From Ridgeia piscesae (Eukaryota > Annelida > Polychaeta > Sabellida > Siboglinidae), in NCBI GenBank assembly GCA_025642075.2, contig JAODUO010000114.1, positions 62,001 to 126,000 of the forward strand: a DNA stretch of 64,000 nucleotides, given 5' to 3'. The notes beneath the pieces are model-generated. The model did not search any database, was not told the origin of the DNA, and saw only the letters and a list, made by a program, of their open reading frames with translations. Numbering within the stretch: the first letter of the stretch is position 1; the number at the start of each line of letters is the position of its first letter. A program made the position numbers and the translations under genes. Positions 1-64,000 of this stretch are shown piece by piece.

Positions 1-210
1 TTGATAGTAACAGGGTGTATATTTGGACTGGAATGCAGTGTTTACATTTGTACATCTACAGAAGTAATTTTTGTTTGTTCTGGTTTGATTACTCATTTCT
101 ATAGGGACAAAGGTGCTATTGGTTGTTTTAATTGGGTTGTCTTTGTACCATGATAAAAGTGAATATGGGACAGAATTTTCAAGAAGATTTAACAAGCTTA
201 ATGTCGTTAG
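1..210. other. Intron-type AT-rich DNA, nothing recognised
   Basis: Sequence left of the first DIRS end. Given the PKN exon at 5858, this is most likely part of a PKN intron, or sequence upstream of its first coding exon. No splice-bounded coding block, repeat or RNA gene was recognised. Confidence 0.5.
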
Positions 211-752
211 TATTTATTACCTAAAATAGACTTAGCCTGGCTCCGTCGCTTCACAAGGTGCAATAAACTTGGCCACGCCCAAGTTGCTCGCCATAATTAA
301 TTAAATGAAAAAATTACCTATCCCTTACAACTCCCACTACCTTATCCAATCACTGAGCTTCTTCTTCTCACTTGGCGCCGCCATTGTATAAGTCTCACCT
401 TCGAGTAGCTCTATATTTTATCAGTTTATTTAGCTGATATCAAATTTTTGTTAAACCGAGTTATAGTGTATCGTTTTTATTATCACTTCTGTTATATAGT
501 GGACTATTTTTAGAACTCTTTTCAGTTGTATTTTTCTATCAATCAACCATTGTTCGACTTTGCCCTTTCAATTTTAGCTAATTGTCATGGCTGATTACTC
601 GCGGCGACCATGCCACCGGAGCAAATGCCTGTCTGCACTATACTCATGCGCAGCGGTGATAATCATCCGAACAAGTGTCGCTCTTGTCATGGCTGTACAG
701 TCGACAACAAGTGTGACATTTGTTCACAATGGACAGACGTAGTTTGGGCATG

Positions 753-2540
753 TGTCAGATAGAATATTGACCCGCGTAGAAAAGTGACCCTGGGGTCAAA
801 ATACTATAATAGAAAATTGACCCGATGTGGAAAAATGATCCACTCCTTGTTTCTTCAGGGATTTTTCTTTTTTGTGTGTATTTGAGTATTAATCACATTG
901 AAGGTAATGTTTTGTTTATATTTATGCAACATTGCACTTTAATACATAAATAATAGTATTGTTATGCCATAAAACAATTCAGTAAAAGATCTCTTTTTCA
1001 AACTGATACTGCTCAGTGGGAATATTGACACTTGCACCAACACCAGTATTTTATTTTGTGTCCAATTTCATGGAAAACATTCTGCTTGGTCCACATTCTG
1101 TTAAATGCCTTAGGCAAATGAAATGAGGTGGGGGGGGGTCATATTTCTATGGTATAGTATGTTGACCTGTGTTCCATAATCGTAAATGTTATAAAAATGT
1201 TTGTCAGTTTATATGGTTATGTGATGGTGTATGATTCATACAAGCATCATAGTAAATATCCATTTGATAATCACCAAAATATGTTTATGGTATAGTATAA
1301 TGACCCGGGGGCCGGGGCTCATAATAGTACATGTTATACAAAAATTGCCAATTTATATGGTTATGTGGTGGTATATGATTCATACAAGCATCACAGTAAA
1401 TATTCATTTGATATCATTACCAAATAAATGTTTTACAGCGGTGGGGGGTCACATTTCTAAGGTATAGTACAATGACCCGTCTTGTTATACATAGAAAACT
1501 GTAAAGCTTTGTCAATTTGGATGGTTATGGGCTTGTAGTTTTATCATAAAACTACAAGCATGTAACTATCCAAATTGGCAAAGTTACAGTTTTCTATGTA
1601 TAACAAGCCACGGGTCAATATACTATACCATAGAAATGTGACCCCCCACCGCTACAGCCATCAAGAACAAACTTTTTGCAAATACCAGGTAGACATTTCT
1701 CTGTGATGTTTGTATGATAAAACTACAAGCCCGTAACTATCCAAATTGACAGTTTTACAGTTTTCTATGTATAACAAGCCACGGGTCAATATACTATACC
1801 ATAGAAATATGATCCCTACAGCCACCCAAAACAAAAGTTTTTGCTTTTACCAAGTAGACATTTCTCTGTGATGTTTGTATAATAAAACTACAAGCCCGTA
1901 ACTATCCAAATTGGCAAAGTTTTACAGTTTTCTATGTACAACGAGCCACGGGTCAATATACTATTCCATAGAAATATAACCCCCCACCCCTATGGCCATT
2001 CAAAACAAACTTAGCTATTACCAAATAGACATTTCTCTGTGATGTTTGTATAATAAAACTACAAGCCCATAACTATCCAAATTGGCAAAGTTTTACAGTT
2101 TTCTATGTACAATGAGCCATGGGTCAATATACTATACCATAGAAATATGACTTCCCACCCCTAGAGCCACCAAAAACAAACTTTTTGATATTTATAAAAG
2201 GCTTTGAAATCCTTGAATTTTACAATGTATAAAACAATTGGATATTAAAAAAATATCAATGATATTTGCTAATAGGTTCAACAAAGAAATAAAAAACTTT
2301 CTCATTTTTATTTGGTGACCTAAATTTTAGATTGTATACTATCTTTTGAAGTGTGTAATGTGCTGTAATTTAACATTATGATCAAAACCATTATTCAAAT
2401 ATATATCCATAAAATATGGGGGTGGGTCATTTTTCTATAGGGCGGGTCATTTTTCTATAACTGAAAATCTATGGAAAAGTGACCCGGGGGTCATTATTCT
2501 ATATAGAATAGTGACCCCCGGGTCAATATTCTATATGACA
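753..2540. mobile_element. Family G fold-back element, copy A
   Basis: Inserted in D1 copy 1. It starts TGTCAGATAGAATATTGACC and ends with the inverse of TGTCATATAGAATATTGACC. The inside is filled with a 15-base word of the type GGGTCA-n3-T-n-CTAT in both orientations, often as back-to-back pairs (GGGTCAATATACTAT..ATAGAAATATGACC). A ~165-bp tandem block (about 1557-2165) repeats the sequence around this word, and a long inverted repeat occupies 1441-1650. No open frame of consequence; no clear target duplication. Orientation is inverted relative to copy B. I could not assign it to a named superfamily. Confidence 0.7.
1441..1650. repeat. Long hairpin within family G copy A
   Basis: The arm at about 1441-1553 is the reverse complement of about 1555-1650, centred on TAGTTTTATCATAAAACTA near 1553. 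The outer arm includes GGGGTCACATTTCTA paired with TAGAAATGTGACCCC. The single-strand product could fold into a ~100-bp stem with few mismatches. Confidence 0.75.
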
Positions 2541-3608
2541 CCGGTATAGTAGAACATTACTAAACCCGACTGAATAGAAAACACTGCGCCGTCTCAGAGA
2601 CACAGGCATATGACAAACCGTCAACAACGCTGAAGCCCGCGCTGAGAGATGAACACATCCACAAGCGGCTCACCTACAGACATGTAGCATTTCCAGCGAC
2701 AGCTTCCTGGGGTTTTCTCCAGGACCATCCCCGGAGATAGTCTAGGACCGTAACCGTAAGTCCAAGTTAGAAGATATTCTCAACCTTCTCCGCGACCAGC
2801 GAGTATTACCTAATGTTGTAAATAGCGCGACTAATCGGACCTGTGTGTGGTAGACGGAACTGGCCGGACAATAGTCCCGCCAGTTGGATTCCCTACTAGG
2901 GGATCCGAGCACTTACCCGGCAGTCCATGTTAATGGACTTACGCTGGAGGTGCACACTCCGGGGGGAAAACCAGAGATATTCTTCCGTGCCGAATCTGGA
3001 GACCTGGCCGGTTCTCCGGAGCCAAACCCGGAGGTTGAACCCATTTGGCCCAGGTCACCGAACGTTCGGGAAATGCCTGTTGCCGGGCGCCCGATGAAAT
3101 CCTCAGCCAAACTTCGGATGGAGCGGAAACGACCAATCAGAAACCGCCGCAGGCAGATTTTGTAGCCAGAGCTCAGTTCTTCCGTCGTGCGAACCGCCAA
3201 TCGGTGTCCTGACCTGCGTACCAACCGGCGTTACTAGAACTAGTTGAAGTCTCCCGTTATCTGGGGAAGTTAGCCGAACAAACAGTTACGGGAAAATTTA
3301 GGCGCATTAAACCCGGAGTTTGCACTCGCAGAGCCAGTGTTCGGCCGCCGGCGAACAGGCGCCATGTCCTCCAAAACATTTGACTGGCCGTTCGGTCCTG
3401 GGAAGACACAGGCGATAGACGGACATCATTTCACACAAGGTGAAGTATACCCACGCCGTACACCAGCAGTAGAATATAGATTTTGTAGCCAAGGAAAATT
3501 ATGAAAATACATGGCTTTGGTGAGGTGTCTTTGTACTACGTACAGTTTATGGAATAGATTTAGTCACCATCTCTCTTTGACTGTGTACTCATGAACAGAC
3601 CTGTGAAG

Positions 3609-3960
3609 CATAACTTTATGCAGAGACCCGTCCACCCGTCATTTGGACGGGTAAAAGCGAATAATTATGGACGGGTAGAAATATGGGTGGACGGGTGGTG
3701 GACAGGTAAAAAAATGAAGTAGCAAAAAAGTCTGAAAATGGTGTCACACATGTGTTTGTAGTCCGTCATCAGACACATTTAAAAATGTGTAAACTGGCTT
3801 AACAGTTAACATCCATGTGTCCATGAAAACATGTGTGACTGGTAATAATTTTATACTGCATAAAGCCCTGATGGGCGGGTAAAAAAATGAAGGACCAAAA
3901 CAGATCTTCCAAAACCATAGATATTGTCAGTTTACTCTTCATTACATTTCAGGTCATTCG
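3609..3960. mobile_element. hAT-like short element (degraded, partly duplicated)
   Basis: Matches the 307-bp element at 19661-19967: it opens CATAACTTTATGCAGAGACC, has the repeated ACGGGTA/ACCCGTC words, and ends CTGCATAAAGCCCTG at 3870. From 3871 a second partial copy follows (GCGGGTAAAAAAATGAAGG, then CTTCCAAAACCATA), so two copies overlap or were rearranged. No target duplication is visible here. Confidence 0.6.
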
Positions 3961-5857
3961 GAGTAAATGATGATTTATCCTGTATATACCCTGTGCCTGC
4001 AAACTGTTAAAAGTATTACTTGAGTATTACCATTAATCCTGCTTATTCCCTCTGTCTCCCAGGGATCCATCTATCTTGTACAACCCCGATGTCTCCCATA
4101 CACTTTTTACCCTACATGCTTCCCAGAGAAATGGAGATGGTGTTCATTTCGACAGATCTGCAAAGTGCTTTGAGCAATACTGAATATTGGATACTGTGCT
4201 ATATATAATATGATATAAGAACTTGCATCTACCTTTTTTTAGCTCATTCGTGTTTATTAAGGACAGGTTTACATCCAATGACAAGGTTTCCCAGGTTTAT
4301 AGTTTTGACTAATTAGTAGTTATTTTTTTCACATATATACTTGTATTTATAATTTAGTAGTACCAATATAAATAATTCATCACGATGGGCTGTTCTGTAT
4401 TGGTTGACTGTACGTGGCAGAGCATGTTGACTGGGACTTATGTCTCATACTCAAATCGAGAACATGTATAATCTAGCAGTTTAATGCTACCCTGGTATTT
4501 AAACTGTACTCTCAAAGACTCAAACTGTAACAGACAAAGGTGTGAATTATGTATGTATTTGTTGTCAGTAGGTGCTTTGTTGTCACAGCTTAAAAAGATA
4601 TCTATGTTTATAATGTGAATTTTTTGAAAGCATAATTGTCTTCAATGTAGAATAATTTTATTGTTCATTCTGGGTAGAGAACAATTTTTCCTCACTTTTG
4701 TTGAATGTTGATAGCTGCACTTAGGAGATTATACTGTTCTTCCTGGTAATTGATTGCGCTAGTTGTGGTTACTCCTTGAGAGCAGTTGTGGTTATTCCAT
4801 GATATGAGAGAGAGAGCGAGAGAGCGAGAGTGAGAGCGAGAGCGAGAGCGAGAGCGAGAGCGAGAGCGAGAGCGAGAGCGAGAGAGAGAGACTGACCAAA
4901 TTTCAGTGATATTGCAACAACGAGTTACATTGGAATATATTTGCGAGTTAGAATGTCAGATCAGAAATATGTGAACATGCACAACATGAATTGTTTTGTG
5001 TGTCTCTTTTTTTGAAGAAAAATCAGTGTACATGATGCTCACAAACTAAACTCCAAAACAGCTATATCTGGAATTATGGATCATGCAGTTACTAACACTA
5101 ACCATCCACTAGACATTTGATTTGTGCCTCATCACTGTCACAGTTTATAATGTATTTATTCTGGTTTTATGCACAGTAAAAAAATAAAAGAACGAGGTAG
5201 TAAGTACTATCAACAAACCACTGATCAAGTGGCATTTGATCTGTATGTCAGTGTCATGAATACAGAAATAATGTCATGTCAGTGCCATGAATCTAGAAGT
5301 AAAATAATGCTTAGTGCGTCAGTCTATTGCCATGGGAACTGATGTCTTCTTATGTAATATTGCAATTGATATCCAGTAATTTGAGTAACTCACTTGTGGT
5401 GTTATATGAGTAGGGAGGGCTATGTGTACATTGTACACACATATAACGTGTAGGCAGGTGTGTTTTCTTGATGTTGCATTTATAATGGTTTTTTGCTAGG
5501 ATATATGACTAGAGGATCTACCTAGGTAGTGGATATAGGAAATGATGGGCTAAATATATGGCACCATTCTAACTTCCTAATTACCAAGTTCTTCCTTTCA
5601 TAAATAAGTTGACATGTTTATGAAGGAACTAAATTATTATAATTTTTATTTGTGTACCTGATTATTTTTTCACAGCTAATGCCACAAGACGGAGCAAATT
5701 TTATAACTGCACTGACATTACTTATTAGGCAAAATAATATTTAACAGAACTTTTTGAAACAGTAAAATTATGACGTTATTTAGAACTAGTATGTTATGTA
5801 TGAACTACTCTATCTGACCTCCACCACACCAATACAATGTTTCTGTGCTGATTCCAG
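3961..5857. other. PKN intron, no gene seen
   Basis: AT-rich intronic sequence ending in the TTCCAG acceptor of the first visible PKN exon. Apart from the (GAGAGC)n microsatellite at 4803-4892 I see no coding block, RNA gene or terminal repeat. Short open frames, for example about 4020-4208, lack similarity or codon structure that would support a gene. Confidence 0.5.
4803..4892. repeat. (GAGAGC)n microsatellite
   Basis: Purine-rich GAGAGC/GAGAGA hexamer tract of ~90 bp within PKN intron sequence, all-purine apart from single C positions. Confidence 0.95.
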
Positions 5858-6028
5858 GGCCCGACACCACAGCAGTACAATGTATCTGAACTGAATCAAC
5901 GCTTTGGCCTTGAGCTGGATTTAACGAATGATGCCATCCAGGAAAGGTTGAAGGAGATCCAGGAACGGATCCGAAAGGAGATCCTCACGGAAATGAAGAT
6001 CAAAGAGGGAGCAGAGAATCTGCGTAAG
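5858..6028 (+). CDS. PKN: PKN exon (first in window): start of HR1a
   Basis: Internal coding exon of protein kinase N, the Rho/Rac-activated Ser/Thr kinase of the AGC group. It reads 57 codons in phase 0 and follows ATTCCAG, and its donor is AAG|GTACGT. The peptide contains KIKEGAENLRK, the hallmark of the first HR1 repeat in PKN1/PKN2, preceded by a helix-forming ERLKEIQERIRKEILTEM stretch. HR1 repeats fold as antiparallel coiled coils that bind GTP-loaded Rho or Rac and hold the kinase autoinhibited. This exon supplies the first helix of HR1a. No initiator methionine is claimed: the open frame enters through a splice acceptor, so the N-terminus is encoded upstream of the window. A DIRS copy begins about 100 bp past the donor. 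Identification rests on motif recognition and on joining in phase to the next exon. Confidence 0.93.
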
Positions 6029-7216
6029 GTACGTGTGTCCACTAAAGCTAGTCTAGTAACACTTACTGTAACAGCAGGTTCTTCTGGCTTGCACAGTCTC
6101 GACAACAGCCAAATCAACAAATTTTCTGCCTAACAGACTTAGCCTGGCTCCATCGCTTCACAAGGTACAATAGACTTGGCCCCGCCCAAGTTGCTCACCA
6201 CAATTAATAAAATGAAAAACCTTGTTCACGAACAGCGGATATTACCAACGCGCTATTAGCGATGGTTCAACCATCGTTGATGGCGCAAATAATCAGCCCT
6301 GTTGTGCTCCCGGAGGCCCAGTTTCGACCTGGGCGGTTGACGGAACTGCCTGGACAATAGTCCTGCCAGTTGGATTCCCAACAAGGGAATCCAAGCACAT
6401 ACCTGGCCGTCCATGTCAATGGACTTACGCCGGCGGGCCCACCACGGACAGAAAACCGGAGACATCCGGATCGAACGGAGACGAGGCTGGAGCCCGGGGG
6501 CCCAGAGGCCCAGAACCCGAGGCCCAGAGGTTGACTCCGTTCGGCTGGAGGGAAACCCGAAGCGGGAGCCGGAGGGAAGCCGTGAGGGTGACCTCGTTCG
6601 GTGCAGTTCACTGACCGACCAGGAAATCCTGGTGCCCGACGGAAACCCTCGATTGAGCTACAGGCGTAGCCGAAATGGAGAGCCGTCCGACCAATCAGAA
6701 ACTGCCGCATGCGGATTTGGTAGCCACAGCCATAACCCAGCATTTACGCGCAGGGACCCTTCAATATGCATTCCAACAATTGCATTTCTCAACCTAGTCG
6801 AGATCGCCCGGTTTCTGGGGACGGCAGCCGAACAAATAGACTGCAATTATGGGAACATTTAGGTGCATTAGTTTGCTTTCACCGGCTCCACGATCCGGGG
6901 CCCTGTTTCGCGACACACAACCAACTTGCGGCTGGAAGAGCCAGTTTTTGGCAGGCGAATCAGCGCCGTTTCCACCGAAACAGTTGACTGACTGTCGGTC
7001 ACGGGAATATACAGGTGATTTCCGGACATGACTTCCCACCTTCGGGAAAGTGACGCATACAACTATACACGCCGTACACCGGCAGCGGCTGCCTGGTTCT
7101 GCCAGTCAGCGTGACACCGACAAAAAAATTGTTCTTGCCATTCTCCTATTCGGGCACTCACGCGGCGTTTGATGATCGGCTTGAGTATTCCTGTTCCGAT
7201 GACGATGGTGCCTGGA

Positions 7217-8519
7217 CAGGGCTTGACCTTGGCACTGGCACGATGGCCCAACGCGTGTTTTAAATCTGTTTGGCCAGTTCAGGCCATCGGTTTAAAAATT
7301 CTACTGGTTTCAATCCCCTACTGACCACTGTCGACGTTTCCGTAACACGACTTCACAGAAACATAGAACTACCTTAATAACATTAAGTGTATTTTTTAAC
7401 ATTTGTTTTGTTACATTTTATCTATAACTTATTACATAATTGCATCTAAAATGTTGTCGTGCGTACAGAACAACGTCCATGCACTGTGGAAGTCATATTT
7501 TGTAAACACCTGATTGGCAATAACTCATTATTCACCCAATCAGCGATCGTGTTTGTAATACAATCTTGGAAGAAAGAGGGCAAGTATTTTGGACAGCGTT
7601 CGCACTGTCAGTCGGCCTCGCACACCAACGCGATGTTTACAGTCTTAGGTTAGCCTGTCATTAAATGGGGCACGGGTTATCTGCATTCTAATGCTAATTT
7701 ATCATGATATCACGTATGCCTGATTCTGCAGTAATAGTTTTCAAGCACAACCAAAACTAAGAAATGTTTTTCATAACAGACAGCTATAATATAGCTTCAA
7801 ACCCCAAGCTCCCCGTATATTTGTCATAACAGTCAGTCATGAAATCGACTTTGCTTTATCTCAATGCAATTATGCAAAACGAACTATCGGGGTATTAATA
7901 GAAAATGTCAATGAGTAAATCAATTGTTAATATTAAATATGAAAATATGAAAAAAAACTTTGTTTTTATAATGTCCCAGATCATAAAATGGCCTACAGTG
8001 CAGGCTATAATAAATAATATTATGCTTTTTAATTGTTTGTGTTATATTATTTTTCAAATTTAAAATAACTTTATTATGTGTGATATGTAGAAGAGACACA
8101 ACACTGACAGAAGACGTTGACTGTAGTCATTAAGGTTGATATTTAATTTCTCAAAATATGTAGTAATCCATGTAATAGTCTATAAATAAATGTGCTAAAA
8201 TTGTATAGTGTGAAAGTTGCCTCAGATTTTATATTAGCAAACTGAGACCAGGACTAAAAAATGTCATTTAACGTCGAGTTTTCTCTTTATTGTTGCAATC
8301 TGACAAATTTACATTTTTTTAAACATGCAACGTAAAAGCTTCAGAATGTCTTCATGATGTCACTCCTGTCGAACTTGGTCTTCTAAAGCGATGGGCACCT
8401 CGGTAGCAGCATTTTTTCTTAACAATATTCCGGCCAGTAACTTTGGGGGGGGGGCGGGAACTTTTCAAATCTACTGGCCCCTCGGGCCAGTGGATACAAC
8501 AGCTTAATGTCAAGGTCTG
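7217..8519 (-). mobile_element. Family Z non-autonomous element, in D1 copy 2
   Basis: Ends are CAGGGCTTGACCTTGGCAC (7217) and the inverse of a related terminus, AATGTCAAGGTCTG (8519). It is flanked by an exact 5-bp duplication, CTGGA, at 7212-7216 and 8520-8524. Subterminal sequences are GGCC-rich (GGCCAGT...GGCC on the left, ACTGGCCCCTCGGGCCAGT on the right). CAGGG...CCCTG ends and a short duplication point to a hAT-type DNA transposon, but no transposase is present. Orientation is opposite to the Z copies at 25061, 30458 and 52633. Confidence 0.65.
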
Positions 8520-9099
8520 CTGGAGTTCTGTCAACGAACAATACACTGATCCAGCTACACAATCAGTTGCCATACAACCGGACGAACAATGTGACACGAT
8601 GTCACATTCAGAACGGGTCATCTTGTTGGTCCACATGTTTCTCTCTGATGAATTACCGGCGACTGACAGTCTCGTCCTGCATACAGTGTCACGTCTGTCA
8701 GCACTAGCACAAGCCGATTATATGTCCCGGTCGCTCCCCAGCCTGGTTTTCCTTTTTCTGAGGCAAGGAAATCACTTTCAGAAAATTCAACAGGAATTAA
8801 AAAACCTTCCGGTGGGCAAATCACACCAATTTGCTTCGGTACATCGCTCCAGAGAGGCACTGCACTCTCCATTAGAGCTTTCTTCTACAGGTTTTCTGTT
8901 TTCACAGGACTCCCCTGTTGTAGATAAGGGCTTCACCGAGATTCCTCAGTTGCAGCTGGGGTGGGGGGGAACACGACTCGGCTCAGAGCATAGGTATTTC
9001 CGTGACATCGCAGCCATGACATGCGATAGCAATCCAGGATTGGACAGGAACCGCCCTCAATCGGTCCATACAAGGACTGATTGATCACGTAGGCATCGG

Positions 9100-9700
9100 A
9101 AACGTGTCCACAGAACACCTATTGGAGCAGCTGAAGGCAACATTACAGTTGTCGCAATCAGTGCCAACTGCTTGGTCCGATGGCGCTACCTTGGATTGCG
9201 CTATCGCCTACGACATCTTGCTACGTCAGTGGGACCAAACTCTATGAGGAGTTTCATCCTTAGTGTCGCAAGATGAACGGGAGTGTCTTCGCACTGCTCC
9301 ATTTGGGGCTTTGTCACTGTTCGATGATCTCCCAAACAAGCTACAATTATGGGAAAAGGTCGCTTGTCAGCAGCGAGACAATGACCTATACAGGGGCTTG
9401 GCACCTTTCGCCGTCGGTAAACACGTGCTGCTCCATAACGATCAGCACCGGCTACATCCATGCCACGATGGCATGCTTCTATGCCGCCCTCATCCTCACG
9501 TCCATGTCCCTTTCTGGCCAGTAGGGGACGTAGTTCAGGACGTCTCTTTAACCAACCTGGAGGATGACGACACAGGCTCGGGCACCGGTCAGCCCAATTG
9601 TTGCACGACCTTTGACCCTCGACCCGCTAGACAAACCACGACAAGTGGTCGTGTTACCTTCTTTGTTTACAAGAAAGGTTGAAGCTCGGTTGTCCCTGTT
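9100..9700 (+). pseudogene. D1 copy 2 gag-like region (broken)
   Basis: Reads, with frameshifts, a capsid-like segment also found in copies 3, 4 and 5: LRTAPFGA.SLFD, then LPNKLQLWEKVACQQRDN. It is followed by a region that in other copies is Arg/Gly/Gln-rich (FSRQQPFLATRGR). This is the ORF upstream of the RT in DIRS elements. Several stops and frame changes make it non-functional. Confidence 0.6.
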
Positions 9701-9854
9701 CTATGACGTCTGGAGATGAAGGAGATGCAGCAAGTGGATGTGCAATGTTCTGGAAGTCGGTTTCCGTCTTCAGTTCTGAGTGTCCTCCATGATGGGAGAC
9801 TCATCGGCTTTTGTAGACAAGGGCTCTATCATGAAGCACACAGCCATCCGATCT

Positions 9855-10070
9855 TTGATACAGTCCATGCAACAAACTACGTTGTAGAGGTAGTCCACGA
9901 CACTGCAAGTCCCAGGTTTTGCTGTCACCTCTTTCTTGTCCCGAAGAAGTCAGGAGGGTGGAGACCAGTCATCAACCTCTCATTTCTCAACTTCTTCCAG
10001 GTCTGGTTTTTCCAGAGATATTGCCGACGTCTCGGAGAGATGAAGGGTGTTCAGTTCTCTTATGGTTGTT
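9855..10070 (+). pseudogene. D1 copy 2 reverse transcriptase remnant
   Basis: Contains HLFLVPKKSGGWRPVINLSF, the first finger/palm motif of DIRS/Ty3-type reverse transcriptases. The frame breaks within 40 codons and the YLDD active site is absent. The sequence then passes into D2 with no intervening host DNA that I can recognise. Confidence 0.75.
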
Positions 10071-10099
10071 TCTAATGACATATTCTATCTACAGGAACT

Positions 10100-11245
10100 G
10101 AGGAATCCTGAGGAACGACACCCAGCCCTCCCACAGTCAGAGCTGTTATCTAATGCTGTTCGCACTGTAAACTATGCCATCAAAGGTGTGGCACAGTTTC
10201 CATTGGAGAAGCCAGGGAAAGCCCGGGACGGAGCACCAAGTTGGGGCTCCCACATATCCCTGACTTCTCCGCCGATCCGTTTTTACAGACCTGACTATTA
10301 CAAAGTGTGGCATGCACCTGAAGTTGTTCCAGAGGAACGCGTGCTCACAAATAAACTGTGGTCAGTGGATGCAGCAGCGCTGCGTAGTGGAGGCAGGCCA
10401 GACGGTGTCCAGTGAAAATTGCCCAGTTGCGGGACTGATACGTGCCAGTCTAGGGGTCCTGAACCACTTGGACTGGTTCATGTCCACTGTACTTATTTTT
10501 GATCCTTGGTACAGGGGATTAGACATCTGAGAAGGTCGCTGAGGTACGCAACCTCTTCTCATCATCAGGAATTGCGCTGAACCATGTCAGCCAAATTCAA
10601 GCGCGACTTTTGGGAAGCAATGCCTCGGTACACAGAGAATCCATCCTTGCCAGCTCTGTGCCGGATAAGGACACGCGACAATTCCTGCGTGACCAGCCCA
10701 TATGCCTGCCAGAATTGTTTGGCAGCAAATGTGGGGAGGCACTGAAGGTTGCTTCGGAGGACCATCAGAAGCAGTTTATCCTGAAAGCTGCTCTTGGTGG
10801 TCCATTCCGGTCACCACCTCTGCCCAACTCCCAAGGCAGCCAGAGGTTTGTGCAGAGGAGAGAGAAAGGTAGGACTTCCTACCCTCCAAAACCTCAAGGG
10901 CATACTCGGCTGCCCAAACCTAGTTTCCCACCTCGGAGACCAGGCAGGGGCAGAGGTAGGGGGAAGCCGTCTACCGCAATGGCAGGGCACATCAGGCCGA
11001 GTGTTTGACGGTGTGCAGCTCCCCACAAAAGTACCAGTGGGGGCTCGACCTTTGGGCTTCGCCCAGGAATGGGATTGGTTGACTTCGGATTCCTTTGTAA
11101 CATCAATCATCAGAGAGGGTTATCAGATAGAGCTTCTGTCTCGACCCCCGCTCTCACCCGATCCCATTCCTATGCCCTGGCCTCGAAACTCGCACAAAAC
11201 ACAGACTCTGCGATCCGAGATCAGGTCCCTGGTAGACAAATGAGC
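10100..11245 (+). pseudogene. D2 gag-like region
   Basis: Frame-shifted reading shows RNPEERHPALPQSELLSNAV, then SAKFKRDFWEAMPRYT, a basic Arg/Gly/Pro segment, and the DIRS pre-RT motif FAQEWDWLTSDSFVTSIIRE-GYQIE. The order is typical of the ORF upstream of RT in DIRS elements. At least three frame changes and internal stops (around 10415 and 10530) disable it. Confidence 0.65.
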
Positions 11246-11246
11246 A

Positions 11247-12046
11247 GTGGAGGAAATCTGTTCCCCACGACTGTCACCCGGGTTCTACAGCCACATTTTC
11301 TTGGTGCCCAAGAAGGATGGAGGTTGCAGACCAGTGTTCAATTTGAAGCCCCTGAACAGGTATGTCACCAGGGAGAAGTTCAAAATGAAGACACAACGGG
11401 ATATAACCACAGCATTGCATGCCTGGGATTGGGCAATGCGCATCGATCTCACCGATGCCTATTTTCATGTTCCAATTCATCTCAAGTCCAGGCATCTACC
11501 GAGGTTCGCCCTACAGATGGAAGACAGAGTCAGGGTGATTCAGTTCCGAGCTCTGCCATTCGGCCTAACATCGGCACCCCGGGTTTTTACCAGGGTGATA
11601 TTGCTAGTGGCAAAGTTTGCCCATATACATGGCCTGCACTTGATCCAGTATCTGGACGATTGGATCCTGAAACATCAGGACAGGGCCAGTCTGATACAAG
11701 AAATCGCTTGGTTGAAGGCAGTCATTTGCAAAGTGGGGTTGGTGGTCAACGAGGGGAAATCCCAGTTTGTACCCACACAACGATTTGTTCACATCGACAT
11801 TGAATATCATCTGGACGTGGGCTTGATCTTCCCCCCATGGACAGGATCTTGAAGATCGAGAATTCCATCCGTCAGTTGCAGACAGTCAGAGTGACAACGG
11901 CTCGCTTTTGGCTATCCCTGCTAGGTCTGCTAAATTCAGCAGTCGATGCCATTCCACTCGGCAGATTGCATTTAAGGCCTCTGCAAATATATTTGTTGGC
12001 ACACTGGGCACCAACATCAAAAGACTTGAAAGCACTCATTCCGTGA
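11247..12046 (+). pseudogene. D2 reverse transcriptase
   Basis: Well preserved: FYSHIFLVPKKDGGCRPVFN, then MRIDLTDAYFHVPIH (catalytic Asp of motif A), QFRALPFGLTSAPRVFTRV, and QYLDDWIL with the YLDD catalytic pair at 11649-11660. The YLDDW form is characteristic of DIRS elements. One long open block (11247-11852) is intact; the frame changes afterwards near 11840. Confidence 0.85.
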
Positions 12047-12049
12047 AGC

Positions 12050-12900
12050 TCGATCTCTTACACAATCACCTGGCGTGGTGGCAGAACCGGTCCTTCACGC
12101 GGGCGGGAATGTTTCTGGATCTTCCCGACCCACAAACTCATCTTTTCACAGATGCATCCACTACAGGCTGGGGCGTCCATCTCGAAATAGCGTACACCTT
12201 GGGAACTTGGACAGTCCCCGAAGCCAAGTGGTAGGCGCAAAGGAATTCTTCTGGAATTGCTGGCAGTGAAATATGCTCTGCTCGCATTTCAGACCTCACT
12301 GCAGAAAAAATCAGTTCTACTGATGTTGGGCAATGCCACGGTTGTGGCCTATCTGCACAATCAAGGGGGGACAAAATCCATCCCCTTATATTGCGTCAGC
12401 AAAGAGATCCTCCTCTTAGCTCACTGCCTATATATGGTCCTACAAGTCAAACACATTCCCGGAGAGAGGAATGCATTAGCAGACCTGCTATCTTGCAAGG
12501 GCAAAGTAATTCACACAGAGTGGACACTCAAGCAGTCAGTAGTGGATGCTATCTTTGGGGCTTGGGGAAAACCAACCTAGATCTGTTTGCTACAAGGCTG
12601 AACAACAGGCTTCCAGTTTGGGTGTCTCCCATGGCAGACCCTCAAGCAGTGGGAGTGGATGCTCTGTCGATGTCATGGAAAGGGATGTTCGCTTACGCTT
12701 TCCCTCCGTTTGCGATATTGGGGAAAGTGCTCGAGAAGGCGCTCAAAGATCACCCGTGCGAATTAATACTGGTAGCCCCCAAATGGCCCAATCAGTCTTG
12801 GTATGCCAGACTGTTGGATCTGCTAGTAGACTTTCCTTTGCGCCTGCCACTGAGGGAAGACCTGTTTCAACCTCACAACAAACTGAGACAGCAGTCCCTA
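12050..12900 (+). pseudogene. D2 RNase H and C-terminal region
   Basis: HLFTDASTTGWGVHL near 12140 is the first RNase H strand with its Asp, and LLELLAVKYALLAF gives the Glu. The third acidic site reads LMLGNATVVAYL: where DIRS RNase H usually has DN, this copy has GN, so a catalytic Asp is missing. It is followed by VKHIPGERNALADLLS and LDLFATRLNNRLPVWVS, both standard for DIRS pol. Frames change near 12230 and 12570. Confidence 0.8.
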
Positions 12901-12939
12901 CCAGCGGTGTGTCTACACGCTTGGTCCAGCAATCCCTCC

Positions 12940-14768
12940 AGGGGAGAGGATTTTCACAGGCTGCTTCAGCCCAGATCTCCAAGGGCCGTCGCCAGTCCTC
13001 ACGAGTTGTTTACGACAGCAAGTGGCGACTCTTCTCTGGTTGGTGTGAGGAACAGGAGGTTAATCCTTTCAAAGTCACTGTTCCCCAGCTAGCTGATTTT
13101 TTCATATACCTTTTCAATGTTAAACGGTTAAACCCACGGACCATTAAGGGTTACCGGTCAGTTTTGCATAAGTGTATTGAGGTGACGTTCTGAGTTGCAT
13201 GCGCTATGTTTTGATTCGGCTCATTTCCGGCAGAACCAGGACCAGTCGCTGGTCACACTGTATCCTGACATTGATTTTGTGGCCAAGAGTCAGATTTTTG
13301 ATTCGGTTGCGGTGTCATATAGAATATTGACCCGGGGGTAAAGTGACCCGCAGGTCACTATTCTATATAGAATAATGACCCCCGGGTCACTTTTCCATAG
13401 ATTTTCAGTTATAGAAAAATGACCCGCCCTATAGAAAAATGACCCACCCCCATATTTCATGGATATATATTTGAAATAATGATTTTGATCATAATGTTAA
13501 ATTACAGCACATAACCAACTATTTCACTTCAAAAGATAATATCTAATGTTAAATTTAGGTCACCATAAATGAATTTTTTTCTATTAGCAAATGTCATTGA
13601 TATTAAAAAAAGGCATCCAATTATTTTATTATTTGGCAAGGGTATCCTATTATTTGGTGAACTTGGTAGTAAATTTCAACTGGTTTAGCAATTGCAGTTG
13701 ACTAGATGAGGTAAACGGTACACCAGGTTCACGAGTCAATATACTATACCACAGAAATATGACCCCCCACTGTAAAATATTTATTCGATAATTATCAAAT
13801 GGATATTTACTGTAATGCTTGTACAAATCATAAACCATCACATAACCTTATAAATTGCCAAATATTTTATAACATTGACTATTAGGAGCACGGGTCAATA
13901 TACTATGCCATAGAAATATGACCCCCCCACTGTAAAATATTTATTCGGTAATTATCAAATAGATATTTACTGTAATGATTGTACGAATCATAAACCATCA
14001 CATAAGCTTATAAATTGCCAAATATGTTTATAACATTGACTATTAGCCACGGGTCAATATACTATGCCATAGAAATATGACCCCCCCACCTTGTTTCATT
14101 TATCTAAGGCAGTTGGCAGAAAAAGAAAAAAAAATACTGGTGTTGGTGCAAGTGTCAACAAATATGCCAATTGAACATTACTACTCAAATACATACACAA
14201 AATAAAGATCCATAAAGAAACAAGGGGTGGGTCATTTTTCCATAGGGGGGTCAATTTTCTATTATAGTATTTTGACCCCCGGGTCACTTTTCTACGCGGG
14301 TCAATATACTATCTGACAGGGGCACCGATTAAGCTGCAGGCCTTTACCTTGGTGGGGGGGAGGACCCGGATAGGAAACTCTGTCCGGTCAGGGCCTTGCT
14401 GCATTACAGAAAGGTGACCTCAAATCCAGACCTCCGGAAGGGTCGCAGGAGACTGTTTGTTTCCTATAAGCTAGCCAAGACTGATGAGATCAGACGAGCT
14501 ACAATCCCCTCTTGGCTAGCTAAACTGATCAAACTCGCTTATGAGTCGGAATGAGATAATCCGCAGACCTTGCAGTTAACCAAAGTTTCGGCTCAGGAAG
14601 TCCGTGCCCTGTCAGCTTCCTGGAGCGTCTTTCGTGGCGTTCCCATGGACGTGATCATGGAGGCATGCACCTGGCGGACAAAGAATAAATTTTCGGATTT
14701 TTACTTGCGCGATATGTGATCTTTCCTGGACGACATGTTTGTCCTGAAGCCCTCCGTGGCGGGTCAGT
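12940..14768 (+). pseudogene. D2 tyrosine recombinase, split by family G element
   Basis: N-terminal core-binding part at about 12940-13312: VVYDSKWRLFSGWCEEQEVN then VPQLADFFIYLF and NPRTIKGYRSVL. The catalytic part resumes at 14319: APIKLQAFTLVGGEDPDR, VRALSASWSVFRGVP and NKFSDFYLRDM with the nucleophile Tyr. The usual His of the HxxR box reads Gln (AQEVR). The 1,006-bp element between them, plus stops near 13193 and 14553, make it a pseudogene. Confidence 0.8.
13313..14318. mobile_element. Family G fold-back element, copy B
   Basis: Inserted in the D2 recombinase gene. It starts TGTCATATAGAATATTGACC and ends with the inverse of TGTCAGATAGTATATTGACC. GGGTCA words in both orientations crowd both ends, for example the ATGACCCGCCCTATAG and ATGACCCACCCCC boxes at 13420-13450. 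Two ~130-bp direct repeats (about 13770-13900 and 13930-14070) lie inside. Both flanks are G-rich (GCGG and GGGGC), so any 2-4 bp target duplication is ambiguous. Confidence 0.75.
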
Positions 14769-14879
14769 AAGGTTCCCAGGTCACACATAACTAGCTGCAC
14801 CTTGCTGTTGTGCATTTCACTTTTCTGATGGGTTTATGTGTTAGCGTGATTCAAGCGCTTCCCACCACCTATCGGATAA

Positions 14880-15205
14880 ATTCATCTCAGATGTGTTCAC
14901 ATGGTAAAGGTATTAAGACATAAAATCGTAAAATTTAGTATTAATTTTAGTTTTTATTATTAATACTTACCATGTGAATACATCAACTATCCCAACCGCC
15001 TCCCATCTTTACGTTGACGCCGTCAGCCAGTATGTATATAAGAGGATGAAGGTGTACCTCGGTGCTGCCACCTAGCATACAGGAGGACACCTTCACTTTT
15101 TGGACTATATATGGTAAATCATATGGGACAAGATATTATCCGAGAGAATATCTCAGATGTGTTCACATGGTAGGTATTAATAATAAAAACTAAAATTAAT
15201 AAAAA
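14880..15205. repeat. D2 right terminal repeat with internal complementary region
   Basis: ATTAATTTTAGTTTTTATTA at 14939 recurs inverted near 15180-15205. CTCAGATGTGTTCACATGG occurs twice in direct orientation (about 14884 and 15150), and an inverted variant CCATGTGAATACATC lies near 14970. This split direct/inverted arrangement is what DIRS elements use in place of long terminal repeats. Confidence 0.7.
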
Positions 15206-16655
15206 AAAATTACGAATTTAGCCAGTTATTGGTAGATGCTTTAGTTGAATAAATGTGTTTCATGCTCATCCAAATGCGTGAATGTATGCAAAGAGGTTAT
15301 TAAAAAAATGTATAGAAATGATTGCTATTGGTGCAAGCATGCAATCTCCATTAATACAGCTCCTTGTCGGAAATAGTTTTAAATTTGCCACTCTTGAATC
15401 ACTTAAAAGTGTGCCTTTTAGTATGCGAATGACTTACGTGGAAGCCATTTACATCAGTCATAGCCATTATATAGGTCAGTATTTTCCAGTGACAAACTAG
15501 TGTCATTTGAGCTTTTTATTTAATTAATAATTTAATACTGATCTATTTGATTTTTGTCACTACCAGCTGTGCCACTGGCCCACTGCTAGCTGCAAGTCAT
15601 TAATATGGGCTCTTAGGACTATTACTTAATCTATGGACAGAAAGCCCCTTCTAGGTCAGTTATCTGCCTGTCTTCAAGACCAGCCGTCATTCTAAGGGAT
15701 GATTTTAGAACATAACATTTATGTATGATTAATGACAACTAAAACATTGTTCATTTTCTTGTCAGAATTCATAACTATATGAGCTGGAGTAAATGTAGGC
15801 AGTTTTGTATGGTGAAAGCTAAATTTGAATGATTTGCATTGGTTTCAAGCATGAACTGTGTGTTCATTTGAATTGATTGGTATAATATTTCATTAATGTA
15901 GCAAAGTGGAGTTGAGACAGGTTATATGGAATTTCTGTCACCTTTTGTCATACGTTAACATTTGATCGCATCCCTTAAAACTCACACTGTAGAACATGTA
16001 GGTTAACAATCTCATCTGAAAAACATCTGTCTGTGATTGTGTGTTGCATGACAGTCGTGTGTGACATTGCATATTGCTGGACCACACCACTGGTGTTGGA
16101 CAGTCTACTGTTTGAACTGTTTATGTTGTTCAGAAAGACTGTTGTGTTAGCGTGAACATGGGCAGCAGTGATGTCATTATCAGACAGCACTTTCTTTGGA
16201 TTCATGAGGAAATTAACCTTGATATCATTCATTGTACACATGGTCGTGACCTGTATGTCATAAAAGTGGCCAGTCACACTGATATAATTATAACCATCTT
16301 GTTGAATGGAGCACCTTCAGTACCTGATTTGATTTATTTATAATAAAGTTGAGATGTCAAATTTTTTATATTACGGGTAAGCAGCATACAATGTAATTCA
16401 CAACTGGCCACCGCACAGTGTAAAATAAGAGTTAACATTGCTCTTTCACCCTAAATCTTTGGTGGTCCATTGAGAGTGACTTTTGCAAGTCCATGCTCGT
16501 GAAGCATTTAATGTTTCTTTATGTTTTCCTTTGAGCTCTGGAATCTGAAGATATTGTTACTAACTTAAGCACTGTGGAAATGTGCTGTTATTATTATAGT
16601 TATTAAGTAACTGTGTCTTGTAGACGGTGTGTGATGTTTGATTTACTTGCTGCAG
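15206..16655. other. PKN intron 1, 3' part, nothing recognised
   Basis: AT-rich sequence between D2 and the acceptor at 16655. Short open frames at 15282-15500 and 15975-16343 have no recognisable domain. No repeat boundary or RNA gene was seen. Confidence 0.5.
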
Positions 16656-16839
16656 GCTACGACAGACAAGAAGTCTCTCGCCAATGTCAACAGCATCGTG
16701 AAGAAGGCAAACAGTAAACTGGAGGAGCTGAATGGTGAACTGCAGGAGATCAATGCCTACCTCCTGAGTAGCAGTGCTGCCAGTGCAGCTAGCACCGGCG
16801 GCACTGCCAGCACTGGTGCCAACAACAATAGTGTCACAA
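16656..16839 (+). CDS. PKN: PKN exon 2 in window: end of HR1a and Ser/Ala/Asn linker
   Basis: Acceptor CTGCAG|GCT, phase 0 in and phase 1 out, donor A|GTAGGTGG. The peptide starts ATTDKKSLANVNSIVKKANS and continues through a KLEELNGELQEINAYLL heptad-like helix. This matches the second helix of the PKN HR1a repeat (vertebrate PKNs have TTDKKSLA and KKLEELHHKLQELNAHI). The last ~25 residues are a low-complexity Ser/Ala/Thr/Gly/Asn linker. With the previous exon it completes HR1a, about residues 15-100 of the portion in the window. The donor has a second GT four bases downstream, so a 4-nt tandem-donor slip is possible and would shift the frame. The preceding intron is 10.6 kb and holds two DIRS elements. 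Confidence 0.93.
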
Positions 16840-17824
16840 GTAGGTGGAGCTCTCTAGTTCGGTGTGTTGTCATTCGTAATGATGTTGAAATGCATACCAG
16901 AGAATGTAGACGTGTACCTGTGCAGGTACACCATGTGAGGGGTAGGTGGGTTGGTGATTTATTCAGAGATTTGTTTTCACCCATGTCTGGCTTTGGCTGG
17001 TTTCAGCCTGTGGTATATGGAATGAAACACTCAGTTGATTACCTGGCGCTGTCAGCAGCTTTTGCTAGTCAGTATGTTGGCTTTACGCCGTATTATCTCT
17101 TGGTAAAACGATTTCACTTGCTTCATTTATACAATTCAATGAGAATAAAATTAAGGACTCTTAGTTATGTGGCTGATGATACACCATTACGAATTACCAG
17201 CGAGGCAGCAACATATGTAGCACTTATCCAGCAGCATGATGAGAATACCCACTAGCCAAATTATACTTACCGAGGACAACCAAGAGACACAAAAACTGTC
17301 AAAGCCTGTTTCTCTGGTGTGTCCTGCAGATACAATGGTAAATAAATACATCATTTAACAAATATAGTTTATGTGGAAGACCAACCTATATTTAAACAAA
17401 GCAAGAGATTATGGAAGAGGAATTGGGCCCAGATAGACCATAACCTATTAAAAACAAAAATTTAATACCAATGTTACGAGATGAGCCACGGTGTGGAGTC
17501 CACAGCTAAAACCAGGATGACCGATAAATAGTCAAACAACAGCAGTTGGGTTAAGAAGTTCGGAGTTTTGAAACCGCCTGGAAGGATGCTCAAACATGAG
17601 ACAGTATAGATGTTTTGGAGAAGTGTTGTTTTGACGATGTGCTTGCATTGGAATAAAGAACACTTGGCAATCATCCATCATCTGACAGACCCTGCCTCAC
17701 CTGCTCACACAGGAGTGTCAGGTGGACTCCTCTGTGCCTCACACTATTCTATATGCATGAGAGCCAGTGATGGTTGTGTTTACCACGCTGGCTAGCTGTA
17801 AGTGTAAGAGCAGCCAGATTGCTG

Positions 17825-17907
<83 letters not shown>

Positions 17908-18554
17908 ATATAGTACTGCCACAAGACATGGGGCCATTATGGTAGAGCTTGGTTGTGTTGTCTCCTGCATCGTTTGATGTTATGCAACGTTTTTGTGCCG
18001 TTTTGCGATGTTGTTGCTTTACAGGTAAATGCCTCATATCAATATATAGCAGTGTAGTTTTGTGGTCAGAACTTAAGGCTCTCAATCAAGCAATCTGGGT
18101 TTGAATAATTTTTTCTGTTCTGAACATTGGAAAGTTTTTATTCTTCTTTACATCAGTTCACTCAGTTTTATCAATAAGTAAATGGCTGCAAACAGGTGAA
18201 TGTGTGCGTGCGTGCATGCGTGCGTGTTTTTCTGTATGTGTGTATGTGCAGTAATTGTTACATGGCTGAATGCTTCCCAAAGAATTTCATATAGCATTCG
18301 AATGGATATTTTATAAAAGTATACACAAAAAATTGTGACAAAATTCACGATCGAGTGGCTCATTCCAGTCAGGGGGTTCCCATTTCATTCACATTTGTTT
18401 AGTTGTATCCTATTTTAACCATATCGGTGCTGAGTTTCTGGACAGCCAGTTAATGCTAAAGCTGTTTGTTGTAAGGATTGAGTGAAATTGATTGGAAAAC
18501 TTCAACTACAATTTTAGTGTACAATGAAGCACATTTTGAATAGGAACACCCTAC
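16840..18554. other. PKN intron 2, 5' part
   Basis: Intronic DNA with a (GTGC)n microsatellite at 17821-17906 and a shorter GTGC/GTGT tract near 18198-18250. No host coding block recognised. The open frame continuing from exon 2 to 17255 is read-through into the intron without recognised similarity. Confidence 0.5.
17821..17906. repeat. (GTGC)n microsatellite
   Basis: About 21 units of a GC-rich tetranucleotide alternating purine and pyrimidine, a sequence type that can adopt Z-DNA. It produces open frames on both strands that are artefacts. Confidence 0.97.
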
Positions 18555-18961
18555 ATAATTATCATCATGCTGTCGGTCATCATGCAAAAAAGACTGCTTC
18601 CATCTCTATTGCTCTCCATTTATCATTCTGCTGTGAGAGTGATGTCCATGAGTCGGTCTATGTCTCTCAGCTTCATGTTTCTCTTGATAATATCCTTGAA
18701 CCGGAGTCGAGGGCGCCCTCTCTTTCTGTGACCAGAAGACAGTTGATAGTAGAGAATCTGCTGTGGTAATCTGTCTGGTGACATCCTCATGAGGTGTCCA
18801 GTCTACCGGAGATTCTTTCTGATCAGAAGATCTTGCATAGATGGCAGCCCTGTCCGTTCAAGTATTTCCGTGTTTGTCACTTTGTCCATCCAGGTTATCC
18901 TCATGATCGAACGCAGATGTCGCATCATGAAGGTATGTAATTTTTTTACCTGTCGTCTCAG

Positions 18962-20680
18962 TCACTTGTCTTTACACTGTCCAGGCCTCGGCTCCATATA
19001 GGAGGGTGGACAGCACAATTGCATGGTATATCTTGCCTTTAACCCGCATGGACACATGGTGGTTGTTCCAGAGTCTCTGGCATAGTTGGCCGAAAGATGC
19101 ACTAGCCTTTGCCATCCTCCTATTTCATCGTCAATGCATCCATTACTTGATATAGTGCTTCTGAAGTAGGTGAATTCCAGAACAAAGTTCAGCTTGTTTC
19201 CATCAACCATGATATCCTCCTCTCGAGTTCTTGTAGAGTTGGGTTGGCACAGCATCTCGGTCTTCTTGATGTTAATCTTCAGGCCGAACTTCTTTGACGC
19301 ATTGGAGAAAGCATCCACTATTTTCTGCATGTCTTCAGCAGAGTGGGCAACAAGTGCACTGTCATGTGCGAATAGCAGCTCTCTAATCAGTATCCAAGTA
19401 GTCTTGGCCTTGGCTCTGAAGTGTGCGACGTTGAATAGGCCAGTGCTCTGTCTGGACTGTATGTAGCCGCCATCCCCCATGTCTTGGAAAGCCTCGTCGA
19501 GCATTGCTGTTAGGAAGATGGAGAAGAGCGTGGGGTCCAGTACACAACTTTGCTTGACCCCATTTGAACGATTCCGAGACTTCCCCTCCAACACTAACAT
19601 TCGCATTCATTCCGATCATAGTTGTGAAGGAGACAAAATATCATATCCATGGTGCTCTGGCATAGCTTTATGTAGAGACCCGTCCACCCGTCATTTAGAC
19701 GGGTAAAAACGAATATGGACGGGTAGAAATATGGTAGACGGGTAAAAAAATGAAAGAGCAAAAAAAAGGTCTTCCAAAACCATACATAATATTGTTAGTT
19801 ATGCCTTGAAAGTGAGTGAAAATGGTGTCACATGTGTGTTTGTACTCCGTTTCAGGTCATCAGACATACATGTATTTAAAAGTTTGTAAACTGGCTTAAC
19901 AGTTAACATCCATGTGTCCACCAAAACATGTGTGACTGGCAATAATTTTATCCTGCATAAATCCCTGTGCTCCGGTTACCTCTAAAGCCACATTGTGTCT
20001 CCGGAACTACCTCTGGTGTTATGTGGATAGATAGTCTGTTGAGGAGGATCCTGGCAAAGATCTTGCCTGCTATGGAAAGTATAGTTCCCACAGCCTGTTC
20101 GGTCATCTTTCTTGTAGATGGTTACAATGCTGCTATCCACACATGCAAGTGGTATAGAACCCACCTCTCAGGCATTGGTGATTAGTTGGTGCAGTCAGCT
20201 GAACAGATTGTCTCCTCCATGCTCCCATACTTCAGGAGAATTCCATCTCCCCCAGGTGCTTTGCCATCTTTCAGGCCGGCAATTGCTCTAGCCATCTCAT
20301 CCCTGGTTGGAATCTCATCGAGGCATGTCTTGGTAATACGCTGTAGGATGTTTTCCAGAGCTTCATGGTCTATGTTGCCAGGGACGTTGAGTAGCTTCTG
20401 GAAGTGTTCACTCCATCTTGCCACAACTCTCGCTGTCAGAGAAGGTCTCCATTCCATCTGTTGATTTCAGGTGAACAGGTCCCTTCTTCTTGGGTCCCCT
20501 CAATTCCTTCAGTCCATTGTAGAAGCCCTTCATGTCGTTTCTGTCAGCAGCTCTCTGCAGCTCCACTGCCTTCCTTTCCCACCAGACTGACTTCAGTGCA
20601 CGGGTGAGTTTCTGTAGCAGCCTGCAGGCATCTTTGTATGCTGCTGTGGTGGATCTAGTGCTCCTGGTTTGCAACACTCT
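18962..20680 (-). pseudogene. LINE reverse transcriptase and 3' domain (interrupted)
   Basis: From the 5' side: ELQRAADRNDMKGFYNGLKE, then ARWSEHFQKLLNVP and GLKDGKAPGGDGIL (the GADGI box). A gap is caused by element 19661-19967. Then NGVKQSCVLDPTLFSIFLTA, LLFAHDSALVAHS (active site reads HD where LINEs have DD), ADD-downstream GLKINIKKTEML and FTYFRSTISSNGCID. The catalytic change plus stops make it inactive. Confidence 0.82.
19661..19967. mobile_element. hAT-like 307-bp non-autonomous element
   Basis: Begins CATAGCTTTATG and ends GCATAAATCCCTG. It is flanked by an 8-bp target duplication, TGCTCTGG (19653-19660) and TGCTCCGG (19968-19975), inside the LINE RT region. CA...TG ends, an imperfect TTTATGCAG inverted repeat and an 8-bp duplication fit hAT. 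The inside contains several ACGGGTA/TACCCGT words. A degraded relative lies at 3609. Confidence 0.8.
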
Positions 20681-20889
20681 GGTGGGCTTGGTCTTCTGCT
20701 CATAAAAGTCTGTCGCTCCGGGTCATTGGGGTTGAACCAGTCCTGGTGTTTTTTTGTCAGGCTTGCCAAGACATGTCTTGACTGTGTTGTATATGACCTG
20801 CTGCAGAGCTGCCCATTCCTTGTCTGGTGTTGAACTTTCCTTCTCCTCCCAGTGGGCGAGAGCACTGTCCATCCCCTGTTCAAAACCCT

Positions 20890-21760
20890 CTACTTCTGGC
20901 TGATGGTACTTAGTTTTGCAGTGTTGAGCTTGATTGGCTTACTTGTTCCTTGCCTGTTGTGCTTTTGTTGTATTCTGAAAGCCACATTTGACCTCAGCAT
21001 CTGGTGATCGGTCCAGCAATTAGCTCCATGCATGGTTTGCGTACTGTGGATATTATACTGACAACTCGTTATGATGAAGTCGATCATATCCCAATGTCCG
21101 GAACGAGGATGCATCATGGTCTGCTTGAACATGGTGTTCATCACTATCAGTTCGAACTCAGAGCACAGAGCTAGTAGAAGCTCGTCATTGGAGTTGCATT
21201 TCCCAATCCCATGTTTGCCCATGACCAATGGCCACTTGTCATTGTCTCTTCCTATCCTCGCATTGAAGTCTCCTATCAGCAGTAGCTTATCTGTACGAGG
21301 GATGTCAGTGAGCACACTTGCCAGCTGATTGTAGAAGGCCTCCTTGTTTTCATCTGGGTTTGTCATTGTTAGAGCGTACATGCTGATAATTGAAGCACAG
21401 TTGTCCTTGCTCAGAGGTAGTCTTATCATCATGATTCTGTCACTTACTGGCCGTGGCATTTCTGTCAGATTTGTGATGATATCATTTTTGATAGGAAAGC
21501 CCACTCCGGCCCCCCTTTTTTCTCCTTCAGGTTTGCCACTCCAGAAGAAAGAGTATTCCAAGTCATTGAGACTACCAGACTCTGCGTCTGAGAACCTTGT
21601 TTCACATAGGGCGGCGATGTTGATGTTGTATTTGGCAAGTTCAATTGCTACTAGTGCCATGTCTTTCTGGTCGGTCAGCTGCTTTTCGGTTGAGGAGAGT
21701 CATGACGTTCCGTTGTGCAATTGTCTGTAGTTGTCTTCTTCTTCCTAGCTGATTTTCCAC
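20890..21760 (-). pseudogene. LINE apurinic-like endonuclease
   Basis: The open stretch 20890-21660 reads IAALCETRFSDAESGSLND, then RGAGVGFPIKNDI, LLLIGDFNARIGRD and a GHWDMIDFIIT..DHQML end. These are the ETR, GDFNAR and xDH motifs of exonuclease/endonuclease/phosphatase-fold LINE endonucleases. The WNVxTL start motif (RNVMTLLNRKAADRPER) lies just upstream in another frame near 21690, so one frameshift separates it. Confidence 0.85.
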
Positions 21761-22060
21761 TGTTGACAGAAGATGAGGTTGAGCAGCGCGGTCCTTGGTA
21801 ACCTGGGTGACGCCCGATCCGGTATGGTGTTTCGTGCAGTTGTACATTTCATGGAAGCTGCCAGCAAAAGTTCTGAAGTGCCGCTGGCTTTTGCAAGTCA
21901 CTAGCAGTTCTCTCTCGGCGAGCAAATATATGTCTCACACCAGCAAGAAGATGTCAAGACAGGTGCAAACTATTTGTCTCTGCAGTGGCTGACCGAGAGA
22001 TGTTGGGAGTTCCATACATCAACCGCCCTTGATGTTGCCACAGTGACAAGGTTTTCTGGT

Positions 22061-23719
22061 TAGGGTTTGCTGCCTTAGCCTTCAGTTCTGTCAAGAACCT
22101 GTACCACAAGGCAGTGGTTTACAACTCTGCATGGCAGGGGCATCAAACTCCGAGGTATTGCAATACCTGAGGTACTGCAATACCTGCATATTCCTACATA
22201 TTATGAAATAACAATCATCAATGAATATTATGAGCATGAGATTGGTTGTCATGGAAACCGAGAAAATCCAAGAAGGCCAACCAGCACTTAGTTAAACAGA
22301 GAGCCCCTACCATGAACATAGACCAGGGATACCATTTGCCTGCCATCTACAACCAAATTATCCCGCCGAAATCTGAGGCAACACACGTGACTCCAGTACG
22401 TGAACAAGGTCCGTAGCTGACGGATCAAAACATTGTACTCAACTTTGACATTATGCTCCAAAGTAAGTTTAAAATATTTACAATAAACCATTCTTGGAGC
22501 ATGAACAATATATTCAATACAGCACTTAGTTATTTTATAATTTGTATGCTTTAAGAAAAAAATACTATTGAAAATGTGTAAAAAAAATCTTAAATTATTT
22601 TTTATACAACCCCCATAACTGAAGATCCAATGCACTTGATGACATAAAATAGAAAATTAGACGTAATATCTTATATGTGTAGGGCGATTGCTAAATTTGT
22701 TTCTGCTAGTAAAACAATGTATGTCCAAAGTGAGTTTTTACTGACTCACTCAAAAGTGTCAACTGGTCATTTGTGGTGTTTTTTTAACTCAGTGCTTCAC
22801 TCGCACCCACACCTTTAACAAGTAGGTGATGTCTGGCCCCACACAAACCTATGACCCTATTTACTCCAGCTGCAGATGATAAAGAGTTACTTAGGGTTGA
22901 ATGATTGTATGATTGAATCTGATCGTAATGGCACTGGTTACAAACTATAAACTGGGAACTGCACAAAAAAACAAAGAGGATAATGTAGCAGTGTTTATTC
23001 CATGTCGAAATTAGTGTGCATTACTTCATAGAGACACACTATTATATCAGTTCACTGAAGTTTTGGTAGTCGCTGGTTTAGTGGGTGACTCACAGTTGTG
23101 TGTATGGTTTCGTTTACCTGTGTCATCTAGCTGTGTTTATTTAGATCTGTTGAAACAAGGATCACGTTTGCTTGCAGCCTGACAACACTGACAATGCAAC
23201 ACAACTGTCTGCTGATTTGCAGCAAATTATCCAGCATCTTGATATATGAAATGTAATTGACGTAGTCATGCCATTGTCAAAGCATCGCAACATATTTTAA
23301 TATAATGTTAGCTGGTATGAGAGCAACTATTCCCCCAAATGAAGTGTTGGTGGTTTTAAGTTGTTTTACTTTGAACAATTTATTATGTATCCAGTCCGTC
23401 ATGGTCTACTTAGGTGATATGTCACAATAAAAATTAGTCACTTGACCCCCCCTCCTGTCAAGCTTTGCCTTTGCCAGGAATGTTGATAATAGTTATGTTT
23501 GAATTATATTGTTGTTGCAGCATGGCAGCTTCTAGATTAAACAATACTGTAATTGATGCTATGGGTGTGTATATGCATCATGCAGGATATACAGACCTGT
23601 ATATTGTAAACAATTGATTCTGATCTTCTATAGTACAAAACCCCTACTAGGGCATTGCGCATTAGTATGGTTGGTCGGTTTCAGGATTGTTTGTGCTTGG
23701 GAATAAGGGATTAGGATGG
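22061..23719. other. PKN intron 2 stretch, nothing recognised
   Basis: AT-rich DNA. The only structure noted is a pair of short palindromes near 22150-22190 (AGGTATTGCAATACCT and AGGTACTGCAATACCT, 20 bp apart). No coding block or element boundary recognised. Confidence 0.45.
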
Positions 23720-24705
23720 AGTGGATGGGAAAAAAGGATAGGTCAGTGTTGGGAGATGGTGGGGGTGTGGTAGGGGCAGGGTGTGGATGGGGAGGGGTGG
23801 TGGTGTTGTGTTGTGTATGGGAGGTACTTAAAGGGTGCAGTTGTCAAGTCAATGCACAATTGATGCTGCAATGCACAACTGAAGGCGTCCAGGTTGTTGG
23901 GGATAAATGCATTAGATGGAAGTCTGTTCCACGGTGCTATTGTTTGGGGAAAGAAGCTGTATTTGTAGTAGTTGTGAGAGGTGGATATTTGTCTGTATTT
24001 GTGTGGGTGGTTGGATCTTGTTTGGCTGTGTCCGGGCTTGAGGCATTGATTGGGATTGATGTCTAGGAGATTGTTTGTAATTTTGTACATAGTGGAAAGT
24101 CTGGTCCCAGCCCTCCTCTGTTTTAGGGTTGGCAGGAGAGGGCAGAGGCCAAGGTATACCCAGATACTTATGTCCCAGCTCTAGTTATGTACCACAAACC
24201 TTGCTGCGCAGTGCTGGACCCCCTCTAAACAGTTGATGTTTCGAGTGGTATGTGGGTCCCACACCGGGCAGCAGTATTTGAGGTGGACCAGACTCTGATA
24301 GGCATAGAGCCCTTGATGGACTGGGAAATGACCATTAAATTTCTCTTGATGAATCCAAGCTTGCTATTTGCTTTATTGACTATCTTGTTGATGTGTGGGT
24401 TCCAGTAGAGATTGTTGGATATATCTATGCCGAGGGATGTTGCTACTGGTACTATTCTGAGTGTTTCGTCATGTATTCTGTAGGAGTTATTTATGGGTAA
24501 TTTTGATCTAGTAGTGTGCATTACTTCGCATTTAGACGGGTTGAAGGCCATTTGCCAGGATTGTTCCCAGTCGATCAGTCTGTCGAGGTCGTGCTGTAGG
24601 TTGTCTTGGTCGGTGTGATTGACTTTCCGGTACAGCATTGCATCAGTGAAAAATTTGAGGGAGGTTGATAAATATAAATTAAACTGACATAAAGTGGCAT
24701 ACAAT
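23720..24705 (-). mobile_element. CR1/Jockey-like LINE, 3' RT fragment
   Basis: On the minus strand 24704-24225 encodes FTDAMLYRKVNHTDQDNLQ and then WQMAFNPSKCEVMHTTRSKL and NKANSKLGFIKRNL. This is the region around and after the RT active site, which here reads FTDAM in place of FADDA. The 3' end (24090-23743) gives KYSFFPQTIAPWNRLPS, the common C-terminus of this LINE type. About 130 bp between the blocks is frame-shifted. 5' truncated, as expected for LINE insertions. Confidence 0.82.
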
Positions 24706-25060
24706 GTTTCAGTATATGTGAATATTGGGTGTGATTAAGTGCCCTGGCTGGTGCTGTAGGAGCCAGCCACTGATGGGAGTTGCGTGACTGCTTGGCCATG
24801 ATGATAAGACATGTTTCCAGAGTAGATCCACTGGGACCCAATCTGACCTGTGGGACCTCTGGGCAGGCAAAATAATTCCTGTTCCAGGAAATCAGTTTTC
24901 CCACAAGTGTTTTAATGGTGCAGCAGTTAGGTGAACCTCTGATCATAGTGTGTATACACTTGGTTAGACCTGTACAAAAAGTCATAACAGCATGCATGCA
25001 TTAACCCAATTGTTGTAAATTAACTAAATTTACAATCAGTTGTCATGTTTTTATCTAAAT
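24706..25060. other. Intron stretch, nothing recognised
   Basis: No open frame with recognised similarity. It may contain 5' remnants of the adjacent LINE on its left edge. Confidence 0.4.
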
Positions 25061-26220
25061 GGTATATGGATTTTAAAAGTTACTGGCCCCCCAAAAAGTT
25101 ACTGGCCCGAATATTTTGCAGGAATACATATTTATTCTTATAAAACAGGTACATTGTACAATAAAATATAATTGTTTATATCTAGAACATTAATATTGAC
25201 ACGGCAGCTGAAATGACATTTAAAATAATAAAAAACTTGCTTTTGCTGTTTTCTAATTCTTTTGTATGTATTCTATCAATAAAGTTCACTTTTATAATAA
25301 TTACATACCACTAAGTGACTTTTGTTGCGATAACAAAATGAGCCCCTATCGATTATCATTATGAAATATGTTTGAATTTTGAAGACGCAGGATGTGTTCG
25401 AAAATATGCGAAGTTTAGACCTTGGTACGAATACAACCACCAAACTGTCCTCTAACTTGCTTACAGGAAATCCAAATAAATGCTAGCTCCATTCGACTGG
25501 CTATCTCCTTATTTGGCATTCGCCATTGTGACACGTCAACATCGGGGAGTTCCGCTATGCGCATGACCTGCGGTGACCTGGATAATTCTAAAGTAACGAC
25601 GACATTGGTGTGGATCCTGTCGCTGCCAAATGTTATAAATTTGATGCACAGTGTGAATTAAATTTAGTCAGAAAGACATAGAAGGCTGCACAAATGTGGG
25701 ATGCATGTGCGAAAAGGGATTTTTTTGCGGCAAAACAGCGTGTTTCGGAAATGCAGCTGTACCGTAGACGACAGCGACAGTGGTTCACCAAAAATCCACA
25801 AGGGATCGTCGTGACATGCTCAACACATTTTGTGTATTCGTTTTACATATTAGAATAGCAACAATAGTTAGTGAGAACACGAAATCTGAAGCGATATCTT
25901 AGCTACTTCACTAGGAAGGTGTCCGCCTTGTGTCTCCGCCTCGCATCGCCAGCAGGGACACCGTGCGGAGTTATGGAGAACTTGTAAACAAGATGGTGAC
26001 TAGTTTCGACTGATAACACTAAGTCCATGGATTCGACTGTCACAGATTATGTTTAATTGTTGCGTAGGGAGTGACAACTGATGGAAACTATCTAAATAAT
26101 GGTGAATAATTCGACTGTTGAAACCAGTGGCCCGTCGTGCCAGTAACATGAAAACTGGTGGCCCGAACTGACCCGACACCCTCAAAACATGAATCGGGCC
26201 AGTGCTATTGTCAAACCCTG
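25061..26220 (+). mobile_element. Family Z element, divergent copy in intron 2
   Basis: The left side has TTTTAAAAGTTACTGGCCCC followed by a repeated GTTACTGGCCCGAATATT. The right side has GGTGGCCCGAACTGACCCGA and ends GGGCCAGTGCTATTGTCAAACCCTG at 26220. The right terminus is the Z end (compare CCAATGTCGAGCCCTG in other copies). The left CAGGG end is not visible, and the interior differs from the other copies. Same orientation as the copies at 30458 and 52633. Confidence 0.6.
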
Positions 26221-26989
26221 GTTATCCGTGATGGGTGAATCTCACCTGATGATAAGGTTGATTGGTTTGTATACACTACCTGGTTACCTCTTGTGGATAT
26301 AAGACCCTTCACTTCGACATAGCCACTTGACAAAAGGGAACTATGGCATTAATGGACTGTTCCAATGACCAAGAAGAAATTGGGTGAAACAAAATTCTAA
26401 ATGGCAGTAGATGGACTTGAATCCTGTCCCTCACTGGATTTTTATAGTAAAAATGGCCATTACTCCATGCACAGCATAAATATACTTTTTATTGTTCGTG
26501 TTGTTAAAATTGCAGCCTGCCAACCACCATCCAACCATCCGCACTTTGGCGTCCCAGTTGTCAATTTGTGTCTCACTGAAATAATCTTCTCCATAAAAAC
26601 CCTGCAAGCAGAGAGCCTCGCAGTTAATTTATTTCACAGTAACCTGATGTTTTTACAGAGATATGAATGCTTCTAGTGCAGTGTTGATTGATTGTTCTAT
26701 CAGCTCTCAGGCTCAGTGTGATAACTTGTTAAATTGTAAACTTATTTATGTACAGTTGCTGCAGATTTTCTTAATATGTAAATCCAGAAGTTAGTATACT
26801 TTTGCCTGTATGTGTCAGTATCAAGTGAAATTAGTGTCTTTGTATTTTTTATTTTCCTAATGCAGACACAACTTTTTAGTTCAACAATACCTAGTCTAAA
26901 ATATTTTCACTGGTGTGCCTATATTTACTGCTGAGCCCATAATAACTGCAGGGACCCATTACAGTTGAAACTTAATTCTCTGTTGTGAC
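26221..26989. other. Intron stretch, nothing recognised
   Basis: AT-rich DNA with a 91-codon open frame at 26401-26676 that shows no domain or splice context. Treated as chance. Confidence 0.4.
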
Positions 26990-27002
26990 ATGATAAATCC
27001 AC

Positions 27003-27541
27003 ATGAATTGTGCCACTCAGTTGTCTGGTATTTGCCACTCCATCTTTCAGGGCTCTCTTAGCTTACAGAAAGTCCCTACCTTGTGGAAAATGTCTATTGT
27101 CGTGCCTGTCCCCAAGAAATCTCGTCCTAGTAGTCCTAACGATTTTCGTCCAGTAGCGTTGACGTCGCATGTAATGAAGAGCTTTGAAAAAATCATCAAA
27201 ACCATGATCATGACCCATACAGACCATCTTTTAGATCCTCTGCAATTTGCATATTGGCCTGGGAGAGGGGTGGAGGATGCAGTCGCTACTTTAATAAACT
27301 TTGTCATCTTGAGGAAGCCAAAACCCATGCCAGAGTTCTCTACCTGGATATGAGCCCTGCTTCAATATGCTGCAACCTCACTTGTTGTTTAAGAAATAAA
27401 TTTCCAAGTTTAAACTTGAATCTGCTATGGGTGCTTGATTTTGTGGTGGGATTAGCCAACAGGTTCGAGTGAATAACACCATTTCTTTGTGAAGGTTGTT
27501 TCCACTGGCTCACCCCAATAATGTGTCTTATCCCCTCTTTT
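27003..27541 (+). pseudogene. Rex1-like RT, N-terminal and central motifs
   Basis: LWKMSIVVPVPKKSRPSSPN-DFRPVALTSHVMKSFEKI and DPLQFAYWPGRGVEDAVATL are RT motifs 1-2A of Rex1-like LINEs. Then KTHARVLYLDMS (motif A) in a shifted frame, and VKVVSTGSPQ.CVLSPLF near 27490-27540 (motif B, with a stop where Gly is expected). At least two frameshifts. Confidence 0.8.
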
Positions 27542-28070
27542 CCCGATTCGGTCGTCTGCCCGTCCGCAGCGGTAGAGCGCGCCATCCCGTCTCCGCACGT
27601 GGCTGCGGTCTCAGCGGCCATGTTGGATTGCGTTGTCTTGTGTTGCAACGGCCGTATCGCCGAAAGCAACAGCTTTTGTTGGCCGCGTGCAATTTTCGTT
27701 TGGGCTAAATCCTCCCCGTCCAGTAACGCCAGCGCCTCCATGGAGTTAAAACCCTCTTTGGCCAGCAGGTCTACCGTCTTCATCGTGACCTTCTGCCCGG
27801 AGGCCCACTCCCGGAGTTCAGCCTCGGCAGTTGCCTCGGCGTCAGTCATGTTAACACGTGGCGGTGCCTCCACCAAATTAATTAAACCCTGGTTGAAACA
27901 ATTAACCGCCGCCGCTGCTGCCAATTCAAAAGGGGCAGCTTACCGCCAAAATCGGGCTTAAGTAGGCAAATGCCCGGTGCTAATTGGCACGCTCAGTCAT
28001 CTGACCACTATGGTGCACCAACGATGCACACAACGCATCCCTGATTAATAAATAATTAAACAACCTTAAT
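27542..28070 (-). mobile_element. Inserted GC-rich block with SAM-like ORF start (TE fragment)
   Basis: On the minus strand, 27924 to about 27545 encodes an Ala-rich leader and then ELREWASGQKVTMKTVDLLA-KEGFNSMEALALLDGEDLAQ and KIARGQQKLLLSAI. The pattern (five-helix, '..L..EGF.S.EAL..L..EDL......G...LLL.A') resembles a SAM-like fold. It sits inside the LINE, between RT motif B and the active-site motif, and is more GC-rich than its surroundings. In invertebrates such modules occur at the start of retroelement ORFs, so it is probably the 5' end of another element; a captured host fragment is the alternative. The frame runs antisense into the LINE at its C-terminus. Confidence 0.5.
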
Positions 28071-28265
28071 TACCACTTTATTAAATTCTCAGATGACACA
28101 GCTTTACTCAGTCTATTGTCTAATGATGAATTTGGCCATGGTCCTCCATCCCAGTCTGATACTGTCATCCATGATAACAAGGTAGAGATAGTTGATGGCA
28201 CAACAATTGACAATAAGTGGAAGTGGGACCGCCACAGCAGTGTCACATATAATACCCCGTTCACA
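28071..28265 (+). pseudogene. Rex1-like RT, active-site segment
   Basis: Reads IKFSDDTALLSLLSND, with the catalytic pair DD in FSDD (usual YADD/FADD), and then KVEIVDGTTIDNKWKWD, the conserved thumb motif. Several codons are missing between the blocks. Truncated on the right by family G copy C. Confidence 0.75.
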
Positions 28266-28738
28266 CTATCAAACCATCACATAACCTTATAAATTGCCAA
28301 ATATGTTTATAACATTGACTATTATGAGCCACAGGTCAATATACTATGCCATAGAAATATGACCCCCCCACCTTGTTTCATTTATCTAAAGCAGTTAGCA
28401 GAATGTTTCCCATGGAATTGGACACAAAATAAAATACTGGTGTTGGTGCAAGTGTCAACAAAATATGCCAATTGAACATTGTCAGTTTAAAAAGGAGATC
28501 TTTAATTGGAAAACAGTATTATGGCATAACAATAATATTATTAATGTATCAATCAAAGTGGAATGTTGCATAAATATCAACAAAACATTACTCTCAATGT
28601 GATTACTACTCAAATACATACACAAAATAAAGATCCATAAAGAAACAAGGGGTGGGTCATTTTTCCATAGGGGGGTCAATTTTCTATTATAGTATTTTGA
28701 CCCCCGGGTCACTTTTCTACGCGGTTCAATATACTATC
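28266..28738. mobile_element. Family G fold-back element, copy C (5' truncated)
   Basis: Matches copy B from its interior to its end (AACCATCACATAACCTTATA, the GGGTCAATATACTATGCC box, the final TACGCGGTTCAATATACTAT). It lacks the left terminus. Flanks CGTTCACAC and GGTTCACAT look like an 8-bp imperfect duplication, but one flank may be coincidental because the element is incomplete. Confidence 0.65.
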
Positions 28739-28980
28739 CGGTTCACATTTCTAGTGTGAACCCAAAGGGGATTAGTGCCAAGTTGCACTAACTTTGACCT
28801 AATAGGGCGTGCAAGTCTCGTGCGCGAAAACGAGGCTGGGGGCATTTGGGAGCAGGAGGTCCATATACTCCATGTTAACATATAGGACTTTGTTTTGTTT
28901 TGGTCGTAATAATCAAACTGTTCTGAAATATTTCAGTTATATTGTCCGAAGGATTATTACAAGCAGAAGCAGTGGAACAC

Positions 28981-29300
28981 TTTGAGTGTTTTGACATTTT
29001 CTTTTATGTGTAGGTTTGGGAACGTCAGTCAGAAAGACAAGAATAACTTGCAGCGCATTGTAAATATTAGTAGTAAAATAACCGGTCTCAAACAATCCAC
29101 TCTCAATGCTTTGTATGAAAAGCAGGTGCTGCGTAAAACCAATAACATAATTAATGACAATACGCATATTCTACATAACGAGTACGTCCTTCTGCCATTG
29201 TCCAGAAGGTTGTTCAGAACCATCACATCTAAAACAAAGAGGAAGCGTGATTCATTTATTCCAATGTCTGTACGACTTCTCAACAACAAGCACCTCTAAC
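28981..29300 (+). pseudogene. Rex1-like RT C-terminus
   Basis: SVLTFSFMCRFGNVSQKDKN followed by NLQRIVNISSKITGL, NALYEKQVLRKTNNIINDNT-HILHNEYVLLPLSRRLFRTI and SFIPMSVRLLNN is the conserved C-terminal region of Rex1/Babar LINEs. It ends at 29300 and is followed by a 250-bp 3' UTR and tail. Confidence 0.8.
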
Positions 29301-29560
29301 GTTTCCGTGAACACGTCAATCATTATGTGTGCCTGCTGTATTTGTTTATTTTATTTTTTATTTGTGAAAGAATGACGACAATTATAACTGTAATTTACAC
29401 TCTTGTGTTTTATTATTATTAATGTTTACATACTGTTTTAATAATGCATTTATCTGTATTTGTATAATTTCGACTCCTGTATTATATATTTTTTGATGAA
29501 CGCTGCAAAAGAATTTCCCAGTCCGGGACAATAAAGTTTTATTGTATTGTATTGTAAAGA

Positions 29561-30231
29561 TGATGACATATGCATTATGTATGTATTGGCCAATGAAAAC
29601 TTGTGTAACATTTCTTATCAGTAATCACACGCTAATCATCACGTTGTATCAACTGGGTGCAGTGGTCAGAGTTGAACAAAATATTTAATTAACCTGGGGC
29701 TAACTGTAGACAGAAAGGTTGATCCTTTCAGATTTAGGAAACTCAAAGAAAGCGTGCTGACAACGGTTAATATTCAAAGTTAAAAATATAAAGGTGTACA
29801 TCAAGGTTTCCCTTATCGTGTACAAACATGGTTGTGAGCATGAGTATGTAGGCACAAGTTTGAAAGTCAGACTTTAGAGTAACTAGTGCCTGCAAGCATG
29901 GCGCGGTGCTGGCAGTTTAATACCAATATACAATTGTTCCTAACATAGTCCAGTTTAATTAATCCTTCATGAGTCATCGAGTAATGTCCACTACGATTGT
30001 GGCCACACTCTTTGTTGTTGCCATTTCTGTATTTTGTCCTGCCTTAGGGGTCAGACCACCATTCTCACACCACCACCATATGTATTCCTGCTTCCTGAAG
30101 GGGAGGGAGCAGGCCACCACTGTGGGGTACTCGGGTGAATATCAGGTAGCCATGATTCTCACATCTGTTATGCACATAATTACATAAATGTGTTTAGACA
30201 CAGGTAACCAGTGCTCTGTCCATTGATAACC
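29561..30231. other. Intron stretch, nothing recognised
   Basis: AT-rich DNA with a 72-codon open frame at 29969-30187 whose N-terminus is hydrophobic by chance. No splice or similarity support. Confidence 0.4.
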
Positions 30232-30457
30232 AGTATTTATTGCCTAACATACACTTAGCCTGGTTCTGTCGCTTCACAAGGTGCAATAGACTTGGCCGTG
30301 CCCAAGTTGCTCGCCATAATTAATAAAATGAAAAAATGACCTATCCCCACAGCTCCCACCAGCCCATCCAATCACTGAGTCTCTTCTCTTCTTACTTGGC
30401 GCCGCCATTGTTTAAGTCTTGCCTTCGCGTAGCTCCGTATTTATCAGTTTTGTGAGC

Positions 30458-31657
30458 ATGTTTTTTAAATGTAAATTTGTCAGATTGCAACAATAAAAAG
30501 AAAACTCGACGTTAAATGACATCTTTTAGTCCTGGTCTCAGTTAGCAACTTTCACACTATACAATTTTAGCACATTTATTTATAGACTATTACATGGATT
30601 ACTACATATTTCAAGAAATTAAGTCTTCTGTCAGTGTTGTGTCTCTTCTACATATCACATAATAAAGTCAGTTTAAATTCAAAAATAATATAACACAAAC
30701 AATTAAAATGTACAATATTATTTATTACAGCCTGCACTGTAGGCCATTTTATAAACTGGGACATTATAAAAACAATTTTTTTAAATATTTAATATTAACA
30801 ATTGATTTTCTATTAATAGTTCGTTTTGCATAATTGCATTGGGACTAAAGCAAAGTCGGCAAAGTCAAATTCATGACTGACTGTTTTGACAGATATACGG
30901 GGGGCTTGGGGTTTGAAGCTATATTATAGCTTGTTGTCATGAAAAACATTTCTTAGTTTTGGTTTTGCCTGAAAACTGTTACTGCAGAATCAGGCATACG
31001 TGATACCATGATAAATTAGCATTAGAATGCAGATAACCCGTTTAATGACAGGATAGCCTAAGACTGTAAACATCGCGTCGGTGTGCGAGGCCGAGTGACA
31101 ATGCGAACGCTGTCGAAAACACTTGCCCTCTTTCTTCCAAGATTGTATTACAAAATCCACCGCTGCAGGAATGGTCTTTTACAACACTGTCAGATGTTTG
31201 ACTGTATAACAAATTGCGTAGATGTCTTTCCATAACGAAATGTGCCCTAGTGTTTCATCATTCACGCAGACAAAAACGACATCGCCTACCACCCATAGCC
31301 AACACGATCGCTGATTGGGTGAATAATGAGTGATTCCTGCCATTCACCAATCATGCGGGCATTTACAAAATATGACTTCCACAGTGCATGGATGTCGTTG
31401 TGTACGCACGACAACATTTTAGACGCAGCTATGCAATAAGTTATAGATAAAATGTAACAAAACGAACGTTAAAAAATAGACTAATATCATTAAGGTAGTT
31501 CTATGTTTCTGTGAAGGCGGGTTATGGAAACGTCGACGGCGGTCAGTAGGGGATTGAAACCACTGGCCCACTGGCCAGTAGAATTTAAAAAACGGTGGCC
31601 CGAACTGGCCCGACAGCTTTAAAACACCCATCGGGCCAGTGCCAATGTCGAGCCCTG
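30458..31657 (+). mobile_element. Family Z element in D1 copy 3 (left end deleted)
   Basis: Matches the right 1.2 kb of the Z element in D1 copy 4, at the same D1 position and orientation, ending CCAATGTCGAGCCCTG at 31657. The left end was removed by the deletion that also removed the 5' part of D1. The next bases, CTCCCCTGTCGTAAATAAG, continue D1. Confidence 0.75.
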
Positions 31658-31879
31658 CTCCCCTGTCGTAAATAAGAGCTTCATCGAGATGTCTCAGGTG
31701 AGGGGGGAACACGACTTGGCACAGAGCAGAAGAATTTCCATGACCTTGCAGCCATGACACGACCGATGGCTGTGTAACTCCTCCTTCCAGGATTGGACTG
31801 GAGCTGCCCTCAATCGGTCCATACAAGGACCGATTGACCACGTAGACAGCTGTTGGAACAGCTTAAGGCAACTATACAG

Positions 31880-32445
31880 TTGTCTTAGTCAGTGGCAACT
31901 GCTTGGTACGATGGCGCTATCTTGGATTGCGCCATCGCCTACAACATCCTACTGCATCAACAGGACCAAGCTCTACGAGGAGTCTCCCCCCATGTGCCAC
32001 TAGAGGAACGGGAGCGCCTTCGTACGTTGGGGCTTGGTCACTATTTGACGAGCTCGCAACTAAGCTACAGTTGTGGGACAAGGTGGCCAGTCGGCAACGA
32101 GACTGTGCCCTATAGAGGGGCTTGGCACCTATTACCGTCGGTAAAACACGTGCTGCTCCACATCGGTCAGCACCAGCTAGATCAACGCAACGATGGCAGG
32201 CTGCTACGCCAATGCCACTGTCATTCTCACGTCAGCAGCCCTTTCTGGCCACTAGAGGTCGTCCCTTTCACCAACGAGGACGACGACGACACAGGTCAGG
32301 ACTACCTGTGTCCCAAGAATCGGGCACCAGTCAGCCCAATCGTTACACGACCTTCGACCCTCGACCTTCTAGACATACTACGACAGGTGGTCGTGTTACC
32401 TCCTTTCCTTACAAGGAAGGTGGAAACTCTGTCCCTGTTCTGTGA
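31880..32445 (+). pseudogene. D1 copy 3 gag-like region
   Basis: In one frame (31892-32115) it reads SVATAWYDGAILDCAIAYNI then LLHQQDQALRGVSP. Shifted frames give ELATKLQLWDKVASRQRDCAL and the Arg/Gln-rich LSFSRQQPFLATRGRPFHQR. This matches copies 4 and 5 and the less preserved copy 2. Frame shifts at about 32030 and 32110. Confidence 0.65.
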
Positions 32446-32449
32446 TGTC

Positions 32450-32900
32450 TGGAGACGAAGGAAATGCAGCGAGTGGGTGTGCAATGTTCTGGAAGTCGGT
32501 TTCCGTCTTCGGTTCCGAGAGTGTTCCCCCATGACGGGTGTCCCATTGTTTGTAGACGGGCTCTATCGTGAAGTGCACAGCCCTCTGGTCACTGATTCAG
32601 TCCATGCAACAAACAACGTTGTAGAGGTAGACACTACATCACCCGGGTGTTACAGTCACCTCTTCCTAGAGATTCTCCACTTCACGATGGAGAGTGCGGA
32701 AAGCATTCGACGATCTCTCCCTCGAGACGCCTGGGTCACTTCCATCGATCTTGTGGATACCTGTTTCCACATACCCATCCACACAGGTTACCGAAAATGT
32801 CTTCGATTTCAGACTCGGGACACTATATAACAATTCCGGGCACTGTCGTTTGGCCTTTCTCCAGCACCTTGGGTATTCTCCAAGATTATGACAGAGATCA
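32450..32900 (+). pseudogene. D1 copy 3 RT remnant
   Basis: The frame through 32830 reads RSLPRDAWVTSIDLVDTCFH-IPIHTGYRKCLRF, covering RT motif A (SIDL.DT.FH). It ends in a stop at 32828, where other copies read YQFRALPFGLSPAP. The YLDD segment and RNase H are deleted: near 32930 the sequence jumps to the region that follows RNase H in copy 4. Confidence 0.7.
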
Positions 32901-33089
32901 AAATGCTGGTACATGTAATGGGCATCATGTGTCAGGACAACCAAATAGTACTCCGGTCACGACACATCCCCAGGAGATTGAACGTCCTTGCAGACATTCT
33001 GTCATGCCCTTCCCAGATGTCAGGTACAGAATCGTCTCTACATCCATCTATCTTCTGAGCACTGACACGGGAATGGGGAATCCCATTAT

Positions 33090-34025
33090 TGGATCTGTTT
33101 GCAACGAGGTGAAGTGGAGGATCTTCACTGCTTGGTGTAACATACAACACATTAATCCACTCTTGGCCACTGAGAGTGTAGTGTCGGATTTTCTTTTCCA
33201 CCTTCACACGGAGAAACATTTGGCCATCTCGACCATGGCAGGCTATCAGATGGCAATCGCCAACACTCTTTGTGCCACTTGCGGTGTGGAAGTAGGACGG
33301 AATTCTGCAATGAAGTTGTTACTTTAAAATATCGAAATGGAACAAGCACCATCAACGTCATTTTCCAGAGTAGAATCTCGCCTTAGTTTTGTTAGCATTG
33401 ATAAAACCACCTTTCGAACCGCTAGACAAAACATCGGATCAGCTGCTTACATGGAAGACAGTTTTCCTCATCGCACTTGCTTCCGGCAAACGTCGGGGCG
33501 AAATTCATTTATATCAAATACGCAAGTATTGGGCAAGGGCCCGAGATGTGTGCTTTCATGCACAATTCCAACATTTGGCCTAGAAAGATCCATGCCTTGG
33601 AGGGAGCACAAGCGCCTCCTCTTTGTGTCGTTCAAACCCGGGCATAAACGAGACATTGTCCATAATCTCCGGGTGGATCTGGAAACGATTCTGGAGTGCT
33701 ACACAAATTCCCCTACACCTCTCCTTGAGTCCCACATGGTTAAGGCGCACCAGGTACGGTCCATGGCTGCATCGCTCGCATTCCACAGACAGGCCTCCAT
33801 GGAACAGATTCTGCGAGCTGATACCTGGCACTGTCATAACACCTTCACCGACTTTTATCTCAATGACCTATCTCTCTATTCTGCCAATCTCATTCTACTA
33901 GGACCGGTAGTGGCTGCAGAATCAATTCTGCACCCAACATTAGAGATCATTAAAGGTTATATTGTCTATATCCCACCATCCATTCACCTAGATTCTGCAC
34001 CTTGTGAAGCGACGGAGCCAGGCTA
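33090..34025 (+). pseudogene. D1 copy 3 tyrosine recombinase
   Basis: Core-binding part: EVKWRIFTAWCNIQHINPLL then SDFLFHLHTEKHLAISTMAG-YQMAIANTL. Catalytic part from 33337: KAHQVRSMAASLAFHRQ with His 33748 and Arg 33757 of the HxxR box, then WHCHNTFTDFYLNDLS with the putative nucleophile Tyr at 33856-33858. An upstream Arg region (SGKRRGEIH) is present in a second frame near 33483. Motif spacing matches DIRS recombinases. Two frameshifts (near 33325 and 33450) separate the blocks. This is the best preserved D1 recombinase in the window. Confidence 0.82.
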
Positions 34026-34364
34026 AGTCTATGTTAGGCAATAAATTCTGTATTTTTAGAATTAAGATATGTATTTATAAGTAACATACTTACCTGGCTC
34101 CGTTGCTTCACAATATATCACCGTCCCTCCTTCCCCGCTATAGGGAGATTACCTATCACAGTATGAGCCTTTTTGCCAAGTGCGAAGAGAAGAGACTCAG
34201 TGATTGGATGGGGTGGTGGGAGCTGTGGGATAGGTAATTTTTTCATTTTTATTTATTATGGTGAGCAACTTGGGCACTGCCAAGTCTGTTGCACCTTGTG
34301 AAGTGATGGAGCCAGGTAAGTATGTTACTTATAAATACATATTTTAATTCTTAAAATATAGGAC
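34000..34364. repeat. D1 right terminus: two inverted copies of the left end
   Basis: 34000-34045 is the reverse complement of the D1 start (AGCGACGGAGCCAGGCTAAG, ending in TTAGGCAATAAAT). It is followed by a hairpin whose arms (34052-34108 and 34303-34364) share TATGTATTTATAAGTAACAT. The loop contains a second inverse copy of the left repeat (34190-34316, GGATGGGGTGGTGGGAGCTG). This matches the inverted repeat plus internal complementary region of DIRS elements. Confidence 0.75.
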
Positions 34365-35678
34365 TCTGGTGATTGATCTAGAGTAATGTGTTTCCCAACT
34401 TATTTCTGTAACATTAAGGTATAGGAAAATAGTCTTGCCAATACAGTCACCTTGCTGTTAAGATCACTGGAGGAAGTTGCGTCTCCCAAATTAACATAAT
34501 AATGAGGTTTCACTGTCCACACAAAGAGGCGAGTGGTCCGTGACACTTTACAGTACATCATTGTGAGCATAAGAGATATGTCAAGTATCTAAACAAACTT
34601 CCTGTAACAATAATGAACAATATCATGGCCACAGTAAACTTCTGGCAAAAATCAGTATCATGACCTGGTCGCCCCCAGAGCTCAAGACTTATGGAACCCA
34701 TGCCCCCACCCCAACCTCCAACTGCATTTCTGCTTATGCTTATGGTGGCCTGTTCCCAGTGCAAAACACACCACATTACCTTCGAGCCAGTGTTCCTGTG
34801 GCTCGGGCCCAGGTGTGCCATGTCTTGCCACCAGGCTAGCTCCGGCCGTCTAGAGGTGATGTTGTCTTGCTGCAAGGGTTACATCCATCAACTGGCCGAT
34901 TCCCTGAAGAGACCTCGCAAAGACATACATCTGTAGCTCCCGGAGGAACCGCAATAAACAGATTGAACGGGAGAGGAACAGTCACAGAAAGAAAGCTAAA
35001 GTTGAAACTTGTTTATGAACAGTTTTGTGTGTTGGGCTGAAGACCACTTGAAGTCGATATGTACTGTTGATGAACAGTTGTGTCTCTTTATGATCCATGT
35101 TGATATGTAGAGATATTCACATAACATGAGGTTATCAGAAATACTATGGTTATTATTTCTTTTGTCTGTTAGACTGGCTATTTTTATAAATAACATTTGC
35201 AAGATGTGGGCCAAGACATAACCCAACTTTCTTTGGAGATAAATTGTGTATGTTTTTAAGTCATAACAAGCCTATATATCAGAAATTATATACACCTCTA
35301 TTTTTAAGACATAATATGTCTACCAGATTAGTATATATTTTATAAATAATGTGTGTGTGTATATTATTATTCAGTTTGTATGCAATGCATGAGCATACAC
35401 ACGTTCTAGCAAGCACGACATGTGTGGTATGCCATTGAGGCATACAAGCACACATACCTTTGTTTGAAGAAAATGCAAGAAATTACATGCCCGTGTAAAC
35501 TGAGCCTGTGTGCTGAGTAGAAACATCATTTGTTAAATGATGGTGAAAACATAGCAGTGGAGGCAACTCACTAACTCATGAAGTTCAAGTGAAAATGGTG
35601 GTTTGTCCCCTTTTAGCCCACTACGGAGTCAGGCCAGTTACAGTACTGATTTATGGGACTGGGACAGAAGGAGACGAC

Positions 35679-35764
35679 CATCCATCCATCCATCCATCCA
35701 TCCATCCATCCATCCATCCATCCATCCATCCATCCATCCATCCATCCATCCATCCATCCATCCA
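35679..35764. repeat. (CATC)n microsatellite
   Basis: About 21 units of CATC. Open frames of Ile-His-Pro-Ser or Trp-Met-Asp-Gly repeats on either strand are artefacts of it. Confidence 0.97.
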
Positions 35765-37245
35765 AGGGGAAATATTCAACTGCCTGCCATTCCCTTCTTT
35801 TCTCCCTCCCCCCAGTTCTGTCCCATATCTGGGAAGCAGGACCAGCTGACCAGATGTTTGGAAACACTGCACTGGGAAGTCAAGTGAAGTTGCTGGGCAA
35901 CTTTCAAGTGGTCACTGGTTGATTGTAAATTATGGCTACCTGTGTCCAGGTGTGAGGACTGCGTGGGTCTGACATAGTTCCCGCTCCGGTCTGGGTCTGC
36001 CCCAGAATGCTGGCCACTGTCAGCTCGAGAATACTAGCACACATTGCCACACAACATATGCACATATACGTCAAGTTCACCAAACTTAGCCATGTTGTTG
36101 GTGCACCACTAGCGGCAGGAATGGACATTTTTATATTTCTGGTTGGGTTGTAAACTGTTGTCGCTGAGTAAATAATATTATGTGGGGTTAGCTGTTTATT
36201 ATAAAAATAATAGTAAAACATTTATAGCATCAGTATTCGAGCTCAGTTTTACAAAAAAATAGTTAATCGTAATGGGGAACACACAAGAATCGTCACTGGA
36301 TGATGTTTAGGAATTGGGATTGATCACAATTTTAAACAAATCTGTTTTTTACAGTTGGCTATTGTTTCAGATGAAACTAACCAGAACTTAAAAGACATTA
36401 TGTTATTTCATCAGGTGCAAGGACCCAGTTATAGGTCGGTTAAAACATTACTGTGGCTAGTGGCCTGTGTAACACAAGCATGAAGGATATGCACCAGAGG
36501 TATACACTGGTATGTTATCCTTTGTAGGACCACTCCTGTGGCATTCTACAAGATCACTTTCCCAGGCATGCATGTATTGTGACGTCTTTGTTTACCACAA
36601 GTCATTTATTTTCAATTCATGCCACAGATTTCTGTAAGAGTAATAGATTGCTTACTAAGATATGTAGATAAATTATATGCAAGTTCATTATTTGTCTGCA
36701 GTTTATAATGCTGTCTATTAACCACAATTAACTACAATTATACTCGTTTCTGTGGTTGAGGACAAAACATGCAGGTATAGGTGAAATCAAAAACAAATTG
36801 TGAGATGCTAAATTAAATACTATTGGAAGTAGTGGTTCAATTTTTTAAGGCTGTGTGAGAGGAGATGCCAGATAAAATGTTGCTGAGATAGCTATGTGTC
36901 CATGAAATTGAAATGTGAAAATAAAAGTGATACAGCATGTAAACAACATGACATTACAAAGCCAATACAAATGTCATGGAAGAAACTTTGACAGTTGTAA
37001 AGTATGTGTAGAGTGTCTTTCATTACAGGCATGTCATAAAATATACCCCCCTGACCCCTTAATACAATAATAATTGCATATGCTTATTGTTTTAATATAT
37101 TTCAGTGAGTGCTGGTATTTCCGATAGTTATATTGTTTCTATAGTTACAAATTCCTAAATAAAATTTATTTACAATTAATATTAAGACATCACAAAATAT
37201 TACATATTTTATTTAACTTTTAACAACAGTTCTTTCCACAGAGGT

Positions 37246-37895
37246 TTATAATTGAAATGTCTTCCAACACTTGCAATTAGTTCTTTTAAATTTCTGTTCA
37301 GCTTTCTTTGCTTTAGATACAGTTAAATGTATGGCATTAATTGACCTGTGCCTGGATTTGAGTGTCTTAATCCATGTCACATGCTTCAGAATGATCTGCC
37401 CAAACTTGTTTCTTGTTTGTAAACAGCTAGTTAGGATCCTACCATAGTTGCAGGTCAAGAACTGGTGTATGATTGATAACAAATCAGCGGGGGACATAAT
37501 CTTCATTTTGTCCTGGTCGGCCAATTTCCGGCTGGTGGCAGAGCCAGTGGGCCAACACCAAACCACCAGCTATCACCTTCACTGGACTTTTGTGTATTTA
37601 CATATGTACAAATCTGAGGTGATGTTGGCTGTGTTTTGGTTCATTTTGAGTCAATATTGCAAGCACATTTGTCCACATGAGTAAGCCATCTCTCCTGTCC
37701 AACCTCATATATACCGTCAACCCACTCCAGTGCTTGGTGTAATTGAGTGTGTAGTGTCGACTTTGATGTTCTCCACTTTTCTCTGGGTATCTCATACGAT
37801 GATTTCTGTGAGAAGGGTTGACCAAGATAATCCTTTGTCATGCAGTTTGTACTCCAGATTTTCCTTTCAGCAGGTCTTAAAAATCTTTTATACAT
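37246..37895 (-). other. Two consecutive minus-strand open frames, unrecognised
   Basis: Frames of 84 codons (37895-37641) and 106 codons (37566-37246) follow each other on the minus strand in AT-rich DNA, separated by 74 bp with frame change. The first contains PREKWRTSKSTLHTQLHQAL and the second a Lys-rich end, TVSKAKKAEQKFKRTNCK. I do not recognise either. They could be a decayed retrocopy or an unknown element ORF, or chance. Confidence 0.2.
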
Positions 37896-40791
37896 CCTAA
37901 TTTAATTGAGTCTATCTACCATTTCCAAATTGTCCCAAAACTTGCATCTTATTTGTCCTTTAATGTAACGGCATGAGAAACTTTCGCGCAACGCATAATT
38001 CCGCGGTTCATGAACGAGATTTTCGCTATTTCTGTGATTCATCCAAATTTGATTTTTTTTTAATGGTGGGAGACAAAATTGGTCAAAAACTGATAACAAA
38101 TTAAACTTTTGTGTCGATTCCTAGCATAGATTCCATTTGTGACCGTCGTCCTTTTAAATGTAAGCCACATTTAGATTAGCTAGGAAGTGTGAATCAGGGC
38201 ACAGCGTTCAATTTACACACGTCTACCATTGGAAAGCTGCATGTCTCTATAGTAGATGACCAAATAAGGCCGATTTTACTATGCTGTATGTCAGAAATTT
38301 ACATTCCCATTTATAAGGTCAGAAGCGGGAAAGTGTTGTACCAGTGAAAAGCCTAATGATTGGTCTATCCAATATATATTGTGTCATGATCAGCTAATCA
38401 GTACAAATCTAGCAAACGTTTTGTTGATGTGGGTTTCCCGCGAACCCGGTCAAGGCTGTTTTAGTTACGTCTTCGATGAGATAAGTTGAATTATTTTAAG
38501 TTTCCATGTCAATATATCGGCAAAATGCCTGACAGTGGCCCTGGATAGAGTTTTTTGTACTAATTCAGACTGACTTTGGCAGTTGTTTTGAAGTGGACTT
38601 TCAGCTAGTTGCCAGCAAGTGCCATAGTTTGTAGGTAGCTGGAGATTGCCACATGCACAGCCACCGAAAGTCTTGAATGTTCCTGGATTTTTGGTTCAAG
38701 TACTTTTGTTTTTGAATGAGTTCTTGAAGAGTTTCATGAACATCAAACACAATAGCGGCAAAACAGTAAGGAAAGAATTATAGTAATATTTTGCAAATAC
38801 AATATGGCCGTAACACGATCCAATAGATGGCACATGAACTAGTAATGAATGCGATCGCTCGATGTTGCAACTGGAACATGTGACCCAATAAGACACGCTC
38901 TCTCGTTGCATGTCTGGCTATTCACCAATCAGATATAGTCTAACATTCGCATGTCTGGCTACTGCCTGCCTGTCCATAGTGTAGGATAGAATTTTTGTTT
39001 CCATCATAGAATTTACTTCACAGTTGACATAATCGTCAAACTGCAACTGAAGAGTGACTGCAAATATAAATAGTTTAGTGGACAATGATCGTAAAATAGG
39101 ATCGGGAGAGATCGTCACGAAATAAAAAAATTACTGTTCTGCACGAAGCAATCTAAAAATAAATTTTGTCACATACAATGATCGTGAGCTTGCCTGTCAT
39201 TCTGACAAATCATCATCACATTCAAAAGCATTGCAAGTATAAGACTCGAGAGGCTATGTCAAGTATAACCTTTTGTAAAGCGAATGGAGGAAGGAATCCT
39301 CTGCAGAAATGTGTATTAGATTGAATAATGAACAAAAAGTCTTAAGGTGGGGGTAGACCAGGGAGAGCCAGTTGCAATATTTTGTTTTTAAAACATCACA
39401 AAAACCGTATGACCATGATCTTGGGTGGTTATTACAAGGATCTTAGGACATTTGTGGGTTTTACAATGAATCATGTTTTTTTGTGAAACATACGCAGTAC
39501 AGGTCCCTCTATTTGCAGTTTTTATTTGTGGTGTGGTGTGGTGTTTCAAAACATTTACACACAAAATAATGTGTTTGAGATTGTATGCCTAATGTGAAAT
39601 TGTATTACAAGAAAGCATTCTGAAAATACACTAGGTTGCACCACAGACAGATGTCTTTTTTCTGTATGACCCCTTCTTCTCCGATTAGCCGCACCGCTGC
39701 AAATGTTCCTTGGAAGTGACTTAACTCCTCTGACATGCCTGAATGTAGTGTTTATTTTTAATCAACTATTTAACTAGATATACTAGGTAGGTGTGTTGTG
39801 TCAGCATGGTGTATATTATGTGTTGTACTTGTTATTTCTAACAAGAGAAAACTGAATGTTAACAGCTGTTGGGAATGCTTCTAGACATCCCAAAATTGTC
39901 ATCATATGACCGTGTTTTGGATGTTTATTTTCTCACGGCATTAGAATCCATTCGGTGTATGGGTGACTTGTGTAGTTATATTGGATCATGGTGTTTCTGT
40001 ACGCACCCCTGGATGGGTGATTACTGATTGACCTAGTCAATGGGGTTTCTGTCATGGTTGTCCTTCCTCTTCACTCTGTTCCCTTGTCACCATACCACAA
40101 CTGGGTCAGTGTGAAAAGGGACAGTGGGACTTGTAACTGAGACAGTGGGGTAGAGGGTTGGGTTACATATGGAGTGTGTAGCAGTGACAGAGACAAGTTG
40201 TCAGGCTGTCTTCAGGATGTAGGGGGTGGACAGTTAGCCCACATGCTGTTCCACAGTGTCACAGTTTGTCAACATTTGTTTTGTTGCAATGACAACATGA
40301 TATGCTAATTAGTCTGAAATGTCAAAATTGCCAAATATCAGATGTACTTACCGGGTAATTGAAACCTGATTTTCTGCCACATGACATCAAGTTGACGACA
40401 ATATGACAATGTTGCCCTGTGTGTAATTATAAATAAACTGTACAGAAATATAACCCATGGTTTAAGTTTAAGTTTTGTTTACCCAAAACATTAGCGCAAA
40501 TGGGCAAAAAAGCCTTTGGCTAAACAACAATGCAACTTTTCTGTACCATTAAAACCTGTCTAACTAAGATACTTGCAATATTATTTTTTTGAATTCTTAC
40601 TGCTATGCTTCATAAAAAGTAGAATATCTGTAGCTTTTTATGTCAAGTATTGCAGTACTGCTTGTATATGATTATTAAAGGACTTGATGTCAGATCTGTG
40701 ATGCTAGTTACCTGGAGAGATTTGGTGAAGATGTAGTTAACTGTTGATGGTAGAGATGTAGCATTTGATGTCATGTTTTGGTTGTTTGCAG

Positions 40792-40892
40792 AAAGTGGCT
40801 GTGCCTCGGAGGACGAGGCCAATGATGATGAGACGGATGCAGCTGATACGCGGTTGGACCAGCTGAAGAAACGACTACACATAGAGCAGAAG
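40792..40892 (+). CDS. PKN: PKN exon 3 in window: acidic linker and start of HR1b
   Basis: Short exon entered in phase 1 (A|AA gives Lys) after TTTGCAG and left in phase 0 at CAGAAG|GTCAGT. It encodes SGCASEDEANDDETDAADTR, an acidic linker, followed by LDQLKKRLHIEQK. The latter aligns with the start of the second HR1 repeat of vertebrate PKN (LKALQKQLDIELK). It is small and lies between a 24-kb and a 6.3-kb intron. It is supported by agreement of both splice phases and by exact continuation into [15 protein letters not shown] in the next exon. The low-complexity acidic run may vary between species. Confidence 0.9.
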
Positions 40893-41570
40893 GTCAGTGT
40901 CACTGTGTTATTTCACTCTGTATGTGCATAAACTTTTGCTAGGCACACACCTACCGATTTTCAGCACACGCCTACCAACTAGTCGGCGTAAACTCAGTCG
41001 GCCGACTGCAGTCGATAGGTGTGTGCTGAAATATAGGCAGTCAACGCTAATCGGCAGTCGGCATTAGATAAGGACGTATCTGGTGTCGGCTGTGACGAAT
41101 CGGTGTCTGTCCGATGACAAACTAGCTGGTGTGTATTGTTTTTCCCCCCATAACACGACGGTCAGCGATAATATGGCCAATAAGAAGGCAAGGCACAATA
41201 TTATGACAGATCTCGACATAAGGCAATGCCTGCATGTTTTTTTTTAGTTTTCAAGCCAAATCGATCCACAACATTTTGTTTTTTATTTTAATATTTTATT
41301 TTAATATTTTACTAATATGGTGATCAACCAACGGTCGTTGGTAGTCGGTTGGTGTGCGGTGACTGGTGTGTGCTGGCAAAAAAAAAACATTTTAGAAAGA
41401 GGTTAATTGTTTTCTATCCTATAAATACTTAGTCATTGGTCATCATTGTTGTACATCACTTATTTGTAAAGACGGCGCCATAAATAAATGTAATTTTGGC
41501 ATGATTTTATTTCCCGCTTCCAATAGGAATCGCTACCGGGCGCATATATATTATATATATATAGCCTTAA

Positions 41571-42690
41571 CCCATTTTATCCTGATGCTAGTGCAGACAA
41601 GTTGTAGCCAGTTCCTGATCATTTCCACAAAATCAACCTGTCAGCATTAAAAATGACAGGCCTTCATTTAAAATGGACATAACTTTACTATTTCTCAATC
41701 AATATTTAAATGATACACCATTAGAAAGTAGATAAAACAAACTATCAAGTCATATCGACAAACTAATAGTTTCATAACATACATTATATGTGGCATATGG
41801 CAAAACATGCCTAATTAATTCAAACCTCCATTGAGGTTTGTCACATTACTTTTCACCTGACATTTTCGGCGTGAAGGAGGCAACGTGACAATGAGCAATT
41901 TATTTTATGCATTACTCTATTGAAAACAAAGGTATAAAACTTGTCCAAACATCTTCGATAAGAATCCCATTATATAAAGTTTTTAGTAATACCCTCATGT
42001 CAGTCAATTGAACTGCCAACAAGTGGCATTGCTGAGCGGAATTATGCAAATTTGTGAAATATTGTTTGTCAACAATGTAAAATTTTGTGGCTCGTTTCTT
42101 ATAACTAATAAAGAGATACTCTAAAGTAACAACTTTGGTCAACATTTCAACGTAACTTTATTTATGAAGTAGTTACCATCATTGAAAATAATATTAACTT
42201 TGTTGGCGCCAAAAATATGGCATTGCGCGGGATGGGCGAAAGTAGGTGCTGTTGTCGGTTGACCCCAATTCAATGGCTTCAAAGTATGTTGACAAATGTC
42301 GCATTAAATACCATGACAATGCATCTTATATCCTCTGTCCACTTGTCTGCCTTCTTGTTATCAACAGTATCAAGTAAATTAGCGGAGTTATACTTCAAAA
42401 TGTGTGATTTGACTCCATCTTTGATTTCACTCCATCTTTGATTTCACTTTAGCTTGGTGGTACCCACTTTGTACCTCAAATACCCCAAGAACGGCACTGA
42501 TTGGATGAAAACTATGGGTTTCCCTGTGATGCCGATATACTGACGTTATTCTGTATAACGTATTAACAAGCCAATGGGATTCCAAAACGTCAATGTGTGG
42601 GGAAGCCATGCTAAGTGCAATCTATGACTAGAATTGTATTCCGTATAAAAAAGGTAACTATGACTAGAATCGTATTCTGGATAAAATGGG
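41571..42690. mobile_element. piggyBac-like MITE (TTAA-flanked)
   Basis: Flanked by TTAA at 41567-41570 and 42691-42694. Starts CCCATTTTATCCTGA and ends with the inverse of CCCATTTTATCCAGA. CCC...GGG termini next to TTAA are the signature of piggyBac. The right end carries a duplicated subterminal word (ATGACTAGAATCGTATTC near 42618 and 42660). 1,120 bp, no transposase; open frames inside are short. Confidence 0.8.
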
Positions 42691-42767
42691 TTAAAATCCG
42701 CATAGTGGCGCCAGCGGTAAATCATTTCTTTGAAGAATTCATTGGGTGCTACTGATTTAACTTCAAC

Positions 42768-43129
42768 GTCATCATCATCATCATGCTGTCAGTCACGATG
42801 CGACAAAGACTGCTTCCATCACTTGACTATTGCTCTGCCATGAAAGTGATGTCCATAAGTCGGTCTTTATGTCTCTCAGCTTCAGGTTTCTCTTGATTGT
42901 ATCCTTGAACTAGAGACGAGGGCGCCTTCTCTTTCTGTGACCAGAAGACAGTTGAAAGTAGAGAATCTGCTCTGGTAGCCTGTCTGGCGACATCCTCATG
43001 AGGTGTCCAGTCCACCGGAGATTCTTTCTGATCAGAAGATCTTGCATAGATGGCAGCCCTGTCCGTTCAAGTATTTCCATGTTTGTCACTTTGTCCATCC
43101 AGGTTATCCTCATGATCGAACACAGATGT
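42768..43129 (-). mobile_element. LINE 3' fragment, same family as 18555-22060
   Basis: On the minus strand it encodes RITWMDKVTNMEILERTGLP-SMQDLLIRKNLRWTGHLMRM and PDRLPEQILYFQLSSGHRKR, the C-terminal zinc-knuckle/basic region of this LINE. It ends in a tail of ATG/ATC repeats at 42770-42785. A 5'-truncated insertion inside the 40937-43719 element. Confidence 0.82.
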
Positions 43130-43759
43130 GAAGGACATGTAACAAGTTTTGTATTCCTCACAGCTGTTTTGGCCTACTTTTTACAAATGTTTCGCAACGA
43201 ACAAATAAGGTGGCATTATGTATTGTGTATATTTACAGCGATCATGTGGTGCTAACATGGTCAACAGATTGTCAAATAAGTGAAGTGGCATTCTTAAGAG
43301 AAGTTTGTAACTGTCCCGTTCCTTATGGCGCAGTTCTTGAACTAAATATGCCTCCTTATCTGGGCTTTTAATCAGTGGCGTTGGCGGTGGTTACATCATA
43401 ATGATGCAACTCATTATCGCCAGCCTCAAACTCATAATTCTTTCTGTTGTTAATGGTGTCATCCTTGTGAATAAAATCTCTCAAGTAAACACCAAAGGGG
43501 TAAACACACATATTCATGGATTTTAAGAACACACATATTCATGGATTTTAAAAACAAGCGTAGCGCCGATGGTTGGCGGTAGTTGGTTGGTGTGTGTGGC
43601 TGGTGTGTGCTGGCAAAAGTTGGCGCTAGTTGGCGGAACTAATTAGTGTTTAGGACCAACTGGGTTTTACACCGACTGCCAACTGAAATCGGCGTTAATC
43701 GGCATGTGTGTGCTTAGCATAAGGCAGAGGACTGTCACCCCGTCATTTGGCCTAGTGCA

Positions 43760-44640
43760 GGAGTTGATGTATCTGTGTGAGTCAGCTGTGTTCTGTACAT
43801 CAGTTGTACCGGTAGATGTGTTTGTGTAAATTAACTGAGTTAATTGTGTTTGTATGAGTCAGCTGTGTTCAGTGTGTTAGACATTGATGTGTTTGTGTAT
43901 GTGATCAGCTGTGTTCTGGCCATCAGATGTTGATGTGTTTGCATGAATTTAATTGGTTGTGTTCTGTGCATTGATGTTTGTGTGAGATGGCTGTGTTCTG
44001 TGTGTCAGACATTGATATGTTTGTGTGAGTCGGCTGTGTTCTGTGTGTCAGACATTGATATGTTTGTGTGAGTCGGCTGTGTTCTGTGTGTCAGACATTG
44101 ATATGTTTGTATGAGACGGCTGTGTTCTGTGTGTCAGACGTTGATATGTTTGTGTGAGTCGGCTGTGTTCTGTGTGTCAGACGTTGATATGTTTGTGTGA
44201 GTCGGCTGTGTTCTGTGTGTCAGACGTTGATATGTTTGTGTGAGTCGGCTGTGTTCTGTGTGTCAGACGTTGATATGTTTGTGTGAGTCGGCTGTGTTCT
44301 GTGTATCAGACGTTGATATGTTTGTGTGAGTCGACTGTGTTCTGTGTGTCAGACGTTGATATGTTTGTGTGAGTCGGCTGTGTTCTGTGTGTCAGACGTT
44401 GATATGTTTGTGTGAGTCGGCTGTATTCTGTGTGTCAGACGTTGATATGTTTGTGTGAGTCGGCTGTGTTTTGTGTGTCAGACGTTGATATGTTTGTGAG
44501 TCTGGTGTGTTTTGTGTGTCAGATGTTGATATGTTTGGGTGTGTCGGCTGTGTTTTGTTTGTCAGATGTTGATATGTTTGTGTGAGTCGGCTGTATTCTG
44601 TGCATGAGACGTTGATGTGTTTGCATGAGTCGGCTGGTGT
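43760..44640. repeat. 43-bp minisatellite in PKN intron 3
   Basis: About 20 units of period ~43 bp with consensus words GTGTTCTGTGTGTCAGA, CGTTGATATG and TTTGTGTGAGTCGGCT. The units are most uniform in the centre (44000-44480). Each contains TTCTGTGTGTCAG, which looks like a weak 3' splice site. It begins directly beside the right end of the inverted-repeat element. Confidence 0.93.
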
Positions 44641-46451
44641 TTTGGGCATCTGAATGCCAGTACAGTGTATACCTCACACGCCCCCTGTCGAGGCGACTAC
44701 AAGCACGATCATATCGCCTTTTTGAACTCTTATCTCACCTAATGTAATTAGTTGAAGGCCCAGCTGTAACTTACACCTGCCTCGTGACTCTTGCCAAGTC
44801 CCAGCTTGTCCTACAACGATCGGCCCGGCCTAACCCTCCACCCGCGTGGGCCACAGCTGGTTGTCATGTACCATGTCCCCTGCCATCCCACCTGCACTTT
44901 GGGCCATACCAGCTGATTAACATCTACCTCTCTCCATCCTTCAAAACACACCAAACCTGTTTGTTGTGTTGTACTGATTTACACCTGCCTGGCTTAGCTG
45001 TGTAACAATAGTTATGATATAAGGTCAGATCATAGATGCACTTGTACTTGTAGTGTTGAGGATTTGTCAGTATGTAGTTAGTACTTGGTATTTTTAGTAA
45101 TAATGTTTATATATTTATGGTAGCATCTTTGACCAGGTTTTTATTTACAAAATGTGTGCCTGTGCCTAATTTATTTAATGATTTTTAGTCTTTTTGGCCG
45201 AATGTCCAACTGAGTAATGGCATCACTCCTGTATCTCAGAAACTGTTTGGGATCAATTTTTTTTTAATTCGGCATAGACATGTATTACATCAATGTCACT
45301 CACTACATGTAAGAAATGTTTAATTGATTGGATAGTTCTAAAGGGACTGTAGGGTTTTCACCCTTCAAGGGTAAATTATCAGTTTGCATATTTGTTTCAA
45401 AAACTGAATTAAATTTTTCTCTAATTTGTTTGTGTTGACATATCTTTGAGTAAAGAGATACTTTTGTATTGGGTATCCATGTTGTAATCCCATTGAGATT
45501 CACCAAAATCACCATACAATCCAAAGGGCCTATTGAGTCATAAAAAAAAAAAATTGTTGACTAGCACAGAATTAAAATTCACTATTTATGATGAAGACTT
45601 GAAAAGTCATGCATGATGACTATTATTAATTACCGTAGTTCAACCTGTTACTGCCATCAGTATGTGATTATTAATTACCAGGATAGGACCTGTGACTTCA
45701 CACAGTGACCTGTGAACACCACTGTGTAAACCTACACAACCATTTATTTAGTTGCTATTTGTGAACTTTACTAGTTCAAACAGACAGCTGGCACAACACA
45801 GTGGCTGGTGGATACAAGGTTTGGATCAGGCAGGCAGACACAGACAGTGTCTGTTCAACTTCCATGCGGAGCATTGAGTTACCATGAATTACTTATGACA
45901 CTGTAAGGCTTTCATTATGACCCGGTGCTGGCCAACTGGGACCCAACTCTGGGCCAACAAAGAACTAGAATTCCATTCAGTGTTCTGTGACAAATTCAAT
46001 GAATATCGTGTAACGCATTTAAAATAATAATGGCCACCGTTGCATTATACCTAAGGCTTGAGTTAACTGAACAACTTTGACAGGCAAATATTGTAACTGT
46101 CAGCACAGTGTCTATAAACTGGTAATCTGGAAAAAAATATCACCAGATTCCAACTGGCAAAACATTGACCATAGACACAAAAACAACAACACAAATGACT
46201 TTTAATCTGAAAAAAAGTAACCACATTTTACAGTACAAATTCAACTGAGAGAGAAAGATGGGGTTACGGTATTGATCTGCTCTGTATGCGATTAGGTATG
46301 ACGTCTTGACAGTGGCGAGTGATCTCTTATTCACCATTGGCCTCCCTTGCTTAGATAGTCTGGCACTACAGGTTAGACGTAAGAGAATGTAGAATGCCGA
46401 AGGAAGCCATGATCCGATCCATGTTTGCCACCAGTGCTCAGTGTTATTGTA
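44641..46451. other. Intron 3 stretch, nothing recognised
   Basis: No element termini or coding block recognised. Near the end the sequence grades into the acceptor array. Confidence 0.45.
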
Positions 46452-47192
46452 GGTAAAGCATGATGGAGATGTAGAGCAGTGGACCTCACTGTCACTGTGT
46501 GTTGTTTTCTGTAGGTGAAGCAGGGTACAGAGAACATGATAGAGATGTAGAGCAGTGGACCTCTCTGTCACTGGTGTTGTTTTCTGTAGGTGAAGCAGGG
46601 TACAGAGAACATGATAGAGATGTAGAGCAGTGGACCTCTCTGTCACTGGTGTTGTTTTCTGTAGGTGAAGCAGGGTACAGAGAACATGATAGAGATGTAG
46701 AGCAGTGGACCTCACTGTCACTGTGTGTTGTTTTCTGTAGGTGAAGCAGGGTACAGAGAACATGATGGAGATGTAGAGCAGTGGACCTCACTGTCACTGT
46801 GTGTTGTTTTCTGTAGGTGAAACAGGGTACAGAGAACATGATAGAGATGTAGAGCAGTGGACCTCACTGTCACTGTGTGTTGTTTTCTGTAGGTGAAACA
46901 GGGTACAGAGAACATGATAGAGATGTAGAGCAGTGGACCTCACTGTCACTGTGTGTTGTTTTCTGTAGGTGAAACAGGGTACAGAGAACATGATAGAGAT
47001 GTAGAGCAGTGGACCTCACTGTCACTGTGTGTTGTTTTCTGTAGGTGAAGCAGGGTACAGAGACCATGATGGAGATGTAGAGCAGTGGACCTCACTGTCA
47101 CTGTGTGTTGTTTTCTGTAGGTGAAACAGGGTACAGCATGATGGAGATGTAGAGCAGTGGACCTCACTGTCACTGTGTGTTGTTTTCTGTAG
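46452..47192 (+). repeat. Splice-acceptor minisatellite: nine decoy copies of exon 4 start
   Basis: Unit starts: 46515, 46590, 46665, 46741, 46817, 46893, 46969, 47045, 47121; the real exon is at 47193. A partial unit precedes them at 46452. Each unit is 75-76 bp (the last is 72): ~28 bp of GTGTTGTTTTCTGTAG-type tract ending in AG, then ~47 bp nearly identical to the exon 4 start (GTGAAGCAGGGTACAGAGAA..). In units 1-8 the exon-like frame meets TAG at codon 12, where the real exon has TAC. In unit 9 a 4-bp loss gives TGA at codon 7. So every unit carries an acceptor in the right phase followed by a premature stop. Confidence 0.95.
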
Positions 47193-47370
47193 GTGAAACA
47201 GGGTACAGAGAACATGATAGAGATGTACAGCAGTGGACCTTCAAAGGACAAAAAGCTACTTGCTGAGGCTCAGCAGATGTTTGCCGACGCCAAGCGCAAG
47301 ATTGAATACATCCGCATGCAGATCCTGCGCTCAGAGCAGCGCAGTGTCGACAACACGTTAGACAATGATA
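47193..47370 (+). CDS. PKN: PKN exon 4 in window: HR1b core
   Basis: Phase 0 in after TTTTCTGTAG, phase 1 out at A|GTAGGTGG. The peptide runs from [15 protein letters not shown] through [20 protein letters not shown] to [16 protein letters not shown]. It matches the PKN HR1b repeat (human PKN2 has VKQGAENMIQMYSNG...KDRKLLATAQQML...IRMQIL). It contributes the antiparallel helices that contact Rho-family GTPases. The exon is preceded by nine tandem near-copies of its own acceptor plus first ~47 bases (46515-47192). The real copy is the only one with TAC (Tyr) where the decoys have TAG or an earlier TGA, and the only one that continues into CCTTCAAAGGAC. That makes 47193 the productive start. 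Confidence 0.94.
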
Positions 47371-47694
47371 GTAGGTGGATGTGTGGATGGGTTGGAAGAA
47401 TTGGTTGTGTTGAGGGAAAGGTTATTTGTTGCCCTGGAGTGCATCTCATTGAGGTGGAGTCTACATAGTTTTGGAAGTCTGAGACATAGTGAGACAGCAC
47501 TCAACTGGAACACCTTGCCACAGTTTCCAGTGGTAGGATAAATAATAAGCAGCCATAGTGTGAACACAAATTAACACAAGTAGGTAGACATTTTAAAATG
47601 TTGAAGTCATAATTCACCTCATGATTATGGGGATAGTTGAAATACTGCTAAGTGTGTTTGAGTGTGTGCATTAACGTTGTGTGTCTTGTGACAG
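47371..47694. other. PKN intron 4
   Basis: 324-bp intron from A|GTAGGTGG to TGTGACAG. No repeats; the only intron between 46450 and 49655 without a splice-related minisatellite. Confidence 0.85.
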
Positions 47695-47849
47695 TGGCAC
47701 ATGAGACGGAGCCGTTCACGCCGCTTGACCAGAGGATAGAGGAGTTGCGCCACCACATCCACATAGAGTCCGCGGTGCAGGAGGGGGCAGAGAAGGCTAT
47801 CACCCTACTTCAGAGTGTGAAGTCTAATGACAAAAAGGCCATCCAGGAA
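47695..47849 (+). CDS. PKN: PKN exon 5 in window: start of HR1c
   Basis: Enters in phase 1 (A|TG gives Met) after GTGACAG and leaves in phase 0 at CAGGAA|GTGGGT. The peptide has PFTPLDQRIEELRHHIHIE, then SAVQEGAEKAITLLQSVKSN and KKAIQE. This corresponds to the third HR1 repeat (human PKN2: [44 protein letters not shown], compared here from family knowledge). HR1c is the least GTPase-engaged repeat in vertebrate PKNs. The intron that follows opens directly into a 43-bp minisatellite whose first bases are the donor itself. Confidence 0.93.
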
Positions 47850-48400
47850 GTGGGTACAGGCCGTGGTGTTGATGGGTGCAGGGTGTAATATAGGGTTGGT
47901 AGTGTGGCAGTACAGGGTGTAATGTAGGGTTGGTACAGGCCGTAGTGTGGCAGTACAGGGTGTAATGTAGGGTTGGTACAGGCCGTAGTGTGGCAGTACA
48001 GGGTGTAATGTAGGGTGGGTACAGGCTGTAGTGTGGCAGTACAGGATGTAATGTAGGGTTGGTCATAGTGTGACAGTACAGTGTGTAATGTAGGGTGGGT
48101 ACAGGCCATGGTGTCGATGGGTGCAGGGTGTAATATAGGGTTGGTCATAGTGTGGCGGTACAGGGTGTAATGTAGGGTGGGTACAGGCCACAGTGTGGCA
48201 GTACAGGATGTAATGTAGGGTGGGTACAGGCCATAGTGTGGCAGTACACGGTGTAATGTAGGGTGGTACAGGCTGTAGTGTGGCAGTACAGGGTGTAATG
48301 TAGGGTTGGTACAGGCCATAATGTGGCCGTACAGGGTGTAATGGGTTGGCACAGGCCGTAGTGTGGCAGTACAGGGTCTGGCCACAATGTATGGTAAAAG
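47850..48400 (+). repeat. 43-bp minisatellite starting at the intron 5 donor
   Basis: The intron begins GTGGGTACAGGCC and at once enters a ~43-bp repeat: GTACAGGCCGTAGTGTGGCA followed by GTACAGGGTGTAATGTAGGG-TTG. The donor-like word GTGGGTACAGG recurs near 48016, 48096, 48178 and 48218, while other units have TTGGTACAGG. A long minus-strand frame over this array (47810-48559) is a by-product. Confidence 0.92.
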
Positions 48401-48975
48401 CCAAAGCCAAAATGTAGAGTAGTTAGTTACAGGCCACAATGTACAATATGTACAGGCCATCATATAGGTCACAATGTAACATGGGTACAGGAAACAATGT
48501 AGAGTGTTTACAGGCCACAATGTAGAGTGAGTATGGGCCACAATGTATAGCCGGTACAATGTACACTGGGTACAGTGTAGAGTGGGTAGTTTTTAGTATA
48601 GGTCGCAATGTTGCAAATTCAGAGTGCAATATAGAGTATCCGTTGTAGTTCTTGATGTAGTAAATCAAACACATAAAACAGTGTAGAAATATACAGCTGA
48701 TGGATACAGTATGCCAGGGTAAACCTGCTTCACAGTAAAATTGTATAATAGATGTCAACCAGGTGTTGATGAACCTTGTCACTAGGTAATACTAGGTCAC
48801 ATGGTGGCTTGGTCAATTGAATTATGTTAACAAGCAATTTGTTTTGTTCATTCCGTGTAGACAAATGCTTCTCAGAGAAGTTAAATTGATGTTATTCAGC
48901 ACTGGATTATCATGTGTAAAGGACTCAGATCTGTCCTAAATGCCAATATAACTGTCAGTTGTGTGTCAACCCCAG
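48401..48975. other. PKN intron 5, 3' part
   Basis: Diverged remnants of the minisatellite (GGCCACAATGTA and GTAGAGTG words) to about 48600, then ordinary intron to ACCCCAG. Confidence 0.6.
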
Positions 48976-49223
48976 GCCCAGAACAACTTTGTGGCGGCCA
49001 ACAGCAAGGGTGAACTGTTGAAACACTCACTACAGCAACGCATCAATGAACTTGAGCTCGAAAACCACGGAACCAGCAGCCGCGTCGACGCTCTCCGCCA
49101 GGAACTAGGTGGTGCCAGCAGTCCAACGATTCTGCGAATGGCTAGGGCATCACAAAACCAGTCATCGGCACCAGTCCGGCCACTGTCAAAGCCAGCTGCT
49201 GTCACCGGGAAGTTACATGTCAG
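48976..49223 (+). CDS. PKN: PKN exon 6 in window: end of HR1c, linker, start of C2-like domain
   Basis: Phase 0 in after ACCCCAG, phase 2 out at GTCAG|GTAGGG. It encodes AQNNFVAANSKGELLKHSLQ then QRINELELENHG (last HR1c helix), a Ser/Gln-rich linker, and SKPAAVTGKLHVR. The last motif is the first beta strand of the PKN C2-like domain (vertebrates: SKPAALTGTLEVRLMGCQD). The C2-like region of PKN has been linked to lipid response (arachidonic acid, phosphoinositides) and autoinhibition. The split Arg codon AG|A joins it to the next exon. The following 431-bp intron is almost completely made of tandem copies of the next exon's start. Confidence 0.93.
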
Positions 49224-49654
49224 GTAGGGACTTGGCTGTCATAATGTCATGGTGGACTCTGTACACTGTGTTAGTGTGTGTGTTGTAGACTGGTTGGCTG
49301 TCAGGACCTCATGGAGTAGTATGTCCACTGTGTGATTGTGTGTTGTAGACTGGTTGGCTGTCAGGACCTGATGGAAGAGTCTGTCCACTGTGTGAGTGTG
49401 TGTTGTAGACTGGTTGGCTGTCAGGACCTCATGGAGGAGTCTGTCCACTGTGTGAGTGTGTTTGTTGTAGACTGGTTGTCTGTCAAGACCTCATGGAGGA
49501 GCCTGTCCACTGTGTGAGTGGGTGTTGTAGATTGGTTGGCTGTCAGGACCTCATGGAGGAGTCTGTCCACAGTGTGAGTGTGTTTGTTGTAGACTGGTTG
49601 GCTGTCAGGACCTCATGGAGGAGTCTGTCCACTGTGTGAGTGTGTTTGTTGTAG
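49224..49654 (+). repeat. PKN intron 6 made of exon 7 acceptor repeats
   Basis: The whole 431-bp intron is 60-62 bp units. Clear units start at 49289, 49349, 49409, 49471, 49531 and 49593; the real exon is at 49655. Each has GTGTGTTTGTTGTAG-type tract, then ACTGGTTGGCTGTCAGGACC and ATGGAGGAGTCTGTCCAC, as in exon 7. The bases right after the donor (GTAGGGACTTGGCTGTCATA at 49224) also align to the unit, so the donor GTAGGG corresponds to the GTAGAC of the acceptors. Unit lengths (60, 60, 62, 60, 62, 62) mix frames. Using units 1-3 reads into a stop near 49515; using units 4-6 shifts frame relative to exon 7. Confidence 0.95.
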
Positions 49655-49818
49655 ACTGGTTGGCTGTCAGGACCTTATGGAGGAGTCTGTCCACCTTCAA
49701 AGGCGCGATATAGCAAGTACGCTTGTCACCAGTCCAGGGGAACGCACGCTGATGCGAGGAAAACAGAGCTTCCACACCCGCAGTAAGAACAAGTATAGTT
49801 TCAAGGAGGAACCTTCCA
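49655..49818 (+). CDS. PKN: PKN exon 7 in window: C2-like domain, variable loop
   Basis: Enters in phase 2 (AG|A gives Arg) after TTTGTTGTAG and leaves in phase 1 at TCCA|GTAGGTGG. It starts LVGCQDLMEESVH, matching the PKN C2 strand RLMGCQDILENV, then a basic Ser-rich loop that includes TRSKNKYSFKEEPS. The same loop in vertebrate PKNs also carries Ser/Arg-rich sequence and is spliced variably. Six upstream decoy units repeat the acceptor plus its first ~40 bases. The true exon is the copy that continues into CTTCAAAGGCGCG after TCTGTCCAC, and the only one that joins the next exon in phase (A|AC gives Asn). Confidence 0.92.
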
Positions 49819-50031
49819 GTAGGTGGCATGGTCTTATCATTTCATGTTATGTTGTTCATGTTTTTAGCATGCATATCATGTCAATGCATTTATATGTGAA
49901 TGATTCAATTTAATTAATTCAAATGATTCTGCTAAGCAAAGTTTAGTTTGCATGCGATGTCAGTAACTCTGGGGATAAGTTCTAGCAAATCAATGCTAAT
50001 CAGACATCACATGTATTTATTGCCTAACATA

Positions 50032-50911
50032 TGTGACGTGTTCTAACGAAATGAGTCGTATGTCAAAAAAAATAAAAATTGAGTTAGTCACACCATTGGA
50101 AAGAAGATGTGTTAATCTTTCCAACAGTGTAAAAATTATGGAGATATCTCACACACAGCCAAAGTTATTGGACGCTGAACATGCTAGGGTAGAAAGTTTC
50201 AAACGGAGAAAAACGCATTTGAAGTTCGCGGTCACATAAGCACACAGTCGAGTACATTGTCGATCCAAAATCGGCCGTTTTGCTTCTATTACTCCATTTG
50301 ATGCATTCGAAATAAACTACCAAGGCATGTTCGCTGTCGAAGATATATCATGCTAACTGTTTACTGAAGTTATTACAACATAATCCGAGTATTTAGCAAT
50401 GTCTTGTAGCAGCGACCCGATCAATTCCACGTTGTTTACGGCTAGCCAGAGTGCACTGCGCCTGCGCGCACAGCTCTAAGCCAATCAGGGCCCCGCTGTC
50501 AGCTCCTCATGGCGTCTAGTGACGTTTATTCACAGATAGGCCTCTCACATTAAGCGCTGCTATTGGCTTACACTGACGTCAGTGGGGATTTCTACTATAA
50601 GAATCCGAAAGAGGGCGTCCAGGGCTTTCCTGTAGTACCAAATAAGTCCGCCATGCGTTGAGGGATACCCCAAAGAATGCGACATGAACTAGTGCGATTT
50701 ATCGGTTCTGTTTTACGAAATTCATGCGTGAAATGTTACTAAATAATAATATAAACGAGAAATAAACATTGCCAATTGACAAAAAAGATACCAAAGTATA
50801 CTTTGGTGACAAAAAGTCAAAATCGTCGAAATTCATCGTTGCATGTTTATGCGGTGTTTTCTCGAAATCAAGTTTGCTGACATATGACTCATTTCGTTAG
50901 AACATGTCACA
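50032..50911. mobile_element. TA-flanked MITE inserted in the D1 left end
   Basis: 880 bp with 34-bp terminal inverted repeats: TGTGACGTGTTCTAACGAAA on the left and the inverse of TGTGACATGTTCTAACGAAA on the right, differing at two positions over 34. It is flanked by TA (50030-50031 and 50912-50913). The empty D1 site (GCCTAACATATACTTAGCC, inverse seen at 61070) shows that exactly TA is duplicated. The interior is GC-richer at 50440-50620 and holds no transposase. The TA duplication suggests a Tc1/mariner-type or similar transposase in trans. Confidence 0.85.
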
Positions 50912-51114
50912 TATACTTAGCCTGGCTCCGTCGCTTCACAAGGTGCAATAGACTTGGCTGCGCCCAAGTTGCTCGCCATAAATAATAAAATGAAAAAATG
51001 ACCTATCCCCACAGCTCCCACCACCCCATCCAATCACTGAGTCTCTTCTCTTCTTACTTGGCGCCGCCATTGTTTAAGTCTTGCCTTCGCGTAGCTTCAT
51101 ATTTATCAGTTTTG

Positions 51115-52632
51115 TGAGCTGATATCATATTTTGTTTAAACGAAGTTATGGTTTATTGCTTTTCTTTTCACCTCTGCAATATAATGAGCTGTTTTCAAAC
51201 CACTTTTCAGTTGTATTTTTCTATTATTAGCCGTTTCTTGACTTCGCCTTTACAATTTTAACGTAATTGTAATGGCGGAACACTCGCGAACATGCCACTG
51301 TCTGCACTAGACTCATGTGCGGCGGCGATAATTATCTGAACAAGTGTCTCTTTTCACGGTATTACAGTTGACAACAAGTACGACACTTGTTCACAGTGGA
51401 GTGATTAAGTATGGAATGGAATAGTGTAAATGCCGCTCCGTTTCAGCAACGTAGGCACATAACAAATGTAAACATCGCTGCAAACCATGCTGATAGAGAT
51501 AGCCTTCCATGTTGGAAGATATTCTCAACCGTCTTCCCGAACAGCCGATATTACCAATGCGAGATTAGCGATGGTTCAACCGTCGTTGGGGGCGCGAATA
51601 ATTAGCCCTGTTGTGCTCTCGGAGGCCCAGTTACGACCTGGGCATTTGGCGGAACCCGCCCAGACAAAAAATAGTCCTGCCAGTTGGATTCCCAAAAAGA
51701 GAATCCGAGCACATAACCCGGCCCGGGCGGAAAACCGGTGGCATTCCTCTGGATAGAATAGAGATTAGGCCTGAGCCTGGAGGGCCGGAGCCTGGAGTGC
51801 CGGGGCCTGGAAGCCCGGAGGCCCGGAGCCCGCAGGTCCGGCTGAAGCCAGAGGTTAACACAGTTCGGCCATACGGAAACCAAAGCCGGAGACCAGGCCG
51901 GTTCTCCGGAGAGCCGGAGATTGACCCCGTACGGCGCAGGTCCCTGACCGAAGCCAATCAGAAACCACCGCAGTCTTAATGCTAACTGAGGGCGATCGCG
52001 ACCGGGTGCCGTCAGTATATGTTACAACAATTGCGTTACTCGACGTAGTCGAGGTCGCCCGGTCTCCAGGGATGGCAACTGAACAAACAGGCTGCAATTA
52101 CGGGAAAAATTAGGCGCATTAAAACTGGAGTTTGCCTTCGTCGGCTCCCTACACGGGGGTCCTGTTTTGCGACCCGCAACCCACTCGCGGCTGGTAGACC
52201 CAGTTTTCGGCCGGCGAATCGGCACCATTTCAACCGAAATTAACATTGACTGGGCGTTGAAACGTTGGTCCCGGGAATATACAGGCGATTCCCGGACATG
52301 ACTTCCCGATAGCGACATTACGTAGGCGAGTACCCACACCGTATACCGGCATGAGCTGCTGGTTCCGTCTGGCAGCGTGACACAGACAACAAATATGTTT
52401 TTTTGCCGTTCTCCTATTCGGGCGCTCACGCTGCGTTTGACGAACAATGTGACAAGATGTCACATTCAGAATGGATCATCCTGGCCCATACGTTTCTCTC
52501 TGATGAATTGCCGGCGACTGACCCTCAGGTGAGCAATTCACTCCAATTTACTTTGGTACGTTGCTCCAGAGAGGCCCTGCACTCTACATTAGAGCTTTCT
52601 TCTACAGGTTTTATGTTTTCACAAGACTCCTC
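51115..52632 (+). other. D1 copy 4: 5' internal region
   Basis: Collinear with 2780-3490 (copy 1) and 6215-7216 (copy 2): AGATATTCTCAACC, CAGTTGGATTCCC and CTCCTATTCGGGC blocks. Contains GC-rich repeats (GGAGCCTGGAG... near 51775-51840) that give collagen-like open frames without domain support. It may be untranslated leader or a decayed first ORF. Confidence 0.55.
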
Positions 52633-54558
52633 CAGGGCTTGACATTAAGCTTTTGTAACCACTGGCCTGAGGGGCCTGTAGATTTGAAAAGTTACTGGCC
52701 CCCCCCCAAAAAAAGTTACTGGCCCGAATATTGTTAAGAAAATATGCTGCTGGGGTAAGGAATTATGGTTGCATAAATTCCTTGTAATTACTTTTCATGA
52801 AATATTATTATTATTATATGTGAAGTCATAATTAACAGTATATTGTAGAAATGCAGTAGTCAAGCTAGAAGCATAGCTTGGTGTCCTTAAACCAGTTACA
52901 ACCAGTTGTCCGAGTTCGCTAAGGATAGACCAGGCATAGTTCTTGGATGAGTAGGAGCTTGACCACTGAGATGGCCGTAGGTAAGAGATACCAGCTCCTT
53001 ATTAGTTAGTGCAGAGGTGCACTAGACATGACGCTGACCAATAGAATGGTCAGGCGCATAGCAAGAGGGCGAAGTAGCCAGTATAAAAAGATAGAGGAGT
53101 GCGCGAGAGAGAAAGAGGAGGGAGAGCACGCACGCACCATGTAACTTCACGTCTGGCGCCCACGGAGCCAGGCCAGTTAGACAATTGTATTGACTTCTGT
53201 ATTATGCTGTCTGTATTAAAGTTCTTGAAACGAACACTTGGAAAAGTCTTCTGCAAATGATTGAGTAATTAGAATCTCTCTCCGTGAGTATCTGATTTCT
53301 AATGGACAGTGACCATCGCTTTAGAAGACCACGTTTTGACAGGAGTGACATCATGAAGACTTTCTGAAGCTCTTACGTTGCATGTTTTTTAAAATGTAAA
53401 TTTGTCAGATTGCAACAATAAAGAGAAAACTTGATGTTAAATGACATCTTTTAGTCCTTGTCTCAGTTTGCTAATATAAAATCTGAGGCAACTTTCACAC
53501 TATACAATTTTAGCACATTTATTTATAGACTATTACATGGATTACTATATATTTCAAGAAATTAAATATCAACCTAAATAACTACAGTCAACGTCTTCTG
53601 TCAGGCTCTTCTACACATCACATAATAAAGTCAGTTTAAATTCGAAAAATAATATAACAAACAATTAAAAAGTACAATATTATTTATTACAACCTACACT
53701 GTAGGCCATTTTATGATCTGGGACCTTATAAAAACAAAGTTTTTTCATATTTAATATTAACAATTGATTTAATCATTGACATTTTCTAGTAATAGTTCCT
53801 TTTGCATAATTGCATTGAGACTAAAGCAAAGTCGGCGAAGTCGAATTCATGACTGACTGTTTTGATAGATATATTATAGCTGTCTGTCATGAAAAACATT
53901 TCTTAGTTTTGGTTGTGCCTGAAAACTGTTACTGCAGAATCAGGCATACGTGATACCATGATAAATTAGCATTACAATGCAGATAACCCGTGCCCCATTT
54001 AATGACAGGCTAGCCTTAGACTGTAAACATCGCGGCGGTGTGCGAGGCCGAGTGACAGTGCGAACGCTGTCCAAAACACTTGCCGTCTTTCTTCCAAGAT
54101 TGTATTACAAAATCCACCGCTGCAGGAATGGTCTTTTACAACACTGTCAAACGTTTGACTGTATAACAAATTGCGTAGATGTCTTTCCATTACGGAATGT
54201 GCCCTAGCATTTTATCATTCATGCAGACAACAACGACATCGCCTACCACCCATAGCCAACGACAAGGTATAACACGATTGCTGATTGGGTGAATAATGAG
54301 TGATTCCCGCCATTCGCCAATCATGCGGGCGTTTACAAAATATGACTTCCACAATGCATGGACGTAGTTGTGTACGCACGACAACATTTTAAACGCAGTT
54401 ATGTAATAAGTTATAAATAAAATGTAACAAAATGAATGTTAAAAAATAGACTAATGGCGGTCAGTAGGGGATTGAATTTAAAAACCGGTGGCCTGAACTG
54501 GCCCGACAGCGTTAAAACACGTGTCGGGCCATCAGGCCAGTGCCAATGTCGAGCCCTG
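52633..54558 (+). mobile_element. Family Z element in D1 copy 4 (full length)
   Basis: From CAGGGCTTGACATTAAGC to CCAATGTCGAGCCCTG. D1 copies 2 and 5 are empty at this site (GACTCCCCTGT near 8908 and 62540). The flanks CTCCTC and CTCCAC suggest a 5-6 bp duplication. It contains a ~560-bp insertion (about 52757-53315) missing from the Z in copy 2. Confidence 0.75.
52757..53315 (+). mobile_element. Candidate solo LTR or similar insertion in family Z
   Basis: Absent from the Z copy at 7217-8519, where GCTGCT runs on to CCCATCGCTTTAGAAGACC. The extra block has TATAAAA at 53082, ATTAAA at 53215 and a GAGAGAGAAAGAGGAGGGAG tract between. The arrangement fits an LTR with promoter and polyadenylation signal, but no TG...CA ends or target duplication could be fixed. 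Confidence 0.35.
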
Positions 54559-55023
54559 CTCCACTGTCGTAAATAAGAGCTTCACCGAGATTTCTCAGTC
54601 TCAGATGGGGGGAACACGAATTGGCTCGGAGCAGAAGTATTCTATTCTGTGACCTCGCAGCCATGACACGACCGACGGCTGTGTATCTCCTCCTTCCAGG
54701 ATTGGACGGGAGCTGCCCTCAATCGGTCAGCGTAACCAACTCGGCTAGCCGAGGCGTCCAAAATAGTCGCGTCGGCGGGAAGTATGGACGCGTCAGCGAG
54801 ATGTTTTGGACGCGTTGGCGGGAATTTTTGGATGCGTCGGCAGTGAATTTGGTCGCGTCGGCGAAAGAACTTTTGCCAAGCTTGTACCCGTGCCGAAATG
54901 GTATCGTTGCCGATGCAACCAATAATTATGAATTTGGTCGAGTCGGCGTCATTTCTAGAATGACACTTCGCCGAACGTTGTTAATATTGTGTTATATATA
55001 TATACATACATTGTCATACATAC

Positions 55024-55530
<507 letters not shown>

Positions 55531-55879
55531 GTGTACACATATACATGTTTTGCCATGTGTAGCAATATATTCAATATTATACAACTGAAGACGTACAATC
55601 AAAATGTAATAATATACATTTTCGTAAAAGGAAAACAAAACCAATTGTTGTGGAATTGGAGACTCCTACTAAGACCAATCTAAATGCAAATACTAAAGCG
55701 TAATATATTTATGCACATTTTTTAGATGATAATAAACCATAAACGAATGTGGTTGTAATGTAATGTAGTCTTCACAAATACTTAATATACATATTGTCGT
55801 TGTAAAGATGACGACAACCTGTTGCCTCTTGACTTTTAAAGACTTGAAAACACATCTGAGTATGCAGTGTAGGCACCTG

Positions 55880-55898
55880 TGAGTGTGTGTGTGTGTGT

Positions 55899-55939
<41 letters not shown>

Positions 55940-55984
55940 TAATAATATAGAAAATTTATTAAACGATTGTAAAATATGTACAGG

Positions 55985-56025
<41 letters not shown>
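55880..56025. repeat. (GT)n-(TA)n tracts
   Basis: Two further (TA)n tracts at about 55902-55945 and 55989-56025, the first preceded by (GT)n. With 55024-55190 they can pair, since TA repeats are self-complementary. Confidence 0.9.
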
Positions 56026-56032
<7 letters not shown>

Positions 56033-56519
56033 TTTACACTCGTTTTAATAAATTATTTACTGTCTTATTAGCAATTATGTTTAGTGAAATTAATTAAGTT
56101 GGCGATAAATTTACTGGAGGTCTTAACAATGAAGCCACTGTGGCATCGGTCAACATGACTGCTGCAAATGCAAAACAAAGAACACCTTGCTCCGTGTTTA
56201 CTCTGCCTAAATTTGATTGAGCATGAACAAAGGGATTTACCCTAAGTAGCACAGCAGTTATTACAAGGAAGAGTAGCTCCTCCCTAAGAGGGTTACGAGT
56301 GTACTTGCTGTTAATAATGCAACAGACCAAGCTGTTTGTCCGTTATTTTCTTAACTAATCAGCAAAATATCGTCGAATAATCATTAATGAATATGTTACA
56401 TATATCATCTGGAGAATATTTGTTAAACACCAGCAGACATTGGAGAATTCTTACTCTTCCTATGGGATAAACCTCCTATGGTAACGTTCCTATATCGCAT
56501 GTACTTTTGCTGGTCTAGT

Positions 56520-56577
56520 GTGCTGCGTGCGTGCGTGCGTGCGTGTGCGTGCGTGCGTGCGTGCGTGCGTGCGTGTT
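56520..56577. repeat. (GTGC)n microsatellite
   Basis: GC-rich tetranucleotide, same unit as at 17821-17906. Confidence 0.95.
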
Positions 56578-57994
56578 TGCTTACACTTGAGCGTGCATGT
56601 ATATGTGTAATAATTGTATATGTATTTATAGGAAATAGGTGCGCAGGCATGCATACATGTTCGTAAGTATTTATGTATGTATGCATGTATGGTGTCATGA
56701 AAAAGATTTCGCTTAACGGTAATAATATTTAATATATTTTAACATGTGCATCAGATAGATACTGGAGTTGCATTTTAAGATGGTCAAATGTCAATTGTGT
56801 TATATTTAAACGGAGTACGTAGTTGGCCGGCCATTTATTCTAACGATAATAATATGTAATCAGGTTTATTTTAGATCAGAATAAATTCCAGAATATTATT
56901 TTTTATAGGAGAAACTTATTAATACATAGGCCAAATGTCAAAAACGTATATGCTTTAGAACAGTTTCTAGGAAAAATGCATCAAAAGATTATTGGTCAGA
57001 CATTCTCCAAGTTCTCCATTTCAAATTTAATGAAGTAACACCAAAATGCCACGTTTTCATGGTAGGCCTAAAATAACGATATATATGCATATATTGTAGT
57101 CGTCACCAAGTCCAAGCCAATTCATTTAAATAATATTATATGAATATTTAGGTTCATAACTGACATCGTTTCTCAGTAATATTCCTGAAGTACTGAAGTG
57201 CACATTCGTAAGCGCATCGTAGGCGAAACAGACTTCTTTCGTCTAAACTCAAATAAACACATTACGAGTATGTGCAGTCACTTCGAAGTCACTTCGAATT
57301 ACTTTTGTCATGTGGCTTCAGCAAATTGAATTTCTACGTGTACTGATTTGAATCGAACACAGATACACTTAATTTATTTATAACGCATACCATAGAGTAG
57401 ACAGGAGCTAGACGAACGAAGTGCAGCTATCAGTGATATAACACATACCATAGTTTCACCGAAAAGACTACCTACCGAGGCGACAAAGAGCTAGACGAAC
57501 AAAGTGCTGCTATTAGTGAAATGAACAACATCATGCAAACACATTTCGCCGAAAAGACTACCTATCGAGGTGACAAATGCTATATGCCGAGGTGTAACGA
57601 TTTGAAACGCGCTAGATTCCCCATTCCGCAAGTACGCAATGTGCCACAGAATCTAGACTGATATAAACAACATCCAGAAAACACATTTCGCCAAAAAGAC
57701 TACATACCGAGGCGACAAATGTTATATGCCGAGGCGTCCAAAAATGTGTCGCCGAAGCGATATCCTTGCCGAGGAGACCAATCTTGTGCCGTCGAGGCGG
57801 CCAATATACGCCGCCGATGAGTCCAAAATATTTCGCCGACGCACCCAAGGATTTCACCGACGCGTCCAAAATATTTCGCCAACACGTCCAATAATTTCGC
57901 TAACGCATCCAAAATATTTCGCCCAAGGATTTTGCCGACGCGTCCAGAGATTTCACCACCGACGTAGTAACGCTGCCGATGCGACCAGTTACCG

Positions 57995-58500
57995 TTGGAA
58001 CAGCTTAAGGCAACTTTACAGTTGTCTTAGTCAGTGGCAACTGCTTGGTATGATGGCGCTACCTTAGATTGTGCCATCGCCTTGGGGCTTCGTCATTATT
58101 CGACGAAATCGCAACTAACGTACAGTTGCAGGACAAGGTGGCCAGTCGGCAACGAGACTATTCCCTATAGAGGGTAAAACACGTGCTGCTCCACATCGGT
58201 CAGCACCGGCTAGATCCGCGCAACGACGGCAGGCTGCTATGCCAATGCCACTGTCGTTCTTATGTCATCAGCCCTTTCTGGCCAGCAGAGGAGGACGACG
58301 ACACAGGACTCGCACACCGGTCAGCCCAATCGTTACAAGACCTTCGACCCTCTGGACATACCACGACAGGTGGTCGTGTTACGTCCTTTGCTTACAAGGA
58401 AGGTGGGAACTCTGTCCCTATTCTACGATGTGGGGAGACAAAGGAAATGCAGCGAGTGGGTGTGCAATATACTGGAAGTCGGTTTCCATCTTCGGTTCCG
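57995..58500 (+). pseudogene. D1 copy 4 gag-like remnant
   Basis: Starts LEQLKATLQLS-like sequence directly after the inserted element. Frame-shifted pieces read as in copies 3 and 5, including the AAPHRSAPARS-equivalent (CTGCTCCACATCGGTCAGCA). Shorter than in copy 5, with internal deletion near 58085. Confidence 0.55.
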
Positions 58501-58529
58501 AGAGTGTCCCCCCCATGACGGGAGCCCCA

Positions 58530-59010
58530 TCTGCATTTGTAGACAAGGGCTCTATCGTGAAGCGCACAGCCCTCTGGTCACTGATACAGTCCATGCAACA
58601 AAACTACATTGTAGAGGTAGTCTGAGACACTACATCTCCCGGGTGTTACAGTCACCTCTTCCCAGAGATTCCCCACTTCACGATGGAGAGTGCGGAAAGC
58701 ATTCGGGGATCTCTCCCTCGAGACACCTGGGTCTCTTCCATCGATCTTGAGGGTACCTATTTCCACATACCCATCCACAGAGGTTACCGAAAATGTCTTC
58801 GATTTCCTACTTGGGACACCATATACCAATTTCGGGCACTGCCGTTTGGCCTTTCTCCAGCACCTTGAGTATTCTCCAAGATTATGACAGAGATCAAAAT
58901 GCTGGTACACGTGATGGGCATCAATCTCTGTCTGTACTTGGACGACTGGCTCATCTATTCACCATCTCACAACCAGTGCTTCCGATACATTGTACAAGTG
59001 CTCAATCTCA
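58530..59010 (+). pseudogene. D1 copy 4 reverse transcriptase
   Basis: GSLPRDTWVSSIDLEGTYFH and IPIHRGYRKCLRFPTWD, then YQFRALPFGLSPAP followed by a stop where Trp or Arg is expected. Then CLYLDDWLIYSPS with the catalytic YLDD at 58935-58946. Different frames carry the pieces. Confidence 0.8.
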
Positions 59011-59149
59011 CAGTCACACGATGGGCTTCCTCATTCATGACAAGAAGTCAGAACTGATCCCAAAACAGAAATTCCTTTTTCTGCTTTTCTCCAACTCTGG
59101 ATCGATATCACAAAATCAAGCACTGATTTGCTCATTCCTGCTAAGCCAA

Positions 59150-59745
59150 GGAGGATGTGCTCATACGTGGCAGATCCTGTTCGGTCTCTTTGCATCCAAC
59201 AGAACCAGATACTCAGTTGTTTACGAATGCATCGAACATCGGCTGGAGAGCACATTGGAATGCATTGACGGTGTCCGGTGTATGGACAACAACCAAGAAA
59301 ACACTTCACATCAACATACTCGAGTTAGAAGCCATACACAGAGCCATGCTCCACTGGCCGCGGAAGCTTATGTGTCTGACAGTCCTGGTTGCGTCAGACA
59401 ACTCCACTGTAGTGTCCTACATCAACAAGCAGGGCTGAACAAGGTCAGTACAGCTGTGCAGACGGACCAAGAAGCTACTCCTCATGTGTCAGACCAACCA
59501 AATAGTACTCCGGGCACGACACATCCCCAGGAGATTGAACGCCCTTGCAGACATTCTGTCACGCCCTTCCCAGATTCCAGGTACAGAATGGTCTCTACAT
59601 CCATCTGTCTTCCGAGCACTGACACGGGAATGGGGAATCCCATTATTGGATCTGTTTGCAACAAGGTGGAATCACAAACTTCCAATATTTGTGTCCCCTG
59701 TTCCAGATCCACAGCCATGGCAGTAGATGCTCTGTCATACCCATA
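59150..59745 (+). pseudogene. D1 copy 4 RNase H and C-terminal region
   Basis: QLFTNASNIGWRAHWNA gives the first strand, but Asp of TDAS is Asn. It continues NILELEAIHRAMLHWPRK (Glu), VLVASDNSTVVSYINKQG (Asp present), then VLRARHIPRRLNALADILSR and LLDLFATRWNHKLPIFVSPV. One catalytic Asp is missing here, and a different one in D2. Confidence 0.78.
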
Positions 59746-59989
59746 AGCTTCATACCACCACCAGCTGTGTTACCACGGGTGCTCAAGAAGGTCCAACAGG
59801 ACCAGTACAAACTGATCCTCATTGCCCCACACTGGCCCCAGGCGATCTGGTTCCCACTAATCTTAGGGATGTTGGTACAATCTCCACTCCAGATACCCAA
59901 CATTCCTCGGTTACTATCCCAGCCTTGAGGTCAGATCCATCGAGATACGTCCAATCTCCAGCTACACACGTGGAGAGCATCCGGGATAC

Positions 59990-61035
59990 CCTCTGCAACA
60001 GAGACCTTTCGTTCGACGTTACCTCCCATGTCAGTAGACCCCAGCGAGAGTCTACTCTGGCGATCTATGAGTCCAAGTGGAGGATCTTCACTTCTTGGTC
60101 TAACATACAACACATTAAATCCACTCTCGGCTACTGAGAGGGTAGTGTTTGATTTTTTTCTCCACCTTGACACGGAGAAACGTTTGGCCATCTGACCATT
60201 GCAGTCTATCAGCTGGCAATCGCCAACACTCTGCATGCCACTTCCGGTGCAGAAGTAGGACGGAATCCTGCACGGAAGTCGCTACTTCGAAATATCGAAA
60301 TTGAACAGGCACCATCAACGTCATTTTCCAGAATAGAATCTTACCTTAGTTTTGTCAACATTGACAAAACCATGTTTTGAACTGATAGACCAAACATCGG
60401 ATCAGCTGCTTACATGGAAGACAGTTTTCCTGATCCCGCTTGCTTCCGGCAAACATCGGGGCGAAATCCATGCCTTTGAACATGACCGACTATAATGGAC
60501 CTGTCATTCATATCAAATTTGCAAGTATTGGGCAAGGGCCCGAAATGTGTGCTTTCATGCACAATTCCAACACTTGACCGTCATTTGAGCAATGGCATGG
60601 CTGAAGACCCACTCCTGTTCCCACTGGGCACTAAGATTCTACCTAGAAGGGTCCATGCCTTGGAGGGAGCACAAGTGTCTCCTGTTTGTGTCGTTCAAAC
60701 CAGGGCATAAACGAGACATTGTACCATCCACAATCTCCGGGTGGATCTGGAAACGATTCTGGAGTGCTACACAAATTCCCCTACACCTCTCCTTGAGTCA
60801 CACAAGGTTAAGGCGCACCAGGTACGATCCATGGCTGCATCACTCGCATTCCACAGACAGGCCTCCATGGAACAGATTCTGCGAGCTGATACCTGGCACT
60901 GTCACCGACTTTTGTCCCAAGGACCTATCTCTCTATTCTGCCGATCTCATTCAACTAGGACCGGTAGTAGAATCAATTCTGCACCCAACATTAAAGGTTA
61001 TATTGTCTATATCCCACCATCCATTCTCCTAGATT
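59990..61035 (+). pseudogene. D1 copy 4 tyrosine recombinase
   Basis: STLAIYESKWRIFTSWSNIQ begins the core-binding domain. KVKAHQVRSMAASLAFHRQ keeps the HxxR box near 60815, but the HNTFTDFY segment is shortened and the nucleophile Tyr codon reads TGT (near 60916). The enzyme is dead even without the frameshifts. Confidence 0.75.
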
Positions 61036-61039
61036 CTGC

Positions 61040-61315
61040 ACCTTGTGAAGCGACGGAGCCAGGCTAAGTATATGTTAGGCAATAAATTCTATATTTTTAG
61101 AATTAAAATATGTATTTATAAGTAACATACTTACCTGGCTCTGTCGCTTCACCATATCACCCTCCCTCCTTCCCCGCTATAGGGAGATTACCTATCACAG
61201 TATGAGCCTTTTTGCCAAGTGCGAAGAGGATAGACTCAGTGATTGGATGGGGGGGGTGGTGGGAGCTGTGGCGTTAGGTCATTTTTTCAACTTATTAATT
61301 ATGGCAAGCAACTTG
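61040..61315. repeat. D1 copy 4 right terminus, truncated
   Basis: Same layout as 34000-34364: inverse D1 start (AGCGACGGAGCCAGGCTAAG), then ATGTATTTATAAGTAACATA and the second inverse repeat. It stops at GGCAAGCAACTTG without the closing hairpin arm. Confidence 0.75.
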
Positions 61316-61588
61316 ATAATTTTTATATTTCCGTTCATCCCCTTTCCAATACATTGTTAATGTATACATACATTGTATGCTTGTAAATGGTGCTTTGTCT
61401 TACAATAATTGAAATTCGTACTGATTCATTGACCGACTGACCGACCCGACCCGACCCGACCCGACCCGACCCGACCCGACCCGACCCGACCCGACCGATC
61501 AGTTGATTGACATCAAGCCTGCGTGCATTAAGCCAAGTCTGTACCTACAGTGTTATGCTGACTTATAAGACAGTATGATATGTTATAG
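61316..61588. other. PKN intron 7, 3' end with (CCGAC)n tract
   Basis: Contains a CCGAC pentamer microsatellite at about 61440-61496. Otherwise ordinary intron to the exon 8 acceptor. Confidence 0.7.
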
Positions 61589-61698
61589 ACGAAGTAATGG
61601 GTGTACTTCACCTGGATAACCAGCAGGTCGCCCAGACATCCTGGAAACCCTGCAGTCAGCAGTGCTGGGACCAACGCTTCACATTTGACCTCGACAAG
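61589..61698 (+). CDS. PKN: PKN exon 8 in window: C2-like domain centre
   Basis: Phase 1 in after GTTATAG, phase 0 out at GACAAG|GTACAT. It encodes EVMGVLHLDNQQVAQTSWKP and then CSQQCWDQRFTFDLDK. Vertebrate PKN has the equivalent VCAVLKLDNTVVGQTSWKPI...QSWDQKFTLELDR, so the match is strong and unambiguous. It follows an 11.8-kb intron occupied mostly by D1 copy 4 and its nested insertions; the D1 right end stops about 270 bp before the acceptor. The acceptor has a weak polypyrimidine tract (ACAGTATGATATGTTATAG). Confidence 0.92.
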
Positions 61699-62135
61699 GT
61701 ACATACACACCTGTGCCTATACAAACAAACTAAATATGTGTAGACAACCTGTATATGTATCATGTGTCATCTAACTTTGCCATTCTCCATTAACATTGGC
61801 ATGAATATATGGTTTAGTAAACAACACGGAAAAGGACTAGTTTTAAAATTATACCATCGAGTAATAAAAACTTTCTTTTTAACAACAAATGTCCAAAGCT
61901 ACAATCACAAAGGTTGGGTGGGTAAAGTAAATTAAGAATATGCAAATTCATGGTAATAGTGTTTTTTCAGTCTTGTTTTAAATTTTTAAATTTTATTGTT
62001 TCCTCCGAGACATGCACTGTTGATAGCTTACATCAATACAATACGTATATAAAATGTGATACTAGTAACTAAACATACCTCTTTTCACAACAAGTGTTCT
62101 GTGGTTGTTGTCAACATGTGGCCTGGTGGTTTCAG
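61699..62135. other. PKN intron 8
   Basis: 437-bp AT-rich intron, no repeats seen. Confidence 0.85.
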
Positions 62136-62279
62136 TCACGAGAGCTGCAGATTACCATCTACTGGAAGGATTATCGGCAGATGTGTGCTGTGAAGTTTCT
62201 GCGACTCGAAGACTTCCTTGATGACCGACGTCAAGGCATGGTTGTACAGCTCGAACCACAGGGAATACTCTTCGCAGAG
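62136..62279 (+). CDS. PKN: PKN exon 9 in window: end of C2-like domain
   Basis: Exactly 48 codons in phase 0, acceptor GGTTTCAG|TCA, donor GCAGAG|GTTGGT. The peptide has SRELQITIYWKDYRQ, then [14 protein letters not shown] and LEPQGILFAE. This is the signature end of the PKN C2-like domain (human PKN2: [29 protein letters not shown]...YLEPQGTLFAE, from family knowledge). The hinge, AGC kinase domain and C-terminal hydrophobic/turn motifs must lie beyond the window. A DIRS copy starts within about 46 bp of the donor. Confidence 0.95.
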
Positions 62280-62740
62280 GTTGGTTCTGTGTACACATGC
62301 ATATTATGGTCATTGTGCACTCGCACAGTGCCACATCTGTCAACACTGACACAAGTCGCTCCCCCAGCCTGGTTTTCCTTTTTCTGAGGCAATGATCAAT
62401 CACTTCAGAAAATTCAACAGGAATTCAAAAACCCTCAGGTGGGCAATTCACACCAATTTACTTTGGTACTTCGCTCCAGAGAGGCCCTGCACTCTCCATT
62501 AGAGCTTTCTTCTACAGGTTTTCTGTTTTCACGAGACTCCCCTGTCATAGATTTCTCGGTCTCAGGTTGGGGGGAGCACGGCACGGCACGGAGAAGATAT
62601 ACATTGTACATAATTTGTTCTTTAAAATGTTTTTTTAATATAATAAATAAAGAAAAAAAGAAAATAATAGACTATCTATTTAACAATAATTGTGGTGTAA
62701 ACTAGTTAATAAATAAATAAATATATATAAAATGTCCTTT

Positions 62741-62775
<35 letters not shown>

Positions 62776-62929
62776 AAATTATCTTCTAAAAATATAATTT
62801 AAATTAGTAAACATACATTATAAGAGGACTAAAATATCATTTAAAATTATATTTACAATCAAATGCGTCCAATTTTGTTTTAAAATATATTTATACAATT
62901 ATAAAGTTAAGCTAAAATTGGAAGCGTAT

Positions 62930-63552
62930 CCACAGAACAGCTGTTGGAACAGCTTAAGGCAACTTTACAGTTGTCTCAATCAGTGGCAACTGCTTGGTAT
63001 GATGGCGCCACCTTGGATTGCGCCATCGCCTACAACATCCGAATGCATCAACGGGACCGAGCTCTACGAGGAGTTTCTCCCCTTCTGCCACTAGAGGAAC
63101 AGGAGCGCCTTCGTACTGCTCCATTTGGGGCTTCGTCACTATTCGATGAGCTTGCAATTAAGCTACAATTGCGGGACAAGGTGGCCAGTCGGCAACGAGA
63201 CTATGCCCCATTATAGAGGGGCTTGGCACCTTTTACCATCGGTAAAACACCTGCTGCTCCACACCGGTCAGCACCGGCTAGATCCACGCAACGACGGCAG
63301 GCTGCTATGCTAATGCCACTGTCGTTCTCACGTCAGCAGCCCTTTCTGGCCACTAGAGGATATCGTTCAGGACGTCCCTTTCACCAACGAGGAGGACGAC
63401 GACGACAAAGGTCAGGACTACCTGTGTCCCAGGACTCGGGCACCAGTCAGCCCAATCAATACACGACCTTCGACCCTCTAGACATACCACGACAGGTGGT
63501 CGTGTTACCTCCTTTGCTTACAAGGAAGGTGGGAACTTTGTCCCTGTTCTGA
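62930..63552 (+). pseudogene. D1 copy 5 gag-like region
   Basis: The longest open blocks of D1 gag: EQLKATLQLSQSVATAWYDG with TLDCAIAYNIRMHQRDRALR, then SLFDELAIKLQLRDKVASRQ (to 63216). After a frameshift come AAPHRSAPARSTQRRQAAML, the Arg/Gly/Gln-rich GRPFHQRGGRRRQRSGLPVS and TTFDPLDIPRQVVVLPPLLT. The basic, Arg-rich tail suggests nucleic-acid binding. I do not know a named domain for the N-terminal half. Confidence 0.65.
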
Positions 63553-63689
63553 GATGAAGGAGATGCAGCAAGTGGGTGTGCAATGTTCTGGAAGTCGGTT
63601 TCCGTCTTCGGTTCCGAGAGTGTCCCCCCATGACGAGTGCCCCATCTGCGTTTGTAGACGACAAGGGCTCTATCGTGAAACGCACAGCC

Positions 63690-63910
63690 CCCCGGTCACT
63701 GATACAGTCCATGCAACAACACAATGTTGTAGAGGTAGTCTGCCTCTCCCTCAAGACGCCTGGGTCACATCCATCGATCTTGTGGATACCTATTTCCACA
63801 TACACATCCACAGAGGTTACCGAAAATATCTTCGATTTCCGATTCGGGACACCATATACCAATTCCGGGCACTACCTACAACTCTGGATCGATATCACAA
63901 AATCAAGCAC
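63690..63910 (+). pseudogene. D1 copy 5 RT remnant without active site
   Basis: QDAWVTSIDLVDTYFHIHIH and GYRKYLRFPIRDTIYQFRAL, then direct fusion to TTLDRYHKIKH, skipping the PFGL and YLDD motifs. Confidence 0.75.
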
Positions 63911-64000
63911 TGATTTGCTCATTCCTGCTAAGCCAAGAAGGATGTGCTCATACGTGGCAGATCCTGTACGGTCTCTTTGCGTCCACAGAAAAAATGGTTC

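Follow-up and report, generated by a model that had tools for sequence, protein, structure and literature searches.

Exon 4 of the PKN gene of Ridgeia piscesae is preceded by nine serial decoys of its own acceptor, and the array that they form is most probably a passenger, silent for the most part, and not a switch built for a purpose. The reading that fits best, to which we give a probability of roughly three in four, is that of a minisatellite of the "mirage" kind, whose leak into decoys would be removed by nonsense-mediated decay. The array belongs to a known class of structure, apparently in a new phylum, and the case seems to extend mirages from amphioxus into annelids. It bears on the old question of how cells choose the right splice site among look-alikes. 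Ten acceptors follow one another, near-identical from -34 to about +47, and the last alone should work. The choice must then depend on position, on the exon sequence further downstream or on how far away the next donor lies, and nature thus offers a clean way to test how an acceptor is chosen.

The PKN gene and the array before exon 4

The window, which is the whole stretch of 64,000 nucleotides analysed, corresponds to C114:62001-126000 in a 628-Mb assembly; positions are those of the window unless the contig is named. A tblastn search with six PKN relatives as queries places the PKN gene in 18 blocks from contig position 67852 to 152361, and the exons are numbered from the block at contig 67852 (exon 1) and that at contig 78647 (exon 2). 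The HR1 repeats and the kinase domain of PKN are present in this one locus, as seen by Pfam, PDB, tblastn and protein searches. The HR1 domain of exon 4 scores 51.2 bits in Pfam, and the PDB matches are three PKN1 chains, which we take to be HR1b and HR1c. Pfam searches of ten other ORFs of the window returned no domain. Exons 3 to 7 join in one open frame (Table 1), and this joined frame bears out the preliminary description in that exon 3 ends in phase 0 before exon 4. Its donor, AAG/gtcagt (a slash marks the splice boundary), would join any acceptor in the series. Codon 12 of exon 4 is TAC at 47226-47228, and the exon ends at the donor A/GTAGGT.

Table 1. Positions of PKN exons, splice-site units and associated arrays
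Feature	Position	Strand	Description
PKN exon 3	40792..40892	+	direct reading, joined frame, alignment to L. satsuma protein; outside tblastn blocks
Degenerate unit 0	46440..46514	+	acceptor ttattgtag/GTAAAG, first base 46453; shortened exon copy, TAGAGCAG kept
Nine decoy units	46515..47192	+	lengths 75, 75, 76 (six units) and 72 bp; direct reading, TRF
Real exon 4 (HR1 domain)	47193..47370	+	frame, Pfam, PDB, tblastn
PKN exon 5	47695..47849	+	frame, boundaries, tblastn
43-bp array of intron 5	47850..48377	+	TRF start 47899; GTGGGTACAGG-like copies from exon-5 donor on
PKN exon 6	48976..49223	+	frame, tblastn
Intron 6	49224..49654	+	431 bp, of which 423 bp (98%) is a 60-62 bp acceptor array
PKN exon 7	49655..49818	+	frame, tblastn
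Donor-type array	contig C114 289863-290741, outside the window	-	50 bp x 17.6, after coding-like exon

The array before exon 4 is confirmed as real. Nine decoy units of 72-76 bp, with a degenerate extra unit further upstream, precede the exon, and TRF finds the repeat at 46459-47240 (period 76, 10.4 copies, 96% matches) with a score of 1431, far beyond chance. Every decoy unit consists of the acceptor ttttctgtag/GTGAA followed by about 48 nt of the exon-4 start. The nine exact copies of TTTTCTGTAG/GTGAA before the real exon have their first exon bases at 46515, 46590, 46665, 46741, 46817, 46893, 46969, 47045 and 47121, and the spacings between successive acceptors, ending with that to exon 4, are accordingly 75, 75, six times 76, and 72. 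The preliminary description had given all units 75-76 bp and the array the limits 46452-47210; the repeat structure and the array itself stand, but unit 9 is 72 bp long and the limits lie at about 46453-47240. The exon-4-like stretch is 48 nt long in the decoys, except in unit 9, where a loss of 4 nt leaves 44 nt, and the GATGTAGAGCAG context occurs 10 times within the array. Unit 7 matches the real exon 4 at bases 1-35 and 37-48, base 36 being G in the decoys and C in the exon. A candidate branch point, CTCAC, precedes the real acceptor by 30 nt and reads CTCTC before units 2 and 3. The array has the hallmarks of a mirage, with a repeat that runs across the intron/exon boundary (46459-47240) and splice signals within the units, the acceptor being intact in 9/9.

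It is improbable that the array is an artefact of assembly, be it by collapse, expansion or outright invention. Assemblers easily err in tandem repeats, and the array stands at one place in one assembly: when 46430-47700 was searched as DNA against the 628-Mb assembly, with simple repeats skipped and only the best candidates scored, this place alone was returned, and so no second haplotype was seen. However, the units can be told apart by variants that come in a set order (A/G at base 6 and at base 27, A/C at base 20, and the 4-nt loss in unit 9), and the gene model of a relative shows a duplicate at this junction too, which also speaks against an artefact. The copy number is that of this one assembly and may not be exact.

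That relative is Lamellibrachia satsuma, a siboglinid annelid, whose PKN2 protein of 1088 residues is the closest match to the joined PKN query (1728 bits) among the best 120 of 7992 candidates; within the same 120, further PKN matches come from Paralvinella (1237 bits) and Branchiostoma (about 1071-1093 bits), and camel PKN1 entries, which rank second and third with 1482 and 1467 bits, were set aside. The N-terminal part is identical to that of L. satsuma in 336 of 413 aligned columns, gaps counted. In the L. satsuma model, eight extra residues, VKQGTENV, stand ahead of VKQGTENM precisely where exons 3 and 4 meet, and this protein is the only one of 198 collected with two KQG(A/S/T)EN motifs. 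The insertion in this gene model may be read as a duplicate acceptor used by the predictor or by the cell; the extra VKQGTENV could be the predictor's error, or it could reflect a spliced duplicate acceptor, which would count against the passenger reading. Of 22 Branchiostoma PKN2 models, 7 (P0165, P0170, P0172, P0185, P0191, P0194 and P0197) have a 9-residue tandem repeat, DALSAFDFL, in a different exon, and the other 15 lack it; this repeat was left out of the evidence for mirages.

As a side observation, the donor region of exon 3 and intron 3 (40882-40926) resembles the unit at 47002-47047, sharing TAGAGCAG and then TGTCAC..TGTGTT, with a local score of 32 that is one of three top ties among 12,996 windows on both strands in a post hoc comparison; the decoy TAG falls inside the stretch that resembles this donor region, again seen post hoc. 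Intron 3 also contains a 43-bp x 18.5 minisatellite (43847-44641), away from splice sites.

One shared stop and the choice of acceptor

Every decoy carries an in-frame stop, as had been described from the first reading. In units 1-8 it is a TAG at codon 12, where the real exon has TAC, and in unit 9 a TGA at codon 7, and so decoy use would bring a premature stop in 9/9. When units 1-8 are compared with the first 48 nt of exon 4, there is one fixed difference, the nonsense base, and three further sites are variable within the array. This single fixed difference makes the stops one nonsense event, copied by expansion. Of the 198 collected relatives, 179 have Tyr at codon 12, 11 have Phe, 5 have Leu and 3 have Ile, and TAC is accordingly taken as ancestral and TAG as derived. 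The preliminary description had offered, as the silent alternative, that the array was fixed with the stop, and this is the best fit, the nonsense base being the sole fixed difference. As a counterpoint to the passenger reading, of the 144 single changes that those 48 nt allow, only 7 create a stop codon, so that, with equal rates of change, a founder bearing a stop would come up in about 1 of 20 draws (about 0.05). Such a founder is mildly unusual, and as evidence this is weak.

The array was probably founded when about 28 nt of the end of intron 3 and about 48 nt of the start of exon 4 were together duplicated in tandem, an event that would have equipped each unit with a full acceptor. The founder would have acquired, or been born with, the TAC to TAG change at codon 12, and later exchange would have multiplied the unit to about ten copies. 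The gene would still work because exon 3 would mostly be spliced to the last acceptor. Units 5-7 are identical to the real exon-4 site from -34 to +35, and hence acceptor strength cannot single out the real site. The distance to the donor at 47371 is 178 nt from the real acceptor, as opposed to 250-856 nt from the decoys, and the last acceptor would be chosen because it alone has the rest of exon 4 and a donor at a normal exon distance. Exon definition is the simplest account of such a choice. RNA structure that conceals the decoys was considered and rejected, since 46960-47192 folds no better than shuffled sequences (z = -0.29; 69 of 200 shuffles as good).

Nonsense-mediated decay removes transcripts with premature stops. 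A leak into a decoy would thus run into the stop and the transcript would probably be lost, allowing the array to be tolerated as a passenger. In agreement with this, Farlow et al. argue that decay shields new splice-bearing insertions from selection (PMC2809761). It is very improbable that the decoy mRNA escapes decay and yields a truncated, HR1a-only fragment that binds Rho. The N-terminal HR1 blocks are indeed encoded before the array, and the HR1 repeat that follows them contains the stop, but this stop is far upstream of many exon junctions, which makes it a textbook decay target.

Comparison with known systems

Poison exons and poison splice sites, when used, place a premature stop before the junctions that lie further downstream. 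The use of a poison exon and that of a worm decoy would have this same outcome; unlike poison exons, the worm decoys have a stop that is a single inherited change.

Mirages are described, in the available excerpts of the amphioxus work, as minisatellites across intron/exon boundaries, at both 5' and 3' boundaries (PMC3087553). The amphioxus mirages of Adh3 and of the globins BflGb6 and BflGb9, to which troponin C and PGBD5 are likened, are tandem repeats over a boundary, as is the worm array, and in both animals, as far as those excerpts go, the units contain splice signals, the genuine boundary lies beside the cluster, and acceptor and donor types occur, in the worm on a single contig. The host is an annelid and not a cephalochordate, and, unlike in the amphioxus mirages, every exon-4 acceptor decoy of the worm bears a stop. 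According to the same excerpts, the repeats could act as cryptic splice sites, and Adh3 data and globin RT-PCR suggest that mirages have no effect on regular splicing (PMC3087553); the accessible text of a second paper likewise gives no splicing interference for Adh and troponin C, and similar repeats in PGBD5 (PMC3902484). Among the matches listed, the name "mirage" for boundary arrays is found for amphioxus only (PMC3087553, PMC3902484), in a literature from which subscription journals are mostly absent. The accessible parts of papers on huntingtin and on Ridgeia yielded no mirages, and those on earthworm metallothionein describe repeats in intron 1 and duplications of the fourth exon, and no splice-boundary repeat.

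Sister arrays in the gene and on the contig

A second acceptor array occupies intron 6. It comprises six decoys (ttgtag/A(C/T)TGG) and a degenerate first unit, and its match extends into exon 7, to about 49694. Its sole fixed difference is synonymous and there is no founder stop; a stop inside the decoy's own unit occurs in 1/6, and a stop follows after 10 to 56 codons in 6/6. By our own yardstick, a poison-splicing device should show its stop-bearing design in the sister array too, and this array does not share it. Nearly filled by array, intron 6 is a candidate for having been built or rebuilt through repeats of the mirage type. The model of intron gain by tandem duplication, as outlined in the available text of PMC3087553, predicts a new intron filled with array, and the 98% share in intron 6 agrees with this. 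The 43-bp unit of intron 5 provides donor-like copies without exon sequence.

The exon-7 array also bears on a dual-specific or recursive mode of splicing, in which a decoy junction would be respliced to a later acceptor and decoy use would be harmless. Since the decoys read AG/GTGAAR, a junction of exon 3 with a decoy would regenerate a donor, AAG/GTGAAR. AGGT stands at the boundary in 9/9 units, and GTGAAR has 6/9 consensus positions in place and 7/9 after exon 3 is joined to unit 1, as against 8/9 for the native donor. The tandem AGGT sites of human polyubiquitin UBC work both ways in the accessible part of the report on them (PMC10809524), and the UBC array and the exon-4 array of the worm each line up AGGT sites within a tandem repeat. 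In what that part describes, however, the UBC repeats are coding, 228 nt long and frame-keeping, whereas the worm exon-4 units are intronic with stops, and their donor role is hypothetical. Moreover, GTGAAR is a middling donor, the same hexamer stands at the real exon junction, and the exon-7 array has AG/A without GT, so that recursive splicing cannot be the general way in which such arrays are tolerated. This explanation is thus unlikely.

A donor-type array lies elsewhere on the contig. Here the exon end and its donor are repeated, giving 13 exact CAG/GTAAGT including the genuine donor. Read-through of the donor hits a TAA inside it (AGG TAA), and hence use of a downstream donor would likewise give a stop. 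The exon peptide has no Pfam domain, so that its coding status is judged by the codon score from the PKN gene alone. In the few cases available, stops behind misplaced splice sites are common, and so a stop is no mark of design.

The 326,000 bp of contig contain 37 merged arrays that cover 48,214 bp (period 25 or more, score 130 or more). Within the PKN gene, 2 of 14 arrays overlap an exon, compared with 1.12 at random placement (p = 0.31), and 3 of 14 lie within 50 nt, compared with 1.38 (p = 0.15). Targeting of arrays to splice sites is therefore unsupported in this small test of 14 arrays, and an exon overlap near the random expectation fits incidental placement, with the little power that 14 arrays give. 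A screen for arrays that include exon sequence flagged 2 of the 37 arrays and missed the exon-7 array, indicating that boundary arrays are undercounted.

These results bear on the suggestion that the array is a poison-splicing dosage device, in which decoy capture would be regulated, the resulting stop would lead to decay, and repeat number would set PKN output. Such a device could draw on the full acceptor signals, right phase and premature stop of all nine decoys, and the partial duplicate at the same junction of the L. satsuma model suggests age. Against it, the decoy stop is one event copied, the sister array at exon 7 has no founder stop, array-exon overlap in PKN is no more than chance among 14 arrays, and the mirages described are said, in the excerpts available, to leave splicing undisturbed. 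A dosage device is thus improbable, and nothing in the present evidence favours it. It is also quite improbable that the array acts as a PKN rheostat, in which ten near-equivalent acceptors would compete and decoy loss would grow with copy number. If it did, expansion and contraction of the minisatellite would tune PKN dose between individuals or cells; variation of repeat number between individuals is plausible.

Two minor observations concern the wider set of arrays. A 27-bp x 34 array at contig 276702-277625 starts about 45 nt past another likely donor. The 11-mer ACCTTCAAAGG at 47237-47247 and 49693-49703 marks the point where both acceptor arrays cease to match the exon; these are its only two occurrences in 326 kb on both strands, where about 0.1 is expected per strand, and the two copies, noticed post hoc, stand in different codon frames, so that exchange between the two acceptor arrays and chance are both possible.
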